Assembly (NCBI GenBank): GCA_016929795.1
Contig: JAFGIA010000332.1
Span: 1 to 37,405, forward strand
Source: Anaerolineae bacterium
GTDB lineage: Bacteria > Chloroflexota > Anaerolineae > JAAYZQ01
DNA: 37,405 bases
Reading direction: 5' to 3'
Each line of letters begins with the position of its first letter. Position 1 is the first letter of the stretch. Shown here one piece after another: positions 1-37,405 of this stretch. The translations under genes were made by a program, and so were the position numbers. The notes under the pieces are model-generated. The model made no database searches. It worked only from the letters and a program-made list of their open reading frames with translations, and was not told the DNA's origin.

Positions 1-711
1 GAAGCACTCGAGCTGCACATGGGCATGAAAAAAGAAGAGGCCCGCAAGCGCGCCGCCGAGCTGCTGGCGATGGTCGGCATTCCTGAGGCGGAGAACCGCC
101 TCGACGACTATCCCCACCAATTCTCTGGTGGCATGCGCCAGCGCGCCATGATCGCCATGGGCCTGGCCTGCAACCCACGCCTGCTCATCGCCGACGAGCC
201 GACCACGGCCCTCGACGTCACCATCCAGGCTCAGATCGTCGAGCTGGTCAAGCGCCTGCGCGACGAGATCGGCATGGCCATCATCTGGATCACCCACGAC
301 CTGGGTGTCGTCGCCGGCCTGGCCGACAGGATGATGGTTATGTATGCCGGGCACGCCGTCGAAGAGGCGCCCGTGAAGGAGGTGTACGCCGACCCGCGCC
401 ATCCCTATACCCTCGGCTTGCTCGGCTCGCTGCCCCGCCTCGACGAGGTGCGCAACGATCGGCTGGACTCGATCGAGGGCCTGCCGCCCGATCTGATCGC
501 CCTGCCGCCTGGTTGCCCCTTTGAGCCGCGCTGCATCTATGCCGTCGATCGCTGTCGCGAAGAGCGGCCCGAGCTGGAGCCTGTCGGCCCCAGGCACCGC
601 ATCGCGTGCTGGGTCGACGTCACTACGGCAGGCCCGACGCGAGGCAAAGACGAGGGCATGACATACAAGGGCTACCAGGAAACCAAGGAAGGGGCGAGCG
701 ACAATGAGTGA
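1..711 (+). CDS. Oligopeptide/dipeptide ABC transporter ATP-binding protein, OppD/DppD type (5' truncated)
   Basis: The frame is open to the left edge, so this is the C-terminal part of a gene that starts outside the window; the Walker A loop is missing for that reason. Visible are the ABC signature FSGGMRQR, Walker [13 protein letters not shown] and the H-loop region WITHDLGVV. The C-terminal oligopeptide-type extension follows, with spaced cysteines in [11 protein letters not shown] and ACW; related OppD/OppF proteins use such a cluster for an iron-sulfur site. As a cytoplasmic ATPase it would pair with the next gene to power a peptide-type importer. Its stop overlaps the next start by 8 bases, so the two are translationally coupled. 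The substrate cannot be told from the ATPase. Confidence 0.93.
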
Positions 712-1681
712 CAATGGCGCATTGGTCAGGGTCCGCAATCTCAAGATGCACTTTCCCATCACGCAGGGGATCATCGTCCAGCGCCAGATCGGCGCCATCA
801 AGGCGGTCGACGGCCTCGATTTTGACATCATGCAGGGGGAAACCCTCGGCCTGGTCGGCGAGTCGGGCTGTGGCAAATCGACGACGGGCCGTGCCATCTT
901 GCAGCTCTACCGCCCGACGGAAGGGGACGTCTATTTTGAGGAGCAGAAGCTGAACAACCTGAAGGGCGAGGCGCTGCGCAAGATGCGTGCCAGGATGCAA
1001 ATGATCTTCCAGGATCCCTACGCATCCCTCAACCCGCGTATGACCGTCGGCGATATCATCGGCGAGCCGCTCACCGTGCACAACATCGCCAAGGGCAAAG
1101 AGCGGCGCGATCGTGTGCAGGAGCTGCTCAATGTGGTAGGGCTCAACCCCTACTTTGTCAACCGCTATCCCCACGAGTTCTCTGGTGGGCAGCGGCAGCG
1201 TATCGGCGTGGCGCGCGCGCTGGCCGTGCAGCCCGAGTTTATCGTGTGCGACGAGCCGATCTCAGCCCTCGACGTATCGATCCAGGCGCAGATCATCAAT
1301 CTGCTCGAAGACCTGCAGGCAGAGTTCCACCTGACCTATCTCTTTATCGCCCACGACCTGTCGGTCGTGCGCCATATCTCGGATCGCATCGCCGTCATGT
1401 ACCTGGGCAAGATCGTGGAGCTGACGACCCGTTTCGAGCTGTACGACAACCCGCTCCACCCCTACACCCAGGCGCTCCTGTCGGCTGTGCCGATCCCCGA
1501 CCCGGTGGTGGAGGAGCAGCGGCGGCGCATTATCCTCGAAGGCGATGTGCCGAGCCCGGCCCATCCGCCTGTCGGCTGCAACTTTAACACGCGCTGCCCG
1601 GTGGCGATGGACGTATGCAAAGAGGACCCACCCTTTGTCGACGTCGGCGGCGGGCACTGGGTCGCCTGCTTCCGCGCCTAG
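704..1681 (+). CDS. Oligopeptide/dipeptide ABC transporter ATP-binding protein, OppF/DppF type
   Basis: A complete 325-aa ATPase. Walker [10 protein letters not shown] is at residues 52-60, followed by a Q-loop in [12 protein letters not shown], signature [15 protein letters not shown], Walker [13 protein letters not shown] and an H-loop in FIAHDLSVV. The C-terminal extension has the family's cysteine cluster (GCNFNTRC, then C-x5-C, then ACF). It is the second half of the heterodimeric motor with the preceding gene and is the last gene of that operon: a strong hairpin follows 6 bases after the stop and a new promoter lies beyond it. Start ATG 704 overlaps the upstream stop. Family assignment is firm; the transported solute is unknown. 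Confidence 0.95.
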
Positions 1682-1686
1682 GCAAG

Positions 1687-1727
1687 TTTCAGGTGAGTTG
1701 CACCTCCGAGGTGCAACTCACCTGAAA
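1687..1727. terminator. Perfect 20-bp inverted repeat with one-base centre, probable operon-end hairpin
   Basis: The left arm at 1687-1706 and right arm at 1708-1727 are exact reverse complements around a single C at 1707. The arms begin TTTC and end GAAA, so either strand would fold into the same A/T-flanked stem. No long U-run follows on either side. It sits 6 bases after the stop of the first ABC operon and 9 bases before the next -35 box, so a bidirectional termination or 3'-end protection role is likely. The near-complete palindrome could also be a dispersed genomic element. Confidence 0.65.
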
Positions 1728-1735
1728 GTCAGCGT

Positions 1736-1764
1736 TTGACTTAATGGCAGGATTGTGGTACTAT
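1736..1764 (+). promoter_or_regulatory. Sigma-70-type promoter of the second Opp-type operon
   Basis: A -35 box TTGACT (1736-1741) and a -10 box TACTAT (1759-1764) are separated by exactly 17 bp. Transcription would begin near 1771, leaving a leader of about 170 bases before the lipoprotein start at 1944. I see no recognisable riboswitch in that leader. Confidence 0.75.
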
Positions 1765-1943
1765 AGGAATGCTTGATTCAAAGAGTATCCAATCCACCAT
1801 CCCGCCGGAGGGCACTGTTTTGGCTTCCGGGGTGACCTGGAAAGGGGGTGATGTAGCGGGTGAGGCTCGGTGAACAGGCTCCCGCGCCTGGCATGACCAA
1901 CTGGCAGTAAAGACAGCAAGAACATTGAATGAAGGAGGAGACA

Positions 1944-4583
1944 ATGTTGAACAAGAAATTGGCGGCCCTCATGGTCCTGGTGATGGTTGCCTCCCTGGTC
2001 CTCGCCGCTTGCGGCGCCACGCCCGCGCCGGCAGAGCCTGAGGTCATCATTCAGACCGTCGTGGTCGAGCAGACCCGCGAGGTCATTGTCGAGGGGACGC
2101 CCCAGACCGTGGTCGAGACTGTGGTCCAGACGGTCGAGGTCGAAAAAGAGGTCGAAAAAGAGGTTGTAGTTACGCCTACGCCCGTGCCCGTGGAGCGCAA
2201 CGGTGGCTGGCTTGACACGATCATCGTCGTCGAGGAGCCCAGTTCCGAAGCGGCTGTCAGCCGTATCCAGGCGGGTGAGCTCGACGTCTTTGCCTACACC
2301 GTGTCCGACTCGGAGCTCTTTGCCACCGTCGCGGCCGACCCGGACATGATCTACACCCAGTCGTACGGCTCTTACAACGAGCTGACGCTGAACCCCTGTG
2401 GCCCCGTCCTGACCACCACCAACACCCTCAACCCCATGGCTATCGCCGAGGTGCGCGAGGCGATGAACTGGCTGATCGACCGCAACTATATCGTGCAGGA
2501 GATCATGGGTGGCCTGGCCGTGCCCAAGTGGTTCCCCATCACCTCTGGCTTCCCCGACTATGCGCGCTATGTAGCCACAGCCCGCGAGCTTGAGGCCAAG
2601 TACGCCTACGATGTGGAAAAGGCGCGTACGGTCATTGCCGAGCAGATGGAGGCGAACGGCGCCGAGTTGGTCGACGGCAAGTGGCAGTACAACGGCGCGC
2701 CCGTGACCCTCATCTTTCTCATCCGCGTCGAGGACGAGCGCCGCGAGATCGGCGATTACGTCTCGAACCAGCTCGAGGACATTGGCTTTACTGTCGACCG
2801 CCAGTACAAGACCTCGGCCGAGGCCTCGCCTCTGTGGGTGAGCGGCAACCCGTGCGACGGGCAGTGGAACCTCTACACCGGTGGCTGGATCACCACCGCC
2901 ATCTCCCGCGATCAGGGCAGCAACTGGCTCTTCTTCTACAGCCCGCGTAGCGCCTACGGCTTTAGCCCGCTGTGGCAGAACTTTGACATCACGCCCGAGT
3001 TCGACGAGGCCCTCCTCGCGCTCAACAACAACGACTTTGCCAGCATGGAAGAGCGCGCCGAGCTGTTCCAGACGGCCATGACCCTGGGCCTGCAGTCCTC
3101 GAACCGCGTCTGGCTCGTCGACCGCAAGAGCTTTACCCCGCGCTCGGCGGATGTGGTTGTCACGGCTGACCTGGCCGGCGCCGTCGCCGGTTCCCGGCTC
3201 TACCCCTACACGCTGCGTTTCAAGGATCAAGTGGGTGGCTCGATGACCGTGGCCATGCCCAGCATCCTGACCCAGCCCATCAACCCCCCGGCCGGCAGCA
3301 ACTGGGTCTATGACACGGCCGTCCAGCGGCCCCTGGCCGACGTCGGCGTCATGCCCGACCCCTACACCGGCCTCTTCTGGCCGCAGCGCATCGAGTCGGC
3401 CATCTATACCGTGCAGGAAGGCCTGCCTGTGGACGTGACCCTCGACTGGGTGACCCTCGAGTTCGTGCCCGAGATCCCGGTGCCCGACGATGCCCTGGTC
3501 GACTGGGATGCGGCCAATCAGGTGTTCCTGACCGCCGCCGAGGTCTACACCGAGCCTCAGACGGCCCTCAGCAAGGTCGTCTTCACCTACGGAGCGGACC
3601 TGGCGGACTTGACCTGGCACGATGGCAGCCCCTTTGACGTCGCCGACTGGATGATGACTATGATCTACCAGTTCGACGTGTCCAAGCCGGAGAGCGCCAT
3701 CTATGACGAGGCGACCGTGGCTTCCCTGGAGACCTTCCTGTCCCACTTTAAGGGCTTCAAGATCCTCTCCGAGGATCCGCTGACCATCGAGTGGTACGAC
3801 GATGCCTACCAGCTCGACGCCGAATGGGGTGTCGCCAACGCGCTCACGTGGCCGAACTATGGCTACGGCGAGGCGGCCTGGCACAACATGGCCGTCAGCT
3901 ACCGCTCCGAGGCGGCCGGGGAGCTGGCCTACTCGGCGGACAAGGCCGATGCCCTCGAGATCGAGCAGATGAACTTTATCGGAGGCCCGAGCCTCGAGAT
4001 CCTGAACGCGCAGTTGGTTTCAGCCACGGCGGAGCTCTTTATCCCGTACGAGCCGACGATGGGCCAGTACATCACCGCCGAAGAGGCCGCCGCCCGCTAC
4101 ACCAACCTCGCGGAATGGTACCGGCGCTGGGGTCACTTCTTGATCGGCACCGGCCCCTACCGGCTGGAAGGTGTCTTCCCGGTTGAGGGCACGGTCATCC
4201 TGGCCCACAACGCCGCGTACATCGACCCGGCGGACAAGTGGTCCCAGTTTGCCGAGCCGATGCTCGCCGACGTCGAGATCGACGGCCCCGGACAGGTCAA
4301 GATCGGCGACGAGTCCACCTTTGACGTGTTCGTGACGTTCGGGGGCGAGCCCTACCCGGCCGACATGATCGGCGAGGTCAAGTGGCTGCTCTACGACGCC
4401 ACCGGCGCGCTGGCTGCGACTGGCATCGCCGAGAACGTGGCCGAGGGGCAATACGCGATCACGCTGACTGCCGAGCAGACGGGTGCGCTCGAGGCCGGCT
4501 CGAACAAGCTCGAGGTCGCGGTGGTGTCCAAGATCGTCAGCATCCCGACCTTTGGAACCTACGAGTTTGTGACGGCTCCCTAG
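1944..4583 (+). CDS. Family-5 extracellular solute-binding lipoprotein with circularly permuted motif order
   Basis: The start at ATG 1944 is chosen over the in-frame ATG 1929 because AGGAGG (1933-1938) lies 5 bases before it and inside the longer version. It encodes 879 aa: a hydrophobic signal ending in lipobox LVLAAC, then a low-complexity linker of Val/Glu/Thr repeats (about residues 25-85) typical of Chloroflexota binding proteins. The fold then starts with what is normally the SECOND half of an SBP_bac_5 protein: LDTIIVVEE (about 90), QAGELDVFAY, VREAMNWLIDR (about 170), YDVEKAR (about 222). What is normally the FIRST half follows: TWHDGSPFDVADW (His about 559) and IGTGPYRLEG (about 735). 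Residues about 780-879 look like an added beta-sandwich domain. It should present peptides or similar solutes to the downstream permeases. The family is clear; the permuted order is read from motif positions and needs a structural check. Confidence 0.9.
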   Translation: MLNKKLAALMVLVMVASLVLAACGATPAPAEPEVIIQTVVVEQTREVIVEGTPQTVVETVVQTVEVEKEVEKEVVVTPTPVPVERNGGWLDTIIVVEEPSSEAAVSRIQAGELDVFAYTVSDSELFATVAADPDMIYTQSYGSYNELTLNPCGPVLTTTNTLNPMAIAEVREAMNWLIDRNYIVQEIMGGLAVPKWFPITSGFPDYARYVATARELEAKYAYDVEKARTVIAEQMEANGAELVDGKWQYNGAPVTLIFLIRVEDERREIGDYVSNQLEDIGFTVDRQYKTSAEASPLWVSGNPCDGQWNLYTGGWITTAISRDQGSNWLFFYSPRSAYGFSPLWQNFDITPEFDEALLALNNNDFASMEERAELFQTAMTLGLQSSNRVWLVDRKSFTPRSADVVVTADLAGAVAGSRLYPYTLRFKDQVGGSMTVAMPSILTQPINPPAGSNWVYDTAVQRPLADVGVMPDPYTGLFWPQRIESAIYTVQEGLPVDVTLDWVTLEFVPEIPVPDDALVDWDAANQVFLTAAEVYTEPQTALSKVVFTYGADLADLTWHDGSPFDVADWMMTMIYQFDVSKPESAIYDEATVASLETFLSHFKGFKILSEDPLTIEWYDDAYQLDAEWGVANALTWPNYGYGEAAWHNMAVSYRSEAAGELAYSADKADALEIEQMNFIGGPSLEILNAQLVSATAELFIPYEPTMGQYITAEEAAARYTNLAEWYRRWGHFLIGTGPYRLEGVFPVEGTVILAHNAAYIDPADKWSQFAEPMLADVEIDGPGQVKIGDESTFDVFVTFGGEPYPADMIGEVKWLLYDATGALAATGIAENVAEGQYAITLTAEQTGALEAGSNKLEVAVVSKIVSIPTFGTYEFVTAP

Positions 4584-4618
4584 GGAAGGGGGGCTGAGTA
4601 GGACGTACCGGTGAATCA

Positions 4619-4658
4619 GAGCCCGATAGGGGAAGTGCAAGCGACCCCTATCGGGCTC
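4619..4658 (+). terminator. 14-bp stem-loop between binding protein and permease genes
   Basis: GAGCCCGATAGGGG (4619-4632) pairs perfectly with CCCCTATCGGGCTC (4645-4658) around a 12-base loop. There is no U-run after it. Placed between the binding-protein gene and the permeases of one operon, it is probably a transcript-stabilising or partial-termination hairpin that lets the binding protein be made in excess, as is common in such operons. Confidence 0.65.
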
Positions 4659-4702
4659 ATTGTGCAACTGATGGTGCGCAACCGGCGGTTGCCTAGAAGA
4701 AA

Positions 4703-5857
4703 GTGAGTAGGAGTATGGCTGAAGCATCGTTATCGGTGGAGATGGGTGCCGAGCCAGAGGCCAAAACAGAAAAGAGGACGAGTACGTGGGCCCGGCTTGC
4801 CCGCTACACGGTGCTCCGGGCGATTGCCATTTTTCTCACCATCGTCGTGGCCATATACCTGTCGATCCTGATCGCCAACATGGGCGGTCACGTAGACAAC
4901 ATCCGCCGCGCCGAGATCCGTGAGCGGGTGGGCATGCAGGTCCTGGGTGACCCCAACATGACGCGTCTCCCGGAAGCGGAGCGCAACGCGTTGGTGTCCG
5001 ACATGATCGCCCTCCAGGAAAAGAGGCTCGGCCTCGACCGGCCGTTCATCCTGCGCAGCTTTGCCTACCTGGGCGACGCGCTGACGCTCAACCTCGGTCG
5101 CGCCGAGAATATGTTTAGCGACAGCGGTTCCAAAGAAGTGCGGCGGATCCTGCTGGAGCGCCTGCCGGCGACGCTGGTCATGTGGGGCCTGGCCAACTTT
5201 TTCCTCTTTTTCCTGGCCCTTTTCCTGGCGCTGGCCCTGTCTCGGCAGTACGGCAGTTGGTTCGACCGGGCCATCATTGCCCTGACGCCCACCTCCTCGG
5301 CGCCGGGCTGGTTCTATGGCCTCTTTCTGATCCTGATCTTTGCCGCCCTGCTGCGTATCCTGCCCTATGGCGGCATGGTCGATGCCCCGCCGCCCGAGAA
5401 CCCGGTCCAGTACGCCCTCAGCCTGGCAAAACACTTGATCCTGCCTGTGTCCGCCATCCTCATCTCCAGTCTCTTCCTGAGCGTCTACAACTGGCGCACC
5501 TTTTTCCTCATCTACTCCAGCGAGGATTATGTGGAGATGGCCCATGCCAAAGGGCTTTCGGACCGCGAGATCGAGCGCCGCTATGTCCTGCGCCCGACCC
5601 TGCCGACGATCATCACCTCCTTTGCCCTGACCCTGATCACGCTCTGGACGGGGGCCATTATCCTCGAGACGGTCTTTAACTGGCCCGGGCTGGGCAAGGT
5701 CTTTTACCAGGCCATTGGCCTCTACGACACACCGGTGATCATTGGCAATACGGTCATCTATGCCTACCTGTTGGGCATCACTGTCTTTTTGCTTGATTTT
5801 GTCTATGCCCTGGTCGATCCCCGAGTCCGCGTTGGGGAAGGAGGGAAGAAAGCGTGA
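4703..5857 (+). CDS. ABC transporter permease, DppB/OppB type
   Basis: Up to 384 aa. A polar N-terminal tail precedes a first membrane span (about residues 37-58), then an extracytoplasmic loop with the family pattern LGLDRP, LNLG and LLERLPATLVMW, and further spans. The ATPase-coupling EAA loop reads EMAHAKGLSDREIERRYVLRP, followed by the final pair of spans and the typical end DFVYALVDPRVRVGEG. The start is uncertain: GTG 4703 has a weak purine tract upstream, whereas ATG 4715 has GGAG only one base away. It would form the transmembrane heterodimer with the next gene, which overlaps it by 4 bases (GTGA). It is somewhat longer than usual because of the N-terminal tail and first loop. Confidence 0.93.
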   Translation: MSRSMAEASLSVEMGAEPEAKTEKRTSTWARLARYTVLRAIAIFLTIVVAIYLSILIANMGGHVDNIRRAEIRERVGMQVLGDPNMTRLPEAERNALVSDMIALQEKRLGLDRPFILRSFAYLGDALTLNLGRAENMFSDSGSKEVRRILLERLPATLVMWGLANFFLFFLALFLALALSRQYGSWFDRAIIALTPTSSAPGWFYGLFLILIFAALLRILPYGGMVDAPPPENPVQYALSLAKHLILPVSAILISSLFLSVYNWRTFFLIYSSEDYVEMAHAKGLSDREIERRYVLRPTLPTIITSFALTLITLWTGAIILETVFNWPGLGKVFYQAIGLYDTPVIIGNTVIYAYLLGITVFLLDFVYALVDPRVRVGEGGKKA

Positions 5858-7194
5858 GTGGTATTCTGAATTCTCTGCGCGAGCTGCGGCGCTATCCTTC
5901 TGCCGTGTTTGGCCTGTTGATCATCCTCCTCCTGGTCATCCTGGCCCTCTATACCGTGGTCGCCATGCCCTACAGCGAGGCTGTGCGCAAATGGCGTGGC
6001 GGGGAAGAGATCTGGTACAACAGCCCCAAGAACGCCTCGCCCGCCTGGACCAACCTGTTCCGCCGCCAGGACCTGCCCGAGACGATCGTGATAAACACGG
6101 GGGAGCGTGGCGTCAAAGGCGAGCATGAGGTGGTGACGGAGGAGATGACCAGGATCCCCATCATCTTTACCTTCGACTATCCCTACGAGGGCTTTCCCCA
6201 GGAGCTGACCATCTACTTTCAGTCCAGCTACGTGTCCAAGACCCCCTTCGTCTCGGCCGCCTTGCTCACGCCCGATGGCCGGGAGCTCCGAATTGGCGAT
6301 CTCTCTGTAAGCACACGGACGACGTACCGCATCTCTCAGGATGAAAAGCTGCAGCGCCGGCTTGGGGGCCAGCTACCGCACATCGGCCTTTTTGCCGATC
6401 CCGAGGCGCCGAATAGTGCACTCCAGGGCACCTACAGCCTGGTGCTCGACACGCTCGTTTTCGAGCCCGAGGCCGACGTCGATGCCGAGTTGGTGATCTA
6501 TGGCCAGGTGGGCGGCCTGGGTGGCACCGACCACCGCCGCCGCGACCTGATGATCGCCCTGCTGTGGGGCACGCCCATCGCCCTCTCCTTCGGCCTGTTG
6601 GCCGCCGTCGGCACCTCCCTGACCACCATGATCATCGCCGGCGTCGGCACCTGGTTCGGAGGCTGGGTCGACGCCGTCATCCAGCGCATCACCGAAGTGA
6701 ACATGATCCTGCCCTTCTTGCCGATTCTGATCATGATCGGGACCTTCTATTCGAGGAGCCTGTGGGTGATCCTGGGCGTCGTCATCGTGCTCAGCATTTT
6801 TGGGTCTGCGATCAAGACCTACCGGGCTATCTTTTTGCAGGTCAAAGAGTCGCCCTACATCGAGGCGGCCAAGGCCTATGGTGCGACCAGCACCCGCCTC
6901 ATCTTCCGCTACCTGATCCCGCGCATCATGCCCTTGATCATCCCTCAGCTCGTGGTGACCATCCCCGCCTATGTCTTTCTGGAGGCCTCTCTGGCGCTGC
7001 TGGGCCTGGGCGATCCGATCCTGCCCACCTGGGGCAAGATCATCAACGAGGCATACGCCAACGGTGCCCTCTACCAGGGGCAGTACTACTGGGTGCTCGA
7101 GCCCGCTGTCTTGTTGATGGTGACCGGGCTGGCCTTTGCCCTGGTGGGCTTTTCCCTGGACCGGATCTTTAACCCAAAGCTGAGAGGGCTGTGA
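5854..7194 (+). CDS. ABC transporter permease, DppC/OppC type, with large extracytoplasmic insertion
   Basis: 446 aa, about 130-150 more than usual for DppC. The first membrane span is at about residues 18-38. The family landmark normally written GTDxxGRD appears only at GGTDHRRRD (223-231), followed by five further spans and the EAA loop EAAKAYGATSTRLIFRYLIP. Residues about 45-220 are an extra beta-rich segment (for example FDYPYEGFPQELTIYFQSS) that should sit outside the membrane, facing the binding protein. GTG 5854 overlaps the upstream stop as GTGA, so translation is coupled. The family is secure; contact between the insertion and the permuted binding protein is only an inference. Confidence 0.93.
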   Translation: MSGILNSLRELRRYPSAVFGLLIILLLVILALYTVVAMPYSEAVRKWRGGEEIWYNSPKNASPAWTNLFRRQDLPETIVINTGERGVKGEHEVVTEEMTRIPIIFTFDYPYEGFPQELTIYFQSSYVSKTPFVSAALLTPDGRELRIGDLSVSTRTTYRISQDEKLQRRLGGQLPHIGLFADPEAPNSALQGTYSLVLDTLVFEPEADVDAELVIYGQVGGLGGTDHRRRDLMIALLWGTPIALSFGLLAAVGTSLTTMIIAGVGTWFGGWVDAVIQRITEVNMILPFLPILIMIGTFYSRSLWVILGVVIVLSIFGSAIKTYRAIFLQVKESPYIEAAKAYGATSTRLIFRYLIPRIMPLIIPQLVVTIPAYVFLEASLALLGLGDPILPTWGKIINEAYANGALYQGQYYWVLEPAVLLMVTGLAFALVGFSLDRIFNPKLRGL

Positions 7195-7198
7195 CATC

Positions 7199-8161
7199 AT
7201 GACTCAGAGCTTTAATGCATTGCTAACCGTCAAGGATCTCACGCTCCACTTTCGCACGACGAAAGGGGCCGTCCAGGCGGTGGATGGTGTGGACTTTGAT
7301 CTGGGATACAATGAGGCGGTGGTCGTCCTGGGAGAATCAGGGTGTGGCAAGACGTCGCTGGCCAAAGCCATTTTGCGCCTGTTGCCCCGGAACGTGGGTA
7401 CCTACAGCGGTGAGGTGTACCTCGCCGGGCAGGAGCTGATGGCGCTGAGTGACGACGAGTTCCGGCAGAATGTGCGCTGGGTCGAGATGTCGCTCGTGCC
7501 CCAGGCGGCCATGAATGCCCTGAACCCGGTGCTGCGCGTCGGCGACCAGGTGGCCGAGCCCATGATCGTGCACCACGCCATGAACAAGAAGGAAGCGATG
7601 GAGCAGGCGCGCCGCATGTTTCAGCACGTAGGTGTGCCCGAGGGCTTTATGAGCCGCTATGCCTTCGAGCTGAGTGGCGGCATGCGCCAGCGCGTGGCCA
7701 TTGCCATGTCGCTCGTCACCGCGCCGAGCCTGGTTGTCCTGGACGAGCCCACCTCGGCCCTCGACGTGCTCACCCAGGCCAACATCTTTAACGTCCTCAA
7801 GCGCATCAAGCAGGAGCTGGAGGTCAGCTTTATCCTGATCACCCACGACATTGCCACCTCGAGTGAGCTGGCCGACAGGGTGGCCGTGATGTACGCCGGG
7901 CAGATGGTCGAGACGAGCGACGCGCGCCGCTTTTTCACCGAGCCGCTCCACCCCTACTCGCAGAAGCTGATGGCCAGCGTGCCCCGGCTGCGGGCCGATA
8001 CCGAGCCCGACTTTATTGTCGGCCAGCCGCCCAGCCTGCTCAATCCACCCACCGGCTGCCGGTTCCGAGATCGCTGTCCTTCCCGCTTTGACCGCTGCGA
8101 CGAAGAGCCGCCCATGTTTGGCTCGCACCGGCGTTTGGTCAAGTGCTGGCTGTACGACTAA
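7199..8161 (+). CDS. Oligopeptide/dipeptide ABC transporter ATP-binding protein, OppD/DppD type
   Basis: 320 aa. Walker A GESGCGKTS starts at residue 45, with signature LSGGMRQRVAIAMS, Walker B LVVLDEPTSALD and switch histidine in LITHDIATSS. The C-terminal extension carries the cysteine cluster GCRFRDRC, RC and KCW seen in oligopeptide-type ATPases. It begins 4 bases after the permease stop and belongs to the same operon as the permuted binding protein. With the next gene it forms the asymmetric cytoplasmic motor. It is similar in design to the truncated gene at the left edge, so the window holds two paralogous systems. Confidence 0.95.
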   Translation: MTQSFNALLTVKDLTLHFRTTKGAVQAVDGVDFDLGYNEAVVVLGESGCGKTSLAKAILRLLPRNVGTYSGEVYLAGQELMALSDDEFRQNVRWVEMSLVPQAAMNALNPVLRVGDQVAEPMIVHHAMNKKEAMEQARRMFQHVGVPEGFMSRYAFELSGGMRQRVAIAMSLVTAPSLVVLDEPTSALDVLTQANIFNVLKRIKQELEVSFILITHDIATSSELADRVAVMYAGQMVETSDARRFFTEPLHPYSQKLMASVPRLRADTEPDFIVGQPPSLLNPPTGCRFRDRCPSRFDRCDEEPPMFGSHRRLVKCWLYD

Positions 8162-8181
8162 AACCAGGCTAGGAGTGTAGT

Positions 8182-9210
8182 ATGTCGTCGAACACTGATG
8201 TTCCGGAAACAACCGTAGCCGTGGGCGGCAACGGATCTGATCCCCTGCTTTCAATCCAGGATCTACACGTCTGGTTCGAGCTGCGGCGTTTTGGCTTTGG
8301 ACATGCAGGCTATGTCCGGGCCGTCGATGGCGTGAGCTTTGACCTGGCCAAGGGAGAAGCGGTGGGCGTCGTCGGCGAGAGCGGCTGTGGCAAAACGACG
8401 CTGATGAAGACGATCCTGGGGCTGAACCCGATCACCGAGGGCCAGATCCTGTTCAACGGGGATCGGATCAGCCAGTTGAGCACGCGCGAGCTGCAAGCTT
8501 ACCGTGCGCAGGTCGGATACGTGCAGCAGGATCCCTACGGCGCCTTGCCGCCCTTTATGAGCGTGCGCACCATCCTCGAAGAGCCGATGATCGTCAATGG
8601 CGTCAAGGACAAAGAAGTGCGCCTGCGGCGCATCGTCAGGGCGCTCGAAGAGGTCAAAATGACCCCTGTCGAGGACTTTATGGCCAAGTTCCCCCACATG
8701 CTCAGTGGCGGGCAGCAGCAGCGTATCGTCATTGCCCGGGCCATGGTCATGGAGCCCAAGCTGATCGTCGCCGACGAGCCGGTTTCGATGCTCGATGCCT
8801 CGGTGCGCGTCGAGATCCTCAGGCTGCTGCGCAAATTGCAGGAGGAGCACCACCTGGCGGTGATCTATATCACCCACGACCTGTCGACGGTGCGCTACTT
8901 CTCGGAGCGCATCTTTGTGATGTACGCCGCCAGGATGGCCGAAAAGGCGCCGGTGGATGACCTGCTGCGCAATCCTCTCCACCCCTACACCCACGCCCTG
9001 CTCGAGGCCACCTCGGACCCCAACTATGAGAATGCGCTCACCTTCAAGGATATCCCACCCGGCGAGCCACCGAGCCTGATTCAACCACCTCCTGGCTGCC
9101 GCTTCCACCCGCGCTGTCCCCACTTTATAGAGGGGCTGTGCAACGACCAGGAGCCTCCGGACTTTGAGCCGGAGCCGCGTCACCTGGTGGCGTGTTGGTT
9201 ATACAAATGA
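8182..9210 (+). CDS. Oligopeptide/dipeptide ABC transporter ATP-binding protein, OppF/DppF type
   Basis: 342 aa. A polar N-terminal tail of about 20 residues is followed by Walker A GESGCGKTT (65-73), signature LSGGQQQRIVIARAM, Walker B LIVADEPVSMLD and H-loop YITHDLSTV. The C-terminal extension again has the cysteine pattern GCRFHPRC, LC and ACW. ATG 8182 is preceded by AGGAG in the 20-base gap after the OppD-type gene. It is the partner ATPase of the second operon. Its stop overlaps the start of a small membrane protein gene (ATGA at 9207-9210). Confidence 0.95.
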   Translation: MSSNTDVPETTVAVGGNGSDPLLSIQDLHVWFELRRFGFGHAGYVRAVDGVSFDLAKGEAVGVVGESGCGKTTLMKTILGLNPITEGQILFNGDRISQLSTRELQAYRAQVGYVQQDPYGALPPFMSVRTILEEPMIVNGVKDKEVRLRRIVRALEEVKMTPVEDFMAKFPHMLSGGQQQRIVIARAMVMEPKLIVADEPVSMLDASVRVEILRLLRKLQEEHHLAVIYITHDLSTVRYFSERIFVMYAARMAEKAPVDDLLRNPLHPYTHALLEATSDPNYENALTFKDIPPGEPPSLIQPPPGCRFHPRCPHFIEGLCNDQEPPDFEPEPRHLVACWLYK

Positions 9211-9407
9211 TCCAGCGTCATCCCTGGCTGCTCCTGGTCATCGGCTTTTTCCTGGTGCTGTTCGGCGCGGCCGTGCCGTTCCTGACGGTCATGGGCATCC
9301 TCAAGTCGACCTTTGCGCTCAACTTTTTGAGCTACGCAGCGTCGATCACCGGCTTGCTACTGGGCCTGATAGGCATGGCGTGGAACACGCGGGTCGACAG
9401 GTATTGA
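9207..9407 (+). CDS. Small two-span membrane protein coupled to the ABC operon
   Basis: 66 aa from ATG 9207, which shares ATGA with the stop of the preceding ATPase. Two hydrophobic stretches (about residues 8-30 and 38-58) are joined by a short loop, with a basic N-terminal region and a short polar tail WNTRVDRY. I do not recognise a family. The overlap implies coupled translation with the transporter, so it may be an accessory or stability subunit, but nothing in its sequence proves this. An upstream in-frame TTG (9192) is less likely because it lies deep inside the ATPase gene. Confidence 0.7.
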   Translation: MIQRHPWLLLVIGFFLVLFGAAVPFLTVMGILKSTFALNFLSYAASITGLLLGLIGMAWNTRVDRY

Positions 9408-9414
9408 GAGGTAG

Positions 9415-9457
9415 ATATCGGGTTCAGGCTTTAGGTATTGGGGATTCGGTATCAAGG
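9415..9457 (+). repeat. Degenerate 7-bp tandem repeat array
   Basis: Six consecutive 7-base units can be read just after the ABC operon: ATATCGG, GTTCAGG, CTTTAGG, TATTGGG, GATTCGG and TATCAAG, followed by G. Most end in GG and have a T-rich centre. Similar 7-bp periodicity recurs at 16284 and 23476. Confidence 0.6.
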
Positions 9458-9458
9458 T

Positions 9459-9509
9459 AGGCGGCTCCAATGTGCTTGTCGCGAACGGACAAACACACTG
9501 GAGCCGCCT
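9459..9509. terminator. Long interrupted stem-loop after the ABC operon
   Basis: AGGCGGCTCCA (9459-9469) pairs with TGGAGCCGCCT (9499-9509). The inner bases GTGCTTGTC and GACAAACAC extend the stem with one mismatch, giving roughly 20 paired bases. No U-run follows. It lies between the ABC operon and the MoxR-type operon and is probably a transcription end or boundary hairpin. Confidence 0.6.
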
Positions 9510-9659
9510 CGCTGTCCGTGGTGCCCAGGCATGAACATACACGCCGGATGCCGCGTTGGTATGAACGGGAGACAATGGTGCCATGCATAAAGTGATTACC
9601 GGCAAAGCGACGTGCCTCTCGCCGCTCCCACCGGGTGCCTGAGGAGCCAGGCTGTGTCG

Positions 9660-10241
9660 ATGTTCGGGCCATCATCCGCCGAAAGGGAGGTGCCTGTCGC
9701 CAGGCTCCAGGTTCGTTTCCGCTGGATCGCGCTGGTCACGCTCCTCCCCTTTGTCGCACTCGGCGTCATCGTCCTCCTCTCTTCAGGGTACGAGCTGATC
9801 CGCTACGACCCCGCCTATTTCACGAGCGCGTACCGCGAGCAGTACGGTGAGCCCGCTGCCGTGGCGCGCGCCCTCGAAGACGCGCTTCAGACTGGCAATG
9901 AGCGTCTTCTCGCCGAGCTGCATGGACTGCGCCAGCCTGCCAGCCTGGACACCGACCGTGATCTTGTGTTCGTGATGATGTTGGACCGGACCGACAAGTA
10001 TGTGACGTATCTCTATTTCAACAACCGAACGTACGAGCGCCTGTCCCACCATGTTACACGCGTGAGAGGGCGTTGGGTGGTGTCACCGCCCGATTTGCAT
10101 TTTTACTTGCAGTCGGGCCTTTGGCGTCAGGTCTTTTTCCCCCTGGCCATTGCCTGGTGGATCGCCGGGTTCCTGGCTGTGGGCTTTGTCTGGCTCGTCC
10201 GCACTTCGGATCGTCTGCGTGCCAGCCTGTTTGGAGAGTGA
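9660..10241 (+). CDS. Hypothetical membrane protein, first gene of MoxR/DUF58 operon
   Basis: 193 aa if ATG 9660 is used (GAGGAG lies 13 bases upstream); GTG 9612 and GTG 9690 are in-frame alternatives and I cannot decide firmly. A first span (about residues 20-42) is followed by an extracytoplasmic segment of about 110 residues rich in charged and aromatic residues (YREQYGEPAAVARALEDAL, then VRGRWVVSPPDLHFYLQSG), and a second span near the C-terminus (about 160-182). I recognise no family. It precedes the DUF4129 gene by 2 bases, and such membrane proteins of unknown function commonly accompany MoxR/DUF58 genes. Confidence 0.75.
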   Translation: MFGPSSAEREVPVARLQVRFRWIALVTLLPFVALGVIVLLSSGYELIRYDPAYFTSAYREQYGEPAAVARALEDALQTGNERLLAELHGLRQPASLDTDRDLVFVMMLDRTDKYVTYLYFNNRTYERLSHHVTRVRGRWVVSPPDLHFYLQSGLWRQVFFPLAIAWWIAGFLAVGFVWLVRTSDRLRASLFGE

Positions 10242-10243
10242 GC

Positions 10244-11173
10244 GTGTTCTCGCGGCCCACTGTCCGTGTGCGTGCCTTGCTGGTCACCATCCTGGCCATC
10301 GTTGCCCTCGTCCTTTTGGCCGCCACCATCTCGAATATCGAGTTTTCTGAAGGTTATCGCCTGGCCACCCGACGCCCAAGCGGTGGCCTGTCTCTGAGCT
10401 GGCTGGACCGTGTGCTCGACCTGCTGTTGTCCATCCTGTTTCTTGTCGCGCCCACCCTCATGCTCGTCGGTGTGTTGTACGCCCTCTATGCTTCGGGGTT
10501 CAGGGCACGGGCGTTGATCTGGTTCCTGTGGGTGGCCCTGATGACGGTGGGCCTGTACCTGGTCCTGCGCTTTTACCCGCAACTGTTCCACCGTGTCCCG
10601 CGCATCACGCCCCCCCCCGATCTTGCGATGGCCACCCCTGCCCCCACGGCCGCCGCCGTAGCCGGGCTGGAGCCCTTTGACGCCATCGCTCCCAAGTGGG
10701 CAGAGCCGGTTGCCGTGATCGGCATCGCCTTGCTCGTCGCGCTGGGCGTCGTAGCCGGCGCCTGGGCGCTCGTCCGGCGGCTGCAGCGTCCGCCAGGCCC
10801 GATCGCGGCTACCCCCTGGGCGCTGGCTGGCAAGGCACAGCGTGCACTCGACGCCTTGCATGCCGGTGCCGACGTGAGGGACACGGTGATGCGCTGTTAC
10901 TTTGAGATGGGACGTGTGCTTGACGAGCATTATGGACTGGTGCGCCAGGAGGCAATGACGCCCCGCGAGTTCGAGCGGTTGCTGGCAGGCGTGGGCACCC
11001 GCTGGGTGCTGCCACGCGCCCAGGTGGAGCGGCTGACACGTCTCTTCGAGATGGTGCGCTATGGCTCGCACCCGGCAACCGGCACGCAAGAGCAAGAGGC
11101 AATCGCCTGCCTGACTGCCATTGCCGCAACTCTGGGACCGGATCGTCAGGTAGCTGTGGAGAGTGGGCTGTGA
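10244..11173 (+). CDS. DUF4129-domain membrane protein
   Basis: 309 aa from GTG 10244, chosen because GGAGAG (10233-10238) lies 5 bases upstream; the frame could be extended to 10073 only by overlapping the previous gene. Four membrane spans are apparent: one near the N-terminus, two around the LFLVAPTLMLVGVLYALY and LIWFLWVALMTVGLYLVL stretches, and one at VIGIALLVALGVVAGAW. A cytoplasmic C-terminal domain follows with the DUF4129 pattern: RCYFEMGRVLDE, EAMTPREFERLL and LTRLFEMVRYG. DUF4129 proteins are found beside MoxR and DUF58 genes and, in many bacteria, with transglutaminase-like proteins; a role in assembling or maturing a cell-envelope complex is assumed for the family. The stop overlaps the next start (GTGA). 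Confidence 0.85.
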   Translation: MFSRPTVRVRALLVTILAIVALVLLAATISNIEFSEGYRLATRRPSGGLSLSWLDRVLDLLLSILFLVAPTLMLVGVLYALYASGFRARALIWFLWVALMTVGLYLVLRFYPQLFHRVPRITPPPDLAMATPAPTAAAVAGLEPFDAIAPKWAEPVAVIGIALLVALGVVAGAWALVRRLQRPPGPIAATPWALAGKAQRALDALHAGADVRDTVMRCYFEMGRVLDEHYGLVRQEAMTPREFERLLAGVGTRWVLPRAQVERLTRLFEMVRYGSHPATGTQEQEAIACLTAIAATLGPDRQVAVESGL

Positions 11174-11829
11174 AACGGTACGCCTGGTTCGTCCTGGCGA
11201 TCATCGCGCTCACTGCCTTGCTGGTGCCCCTCCTGTCGGACCTGGTGCGCGATGTGGTGCTGATTGAGCTCCTGCGCCTGGCCTGGAAAGTGGACCGCCT
11301 CGTCGACAGCCTGCCGCAGGCGCCTTTTTGGCTCGCCTTTCTTTTCGTGGCCACGGTGGTGGCCGCTTTCAGCCTGCTTCCCCGCCTCCGGCCGCCGGGC
11401 CAGCCCTTTGAGCCTGGGCACCGCCCACGCGGCCAGGTCGCGGATCTGGCGCTTCTGATCCGCCGCACCCGTGCTGGCAGGCGGCCCTACTTTCGCCGCA
11501 GGTTGGTGCAATATCTGTCGCACCTGGGGAGGGAGGTGTTTGCCTATAGCCATCGGGTCGAGCCAGAGCCGGGAAAGAGGCTGGGACCGGCGGAGCAGGG
11601 GCTGCTTTTCGAGCCTGGCAGCCTGTTCACGACAGACCGGCTCGCGCAAGCTGAAAACAGGGGAGATCCACCACATTGGGAGGCGTCTTTGCAGCAGGCG
11701 CTTGCACATCTGCGCGCAGAGCCGGCTGCGACGCGCGGGGCAGTGGATCCTGCTGTGCAGCTTTTTGTTCAATTCCTGGAAAAAGAGTTGGAGGTAGACG
11801 ATGGCCCCATCGATCGATCACGTCGCTGA
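11170..11829 (+). CDS. Hypothetical two-span membrane protein of MoxR/DUF58 operon
   Basis: 219 aa from GTG 11170, overlapping the preceding stop as GTGA with GGAGAG a few bases upstream. Two hydrophobic spans (about residues 5-30 and 50-72) are followed by a charged cytoplasmic region of about 145 residues rich in Arg and Glu (for example RRTRAGRRPYFRRRLVQYL). I do not recognise a domain. Its 3' end overlaps the MoxR gene by 29 bases in another frame, so both are translated from one message. It probably links the DUF4129/DUF58 membrane components, but that is inference from position. Confidence 0.78.
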   Translation: MKRYAWFVLAIIALTALLVPLLSDLVRDVVLIELLRLAWKVDRLVDSLPQAPFWLAFLFVATVVAAFSLLPRLRPPGQPFEPGHRPRGQVADLALLIRRTRAGRRPYFRRRLVQYLSHLGREVFAYSHRVEPEPGKRLGPAEQGLLFEPGSLFTTDRLAQAENRGDPPHWEASLQQALAHLRAEPAATRGAVDPAVQLFVQFLEKELEVDDGPIDRSRR

Positions 11830-12763
11830 TCTTGCCCAGAGGGTGATCGCCGAGGTAGAACGTGCTGTGGTGGGCAAGCGTGCCCTCCTCGAACAGCTCA
11901 TGGCCGCTATCCTCGCCAGCGGTCATGTGCTCCTGGAAGACTATCCTGGCCTGGCCAAAACGCTGATCGCCAACAGCTTTGCGACGGCGACCGGTCTGGA
12001 ATTCAAGCGCATCCAGTTCACCCCGGACCTGCTGCCGGGCGACATTACCGGCGGCTACGTCTACGATCGCGCGCGCGGCGAGTTCGAGCTGCGCCGTGGG
12101 CCTCTCTTTGCCAACATCATCCTCGCCGACGAGATCAACCGTGCCTCGCCCAAGACCCAGTCGGCGCTGCTGGAGGCGATGCAGGAGCGCCAGGTGACGC
12201 TTGAAGGGGAGACGATGCGCCTGCCCGAGCCCTTCCTCGTGATCGCCACCCAGAACCCAATCGAGTACGAGGGCACCTTCCCGCTGCCCGAGGCCCAGCT
12301 CGATCGTTTCCTCGTCAAGCTGGCGGTGGGTTATCCTACCCTGGAAGACGAGCAAGAGATCCTGCGTCGCAGGCGCGAGCGGCGCAGCGACGCCTTTGAC
12401 CTGGCCCAGGTCACCGGCGCGAGTGAGCTGCTCGCCATGTGCGCCGCCGTCGAAGACGTGTACGTGGACCCCGACCTGGAGCGCTACATCGTCGCCCTCG
12501 TCTCTGCCACGCGCGGGCGGCGCCAGGTGGCCGTGGGCGCCAGTCCACGCGGCTCACTTGCCCTTCTCAAGCTCAGCCGCGTGTGGGCCGCGATGCATGG
12601 GCGCGACTATGTCCTGCCCGATGACGTCAAGACCTTTTTCCACCCGGCACTCATCCACCGCCTCATCCTCGAGCCCGACCTCTGGATGCAGCGCCAGGCT
12701 GTCGACGCTGTCCTGGACGAGGTGCTCGCCCAGGTGCCCGTGCCGGTGCGCATCGAAGCCTAG
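11801..12763 (+). CDS. MoxR-family AAA+ ATPase
   Basis: 320 aa, start ATG 11801 with GGAGG 6 bases upstream. The nucleotide-binding loop is EDYPGLAKT (residues 46-54), a MoxR-type variant of the Walker A loop; Walker B is ILADEINRA (about 107-115). The MoxR hallmark ATQNPIEYEGTFPLPEAQLD contains sensor 1 and the arginine-rich follow-up region. The C-terminal lid contains VGASPRGSLALLKLSRVWA. MoxR proteins act as chaperone-like ATPases that help mature or activate partner complexes, usually together with a DUF58 protein encoded next door, as here (2-base gap). Family assignment is firm; the client is unknown. Confidence 0.95.
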   Translation: MAPSIDHVADLAQRVIAEVERAVVGKRALLEQLMAAILASGHVLLEDYPGLAKTLIANSFATATGLEFKRIQFTPDLLPGDITGGYVYDRARGEFELRRGPLFANIILADEINRASPKTQSALLEAMQERQVTLEGETMRLPEPFLVIATQNPIEYEGTFPLPEAQLDRFLVKLAVGYPTLEDEQEILRRRRERRSDAFDLAQVTGASELLAMCAAVEDVYVDPDLERYIVALVSATRGRRQVAVGASPRGSLALLKLSRVWAAMHGRDYVLPDDVKTFFHPALIHRLILEPDLWMQRQAVDAVLDEVLAQVPVPVRIEA

Positions 12764-12765
12764 CC

Positions 12766-14049
12766 ATGTCCCGCGTCATGCTCCCCGGCTTTCTGGCCTT
12801 TGCGCTCGTGCTCGTGGGGCTGGGCACACGGCAGGGTGACCTCATCGCCCTGGCGGTGCCATTCGTCATGTATATGGCTGCTGCCCTCCTGTTCGCCCCG
12901 GCACCCCCAGTGATCGCTGCCACGCGCCATCTCAGCCGTGATAGGATCCAGGCAGGTGATACGGTGGAGGTGCAGATCGAGGTGACGAACCGCGGACCGG
13001 CACTCGAGGAGGTGCACATTGCAGATCTGTTGCCCGACGGGCTGCAGGTGGTGCACGGGACGACGTCCGTGGCGGCGCCGCTGGAGCACGGCCAGCGGCT
13101 GATCTTTTCCTATACGGCCACGGCGCGACGTGGCATCTATCAATTTGAAGCGGTCGATGTGGCGGCCGTCGATCCACTAGGCCTGTTGCCTCGCCACGTC
13201 CAGGTCGCTGCACCTGACCAGCTCGTCGCACTGCCTGCGGTGCGACGCATCTCCGCCCCTGCCATCCGTCCCTTGCGCACACGCGGCTACGCCGGGCCGG
13301 TGCCCAGCCGGCAGGGAGGCTCAGGGGTTGACTTTTTCGGCGTGCGCGAGTACCAGATGGGCGATCCACGCCGGGCCATCAACTGGCGTGTCAGCGCCCG
13401 CCACGCCCACACCCTATTCAGCAACGAGTTCGAGCGGGAGCGAATTGCCGACGTGGGCCTGATCCTGGATGCACGCCAGCGCAGCGAGGTTCGTTCTGGC
13501 GAGGCCTCGCTCTTTGAGTATGCGGTACACGCCACCGCCTCTCTCGCCGATGCTTTTCTGAGCGAGGGCAACCGCGTCGGCTTGCTTATCTACGGTGGTG
13601 CGCTGCACTGGACGATCCCAGGCTACGGCAAGCTCCAGCGCGAGCACCTGCTGCGCGCCCTGGCCGGCGCGCACATCGGGGAGAGCCAGGTGTTCGACCG
13701 CCTTAACTATTTACCCACGCGCTTTTTCGCCGCCCAATCACAACTGATCCTGGTCAGCCCCTTCTGGCCCGACGACATCGCTGCCGTGCGCCGCCTCCTG
13801 GCGCGCGGGTATCGCGTACTGGTGGTGCGTCCCGATCCCGTCCTGTTCGAGCGCCAGTCGCTGCCCGACCTGGCCGAGGTCGATCTGGCGGTGCGCATCA
13901 TAGGCATCGAGCGCGCCCTCACCCGGCGCCGCCTCCAGCGCCTTGGCGTGCGCGTCGTCGATTGGAACGTAAGCCTGCCCCTCGACAGGGCGATCCGCAC
14001 CTCGCTCGGTCGCATGCCGCCCGTTGTGCACGCGGGAATACTCGGATGA
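12766..14049 (+). CDS. DUF58-domain protein
   Basis: 427 aa. Two N-terminal hydrophobic spans (about residues 5-20 and 27-45) are followed by a beta-sandwich segment (about 55-150; VQIEVTNRGPALEEVHIADLLPD resembles DUF11-like repeats, read in two parts). The DUF58 core lies at about 186-220: GVDFFGVREYQMGD, PRRAINWRVSAR and a basic/acidic follow-up. The region after it resembles a von Willebrand A fold (VGLILDARQRS) but lacks a clear DxSxS metal site. DUF58 proteins are the usual partners of MoxR ATPases. It starts 2 bases after the moxR-like gene and ends in an ATGA overlap with the next gene. Confidence 0.92.
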   Translation: MSRVMLPGFLAFALVLVGLGTRQGDLIALAVPFVMYMAAALLFAPAPPVIAATRHLSRDRIQAGDTVEVQIEVTNRGPALEEVHIADLLPDGLQVVHGTTSVAAPLEHGQRLIFSYTATARRGIYQFEAVDVAAVDPLGLLPRHVQVAAPDQLVALPAVRRISAPAIRPLRTRGYAGPVPSRQGGSGVDFFGVREYQMGDPRRAINWRVSARHAHTLFSNEFERERIADVGLILDARQRSEVRSGEASLFEYAVHATASLADAFLSEGNRVGLLIYGGALHWTIPGYGKLQREHLLRALAGAHIGESQVFDRLNYLPTRFFAAQSQLILVSPFWPDDIAAVRRLLARGYRVLVVRPDPVLFERQSLPDLAEVDLAVRIIGIERALTRRRLQRLGVRVVDWNVSLPLDRAIRTSLGRMPPVVHAGILG

Positions 14050-14594
14050 GCGATGCTGCCCCAGGGGCGCGGCCCGGCCCGACCGATCGGTCGGCCGCAG
14101 GGAGACTGCTGTACGTGGCTGTCGCGCTCGGCACAAGCCTGCTCGCCGCCGGGATCCTGGCCGACGGGCTGCAAGCGTGGGCTGCTGGAGGGGCCATTGT
14201 GCCGGCTGTGCTCTGGGCAGCAGCCCGCAGGCGCCACCCAGAGCAGGCGGCCGATGCCTCGCTGGCAGCGTCTGTGGCGCTGGCGGGCCTCGGATTGTGG
14301 CTGGGAGTGGGTGCTGGTTGGATGGTGCCGGCTGTTGCCACCTGGCTCATCGCCTGGGACCTGGCGCGCCTGGGGCAGCGCCTCGCCCTGGCAGGGCGCG
14401 TGGAGGGCCGAGACGAGTTGGAGAGACGTCATCTCGTCCGTCTCCTGCCCGTGGTGGCTGCTGGCCTGGTGCTGGCCCTGGTGAGCGCGTACCTGCGCCT
14501 CGATCTCGGCTTTCTCCCCGCCCTCCTCCTCGGCGCCCTCGCCATCGCCGGCCTGGCCTGCACCGTCGCCTATCTGCAACGTGACAACAACTAG
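14046..14594 (+). CDS. Hypothetical polytopic membrane protein, last gene of MoxR/DUF58 operon
   Basis: 182 aa from ATG 14046, which overlaps the DUF58 stop (ATGA). It is Ala/Leu/Gly-rich with about five or six hydrophobic stretches, interrupted by short arginine-rich loops such as WAAARRRHPEQ and the charged segment GRVEGRDELERRHLVR. I do not recognise a family. It is placed in the operon by overlap and is followed by about 160 bases of intergenic DNA holding a dispersed-type repeat and the next promoter. Confidence 0.7.
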   Translation: MSDAAPGARPGPTDRSAAGRLLYVAVALGTSLLAAGILADGLQAWAAGGAIVPAVLWAAARRRHPEQAADASLAASVALAGLGLWLGVGAGWMVPAVATWLIAWDLARLGQRLALAGRVEGRDELERRHLVRLLPVVAAGLVLALVSAYLRLDLGFLPALLLGALAIAGLACTVAYLQRDNN

Positions 14595-14648
14595 CCCTGC
14601 CATCGCGAGTTGATCCAGGGCGTCGGCGCCACTCAGCACCCAAGAACC

Positions 14649-14687
14649 TGTCATTGCGAGCGAGCGCTAGCGAGCGAAGCAATCCCC
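14649..14687. repeat. Dispersed-type intergenic repeat with internal palindrome
   Basis: The segment begins GTCATTGCGAGC, continues with a GAGCGCTAGCGAGC-like centre and ends GAAGCAATCCCCC. ATTGCGAGC near the left end and GCGAAGCAAT on the right are partly self-complementary (ATTGC...GCAAT), and GAGCGCTAGCG is locally palindromic. Sequences of this appearance occur as interspersed intergenic elements in several bacterial phyla; I judge this one by resemblance only. Confidence 0.5.
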
Positions 14688-14709
14688 CGCAATGTCGCGC
14701 AGCGTGCGC

Positions 14710-14738
14710 TTGGCGTTCTGACCGCGTTGTGTTATAAT
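14710..14738 (+). promoter_or_regulatory. Promoter of the amidohydrolase gene, extended -10
   Basis: TTGGCG (14710-14715) and TATAAT (14733-14738) are 17 bp apart, and TGT immediately before the -10 box gives the extended TGN motif. Transcription would start near 14745, directly at the GGGAGG ribosome-binding site (14745-14750), leaving only about 11 leader bases before GTG 14756. Confidence 0.82.
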
Positions 14739-14755
14739 CCCACCGGGAGGTGTCT

Positions 14756-15607
14756 GTGATCATTGACTTTCACACACATATCACGGCACCAGAGATCATT
14801 GCCCGGCGCGATGAATACCTTGTGCGTGATGCCTGGTTCCGCGACCTGTACGCCAACCCCAAGGCGCGCCTCAGCTCGGCCGAAGATCTGGTGGCGGCCA
14901 TGGATGAAGCCAACGTACGCCAGGCCGTTGTCTTTGGCTTTGGCTGGCGCGACATGGACCTGTGCAAGCGCGACAACGACTATGTCATCCAGTCTGTGAC
15001 GCGCTACCCCGACCGCCTCCTCGGCTTCTGCATTGTCAATCCCGCTGCCGGCAAGGAAGCAGTGCGCGAGATCGAGCGCTGTGCAGCAGCAGGGCTGCTC
15101 GGCATTGGAGAGCTGATGCCCGACGGGCAGGGGTATCGACTCGACGAGGAAAAGGCGATGGCGCCGATCGTCGAGGTGGCGCTCGCCCACAGGATGGTGC
15201 TGCTCACCCACTGTAGCGAGCCGGTGGGCCACCTCTACCCTGGCAAGGGCACCGTTACGCCCGACGAGGTGATCCGCTTTGCGCGCCTCTTCCCCGAGGC
15301 GACGCTCGTGTGTGCGCACTGGGGCGGGGGCACCATCTTTTACGAGCTGATGCCCGAGGTGTCTGGCTTGATGCGCAACGTCTACTATGATACCGCCGCA
15401 TCGCTCTATCTCTACCAGGATGATATTTTCCATCTGGCGGCGCGCTGGGCGCCGGGCAAGGTGCTGTTTGCCACAGACTATCCGCTGCTCACGGCCAAAC
15501 GGATGATCGCGCGCATGGAAGCGGTGCGTATGCCCACTGCCACGCTGCGTCGCATGTTAGGGGGCAACGCGTGGCGCGTGCTGCGCCTGGGAGAGCGCGG
15601 GGCGTAA
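14756..15607 (+). CDS. Amidohydrolase family 2 (metal-dependent hydrolase)
   Basis: 283 aa. GTG 14756 is preferred to GTG 14750 because the latter overlaps GGGAGG, which is 5 bases from 14756. A TIM-barrel amidohydrolase: the N-terminal metal motif IIDFHTH gives His6 and His8, further metal-site candidates are His in LLTHCSEPVGH and CAHWGGG, and the catalytic Asp is in LFATDYPLL. Amidohydrolase_2 members hydrolyse or decarboxylate small ring or acid substrates; nothing here fixes the substrate. It probably shares a transcript with the RNA phosphodiesterase gene 29 bases downstream. Confidence 0.88.
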   Translation: MIIDFHTHITAPEIIARRDEYLVRDAWFRDLYANPKARLSSAEDLVAAMDEANVRQAVVFGFGWRDMDLCKRDNDYVIQSVTRYPDRLLGFCIVNPAAGKEAVREIERCAAAGLLGIGELMPDGQGYRLDEEKAMAPIVEVALAHRMVLLTHCSEPVGHLYPGKGTVTPDEVIRFARLFPEATLVCAHWGGGTIFYELMPEVSGLMRNVYYDTAASLYLYQDDIFHLAARWAPGKVLFATDYPLLTAKRMIARMEAVRMPTATLRRMLGGNAWRVLRLGERGA

Positions 15608-15636
15608 AAGCCCCCTCCAAAAGGAGTTTTTGGGTC

Positions 15637-16215
15637 ATGCTGCGTACCTTTATCGCCATTGAGCTCGACGACGAGTTGTGCACCAACCTGGGGCGCATCC
15701 AGGACCGGCTGCGCAACCAGACCTCACCTGGCAGTGTGCGTTGGGTGCGGCCCGAGGGCATCCACCTGACACTCAAGTTCCTGGGCGACACGACTGAGGC
15801 GCAGGCCGAGCAAGTGCAGGAGGCACTTGCCCGTGCGGCGGCGACGGTCGAGCCCTTTTCCTTCAGCGTCGGAACCCTGGGATGTTTTCCCAACGCCCGC
15901 CAGCCGCGCGTGGTGTGGGTGGGCATTCACGAGTCGACTGGCGCACTGGCCCGGTTGCAGCGTGCCGTCGAGGCGGAAGTGTCACCGCTTGGGTTTCCGA
16001 CAGAGAGACGCACCTTCAGCCCACACCTGACACTCGGCCGCATCGGGCAGCGCGCCACGAAATCAGAGGTGCGTGAGGTAGGTGAGGTGGTGGTGGCAAA
16101 CGACGTGGGCATTGTCGACACGATGGATGTGGCCCACGTGGCCTACATCAAGAGCGATCTCCGTCCCACCGGCGCGGTCTATACGACATTGTCGGAAGCA
16201 GCGCTGGGACGGTAG
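15637..16215 (+). CDS. thpR: RNA 2',3'-cyclic phosphodiesterase (LigT/2H family)
   Basis: 192 aa from ATG 15637, with AAGGAG 10 bases upstream; the open frame extends to 15571 but that part overlaps the amidohydrolase gene. Both catalytic HxTx motifs of the 2H superfamily are present: HLTL at residues 43-46 and HLTL at 130-133. The N-terminus RTFIAIEL and the VRWVRPEGIHLTLKFLG block are characteristic of ThpR. The enzyme opens 2',3'-cyclic phosphates at RNA ends and can ligate 2'-5' bonds in vitro. It is the usual length for the family. No odd residues were seen. Confidence 0.94.
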   Translation: MLRTFIAIELDDELCTNLGRIQDRLRNQTSPGSVRWVRPEGIHLTLKFLGDTTEAQAEQVQEALARAAATVEPFSFSVGTLGCFPNARQPRVVWVGIHESTGALARLQRAVEAEVSPLGFPTERRTFSPHLTLGRIGQRATKSEVREVGEVVVANDVGIVDTMDVAHVAYIKSDLRPTGAVYTTLSEAALGR

Positions 16216-16283
16216 CCGCTCCAGGTTGGCTGTCACCAGACCCCTGGCGGACGCCAGAGGCTTGAGGGGCGAGGAGTAGGATA

Positions 16284-16318
16284 ATCGTAACTCGTAAATC
16301 GGAAATCGCAAATCGGAT
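16284..16318 (+). repeat. 7-bp tandem repeat array ending at a start codon
   Basis: Five 7-base units follow one another: ATCGTAA, CTCGTAA, ATCGGAA, ATCGCAA and ATCGGAT. The last unit runs into the ATG at 16317. No Shine-Dalgarno sequence is present between the array and the start codon. Confidence 0.7.
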
Positions 16319-16787
16319 GATCTGGATCGCGATCATTGGCGCGGCACGTTGTGATGAGGAGGTGGCGGCGATCGCAGAGGCCGTGGGGCGGGAGATTGCG
16401 CGGCGAGGCGCCGGGCTTGTGTGTGGTGGGCGCGGCGGCGTCATGGAGGCTGCCTGCCGTGGGGCCACGGCTGAAGGCGGCACGACCGTCGGCATCCTGC
16501 CGGGCACCGATCGGAGCGAGGCCAACCCCTACGTCCAGGTGCCGGTGGTCACAGGCATGGGTGAGGCGCGCAACGCCATCGTCGTGCGCACTGCCGACGC
16601 CGTGATCGCAGTCAGTGGTGGCTATGGCACGCTGTCAGAGATCGGGCTGGCGCTCAAGATGGGCCGCCCTGTGGTGGGGCTGCGAACGTGGAGCCTGTGC
16701 CGCGCTGGGCAGGAGACGAACGGGATTGTCGACGTGGAGGACGCGGAAGAAGCGGTGAGGGTGGCTCTTGCCCTTGCGATCGAGTAG
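16317..16787 (+). CDS. SLOG/LOG-like Rossmann protein (TIGR00725 family)
   Basis: 156 aa. The two nucleotide-binding signatures of the SLOG superfamily are visible: GGRGGVMEA at residues 37-45 and GGYGTLSEIGLAL at 101-113, with a beta-alpha start MIWIAIIGAA. Members are related to cytokinin-activating LOG and molybdenum-cofactor-carrier-like proteins and bind nucleotides; this short subgroup has no established function. No in-frame start exists upstream before a stop codon, so ATG 16317 is the start even though it has no Shine-Dalgarno and directly abuts a heptad repeat array. Confidence 0.88.
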   Translation: MIWIAIIGAARCDEEVAAIAEAVGREIARRGAGLVCGGRGGVMEAACRGATAEGGTTVGILPGTDRSEANPYVQVPVVTGMGEARNAIVVRTADAVIAVSGGYGTLSEIGLALKMGRPVVGLRTWSLCRAGQETNGIVDVEDAEEAVRVALALAIE

Positions 16788-16815
16788 CACCGATCGGTCG
16801 ACGAGGGGCGGCTTG

Positions 16816-17787
16816 TTACTCTTCCAGCTCCCGGATCGTCAGGTTGTCGAACTCGATCACCACCCCTGGCTCGTCGAACGTACCGGCAGCCAGGCCGATG
16901 TTGCCGGTGGCAAACGCGTCGTCGACGACGTGCGTCAGGTGGGTTCCGTTCACGTAAAAGTCAAATTCGTCGTGGAAACACACGACTTTGACATGGTTGT
17001 TTACGTATAGCCCTGTCTCGATCGCGCTGGATTGTTCCCAATCGACCAGTGTCTCCCATTCGCCGTCGCGTAGCATGGCCACCGAATAAAACCCATCGTT
17101 GCTGAGCTGGAACCAGTAATAGTCCTCGTCGCCTGCCTGATAGCGGACCAGGACCCCAAGGTTGTTGTCGATCGGCCCTTCCACCTGGCGCACATCGACC
17201 TCAATCTCAAAGTTGGCAAACGATTCGTCCCATGTCGGATTGGCCCACGTTACATATTCGGCCGCCAGCACACCAAGCCTGTACCCCCCGTCGACGTACG
17301 CAGCCCAGGTGTCTCCCTCGTCGTACACGTCCCAGCCGCCGTCATCGCTGTCAAAGTCTTCGACGTAGGTGGGAGGGGCAGGTGTCTCTTTGACGACTAC
17401 CGGCGCTGGGGTTGGTGATGCCGGCCCGGCGACCACCGGCTCGGTGGTCGGCGGCAGCTCGTCCCCTGAGCCGAGGACGAAAAAGATGAGGCAGCCAGCC
17501 AGGCACATCACCATCAGCCCTACCGAGACGCCGATCAGACCCCAGGTCAAGCCACGCCGCCGTGCCGGCAGCGACGCAGCAGGGGCGCCAGGGGCAGGTG
17601 CCGGGCGAGCGGGCGCCGGCCTGGCCGTGGGCGGCACACGGGGGGGCGTTTCTGGCTGGTCGGCCCCCCGTGGCGCGACGACCACGGTTGCTGCGGGTGC
17701 CGCCGGCGTCTTTTCGACCGGCCGGCCACACTCGCCACAAAAACTGTCCTCATCTCCAATGTACGCCCCACAATCAGGACATTGCAT
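16816..17787 (-). CDS. Zinc-ribbon, single-span membrane protein with extracytoplasmic jelly-roll-like domain
   Basis: 323 aa from the ATG at 17787, preceded by GGGAGGGGAGA; an upstream extension of the frame has no such site. Cys3, Cys6, Cys17 and Cys20 form a zinc ribbon (CPDC and CGEC). A Pro/Ala-rich linker follows (about 25-78), then one membrane span (about 80-107), a short Thr/Pro linker, and a domain of about 180 residues (YVEDFDSDDGGW to the C-terminus, including YYWFQLSNDGFYSV and VVIEFDNLTIREL). The last resembles the concanavalin-like sandwich of DUF1080/LamG-type carbohydrate-related domains. The zinc ribbon should be cytoplasmic and the sandwich outside. The function is unknown; surface binding is a reasonable guess. 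Confidence 0.85.
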   Translation of the reverse strand: MQCPDCGAYIGDEDSFCGECGRPVEKTPAAPAATVVVAPRGADQPETPPRVPPTARPAPARPAPAPGAPAASLPARRRGLTWGLIGVSVGLMVMCLAGCLIFFVLGSGDELPPTTEPVVAGPASPTPAPVVVKETPAPPTYVEDFDSDDGGWDVYDEGDTWAAYVDGGYRLGVLAAEYVTWANPTWDESFANFEIEVDVRQVEGPIDNNLGVLVRYQAGDEDYYWFQLSNDGFYSVAMLRDGEWETLVDWEQSSAIETGLYVNNHVKVVCFHDEFDFYVNGTHLTHVVDDAFATGNIGLAAGTFDEPGVVIEFDNLTIRELEE

Positions 17788-17853
17788 TCTCCCCTCCCGA
17801 GCGCGCGTTCGCCTTTCAACAGTATCTGTTTCACCTGTATGGTAGATAGTACG

Positions 17854-17882
17854 ATTATACCCTTGCCCTGGACTGCTGTCAA
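17854..17882 (-). promoter_or_regulatory. Perfect-consensus sigma-70 promoter for the zinc-ribbon gene
   Basis: On the reverse strand TTGACA (17882-17877) is followed after exactly 17 bp by TATAAT (17859-17854). Both hexamers match consensus at every position. Transcription would start near 17847, giving a leader of about 60 bases. Confidence 0.88.
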
Positions 17883-17889
17883 ACCGTGC

Positions 17890-17918
17890 TAGACGTGCAC
17901 AGCACATTGTGGTATAAT
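17890..17918 (+). promoter_or_regulatory. Extended -10 promoter for the Thr-Pro-rich protein gene
   Basis: TAGACG (17890-17895) and TATAAT (17913-17918) lie 17 bp apart; TGG just before the -10 box fits the TGN extension. It faces away from the consensus promoter at 17854-17882, and only 7 bases separate the two -35 boxes. Confidence 0.75.
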
Positions 17919-17948
17919 CGCGCCGTTATCTAGGGGAGGTTTCTAGTT

Positions 17949-18326
17949 GTGAGCAAGAAAAAACAGCAGCGAAGCTTGAGTCAGACGCTGTTCTGGGTGA
18001 TGAGCCTGGTGCTGGTAGCGAGCATGGTGATTAGCCTGATCGCCGTCGCGCTGATCCCGGAGCAGCCCGTCCCCACTTCGACCCCGGTGCCCACCTGGAC
18101 GCCATGGCCCACGCTGACCCCAACCAACACCCCGACCGAGACACCCACGCCCACACCCACGCCCACGCAGATGCCCCTCGGGCCTTCTTTGCCCGACGGC
18201 ACGACCACGCCAGAGCCGGGCGATACACCGATCGGACCATCGCCGCCCACCGATACACCGGCGCCGGCAGCCAGAGCAGCACCCAGGCAAGCGGACGCGC
18301 TCTTGTCTCGTTCGCTTCCATCCTGA
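17949..18326 (+). CDS. Short membrane-anchored Thr-Pro-rich protein
   Basis: 125 aa from GTG 17949, with GGGGAGG (17933-17939) upstream and a good promoter before that. A basic N-terminus (SKKKQQR) leads into one hydrophobic span (about residues 13-36) and then a tail dominated by Thr-Pro repeats (TPVPTWTPWPTLTPTNTP and so on) with no folded domain apparent. The tail should project outside the membrane and could be O-glycosylated or span the cell wall. I recognise no family. The last 20 residues lose the repeat character. The promoter and ribosome-binding site argue for a real gene. Confidence 0.65.
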   Translation: MSKKKQQRSLSQTLFWVMSLVLVASMVISLIAVALIPEQPVPTSTPVPTWTPWPTLTPTNTPTETPTPTPTPTQMPLGPSLPDGTTTPEPGDTPIGPSPPTDTPAPAARAAPRQADALLSRSLPS

Positions 18327-18435
18327 TCCGTTTTGCCCGGCGCGAGGGCATGGACACTTTGACCCGTGCGACGGGGCGCCTGGTGTTCCCCTTCGTGGTC
18401 CTGCTGTGCGCGCGCCCAACCATGAGGGAGAAACA

Positions 18436-19221
18436 ATGTCGCGACTGCACGTTGACTATGACCGCGTGGCACCCAGTTACGACAGGCGGCATGCGGATGG
18501 AGGGTTGCAAGGGCCTGCCCGCGCACTCGAGGCCCTGGCGCGGGAGGGGAGCGCTGGCCTGGTGCTGGAAGTGGGCTGCGGCACAGGCCACTGGCTCGCC
18601 GGGCTGCACGCCGCGTTGCCTGCCCCTTCCGGTCCATTCTACGGCCTCGACCTGTCGGCAGGGATGCTCGCGGGCGCACAGGCGCGTGGCGCGCCGCTGC
18701 GCCTGGTGCGTGGCAGTGCAGCCCGGCTGCCCTTTCCCGCAGCGTCGTTTGACCTTGTCTACTGCGTGAACGCGATCCATCATTTCGACGCGCCCGCCAC
18801 ATTCGTAGCCGAGGCGCGCCGCCTCCTGCGGCCTGGCGGTGCCCTGGCCGTCATCGGCACCGATCCGCGCCGCATCAGCGACCGGTGGTACGTGTACGAC
18901 TATTTCGAGGGTACCTACGAAACCGACCTGGCGCGCTTCCCCTCTTGGGGCACGGTCGTCGATTGGATGGCGGCGGCCGGCTTTCAGAGCATCGATTGGC
19001 GCGTAGTGGAGCGCATCGTGGATATCAAGGCTGGCCGTGCCGTGCTCAATGATCCATTTTTGCGCAAAGAAGCCACGTCACAGCTCACACTGCTCAGCGA
19101 CGAGGCCTATGCGGCCGGGCTACAGCGCATGAAGGACGCCATTGCTGCGGCAGAAGCGACGGGTCGAGAGGTGACTTTTGCCACCGACCTGCTGCTGGCC
19201 ATGATCACGGGGCGGGTATGA
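18436..19221 (+). CDS. SAM-dependent class I methyltransferase
   Basis: 261 aa from ATG 18436, which has GAGGGAG 5 bases upstream; the frame opens at 18406 but without a better site. Motif I is LVLEVGCGTGHW (about residues 42-53), the acidic end of beta-2 is in YGLDLSAGML, and the Methyltransf_11 pattern continues with AARLPFPAASFDLVYCVNAI and LRPGGALAVIG. The second half (YFEGTYETDLARFPSWG onward) is the substrate-side region and suggests a small-molecule methyltransferase; the substrate is unknown. Its stop overlaps the cydD start (ATGA), so it is translationally coupled to cydDC. Confidence 0.9.
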   Translation: MSRLHVDYDRVAPSYDRRHADGGLQGPARALEALAREGSAGLVLEVGCGTGHWLAGLHAALPAPSGPFYGLDLSAGMLAGAQARGAPLRLVRGSAARLPFPAASFDLVYCVNAIHHFDAPATFVAEARRLLRPGGALAVIGTDPRRISDRWYVYDYFEGTYETDLARFPSWGTVVDWMAAAGFQSIDWRVVERIVDIKAGRAVLNDPFLRKEATSQLTLLSDEAYAAGLQRMKDAIAAAEATGREVTFATDLLLAMITGRV

Positions 19222-20975
19222 AGCTCTCCCGCCGGCTGGTGGACCGGGGATGGACAGACCCGTTCACTCTGGGGTTGACCGTGGGGCTGGGCCTGTTGGC
19301 CGGGCTGGCGGTTGCCGGGCAGGCGCGCCTGCTGGCCCACGTCGTCGCCCGGGCCTTCCTTGCCGGCGATGGGCTGGACGTGCTCGCGCCCGCGCTTGCC
19401 GGCTTTGTGGCGCTGGCGTTGGCACGTGCCGCGCTGGTGTGGGGCCGCGACGTGGCGGCGCACCACCTGGCCGACGGGGCCAAGCAGGCCCTGCGCGCTC
19501 GCCTGGCGGCTCATCTGCTCGCCCTCGGCCCGGCCTATGTGCATGGAGAGCGCGTGGGTGAGATTGCGCACACGGCGGTCGACGGGATCGAGGCGCTCGA
19601 CGACTATTTTCGCCTCTACCTGCCCCAAATGGCACTTGCCGCGCTCGTGCCTGCCGCTGTGCTCCTCCTGGTGTTTCCTCTCGACTGGATCTCGGGCCTG
19701 GTGCTGCTCCTGACCGCGCCGCTCATCCCACTCTTCATGGTCCTCATCGGCCACGCGGCAGGTGCCGCCACCCGGCGGCGGTGGACGGCGCTCGGGCGGC
19801 TGAGCGCTCACTTTCTCGACGCGCTGCGCGGGCTGCCGGCGCTCAAGATACTCGGCCAGAGCCGTGCGCGAATCGACCTGATCGCTCGCGCTGGTGAGCG
19901 CTTTCGCGAGCTGACGATGGAGGTGCTGCGCCTGGCCTTTCTCTCGGCATTGGTCCTGGAGCTGGTCGCCACGCTCAGCACCGCCGTCGTCGCCGTACAG
20001 GTGGGCCTGCGCCTCCTATACGGACACCTCTCCTTTGAGCATGCGTTCTTTGTCCTCATTCTTGCCCCCGAATTCTATCTGCCACTGCGCCTGCTCGGCG
20101 CGCGTTTTCACGCGGGCACGGCCGGCGCCGCCGCGGCGGAGCGTATCTTTCAGGTGCTGGATGCCAGGCCTGAAGTGGAGGGGACGCATCCTGGAGGATG
20201 GCGGTACATGAGGTCTGGGGAGGCGCCCCCCCTTTTTGCAGGGATTACCTTCGACGATGTGCGGTATAGCTACGACGGTGGCGACCGGCCGGCGCTGCGT
20301 GGTGTTTCGTTCCAGGTGGCTGCCGGCGAGACGGTGGCTCTGGTCGGGCCCACCGGCGCGGGCAAGACGACGATTACCTACCTGCTGCTTCGCTTTCTCG
20401 ATCCGCAGCAGGGCGCGATCCGGGTCGATGGGCAGCCGCTGGCAGAGATCGAGCCTGATGCCTGGCGGCGGCAGGTGGCGTGGGTGCCGCAGGACCCCCT
20501 TCTCTTTTACGGCACAGTGGCCGACAACATCCGCCTGGCCCGCCCCGATGCGGGCATGGAAGAGGTAGCCCGTGCAGCACGCCTGGCAGGTGCCACGTCG
20601 TTCATCGAGGCGCTGCCCGAGGGCTATGACACGCTGGTGGGCGAGCGCGGCGCCCGGCTGAGCGGTGGCGAGATACGGCGCATTGCCCTGGCCAGGGCGT
20701 TCCTGGAGGATGCCCCCTTCCTCGTCCTCGACGAAGCGACTGCCCACCTCGACCCGGAGACAGAGTCGGCCATCCAGGCAGCGCTTGACGGGCTGCTTCC
20801 CGGGCGTACCGCGTTGATCGTTGCGCACCGGCTGCAGACGGTGGTGCGCGCTGATCGGATCCTGGTGATCGAGGGTGGGCAGATCGTCGAGGAGGGCACA
20901 CACACGGGCCTGTTGGCGCTAGGTGGCCTCTATCGTAGGCTGGTGAGCGCCGCACGGCCCGGGGGGCTGGAGTGA
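19218..20975 (+). CDS. cydD: Thiol reductant ABC exporter subunit CydD
   Basis: 585 aa, permease fused to ATPase. Six spans fill about residues 15-310. CydD hallmarks are FLDALRGLPALKILGQS and the block LSFEHAFFVLILAPEFYLPL with RFHAGTAGAAAAERI. The ATPase domain has Walker A GPTGAGKTT (about 377), signature LSGGEIRRIALARAF and Walker B FLVLDEATAHLD. CydDC exports glutathione or cysteine (or related reductants, and it binds heme) to the outer side of the membrane for cytochrome bd and c assembly. It starts in an ATGA overlap with the methyltransferase and overlaps cydC. No cydAB is in this window. Confidence 0.92.
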   Translation: MKLSRRLVDRGWTDPFTLGLTVGLGLLAGLAVAGQARLLAHVVARAFLAGDGLDVLAPALAGFVALALARAALVWGRDVAAHHLADGAKQALRARLAAHLLALGPAYVHGERVGEIAHTAVDGIEALDDYFRLYLPQMALAALVPAAVLLLVFPLDWISGLVLLLTAPLIPLFMVLIGHAAGAATRRRWTALGRLSAHFLDALRGLPALKILGQSRARIDLIARAGERFRELTMEVLRLAFLSALVLELVATLSTAVVAVQVGLRLLYGHLSFEHAFFVLILAPEFYLPLRLLGARFHAGTAGAAAAERIFQVLDARPEVEGTHPGGWRYMRSGEAPPLFAGITFDDVRYSYDGGDRPALRGVSFQVAAGETVALVGPTGAGKTTITYLLLRFLDPQQGAIRVDGQPLAEIEPDAWRRQVAWVPQDPLLFYGTVADNIRLARPDAGMEEVARAARLAGATSFIEALPEGYDTLVGERGARLSGGEIRRIALARAFLEDAPFLVLDEATAHLDPETESAIQAALDGLLPGRTALIVAHRLQTVVRADRILVIEGGQIVEEGTHTGLLALGGLYRRLVSAARPGGLE

Positions 20976-22750
20976 TGCGCACGCCGGTTCCCCTGGTCGC
21001 CAGGCGGCTGTTCGCCCTCGCTTCACCCTTTGCCGCGCGCTGGGCGCTCACGGCGTTGCTCGGCGCGGCCACGGCAGCCTCTGGCCTGGGGCTGATGACG
21101 ACCTCGGCCTACCTCCTGGCGCGTGCGGCGCTTCACCCTTCTATCGCCGCGCTGCAAGTGGCCATTGTCGGCGTCCGTTTTTTTGGCATCACCCGCGGTG
21201 TGCTGCGCTACCTGGAGCGGCTCGTGGCCCACGAGACCACCTTTCGCCTGCTGACCCGTCTGCGCACCTGGTTCTATGCCGCGCTCGAGCCGCTCGCTCC
21301 GGCCCGGCTCGATGCGCTGCGCGGGGGCGATCTGCTCGCTCGCGCTGTGGCCGACGTGGAGACGCTCGAGAACTTTTTTCTGCGTGCCCTGGCGCCGCCT
21401 GTAGTGGCGGTGCTGTCGGCGGCGGTCGCCATCGGGCTGGTAGCCGGGGTCGACACACGCCTGGGCGCACTGCTCGCCGCCTTTCTTGTCGTCACAGGCG
21501 CCGGGCTGCCGCTGCTGGCTTGGGCAACGGGTCGGGCGCCGGGTCGCCGCCTGGTGAGCGTGCGCGCCGAGCTGAATGCCACGCTGGTCGACACGGTGCA
21601 GGGCGCCGGCGACCTGCTTGCTGCCGGTGCCGCAGGGCGCCAGGTGGCGCGCATCGAGCACCTGGGCAGAGAGCTGGGGGCGCTCCAGGGCCGGTTGGCC
21701 GCTGCTGCTGGCCTGCACGATGCCCTCGGCGGCCTGGCAGTCAACCTGGCGACGGCTGCCGTCGTCGCCGTGGGCATTCCACTCGTGCGCTCGGGCCAGA
21801 TGGACGGGGTGCTGCTCGCCGTGGTGTCCATGGCGGCGATTTCGGCGTTTGAGGCGGTGTTGCCGCTGCCACCGGCCTTTCAATACCTGGGGGCCAGCCT
21901 GGCAGCAGCCGGTCGCCTGTTTGAGGTAGTCGACGTGCCGCCGGCTGTCGTTGACCCTGCCGTGCCTGCCTCACCGCCTGCACGGGGCGCGTTGCGGGCG
22001 AGCACCGGACCTGTGCTGCACGTCCAAGATCTCTCTTTCACCTACGAGCCTGGCGGCCCAGCGGTGTTGCGTGATGTCAGCTTGTCCGTATCTGCCGGCG
22101 GCCTCGTCGCCGTCGTCGGCCCCAGCGGCGCAGGCAAGTCGACCCTCGTCCATCTCCTGCTTCGCTTCTGGGACTATTCACAGGGGCAGATCCAACTTGG
22201 CGGGCGGGAGCTGCACGCCTATGCCGCGGCCGATGTGCGAGACCTGTTCGCCGTCGTATCACAGCACACGCACCTCTTTACCGGAACGGTGCGCGACAAC
22301 TTGGCGCTTGCTCGGCCGGACGCGAGTGATGACATGCTGGTCGGCGCGGCGCGCCAGGCCCGCATCCACGATTTCATCCTCTCGCTGACAGGCGGCTATG
22401 ACACGTGGATCGGGGAGCAGGGGGTGCGCCTGAGCGCCGGGCAGCGGCGACGGCTTGCCATCGCTCGCGCGATCCTGCAAGACGCGCCGCTGCTGCTACT
22501 CGACGAGCCAACCGCCAACCTCGACGCGCTGACAGAGCGAGAGGTGATGGACTCGCTGCTGGCTCACGCCAGGGGGCGCACGACCCTCCTTGTCACCCAC
22601 CACCTCGTCGGGCTGGAGGCTGCGGACGAGATCCTGGTGTTGCGCGCGGGGCAAGTGGTCGAGCGCGGCCGGCACCACGACTTGTTGCAGATGGGTGGAT
22701 ACTATCGCAGGATGTGGGACGTGCAGCACGACCTGCTGGTTGACAGATGA
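20975..22750 (+). CDS. cydC: Thiol reductant ABC exporter subunit CydC
   Basis: 591 aa from ATG 20975, sharing the last base of the cydD stop (TGATG); GTG 20972 is the alternative. The CydC hallmark VRFFGITRGVLRYLERLVAH is followed by ETTFRLLTRLRTWFYAALEP in the permease half. The ATPase half has Walker A GPSGAGKST, an altered signature LSAGQRRRLAIARAIL (Ala in place of the second Gly) and Walker B LLLLDEPTANLD. It forms the heterodimer with CydD. Asymmetric ATPase sites are normal in this family, and the altered signature fits that. Confidence 0.92.
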   Translation: MRTPVPLVARRLFALASPFAARWALTALLGAATAASGLGLMTTSAYLLARAALHPSIAALQVAIVGVRFFGITRGVLRYLERLVAHETTFRLLTRLRTWFYAALEPLAPARLDALRGGDLLARAVADVETLENFFLRALAPPVVAVLSAAVAIGLVAGVDTRLGALLAAFLVVTGAGLPLLAWATGRAPGRRLVSVRAELNATLVDTVQGAGDLLAAGAAGRQVARIEHLGRELGALQGRLAAAAGLHDALGGLAVNLATAAVVAVGIPLVRSGQMDGVLLAVVSMAAISAFEAVLPLPPAFQYLGASLAAAGRLFEVVDVPPAVVDPAVPASPPARGALRASTGPVLHVQDLSFTYEPGGPAVLRDVSLSVSAGGLVAVVGPSGAGKSTLVHLLLRFWDYSQGQIQLGGRELHAYAAADVRDLFAVVSQHTHLFTGTVRDNLALARPDASDDMLVGAARQARIHDFILSLTGGYDTWIGEQGVRLSAGQRRRLAIARAILQDAPLLLLDEPTANLDALTEREVMDSLLAHARGRTTLLVTHHLVGLEAADEILVLRAGQVVERGRHHDLLQMGGYYRRMWDVQHDLLVDR

Positions 22751-22772
22751 GACGATGTGTATCCCCCACCGG

Positions 22773-23474
22773 TTATTGGGCCGCCGCTGCCGCTTCAAAG
22801 AGCGCCAGCAGCTCGTCGTACTGCTTGCCCTTGAGCTCGGTGCCGCGCTGCTTACGAACCTGCTTCTTTAGCCCCTTGGATGTGGTTACAGGCGCCGCCG
22901 GATCATCCAATATCAACTCTGCCTTCGGGCTATAAAAGACGAGCAGAGCTTCGATCTCGACATCTTGTCCAGCGTTGTTTTCTTTGAGGAATTTGCGCAG
23001 TGCTGCCACCTGCGCGTTCAACTCGGCGAATGGCTTGCCCAGCCCCTCTTCGGCCATAAAGCGCACCGCCCGCGCCAGGCTAAAATTGCGATGGAATTTG
23101 GTGCCATCATACCGGATCACGCCATCGTGCCCCATGGCCGTGAGCACATAGAGCCCGGCAGGGCTGAGGAGCACGTGCGGCGCTGGCAGCACATAGTGAT
23201 ACATCCGGTAGCGGTCATCGAACCCCTTTAACCCCTGCGTCAGTGCCTGGTCGGCACGCGGCTCCTTGACCCAGCGGTTCATATTCGCCGTGCCGATGCT
23301 CGAGACGACTAATCCCACGATCAGGCACGCAAAGGATACCCAAACAAGCGACGACATGGGATTTAGCAGCGAGATAATAAGCCCTGCCAGCAGAAACCCC
23401 AGGCCGGCGAACGTCCCGATCTTGCCGATGCGCGCACCGCGCTCCACCTTGTCCTCATTGACAACAGTCTGCAT
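22773..23474 (-). CDS. NERD-like membrane protein of unknown function
   Basis: 233 aa from the ATG at 23474, with GGAG 6 bases upstream; that site lies inside a heptad repeat array. Two hydrophobic spans (about residues 20-60, IGTFAGLGFLLAGLIISLL and VWVSFACLIVGLVVSSIG) are followed by a soluble region. The segment ADQALTQGLKGFDDRYRMYH, then LPAPHVLLSPAGLYVLTAMG and VIRYDGTKFHRN, resembles the NERD (nuclease-related) domain layout, but I do not see a clear E-x-K nuclease core. The tail is Lys/Glu-rich with a run of alanines. It lies 22 bases after fabF and is probably cotranscribed with it. The NERD assignment is tentative. Confidence 0.75.
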   Translation of the reverse strand: MQTVVNEDKVERGARIGKIGTFAGLGFLLAGLIISLLNPMSSLVWVSFACLIVGLVVSSIGTANMNRWVKEPRADQALTQGLKGFDDRYRMYHYVLPAPHVLLSPAGLYVLTAMGHDGVIRYDGTKFHRNFSLARAVRFMAEEGLGKPFAELNAQVAALRKFLKENNAGQDVEIEALLVFYSPKAELILDDPAAPVTTSKGLKKQVRKQRGTELKGKQYDELLALFEAAAAAQ

Positions 23475-23475
23475 T

Positions 23476-23503
23476 CTAATCTCCACTATCCAATATCTAA
23501 TAT
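23476..23503 (-). repeat. 7-bp tandem repeat array between fabF and the NERD-like gene
   Basis: Read on the reverse strand: ATATTAG, ATATTGG, ATAGTGG, AGATTAG, then AATG, whose ATG is the start codon of the next gene. The first unit contains the fabF stop (TAG) and units 3-4 together form the GGAG ribosome-binding site. The array therefore spans the whole junction. Confidence 0.7.
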
Positions 23504-24747
23504 TTTCCCAACACGAGACAGGCGTTCTGCCCGCCCAGGCCGAACGAGTTCGAAAGGGTGATACGGACATCCGCCTTGCGCGCGACGTTGGGCACATAGT
23601 CGAGGTCACACTCGGGGTCGGGCACCTCATAGTTGATCGTCGGGTGGATGATGCCTTCCGTGATTGTCTTGGCGCAGGCCATGGCCTCGATTGCACCGGC
23701 GCCGCCCAGCGCGTGGCCGATCATCGACTTGGTGGAGCTGACAGGGATCTGGTAGGCGTGCTCGCCAAAGATGGCCTTGATCGCCTTCGTCTCGATCGGG
23801 TCGCCCACCTCGGTGCCGGGGCCGTGTGCGTTGATATAGCCAACCTCGCTGGGTGAGATGCCCGCGTTTTCGATCGCCCAGCGCATGCAGCGAATGGCCC
23901 CCAGGCCCTCCGGATCGGGGATGGCGACGTGGTAGGCATCGGTGTTGGCTGCAAAACCGATTACCTCCGCGTGGATGCGCGCGCCGCGGTCGAGGGCCTT
24001 GTCGAGACGCTCCAGCACCATGACCGCTGATCCCTCGGAAGAGACAAAGCCATCGCGCCGAGCGTCGAACGGCTTGATGGCAGCCTCGGGGTGCTCGTTG
24101 TCGGCTGCGAGCACGCGCATGATGGTAAAGGCGGCGATGAGGATCGGATGGATCAGGGCCTCGATCCCACCGGCGAGCATCAGTTCGGCGCCCCCGCGGC
24201 GAATCACCTCTGCCGCCTCGCCGATCGCCTGCGTGCCGGAAGCGCACGCGGTCACAACTGTGGCGTTGTAGGCCTGGCACTGGTAGCGTAAACTGATGTG
24301 GTGAGCCGGCATGTTGGCCAGCAGGGCTGTGGCCGAAAATGGGCTGACACGGCGCAAGCCCTTGGTGCGAAAGGTGTCCCACGCTTCGATGGCGACGTCG
24401 AACCCACCGACGCCGGTGCCCATGATCACACCCGCGCGCTCTGGATCGGGCACCTCGTCGCCCAACCCTGCGTCGGCCATGGCCTGTGCCGCGGCGGCCA
24501 GCGACAGGTGCGAAGTGCGCGCCATGCGCCGCGCTTCCTTAAAGTCGATGTAGCCCGTCGGATCGAATCCCTTGACCTCACCGGCGATTTGGATCGGCAG
24601 ATCGCTGGGATCGAATTGGGTAATCTTGGTGATGCCCGATTGGCCTGCGACCAGCCCCTGCCACGTCTCATCTACGGTCAGGCCGAGGGGCGTGAGGGCG
24701 CCCATTCCGGTGATCACCACCCGTTCTTCCAGTTTGCGTTCTCTCAT
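23497..24747 (-). CDS. fabF: Beta-ketoacyl-ACP synthase II
   Basis: 416 aa, the usual family length. Catalytic triad: Cys168 in TACASGTQAI, His308 in NAHGPGTEVGD and His345 in STKSMIGHALGG. The N-terminal VVITGMGALTPLGLTV block is typical. The His308 loop reads HGPGT instead of the more usual HGTST/HGTGT. The enzyme condenses acyl-ACP with malonyl-ACP in fatty acid elongation. Start ATG 24747 is preceded by AAGGGGAAAAGCA. It follows plsX by 39 bases in the same direction, forming a lipid-synthesis pair. Confidence 0.95.
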   Translation of the reverse strand: MRERKLEERVVITGMGALTPLGLTVDETWQGLVAGQSGITKITQFDPSDLPIQIAGEVKGFDPTGYIDFKEARRMARTSHLSLAAAAQAMADAGLGDEVPDPERAGVIMGTGVGGFDVAIEAWDTFRTKGLRRVSPFSATALLANMPAHHISLRYQCQAYNATVVTACASGTQAIGEAAEVIRRGGAELMLAGGIEALIHPILIAAFTIMRVLAADNEHPEAAIKPFDARRDGFVSSEGSAVMVLERLDKALDRGARIHAEVIGFAANTDAYHVAIPDPEGLGAIRCMRWAIENAGISPSEVGYINAHGPGTEVGDPIETKAIKAIFGEHAYQIPVSSTKSMIGHALGGAGAIEAMACAKTITEGIIHPTINYEVPDPECDLDYVPNVARKADVRITLSNSFGLGGQNACLVLGKY

Positions 24748-24786
24748 TGCTTTTCCCCTTTGTGGTAGCTGGGTGGCACTCCAGCG

Positions 24787-25818
24787 TTATTGGTATTCTT
24801 CCAATCCGTCCTTGATCGCCTCGACGATGCCATTCTCCACCGCCTGGGCAGTCAAACGGACTGCATTGCGCACGGCGACTGCATCTGACCGGCCGTGACC
24901 GACGAACACAACGCCGTCGATGCCCAGCAGGGGGGCGCCTCCATACTCTCGATAGTCGAGGCGCTGCCGCACCGAGTCAAAGGCCGGCTTGGCCAGCAGC
25001 GCGCCCACCTTCGAAATGTTGCTGCTCATGATCTCGTCTTTCAGGATCTCGAGCAGCATCTTGGACACCCCTTCTGCCAACTTGATGATCACATTGCCTG
25101 TAAATCCATCGGTGACGATCACGTCGGCGATGCCGCGTGGAATGTCCTTGCCCTCCACGTTGCCGATGAAATTGATCGGGCTTGCCCTGAGCAGCGGCGT
25201 CGTCTGCTGCACCAGCTCATTTCCCTTGCCCTCTTCCTCGCCGTTCGACACGATGCCGACGCGTGGGTTCGTCACGCCCAGCACGCGCTCGGCATAGATC
25301 GAGCCCATCATGGCAAACTGGACCAGGTATTCCGGCTTGCAGTCGACGTTGGCGCCGATGTCGAGCAGGAAGCAGAACCCCGTGCCGGCACCCGAAGGGT
25401 ACCCGCCTCGGTCTGGCGTCTGGCTTGGAAAGATGGTCGACAGTGCCGGCCGGCGGATACCTCGAATGCGACCCAGGCGAAAGAGCGCCGATGCGAGGGC
25501 GCCACCCGAGTGGCCGGCGGTGAAAAAGGCGTCGGCCTCGTGCTGCTTGACCAACTCCATGCCGACCACCATCGACGACTCTTTTTGCGCCTTGACGGCC
25601 GCCGCAGGGTTGTGCTCGTCCATCGAGATCACCTCTGGCGCGTGCACCACCGACAGCGGCAGACTGGCGGTGTCATGTTTGGCCAGCTCCGCTTCTACCG
25701 CGGCTTGCTGCCCCACAAGCACCACGTCGATACCCAGGCTGCGTACTGCTTCCACGGCGCCTTCGACTACGACGGCAGGAGCATGGTCCCCACCCATGGC
25801 GTCGACTACGATCTTCAT
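24787..25818 (-). CDS. plsX: Phosphate acyltransferase PlsX
   Basis: 343 aa. The N-terminus MKIVVDAMGGDHAP is diagnostic. Further conserved blocks are SMDEHNPAAAVKAQKESSM, FTAGHSGGALAS, LDIGANVDCKPEYL, SNGEEEGKGNELV, FIGNVEGKDI and VTDGFTGNV. The enzyme makes acyl-phosphate from acyl-ACP for the PlsY route of phospholipid synthesis. Start ATG 25818 has GAGGAGG 8 bases upstream; an earlier ATG in the leader is out of frame and meets a stop at once. A hairpin lies in the upstream gap at 25870-25906. Confidence 0.96.
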   Translation of the reverse strand: MKIVVDAMGGDHAPAVVVEGAVEAVRSLGIDVVLVGQQAAVEAELAKHDTASLPLSVVHAPEVISMDEHNPAAAVKAQKESSMVVGMELVKQHEADAFFTAGHSGGALASALFRLGRIRGIRRPALSTIFPSQTPDRGGYPSGAGTGFCFLLDIGANVDCKPEYLVQFAMMGSIYAERVLGVTNPRVGIVSNGEEEGKGNELVQQTTPLLRASPINFIGNVEGKDIPRGIADVIVTDGFTGNVIIKLAEGVSKMLLEILKDEIMSSNISKVGALLAKPAFDSVRQRLDYREYGGAPLLGIDGVVFVGHGRSDAVAVRNAVRLTAQAVENGIVEAIKDGLEEYQ

Positions 25819-25869
25819 CTCATTGTCCTCCTCGAACGACCCTCAAAACGTATCCTCTCTATAACTTGG

Positions 25870-25906
25870 GGGATGTAGGGTCGATTGCCCATCCGCCCTA
25901 CATCCC
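25870..25906. promoter_or_regulatory. 11-bp inverted repeat upstream of plsX
   Basis: GGGATGTAGGG (25870-25880) is an exact reverse complement of CCCTACATCCC (25896-25906), with a 15-base loop. It lies in the 232-bp gap between the glutaredoxin-like gene and plsX, both on the reverse strand, about 50 bases before the plsX start. It could end the upstream transcript or bind a lipid-synthesis regulator. TTTTT follows the right arm on the + strand. I found no convincing plsX promoter hexamers in the gap. Confidence 0.5.
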
Positions 25907-26050
25907 GCCCCGACTTTTTGGGATGATACCTCAAAACAGTTAAAACACGCGCACCGGGCAAAAGACACGGGGGTGAGACCATGAATAGCTCGCCAGTGAT
26001 AATTCGGAAGTGACGGTCGCCCGATCACAAGCAGGGGGAGATGGCTTGGG

Positions 26051-26299
26051 TTAGCCAAGCAGGCGCTCCAGGTCGGCGGTGCTTGGTTCCGTGGCGACGT
26101 GTTTGCCGTTGAACAGGATCGTGGGCACCGATTGGTACCCGTTGTTCAGCGCTTCGACGTGGCGTGCGGCGGCAGGATCGCGGCTGATGTCGACCTCGCG
26201 GTAGGGAATGCCGCGCTCGTCGAGCCAGCGCTTGACGCGCATTACGCTGCCACACCACGGGCGGCTGTAGATCGTGATCTCGGGATAGGTTTTTGCCAC
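26051..26299 (-). CDS. Glutaredoxin-like protein with single active-site cysteine
   Basis: 82 aa from a GTG at 26299 preceded by GGAGAGAAAC; the frame runs upstream but through a hairpin and into the GH57 gene. A thioredoxin fold of glutaredoxin/mycoredoxin size: beta start ITIYSRPW, active site WCGSV (Cys16, then Gly-Ser-Val in place of the second Cys), helix RVKRWLDERGI, REVDISRDPAA, and the cis-Pro loop SVPTILF with GKHVATEPS. The last part resembles mycoredoxin-type glutaredoxins, which reduce mixed disulfides with small thiols. Loss of the second Cys implies a monothiol mechanism. Confidence 0.85.
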   Translation of the reverse strand: MAKTYPEITIYSRPWCGSVMRVKRWLDERGIPYREVDISRDPAAARHVEALNNGYQSVPTILFNGKHVATEPSTADLERLLG

Positions 26300-26328
26300 G
26301 TTTCTCTCTCCATGGATCATCCAGGTGG

Positions 26329-26370
26329 ATGGCTGCCAACCGGGGCTCCCACGCCCCGGTTGGCAGCCAT
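26329..26370. terminator. 18-bp perfect stem-loop after the GH57 gene
   Basis: ATGGCTGCCAACCGGGGC (26329-26346) pairs perfectly with GCCCCGGTTGGCAGCCAT (26353-26370) around a 6-base loop TCCCAC. It sits 47 bases beyond the GH57 stop and 29 bases before the glutaredoxin-like start (both reverse strand). There is no U-run; a strong terminator or 3'-end stabiliser is likely. Confidence 0.7.
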
Positions 26371-26417
26371 GCTCTCGTTCAGGTTGTGCCTGGGGTAGGC
26401 CACCAACGACAACACGC

Positions 26418-29400
26418 TTATTCTGGTACGACCATCTCCAGTTGTGCCAGGTCATCGGGCCCCAGGGTGTCCATATCTGTCTCCTGAGAAGCCGGATAGG
26501 TGGACAACGCTTCTTCCTGTGCCGGGGCCACCCCCTCGGGATAGGCCACGTCGATGATGCGCGTGTGGTTTGTGTCGGCCGGAGCGCCACCCAGGCGCCA
26601 TTGCTGGGCCGCGGGCTCTACGTCGCGGATGCGCCACACACCACTGGCAGGATATCCCTCCTGGCTCATGACCACCCCCAGGTAGCCCCATGTCGCCGGC
26701 GCGAGATCGTCCACTGCCACACCCAGGCTGTCGGCGAGCACCTGCTTGGGCACGCGGATGGTGATTTTGTTCTGGCCCGGATCGCTGAGGATGTTCAGTG
26801 TGCCGCTGTCGCCCAGGGGCACTGGCTCGGCCTCGTCGCCAGGCGGGCCGTAGAGGCCAGGTGTCCATCCCTCAGCCCAGATGGCAAACTCCCACCCGCT
26901 GCCTTCCGGAACGGCCGCGTTCCGGCCTGGCAGCAGCTTGCGGGCGCCGCCCTCTGCCGCGTCGATATAGACGTCCAGGGTGTGAATGCCCATGCCGTTG
27001 GGCGCGCCCCAGTCGTTGTTGAGCGGCCCGGCCAAGGAAAAGCGAAAGATCAGGTTGTTGTCGTCCTCGGCCACGGCAAACTCGATGATGTCAAAGGTAC
27101 CGTCGGCAAAGACGCCATCCTGGGGATATTCGTAGGTGCCGGGGCCATGGTCATCGCCCTGCGGATCGGCGATGGTCAGGATGGGGGTCGTCAAGCCCAG
27201 GTCAGGCACCACCAGTTGGCCGGGGCCACTGCCCGGCACGGCCTGGATGTCGCGCTGCTCGCCCTCACTGATCACGGTGCGGAATTTGAGGTTGTCTCCG
27301 GCGTCGGGCTTGCCCAAGGGACTGGCGTACGGCACCGCGACCTCCAGTGTACTGCCCGAGACGCCCGCGGGCAGGCCGGTGGCTGCCTCAGCATAGCCAC
27401 CGCCCTCGTCCACCAGGTAAAGTGTCGCAGCCGCGGTGTCACCCTGGATGGTGACTTCGATCAGTGCCTGGGCGCTAAAGCCCAACAGTGTTTCCTCCCC
27501 TCCGATGCGGCTGAATGGGCTTTCGGGGCCGCCGCCGGGGCGGGTCAGGTAAAAGCCGGCGTGTGTCTCGGCGCCGACGTCGGCCCACGGGCGGCGCGCG
27601 TCGAGGCGCAGGTAAAGGTTCTCCTTGTCAAAGCCGTACCAGAGCTGGCTGACGACCTGGTTGGGCGTCGCCTGCACACCCCCCTCCTCCAGGTAGTAGC
27701 CGGCGCCCTGCCACTCGGCCTCATCGCCGGCGCCGTCGATTTCGGGCGTGATGAGGGCAGAAGCGCCCGCCTCCGGCGGCTGGGCCTGCTGGGGGATGAC
27801 GGGCACCTTCAGGAAGGTGGGCACCGGCTCGCCCATGGCGTCATAGACGCGCATCAGCGTGCGGCGAAACTGCTCGTCAAAAGCGCCGTCGTCGCCGCTG
27901 TTCTGGTCGGCACCGTACCACCAGAACCAGTCGCTGCCCTCGGCCGTATAGATCGCGTCCATCACGGCGGCGAGCGTCTCGTCGTCCAGGGAGACCTTTT
28001 TCTTTTCCACCGCGGCCCGGACCCGGCCCAGGTAATCCCAGGCACGGTTCTCCTCGTCCTCGCCGATCCACGTCAAATAGTCGGGGCTGACCCAACTGCC
28101 GCGCCACAGCTCTTCGATCGCCGGCTGTTCGGGGAACTGCGCCACGTAGGCGCTGGGCGTGATCGTCTGAATCGTGCCCTTGGCCTGCTCCTCTTCCAGC
28201 AATTCGTAGAGCGAGTTGAGGAACTCTTTGCCGTCGTTGGCATAGTGCTCCCAGGCGTTTTCGCCGTCGAGGATGACGCTGACCAGGTTCGGGCCCTCGG
28301 TGCCTTCGGCAGCAAGCTGCTCGCGGATGGCCAGGATGCGGTTGACGAAATCCTGCGCCGCGGCGCTGCCCGGGGTGCCGCTGTAGGTAAAGCCTACCTT
28401 GTCGCTGATCACCTTGTCGCGAAACACGATATACATCTCGTCATCGCGGCTGCTCACGACGTAGGGCCGGTACAGATTGTCGGGCTGTTGGACGACCTCC
28501 TGGCTGTTGCGGCTAAAGGCGGTCTCGTCCAGGCTGCGAGCGAGCACTTCTTCATCACTGGCCATCCACTGGATGCCCGCGCGGGCCACCATGCCTACGA
28601 TCTCTTGCGCCACTGCCCCCTCGGCGGGCCACATGCCGCGCGGCGGCTGTCCAAATGTCTCCTCGTAAAAGTTGACGCCCAGTTCGATCTGCTCTACTGC
28701 GTCAAAGCCATAGGTGTAGCGCGGCGGCAGCTCGGCGTCGGGCACTGCCACGGCAGCCAGGTCGCTGTCGAGCAGCAGGGGGAGGATGGGATGGAAGAAG
28801 GGCGTCATAGTCACCTCGATGCGCCCCTCGTCCTGCAACGCCTGATGCACCGGGATAACCTCTGTCACCAGGCGGGCGTGCTCCTCCAGCACCGTGGCCT
28901 TGTCAGCCTCGGCAAAATCGCGCCCTTCTTCTACCAGGCCGGCTAGCGGCTCCTCCGCCAGCCAGTCTGGGTCAGTCCACGCCAGGTTCATGAGCACCTG
29001 GAGGTCAAGCCACGTCTGTGTATCCCAGTTGGCGCTGTTGTCGCGATCGTCGGCGATCTCCTGGAAGCGGGGAAAGCGGGCAATGATTTTGGGGTTGATG
29101 TCAAAGAAGCGAGCCTGGATAAACTCCTTCTGCTCTGCGGTCAGCTCGGCGGCAGGGATCTCGGTGTGCACTTGGTACAAGTCCTGCGCGCCGGCAGCCA
29201 GGTCGTTCAACTGGCGCAGCAGCGAGGGGGTCAGGTTGAAGGTGGCGTGGATGTCGGGGTACTTTTCCAGGATCGCAGCCATGTCTACGTAATCCTTGGC
29301 TGCATGCAGGCGCACCCATGGCTTCTGATAGATGCCTGTCTCGGGGTCCTTGAAGTAGAGTGGCTGGTGTTGGTGCCAGATGATGGCGAGGTAGATCGGA

Positions 29401-29600
29401 TCTTCTCCTTCTCCCTCAGGGGCTGCTTCGGGCAGCCCGGCAGATGGCTCGGCTGCCGGTTCGCCGGCAACCGGCTCGGCCGTCGGGCTGGAGACGATGG
29501 GTGCGGGCGTGGCGGTGGGTGGCGCCGGCGTGTCGCCGCAGGCACCCAGCAGCAGGGTCACGACGATCAAAATGTGCAGCAGGCCGATGGTCCGTTTCAT
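26418..29600 (-). CDS. GH57 glycoside hydrolase lipoprotein (alpha-amylase/amylopullulanase type)
   Basis: 1060 aa. The signal peptide ends in lipobox LLLGAC (Cys21), then a Pro/Ala/Glu-rich linker to about residue 66. The GH57 catalytic region starts at IIWHQHQPLYF (HQHQP 76-80). The nucleophile is Glu327 in GMWPAEGAV and the acid/base is Asp445 in ILDGENAWEHY. Residues about 630-790 resemble a CBM9/DOMON-type sandwich (EIDGAGDEAEW), and about 800-1000 the glucodextranase-type C-terminal domain (ADPQGDDHGPGTYEYPQD, FDIIEFAVAED). It should be anchored outside the cell and attack alpha-1,4/1,6-glucans. Its own promoter lies just upstream, and GAGGGGGAG precedes ATG 29600. The GC-rich antisense frame has no family features. 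Confidence 0.93.
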   Translation of the reverse strand: MKRTIGLLHILIVVTLLLGACGDTPAPPTATPAPIVSSPTAEPVAGEPAAEPSAGLPEAAPEGEGEDPIYLAIIWHQHQPLYFKDPETGIYQKPWVRLHAAKDYVDMAAILEKYPDIHATFNLTPSLLRQLNDLAAGAQDLYQVHTEIPAAELTAEQKEFIQARFFDINPKIIARFPRFQEIADDRDNSANWDTQTWLDLQVLMNLAWTDPDWLAEEPLAGLVEEGRDFAEADKATVLEEHARLVTEVIPVHQALQDEGRIEVTMTPFFHPILPLLLDSDLAAVAVPDAELPPRYTYGFDAVEQIELGVNFYEETFGQPPRGMWPAEGAVAQEIVGMVARAGIQWMASDEEVLARSLDETAFSRNSQEVVQQPDNLYRPYVVSSRDDEMYIVFRDKVISDKVGFTYSGTPGSAAAQDFVNRILAIREQLAAEGTEGPNLVSVILDGENAWEHYANDGKEFLNSLYELLEEEQAKGTIQTITPSAYVAQFPEQPAIEELWRGSWVSPDYLTWIGEDEENRAWDYLGRVRAAVEKKKVSLDDETLAAVMDAIYTAEGSDWFWWYGADQNSGDDGAFDEQFRRTLMRVYDAMGEPVPTFLKVPVIPQQAQPPEAGASALITPEIDGAGDEAEWQGAGYYLEEGGVQATPNQVVSQLWYGFDKENLYLRLDARRPWADVGAETHAGFYLTRPGGGPESPFSRIGGEETLLGFSAQALIEVTIQGDTAAATLYLVDEGGGYAEAATGLPAGVSGSTLEVAVPYASPLGKPDAGDNLKFRTVISEGEQRDIQAVPGSGPGQLVVPDLGLTTPILTIADPQGDDHGPGTYEYPQDGVFADGTFDIIEFAVAEDDNNLIFRFSLAGPLNNDWGAPNGMGIHTLDVYIDAAEGGARKLLPGRNAAVPEGSGWEFAIWAEGWTPGLYGPPGDEAEPVPLGDSGTLNILSDPGQNKITIRVPKQVLADSLGVAVDDLAPATWGYLGVVMSQEGYPASGVWRIRDVEPAAQQWRLGGAPADTNHTRIIDVAYPEGVAPAQEEALSTYPASQETDMDTLGPDDLAQLEMVVPE

Positions 29601-29650
29601 TTTACTCCCCCTCGCTCAAGACTATGTGTACGCTTGGCTTGATGCCGCAC

Positions 29651-29679
29651 ATTGTACTCGAAAAGTCAGGCGCGGGCAA
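29651..29679 (-). promoter_or_regulatory. Promoter of the GH57 gene
   Basis: On the reverse strand TTGCCC (29679-29674) and TACAAT (29656-29651) are 17 bp apart. Transcription would start near 29644, leaving about 44 leader bases before ATG 29600. The promoter fills the 92-bp gap after the restriction-modification gene. Confidence 0.7.
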
Positions 29680-29692
29680 GTAGCATGGGCGG

Positions 29693-32242
29693 CTACTCAG
29701 CCTGACCGGTCTGGCTGTCATAGGGACCCAGGAAGCGCTCCCCGTCAAAGTGAATGAGATGTGTTCCTGCTTCCTGGACCCAAACGTCCGTTTCCCAGGA
29801 GATCTCGCTGGCATACCTTGCCATGTCGCTACGAGTCAGAAAAGCCGTGACATACACCAAGGCTGGCCGTGCATCTTTGAAAAGAGTGCGCAACTCTTCC
29901 CGGCGCTTTGGATTGACAGGACCGTGGCTTGTAACCGCCTCGACGAGAACGAGCCAGTCCTTGTCGACGTGATGGATGACAACGTCGGGCATTTTGCCGT
30001 GGACATCCACCGTAACGCCGAGCGCATGAAGCGCATCCTCGTCAAAGTATCTCCACTTGCCGCCTGTGTCCCCAACATAGACGACATGACCACCTGGCAC
30101 GAACCGCGGCGCGAACTCGTCGAGGATGGCTTTAGTGAGCCTGCTATGTTCACCGGGGGTTAGGTAGAACTCGTGCCCTTCAGCAAGGGTCACCGGGACC
30201 ATTTTGAGCTGGCGGGCTCGGGCGTAACGTTGTCTCAGGGTCTCTGCCGATCTCAGGTAGCCTTTCAGCTTGTTCTCCCAAGCCCGGGTGCCATAGGCCC
30301 TGAGTAACTCGAGTGCAGCCGGTTCTATCTGATAGCAGAACCTGGGGCTGTTGACTGCCCTGCCTGGATCGTCCGGATTGGGAACGGCCAGGCCGGCCTC
30401 GACGAACTGATGCACGGTGTGCCTGCGAAAAGTCTCACGGGTGTTGGGAGCGTATTGCCTGCCATAGTAATCCCGACAGAAATCCATGATGGGAGTAATA
30501 CCCATTAGCGGGTCACTGGCTTTGGACCACGGCATTTCGGGTTTCAGGTCGAGCAATGCGAGTAAGGTGAGGGCGGAACGTTCATTCTGTTGGCCTCGCG
30601 GGAAGTCGAGCGCCTTTAAAATCTCCACAGTCTCTTCAATCTTTTCTTTGGCGGCCACGGGATTTGGGGATTGGATGTCAGCCATCTTGTGGATCTCCCT
30701 CTCCAATAGATCGTCGATCTCTCTCCGAGATGGAAAGCTGTCCTGGATGCTGCTTCCAAGTGCTTCCAGGATCTCCCGGCTTGGATAGCGCAGCATCCTC
30801 AGGTCAGTGGCGTTGACCTGGGTATGGCCGTTGAACTGCCGAAAGTAACTGTCTACGAGGGTCGAGTTCAGGAACACCGCAAGGCCCCTCGCCAGTTCTT
30901 TGGGCAATCCAGCGTTGTCGCGATGGTACACGTTCAGGTGATTCTCAAACCCTACCCACGTGGACGAGATATGCGCCGGGTCAAAGAGCGCAGCCACGAC
31001 GCGGCGAGGCTCTTCTTTGGACGAGAAGCGTTTCACCAACACATAGTCTCCGGCAGGTAGCAACAATGACTTGGTTTGTGAGGTCAACACGATCGCATTG
31101 GGTTTTCGGCTACCAGGCTTGGGCCATCGAACAAACCCCTCGTCAAAGTGAGTCGGATAAATGAGCGGCACTGTGTCCTCGGCCGGCTCGTGTTTCAGAA
31201 AATTTCTTGCCCGAAAATCGACGACGCGCCCGGTCGAGACGGCGATCCCGAGATCATCCAGGGAGTATTTGAATACACTGATCCGATCCAGGACGAACTG
31301 GTCCATTTCGCTGGCAGCAATGTGGATGACCACGTCCAGGTCATCGGGGGGGATCACCTGCGCGTAGTCGACCTCTCGGACAGTCATACCCTCTTTCGCA
31401 GGGCCATCGCTGGTGGAAATGAGTACCTTGCCCCTGTTTCCATCTTTTACAGCATGAAAGATGATGTTTTCCTGCAGAACGTCGTCGTCTTTGAACGCTT
31501 CTTCCCTCGACTCAAAGACATGAATGCGCCGCAGTGCCATCGCACCCAGAAATATCTTGCGGAAGGGTTTAAAGTAGGGGCCATTGCAAAAGCTACGGGG
31601 TGTGATGGCTACCATCTCCCCGCCCGGCTCTATCAAGTCAGCCGCAATTGCCAGAAATGCTGCGTACAGGTTGCTGATCTCGAGGCCAATGCTGCTCAGC
31701 AGGTGTCGGTGCTCCGAATCACTTCTGATTTTTCTGTAGGGAGGGTTTAGAATCGCCCGGTTGAAGGAATAGCGCTCGACAGGGAACAGGCCGCCGCGCA
31801 ACATATCCACACCTGCCAGGATGAAATCTTGCTCCAGGACCTTGCTTTTGAATTCAATCCCACATGCCGCACATGCCTCCTGGCACTCAGTCAAGGTAGC
31901 ATGGAGGTATTCGACCAATAGGGGTTCCAACTCGTAGGCTTTTACTGAAAGGCTGCGTGGTTGAACATCACGCTCGCAGGTATCCTCTACAAATGCGGCA
32001 GTCAAGGTCCCCACCCCCGCTCCGGCATCGAGGAGGTGGATCTCTTGCCCTGGATCTGTGAACAACGAGGCCATGAATCGGGCGACAGTGGGCGGGGTGA
32101 AGAACTGCCCCATACTCGCACGATGTTCCGAGTCGAGGCCAAAGCACGCATCGGCGCGGTAGAGATCTGCCTGTTCGACCGGCCCAGCCGTTGCGTCCAC
32201 GCCCGAAAGGGAATTGACCTGATACAACCCTGCTTTTTCCAT
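29693..32242 (-). CDS. Single-chain BsuBI/PstI-type restriction-modification enzyme (DNA adenine methyltransferase fused to endonuclease)
   Basis: 849 aa. Methyltransferase half (about 1-530): ASMGQFFTPPTVARFMAS, AdoMet motif I LLDAGAGVGTL (70-80) and catalytic NPPY (166-169) of N6-adenine enzymes, plus NGHTQVNATDLRMLRYPS (471-488) of the target-recognition region. Endonuclease half (about 535-849): the BsuBI/PstI signature series PNTRETFRRHTVHQFVEAGL, YVGDTGGKW, DVHGKMPDVVI, LVEAVTSHGPV, VYVTAFLTRSDM, ISWETDVWV and HLIHFDGERFLGPY. Asp753 and Glu768 are plausible active-site acids. The halves match the usual sizes of separate M.BsuBI (about 500 aa) and BsuBI (about 316 aa) proteins, with no internal stop. 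CTGCAG is the expected target by family analogy. The gene looks less GC-rich than its neighbours, suggesting transfer. The start follows the -10 box by 7 bases. Confidence 0.93.
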   Translation of the reverse strand: MEKAGLYQVNSLSGVDATAGPVEQADLYRADACFGLDSEHRASMGQFFTPPTVARFMASLFTDPGQEIHLLDAGAGVGTLTAAFVEDTCERDVQPRSLSVKAYELEPLLVEYLHATLTECQEACAACGIEFKSKVLEQDFILAGVDMLRGGLFPVERYSFNRAILNPPYRKIRSDSEHRHLLSSIGLEISNLYAAFLAIAADLIEPGGEMVAITPRSFCNGPYFKPFRKIFLGAMALRRIHVFESREEAFKDDDVLQENIIFHAVKDGNRGKVLISTSDGPAKEGMTVREVDYAQVIPPDDLDVVIHIAASEMDQFVLDRISVFKYSLDDLGIAVSTGRVVDFRARNFLKHEPAEDTVPLIYPTHFDEGFVRWPKPGSRKPNAIVLTSQTKSLLLPAGDYVLVKRFSSKEEPRRVVAALFDPAHISSTWVGFENHLNVYHRDNAGLPKELARGLAVFLNSTLVDSYFRQFNGHTQVNATDLRMLRYPSREILEALGSSIQDSFPSRREIDDLLEREIHKMADIQSPNPVAAKEKIEETVEILKALDFPRGQQNERSALTLLALLDLKPEMPWSKASDPLMGITPIMDFCRDYYGRQYAPNTRETFRRHTVHQFVEAGLAVPNPDDPGRAVNSPRFCYQIEPAALELLRAYGTRAWENKLKGYLRSAETLRQRYARARQLKMVPVTLAEGHEFYLTPGEHSRLTKAILDEFAPRFVPGGHVVYVGDTGGKWRYFDEDALHALGVTVDVHGKMPDVVIHHVDKDWLVLVEAVTSHGPVNPKRREELRTLFKDARPALVYVTAFLTRSDMARYASEISWETDVWVQEAGTHLIHFDGERFLGPYDSQTGQAE

Positions 32243-32249
32243 GCTTGTT

Positions 32250-32278
32250 ATTATACCCGGACATACCCGGGAAGCAAA
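32250..32278 (-). promoter_or_regulatory. Promoter of the restriction-modification gene, probably leaderless, with direct repeat
   Basis: TATAAT (32255-32250, reverse strand) lies 7 bases before ATG 32242, so transcription should start at or next to the start codon. The -35 is TTGCTT with 16 bp, or TTTGCT with 17 bp. Two copies of CCGGGTAT lie exactly 10 bp apart (+ strand 32253-32260 and 32263-32270), one overlapping the -10 box and one in the spacer; such placement suits an autorepressor site. A CCCGGG palindrome lies at 32266-32271. Confidence 0.7.
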
Positions 32279-32303
32279 GATCGCAATGTAGAAAAGAGGG
32301 AGG

Positions 32304-34463
32304 CTAGCGGTCCGGCTGGTAGATGTCGACGCCAGCAGTCCGTGTGCCGATCCACCACCGGCCTTCCGCGTCCCGGGCGATGGCCAGCGGCTCGGCGCCG
32401 GAAAAGCCCGAATTCTGGGGAGAGTACTCCTTCCAGATCTGCCCGTCAAATTGGGCGAGCGCGCCGCCGACCTGCGCCGGGCGCGCCGTGCCCACCCACA
32501 ACATGCCAGGCTCCACTTCGGCCAGTGTCATCACCGTGTTGAAGGGGATGTCCGAGTTGCCGGTGCGGTAGAAAAACCAGGTTGTGCCATCCCACAGGCC
32601 CAGGCCGCCGCCGACGGTGCCCGCCCACAGCCGGCCTGCCGAGTCGACGAGCAGCGTGGCCACGCCCCCCCACTCGGGATCAAAGGGCTCGGTATGCTGC
32701 GTCCACTCGCCGCTGGCACTGTCCAGCCGCGAGACACCGGTTGCGGTGCCGAACCAGATCCAGTCGCCTTCGGGCCGGGGCTGCACGGCGAGGGAGAGGA
32801 CATTTTTGTCCGCCAGGCCTGCCGGTCCTGCACCGAGCGCCGTCCACGATTCGCCGTCGAGGACGGCCACGCCCTCGCTCGTGCCCGCCCACAACCGGTT
32901 GTCGCTATCCACCGCCAGGGCATGGACGACCCCCTGGCGCAAGCCCATGTCGCTGTACCACCAAGTTACCCAGGCCGACGTGCCCTCCGTCCCATCGTAG
33001 CGGGCCACGGCCGGTCCGGTGCCAAGCCAGATGCGGCCGGCCTGATCGCGGGCCAGAGCGCGCACAGGCAAGCCGGTGGGCAGGCCCGAGTTCTCCGGAG
33101 TAAACACCAGCCAGCGGTCGGGCAGATCGGTCGTCGCCGGCGGGGACCAGATAGCCAGGCCGTCGTGGGTGGCGAGGGCCATGCTCCCATCCTCCCCCGC
33201 CAGCAGATCGTACACCGTGTCGCTGGGGAGGAGTGAGCTGTCGGAGCGCAGATTCGACCAGCCGAGACGGCCCAGCGTCAGCTCCAGCGTAGTGGAGGTA
33301 TAGATCACGACGACCAGCAGGCCGAGGGCGGCCAGGGCGATCCAGAAAGAGAGGGGCGGTGCCGGGATCATCTGGCGCAACACCGTCGAGTACTCGTCAT
33401 GTTCTTGCACGATCTGGTAGAGATGGCGCGCGGTGGAAGCGGCCGCCAGGCAGAGGGCCGGCGTGACGACGAGAGTGTACTGCGGCCACTTGGTGGGCCA
33501 CGCGAGCAACACGAGGATGCTGGTCACGACCCACACCACGATCCACCGCCGCTCGCGCCATTCCCAGATGAGGCCGGGCAATGCCAGGACAAAGATCACG
33601 CTATCGAGGGCAAAGTAGAAAAAGACATCGGGGTGCCACATGGATGGCCCCGAGTGGGAGAGCCAGTAGAGGGGCTGGTGCCAGGGAAAGCCTGCTGCCT
33701 CGACCCGTGCCCCTTGCGAGTAGCGCACGTGAAAAAAGAGCGTATCGGCCAGGCGATTCACGGGATCGTGCCACAGGGTGGGGTTGAGCAGCCAGAAGAC
33801 GGCCAACGCGGCTGTCCCATACAGGAGCAGAGCGTGCCAGCGTAGACGCTTTTCCCAGATGGCCAGGTAGAGGATGGGAAAGAGGACAGGCAGGTAGGTG
33901 AGCTTGCCGGCGGCGGTTACGCCCAGGGCCACCGCCGACAGCCAGAACCAGGCGCTCGCCCGAGCGCCGCCTGCCGCCGGCCCGGCGGCGCTGTTATCCT
34001 TGGAGCGGATGCGGCTGAAGGCCAGCACGGCCAGGATCGAGGCCAGGTGGGGCAGTGCTTCCAGGTACACCTGGCTGGTGTACTTGATCGCCAGGGTGTG
34101 CAGCGCGAGCAGTCCGCCAGCCAGCGGATCGAGCAGGGCTAGGACCAGAACGGCGAGCGTGCCCAGGATGGCCGACAGTGCGCGGGCGGCAAGGCCTGCC
34201 ACGAGGATCCCCTCGTTCTCACCCAGGATCAGTACTACCACGCCGTAGAGTAGCTTGACCAATGCCGGATGCTCGCGATTGCCCTGGTAGTCGATGACGC
34301 CGTTCCAATCACCGGCTCGGATGGCATCGGCATAGGCGCTGGCGGCTTCCAGGTAGGTGGGCTCGTCAAAATCGATGGGCAGGCGCATCACGGCCCAGCC
34401 GCGCAGCAGGAGCGCCAGCAGGACAATGATGAACAGGATACCCCAGCGTCGCTTGCGGCTCAA
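32304..34463 (-). CDS. GT-C/PMT-type membrane glycosyltransferase fused to a C-terminal seven-bladed beta-propeller
   Basis: 719 aa from a TTG at 34463 that overlaps the esterase stop (TTGA), with GGAGGG upstream. Residues about 8-390 hold ten or more membrane spans with the GT39/PMT-like acidic motif DFDEP (31-35) in the first outer loop and WPTKWPQYT (322-330) later. Such enzymes transfer sugars from polyprenyl-phosphate donors. From about residue 415 the protein has seven repeats of two-component-regulator-propeller type, for example GRIWLGT, NRLWAGT, DWIWFGT, GRLWAGT, GMLWVGT and GRWWIGT, each followed by a short D-G-x-x-W segment. The propeller would lie outside the membrane. The fusion is unusual. 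The donor and acceptor are unknown. Confidence 0.85.
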   Translation of the reverse strand: MSRKRRWGILFIIVLLALLLRGWAVMRLPIDFDEPTYLEAASAYADAIRAGDWNGVIDYQGNREHPALVKLLYGVVVLILGENEGILVAGLAARALSAILGTLAVLVLALLDPLAGGLLALHTLAIKYTSQVYLEALPHLASILAVLAFSRIRSKDNSAAGPAAGGARASAWFWLSAVALGVTAAGKLTYLPVLFPILYLAIWEKRLRWHALLLYGTAALAVFWLLNPTLWHDPVNRLADTLFFHVRYSQGARVEAAGFPWHQPLYWLSHSGPSMWHPDVFFYFALDSVIFVLALPGLIWEWRERRWIVVWVVTSILVLLAWPTKWPQYTLVVTPALCLAAASTARHLYQIVQEHDEYSTVLRQMIPAPPLSFWIALAALGLLVVVIYTSTTLELTLGRLGWSNLRSDSSLLPSDTVYDLLAGEDGSMALATHDGLAIWSPPATTDLPDRWLVFTPENSGLPTGLPVRALARDQAGRIWLGTGPAVARYDGTEGTSAWVTWWYSDMGLRQGVVHALAVDSDNRLWAGTSEGVAVLDGESWTALGAGPAGLADKNVLSLAVQPRPEGDWIWFGTATGVSRLDSASGEWTQHTEPFDPEWGGVATLLVDSAGRLWAGTVGGGLGLWDGTTWFFYRTGNSDIPFNTVMTLAEVEPGMLWVGTARPAQVGGALAQFDGQIWKEYSPQNSGFSGAEPLAIARDAEGRWWIGTRTAGVDIYQPDR

Positions 34464-35281
34464 GCTCTTTTTCCCTCCAGGAGGAAAAAGAATGGGATAT
34501 GTACCCGCTCGCGCCAGGCGCGCTCCGAATGCTCGGCGCCCTGGAATTTGAGCGTGATCCAGTCCACTCCTTCGCGATAGCCGGCGGCGCGCATCACGGC
34601 GTCGGCCTCGTGTTGGTAGGGCTCGTACTCGGCGTCGAGCGTTTCGGTGCCGAAATCAAAGTAGAAGCGGTGGCTGCCGGGCGCAGGCAGCGCGCGGCGC
34701 AGATAGTCGATCACGATGCCGTCGCCCGCCGGCCAATGGGTAGACAGGCAGCCGGCCCCGCGAAAAACGCCGGGGTACTCGCACACGGCATAAAGCGAGA
34801 TCAGGCCGCCCATACTCGAGCCCATGACAAAGGTGTGCTCGCGCTCGGGGAGCGTTCGATAGTTGGTGTCGACGAAGGGCTTGACTTCCTCGACGATGAA
34901 CCGCAGGTAAGGGTCGGATAGTGCGTAGGGTAGCACCTCACCTCCCGCCTGCCCTGCCCTCGAGGAGGGGGAGAAAGAGAGAGCTTGGTGGGGCATATAT
35001 TCGAGCAAGCGCCGAGCGTCCAGGCTGGCCATACCGACCGCGATCGCGCCGCGGGTCTCCCCGGCCTCGATCAGGCGGGTCATCGCCTCGTCCACGCCCC
35101 AGTCAAAGCCAGAGGCCACGGCCGGGTCGAACAGGTTCTGGCCGTCGTGCATATAGATCACCGGGAAGCGGCGGCTGGCGTCTGCGTCGTAGCCGGGCGG
35201 AAGCCAGACGAACAGGGTGCGCGCCGGGACGAACGCGGCGGCAAAATCAGCGTGGCGGTGCAGGGTGCCGCTAAGAGTCAT
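34460..35281 (-). CDS. Alpha/beta-hydrolase, putative esterase (esterase D/Fes-like)
   Basis: 273 aa. Esterase-family landmarks: RFPVIYMHDGQNLFD near residues 38-52, nucleophile elbow GSSMGG (Ser156) and a late histidine in GAEHSERAW (His251); the acid is probably in the DFGTETLD segment. It lacks a signal peptide, so a cytoplasmic site is likely. Members hydrolyse carboxyl esters ranging from acetylated sugars to siderophores; the neighbouring GH13 gene suggests a carbohydrate link, but this is inference. ATG 35281 lies one base after the GH13 stop, and its ribosome-binding site AAAGGAG is inside the end of that gene. Confidence 0.88.
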   Translation of the reverse strand: MTLSGTLHRHADFAAAFVPARTLFVWLPPGYDADASRRFPVIYMHDGQNLFDPAVASGFDWGVDEAMTRLIEAGETRGAIAVGMASLDARRLLEYMPHQALSFSPSSRAGQAGGEVLPYALSDPYLRFIVEEVKPFVDTNYRTLPEREHTFVMGSSMGGLISLYAVCEYPGVFRGAGCLSTHWPAGDGIVIDYLRRALPAPGSHRFYFDFGTETLDAEYEPYQHEADAVMRAAGYREGVDWITLKFQGAEHSERAWRERVHIPFFFLLEGKRA

Positions 35282-35282
35282 G

Positions 35283-36899
35283 TCACACTCCTTTGCGCGC
35301 GCGGATCAGCGCTTTGTAGTAAGCCAGCAGATCCTGATCCTGCTCGTCGCCCCACAGCATCGGCGTGCGGCTGACGTGCAGCCCCTTGCCCTCGGTGGTG
35401 CTCGCCACCTGGCTCAGGCCGACCTCGGTGCCATAGTAGATGATGGGTGGGCCCGGCAGGCGCATCTGGGCGGCGGCGGCGCGGCGCAGGGCCTCTTTGT
35501 CGCCGCCGGCCAGGTAGAGAAAGCGGTCCATGTCGTGGTTATCGATAAAGGTTGGCATCAAAAAGCTGGCGGGAAAGAAGCGATAGTGCTGGGCCACAAA
35601 GCGCTCCAGGTCGCCTTCCGTCCACCGGCCCAGGGCAAAGGTGCGGCGCAGGGCGTCACCCAGGTGAAAGTCGAGGCAGCCGTCCAGCCGGCCTACGTAG
35701 GTACGCAGCACGTCGGGCGCGTCAATGACCTCACCAAAACAAAAGCTGTCGGGTTTGACATCCTTGCACGCCCGCCAAAAGTCGGTCCAGAAGTCGGGGC
35801 CGGGGCCGTTGGCATAGTCGAGGCGGTAGCCGTCCACGTCGAACTCGCTCAGCCAGTGGCGGGCGACGTCGATCAGCCACTCGCGCGCCGGCTGGCAGGC
35901 GACATTGACCTGGGGCATATCGGCCACGTTAAAGAAGGTGCGGTAGCCGATCTCCGAGTCGTCGAACGTGAACCAGTCGCGGTGCGGGCTGTTGGGGTTG
36001 GCCCGGGCCTCGAGAAAGACAGGGTGGTGCTGCGATACGTGGTTGCAGGCATAATCAAGCAGCACGCGGATGCCACGGCTGTGCGCCGCAGCCACGACGG
36101 CGTGCAGCGCTTCGTCGCCGCCCAGCCGCGGCTCGACGTGGTAGAGGTCGGTGGCGTCATAGCCGTGGTGGCTCGGGCTGGGAAAGATGGGGCTGAGCCA
36201 GATGCAGGTGGCGCCGAGGTCGGCCACATAATCCATCTTTTCCGCCACGCCCCACAGGGTGCCGCCGCAAAAGCCGCGCAGATCGCGAGTCTGGGCCCAT
36301 CCCTGGCCGCGACCCGGGTAGAAGCGGTCGACAAAGATCTGATAGATGGCGGACTCCCGCGCCCAGGCAGGCGCGCCGAGCCAGTCTACGCTGTAGGCAA
36401 AAGTGCGACCGGCGGCGGGGTCGCCGGGCAGTGCATCGGGCAGCGGCTCGCCGCGAAAGAAGGCCGCGGCGGCCTGCTCGACGCGGGCCTGCACTTCCGG
36501 CCAATCGGCCAGAGTCTCGGGCCCATCGTCCGCCCAGGCGCCAATGCGGTAGCGCACGACCGTGCCCGGTGGCTGGGCCGGCAGCGTGCCCTGCCATTCG
36601 GCCAGGTAGCCCCACATGAGCGTGTCCCAGGTTGCTCTAACCTGTTCCAATATGAGCACGCGGCCGTTGTGGGCCATGCCATGCGCGCCCTCGGGCTCTG
36701 TGTCGTCGAGGGTGTAGTAGCAGGCTACGTGGTCGGCCTGCAGGTCAGGTCCGACGCGCACCGTAATCGTCACCGGCTGATCCGGCAACGGGTCCTGCGG
36801 GCTCAGATCGTGCCCATGCTGTAGCCCGCTGCGGGCTGCGCGGTGGTGGGCCAGTTTCAGCTCGTCGGTGGCATAGGTGCCGAAAACAAAGCTTTCCAC
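35283..36899 (-). CDS. GH13 alpha-amylase/neopullulanase-type glycoside hydrolase, no domain C
   Basis: 538 aa from a GTG at 36899 with GGAGGA upstream. Residues about 1-165 are a beta-rich N-terminal domain of CBM34 kind. The barrel shows all four GH13 regions: DYACNH (282-287), DGYRLDYAN with nucleophile Asp361, CFGEV with acid/base Glu390 and FIDNHD (451-456). It has no signal peptide, so it probably degrades imported maltodextrins in the cytoplasm. The chain stops right after the last barrel helix (YYKALIRARKGV), whereas relatives normally continue with a C-terminal sandwich of about 80 residues. The next gene begins one base later. Confidence 0.92.
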   Translation of the reverse strand: MESFVFGTYATDELKLAHHRAARSGLQHGHDLSPQDPLPDQPVTITVRVGPDLQADHVACYYTLDDTEPEGAHGMAHNGRVLILEQVRATWDTLMWGYLAEWQGTLPAQPPGTVVRYRIGAWADDGPETLADWPEVQARVEQAAAAFFRGEPLPDALPGDPAAGRTFAYSVDWLGAPAWARESAIYQIFVDRFYPGRGQGWAQTRDLRGFCGGTLWGVAEKMDYVADLGATCIWLSPIFPSPSHHGYDATDLYHVEPRLGGDEALHAVVAAAHSRGIRVLLDYACNHVSQHHPVFLEARANPNSPHRDWFTFDDSEIGYRTFFNVADMPQVNVACQPAREWLIDVARHWLSEFDVDGYRLDYANGPGPDFWTDFWRACKDVKPDSFCFGEVIDAPDVLRTYVGRLDGCLDFHLGDALRRTFALGRWTEGDLERFVAQHYRFFPASFLMPTFIDNHDMDRFLYLAGGDKEALRRAAAAQMRLPGPPIIYYGTEVGLSQVASTTEGKGLHVSRTPMLWGDEQDQDLLAYYKALIRARKGV

Positions 36900-36943
36900 A
36901 AATCTCCTCCCTGACAGGTCAAACGGCAGATCCCCTTACAAAG

Positions 36944-36976
36944 TGCTCCCAGCCTCGTCTCCGAGGCTGGGCAGCA
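36944..36976. terminator. Stem-loop between sugar permease and GH13 genes
   Basis: CCCAGCCTCG (36948-36957) pairs with CGAGGCTGGG (36962-36971) around TCTC; outer TGCT and AGCA add four pairs past a one-base bulge. It separates the permease from GH13, both on the reverse strand, and may attenuate or end the transporter transcript. I see no convincing promoter for GH13 between it and the start. Confidence 0.65.
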
Positions 36977-37020
36977 TCACAGAGCAAGCGTGGGGCGAAA
37001 TGCAGATGCCCCCGATGACG

Positions 37021-37405
37021 CTATCCTTTCACGCCACCCACCGTCAGCCCGGCCTCCAGGTAGCGCTGCAGCCAGAGGAAAACGAGGACAACCGGGAGGA
37101 TGACAATCACCGCGCCCGCGGCAAACTGCCCCCAGGGAATATTGACCTCGCCGGCCATCTGGAACATGCCCACCATGACCGTCTTGGCCGAGTCTGGCGC
37201 CGGGATCAGGATGTTGGCCAGGAAAAACTCGCCCCAGCCGGCCATGAACCCAAAAAGTGCCGTGACGGCCAGCGCCGGCTTGGCCAGCGGCAGGGCGATG
37301 TAGGCAAAGGATTGGACCGGCCCGGCGCCGTCGATCATCCCTGCCTCCTCCAGGTCAATGGGGATGGTGTCAAAGTATCCTTTCAGGTTCCACGTGACAA
37401 AGACC
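37021..37405 (-). CDS. Sugar ABC transporter permease, MalG/CUT1 type (N-terminal part outside window)
   Basis: The frame is open to the right edge; 127 codons are visible and translate without interruption from VFVTWNLKGYFDTIP. The EAA coupling loop reads EEAGMIDGAGPVQSFAYIALP, followed by two membrane spans and the typical MalG-like end QRYLEAGLTVGGVKG. It belongs to the family that imports maltodextrins or related oligosaccharides with MalF- and MalE-like partners, which should lie beyond the edge. Being upstream of a cytoplasmic GH13 in the same direction supports alpha-glucan uptake. Confidence 0.92.
   Translation of the reverse strand, partial: VFVTWNLKGYFDTIPIDLEEAGMIDGAGPVQSFAYIALPLAKPALAVTALFGFMAGWGEFFLANILIPAPDSAKTVMVGMFQMAGEVNIPWGQFAAGAVIVILPVVLVFLWLQRYLEAGLTVGGVKG

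Follow-up and report, generated by a model that had tools for sequence, protein, structure and literature searches.

Organization of the locus

The window analyzed here is the whole of a 37,405-nucleotide stretch from an Anaerolineae bacterium (assembly GCA_016929795.1, contig JAFGIA010000332.1, positions 1–37,405, forward strand). An open reading frame of 879 residues (1944–4583, +) encodes a binding protein, hereafter the window protein. Upstream lie an ATPase subunit gene that is probably cut by the start of the window (19–711, +; oligo_HPY, and ABC_tran at profile positions 80–137 only) and a gene for an OppF/DppF-like ATPase (704–1681, +; ABC_tran and oligo_HPY), the latter followed by a perfect 20-nt inverted repeat (1687–1727). 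Downstream, a perfect 14-nt inverted repeat (4619–4658) separates the binding-protein gene from those of a DppB-like permease (4703–5857, +; BPD_transp_1) and a DppC-like permease (5854–7194, +; BPD_transp_1 and OppC_N), and these precede two ATPase genes, DppD-like (7199–8161, +) and DppF-like (8182–9210, +) by position, both with ABC_tran and oligo_HPY matches. Opp-type ATPase genes, four in all, thus flank the binding-protein and permease genes on both sides (19–1681 and 7199–9210). In its gene context, with DppB/C permease genes and oligo_HPY ATPase genes beside it, the window protein agrees with SBP_bac_5 (family 5, cluster C) binding proteins.

Translation of the window protein likely starts at the ATG at 1944, because a ribosome-binding-like sequence, GAAGGAGGAG, can be read at 1931–1940 (+); a second in-frame ATG is present ahead of it, at 1929. 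From its N terminus, the protein comprises a lipoprotein signal, a linker of low complexity, the family-5 binding domain, and the C-terminal sandwich. The signal peptide (1944–2012, +) ends in the lipobox LAAC, whose Cys23 is invariant in 57 alignment rows, and is followed by a Val/Glu/Pro/Thr linker (residues 24–87; 2013–2204, +), with model pLDDT below 50 at residues 16–53 and 55–78. Half A (residues 88–427; 2205–3224, +) is equivalent to what is normally the C-terminal portion of a family-5 binding protein, and half B (residues 433–771; 3240–4256, +) to the N-terminal portion. Between them, the joining loop DQVGG (residues 428–432; 3225–3239, +) leads from the old C terminus to the old N terminus, and its G431 and G432 are invariant in the 57 aligned rows. 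An Ig/macroglobulin-like β-sandwich (residues 772–879; 4257–4580, +) completes the chain.

The window protein as a candidate circular permutant

The first-pass annotation had proposed a true circular permutation from the order of the family motifs. All the motifs it named were found once and in the claimed order: LDTII at residue 90, GELDVFAY at 111, VREAM at 170, YDVEKA at 222, WHDG at 558, and GTGPY at 735. This order is not due to chance: it is kept in the listed co-linear relatives, which are 52 to 86% identical to the window protein. The position of the cut had to be corrected: rather than directly after GTGPY, it lies about 30 residues further, separating the stretch that ends near DKW (764) from the LDTI strand. 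The added C-terminal sandwich was borne out by the predicted structure model.

The Pfam family PF00496 matched the window protein with 97.4 bits (cut-off 32.4) in two stretches, the best of which (residues 90–331) corresponds to profile positions 148–362 of 368. A single co-linear match over residues 90–770 was looked for and is absent, and no other Pfam domain was detected on the protein at E values up to 1. In relatives from two further genomes, the PF00496 pieces are likewise swapped (profile 146–355 then 25–152 in G026; 146–354 then 26–150 in G048). A profile built from 57 relatives gave the same picture on the solved OppA 7fi3: profile positions 494–750 aligned with chain residues 63–309 (i-E 3.9e-13), and positions 83–328 with residues 324–588 (i-E 2.4e-30). 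The phmmer comparison of the window protein with 7fi3 also returned swapped stretches, half B being weak on its own (i-E 1.4). The old termini are joined directly (TLRF-KDQVGG-SMTVAM). Once rotated to the normal order, the window protein aligned unbroken across the artificial junction at residue 348 with all 25 of the plasmid matches listed; these matches (27 records in all, 12 of them from one genus) are weak, with 23 to 29% identity.

The predicted structures agree with this layout. The full-chain model reached a pLDDT of 89.0 and a pTM of 0.83, and the model of half B a pLDDT of 94.4. The halves of the predicted models, matched to OppA separately rather than in a joint permutation-aware superposition, tile 7fi3 in a complementary manner, at residues 34–347 and 332–754. 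In the fold-match list for half B, 7fi3 was the sole family-5 entry among the matches listed, the others matching residues 772–879.

Two PF00496 stretches in one protein could also come from a head-to-tail fusion of two partial or complete binding domains, and an intermediate of permutation would look alike. Yet each diagnostic motif is present in a single copy, the stretches cover complementary rather than repeated parts of 7fi3, and their combined length of ~690 residues fits one OppA of 724 residues. Given this complementary coverage and the lack of a second WHDG or GTGPY, we rejected the fusion, which we consider highly improbable; two complete binding domains are ruled out on the same grounds. 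The window protein instead contains one complete domain whose pieces are exchanged at a single cut. It passes the PF00496 cut-off and is predicted to have the two-lobed OppA/DppA fold but lacks the normal linear order, and is therefore a permuted variant and not a standard SBP_bac_5 member. Together, the sequence comparisons and the models indicate that it is almost certainly a true circular permutant within the family-5 (cluster C) binding proteins of ABC importers.

Conservation of the permuted order and of the neighboring genes

Of 7994 scored candidates, 2939 were related to the window protein at an E value of 1e-5, and among the best 120 of these homologs, 117 keep its native order in an alignment that covers 90% or more of the query. 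Two of the 120 listed (P0060 and P0067) carry a fasciclin insert with the motif order unchanged, and another (P0022) is a fragment of 512 residues. We refer to this family as type i. Relatives are encoded by 469 stretches of genome contigs, of which the best 80 were taken further. By label, 77 of these loci belong to Chloroflexota or its groups, two (L059 and L060) are named "bacterium," and one (L065) is assigned to Bacillota. All 77 loci that could be parsed (the exceptions being L002, L007, and L014) matched the native order in one blastp HSP each, which is the order that the first-pass annotation had proposed to look for in other Chloroflexota.

These loci also bear on the possibility that neighboring gene pieces were merged by an assembly, binning, or gene-calling artifact, which is conceivable as the sources are mostly metagenome assemblies. 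However, the 77 parsed loci come from nearly all different assemblies, including that of a named strain, Bellilinea caldifistulae GOMI-1; the order is conserved at the identities given above, and the whole-chain model is of high confidence. On these three grounds we rejected an artifact, the least probable of the alternatives by our estimate, and retained the permutation.

The spread of type i was assessed in two genome sets. In 61 Chloroflexota genomes, both halves were found in one frame in six, always A then B; a divergent gene in a further genome (G068; E 1.4e-41) was read as permuted, and no close relative of type i in normal order was detected in the set. Fifteen further weak matches were listed (E 2.7e-7 or worse), six of which cross the junction and nine of which cover half A only. 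In a sample of 201 genomes of the phylum, matches covered both halves in 18 (E 1e-10) out of 21 matched, G188 and G218 being left out as half A only and G134 as tail only. The frames of G188 and G218 (L130 and L131) end in the type i tail.

The genetic setting is as constant as the order. Of 75 eligible loci, 74 have DppB after the type i gene and 73 have DppC, an arrangement identical to that of the window, and a lipobox-like motif is present in 70 of 77 type i frames. These figures speak against the permuted fold serving as a receptor or scaffold instead of an importer part, an idea prompted by two loci (L069 and L075) in which the type i domain follows a Ser/Thr kinase, with no permease detected beside L075. 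For the window protein we regard such a role as improbable and favor that of an importer component. The two kinase-fused relatives indicate that the type i domain is not always part of a transporter.

Two further permuted families in Chloroflexota

The permutation reading of the first-pass annotation stood but proved incomplete, since the phylum contains two further permutants cut elsewhere, in two cases within the same genome. In Bellilinea caldifistulae, ten PF00496 matches represent seven proteins. The order is normal in L081, L083, and L085, and the other four are permuted: one of type i (L088, whole in L019), two of type ii (L089 and L090), and one of type iii (L086, whose gene start lies beyond the contig end). 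The type ii cut lies between residues 125 and 126 of HbpA (3tpa), and that of type iii between 311 and 322 of 2d5w. The loop at the old termini is short in both families, DPGGR in type ii and IPGKD in type iii. By eye, a permease-like ORF follows one type ii gene and the type iii gene of Bellilinea; no permease was found at the locus of the second type ii gene (L089).

The swapped order was verified with our own HMM, built from 13 normal-order Chloroflexota proteins. It was swapped in 120 of 120 type ii proteins, and rotation raised the score in all of them (median, 260 to 326 bits). For type iii, 110 of 120 proteins were swapped under a strict no-overlap rule, the other ten being swapped with an overlap of more than 25 profile positions. 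None of five held-out normal-order proteins was swapped. This HMM is too far removed from type i to pick up half B, which went undetected in the 121 type i proteins; none of them scored as swapped, 111 giving a single stretch, nine an extra match in the signal-peptide region, and one no match. Rotation of the 100 of these 121 proteins with motifs located raised the bits in 92, while coverage rose only from 0.51 to 0.52. Sequence doubling did not merge the matches, because the signal and linker sit between the copies.

In the samples of 201 genomes, both halves of type ii were found in 26 (E 1e-80) and both halves of type iii in 16 (E 1e-40; 7 of the 23 matched genomes had half A only and were left out); the E limits thus differ among the three types (1e-10, 1e-80, and 1e-40 for types i, ii, and iii). 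At least one permuted type is carried by 41 of the 201 genomes, a union counted by hand assuming the same genomes across the samples. On the same assumption, all three types occur in G001 and G026; in G026 they lie on one 4.4-Mb contig.

Number of origins

After rotation, the median best scores of the permutants to normal-order proteins were 28 (type i), 205 (type ii), and 143 bits (type iii), and those between permutants were 9 to 44 bits. In a tree of 39 rows (five of each permuted type and 24 in normal order), type ii grouped with the normal-order L100 (97/95) and type iii with the normal-order L085 (100/98), and a single clade of all permutants was rejected (p-AU 0.007; pairs of types not separately tested). 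The placement of type i was weak (52/0), on a long branch of the kind that the program warned of. As the nearest normal-order partners differ and one clade is rejected, separate origins of types ii and iii have good support, while that of type i has less.

A single permutation ancestral to all three families, with the cut sites changed later, would fit their occurrence in the same phylum and the short loop that they share at the old termini, and the long branches weaken the placement of type i. We nevertheless find it unlikely, given the different normal-order partners of types ii and iii, the p-AU value, and scores that are higher to normal-order proteins than between permutants. The rearrangements at the different sites were thus most likely independent. 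Overall, we think it probable that family-5 proteins of Chloroflexota were independently permuted at least three times, at three sites of the fold, and that the new termini serve to attach lipid anchors, a C-terminal membrane helix, additional binding domains, and, twice, a membrane Ser/Thr kinase.

New termini, fusions, and insertions

Each kinase frame (L075, 4807–8484; L069, 51–3395) joins a Ser/Thr kinase domain, a membrane-helix-like stretch, and the type i domain. Neither locus had DppB, DppC, or ATPase matches, the downstream sequence of L069 being too short for the permease count; the contig start truncates the L069 kinase frame, and two more type i genes lie in a row in this locus. 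In a divergent type i protein (L111, frame from 1587, +), the lipobox is missing and the sandwich is followed by a terminal membrane helix. G118 and G212 contain near copies of it (81% and 98%, respectively), and a relative in G220 (53%) likewise has a hydrophobic helix at its end. This helix and the kinase fusions suggest that the anchor can be provided by either new terminus.

Type ii is fused at its new N terminus to a family-3 binding domain in L106 (401–2899, −) and L109 (622–3000, −) and to a Peripla_BP_6 domain in P0218. Another type ii frame (L110, 486–2558, −) has a stretch that looks LysM-like by eye and is absent from the Pfam matches. In type i, fasciclin (P0067 and P0060) or a long alanine-rich stretch (L130) is inserted just before the WHDG strand, a site that is perhaps an insertion hot spot.

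Partial proteins were also observed. Lipoproteins of ~270 amino acids (L135, 3063–3875, +; L136, 3236–4060, −) contain the family-5 N-terminal part only and end at the type i cut; frames of similar length with only the start of PF00496 were found in five of five genomes searched, one with an internal TAA. Conversely, a 300–amino acid ORF (L140, 2267–3169, −) contains the C-terminal part only and begins near the type iii cut.

Discussion

Sequence and predicted structure show that the chain of the window protein begins with the strand that in ordinary proteins comes after the GTGPY module, continues to the old C terminus, crosses the five-residue loop to the old N terminus, and closes with the GTGPY module and then the extra β-sandwich. 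It would still adopt the usual two-lobed clamshell fold, and may bind a peptide-like or other small ligand and pass it to the adjacent DppB/C permeases. Tandem duplication followed by truncation is a textbook route to circular permutation. As the old termini are neighbors, the gene could have arisen in this way, by an in-frame tandem duplication and loss of the front of the first copy and the back of the second. The lipid tether would then enter the fold at a different place than in ordinary proteins. On the domain boundaries that we assume for OppA, the type ii cut lies in domain II, the type i cut in domain I, and the type iii cut at the domain I/III boundary, so that each would place the tether elsewhere.

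Family-5 proteins are very common bacterial receptors, and the window protein is a new, recurrent variant of them. Three cut sites within a single phylum, most likely of independent origin, amount to natural replicates. They can be used to ask where a two-lobed receptor accepts new termini, whether docking depends on the position of the membrane tether, and how permutations come about. If our reading is true, permutation would be a recurring means of moving the tether of a cell-surface receptor and not a one-off accident. In practice, an odd motif order or split Pfam matches in such genomes need not be errors.

Among known proteins, the OppA of Thermococcus kodakarensis (7fi3) is the best relative of both halves by sequence and fold and is similarly long; unlike the window protein, it has the normal order, and the C-terminal sandwich has no alignment to it. 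Relative to Escherichia coli DppA (1dpp), the order is swapped and DppA is shorter. All seven solved chains with two-stretch alignments to permuted proteins, among the matches listed, are in normal order. Types ii (P0122) and iii (P0242) share with the window protein the Pfam family, the swapped order, the short loop at the old termini, and the phylum, but have other cuts and are closer to normal-order proteins than to type i.

Betaine-binding proteins show an OpuAC-type permutation. A search for it in PMC2861598 and PMC9732360 gave nothing, and the full-text literature searched, which leaves most subscription journals outside, yielded no natural permutant of family 5. The closest parallel in that literature is TpMglB-2 (Tp0684) of Treponema pallidum, described in PMC4990184 as a natural circular permutant and a membrane-tethered lipoprotein of cluster B. 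It differs from the window protein in its cluster B sugar-binding fold, family, and cut, and no cluster B (Peripla_BP) domain was found on the window protein, PF00496 being its only match at E values up to 1. Both are nonetheless natural permutations in membrane-tethered binding lipoproteins, and the authors of the TpMglB-2 study suggest that its permutation is linked to tethering (PMC4990184).
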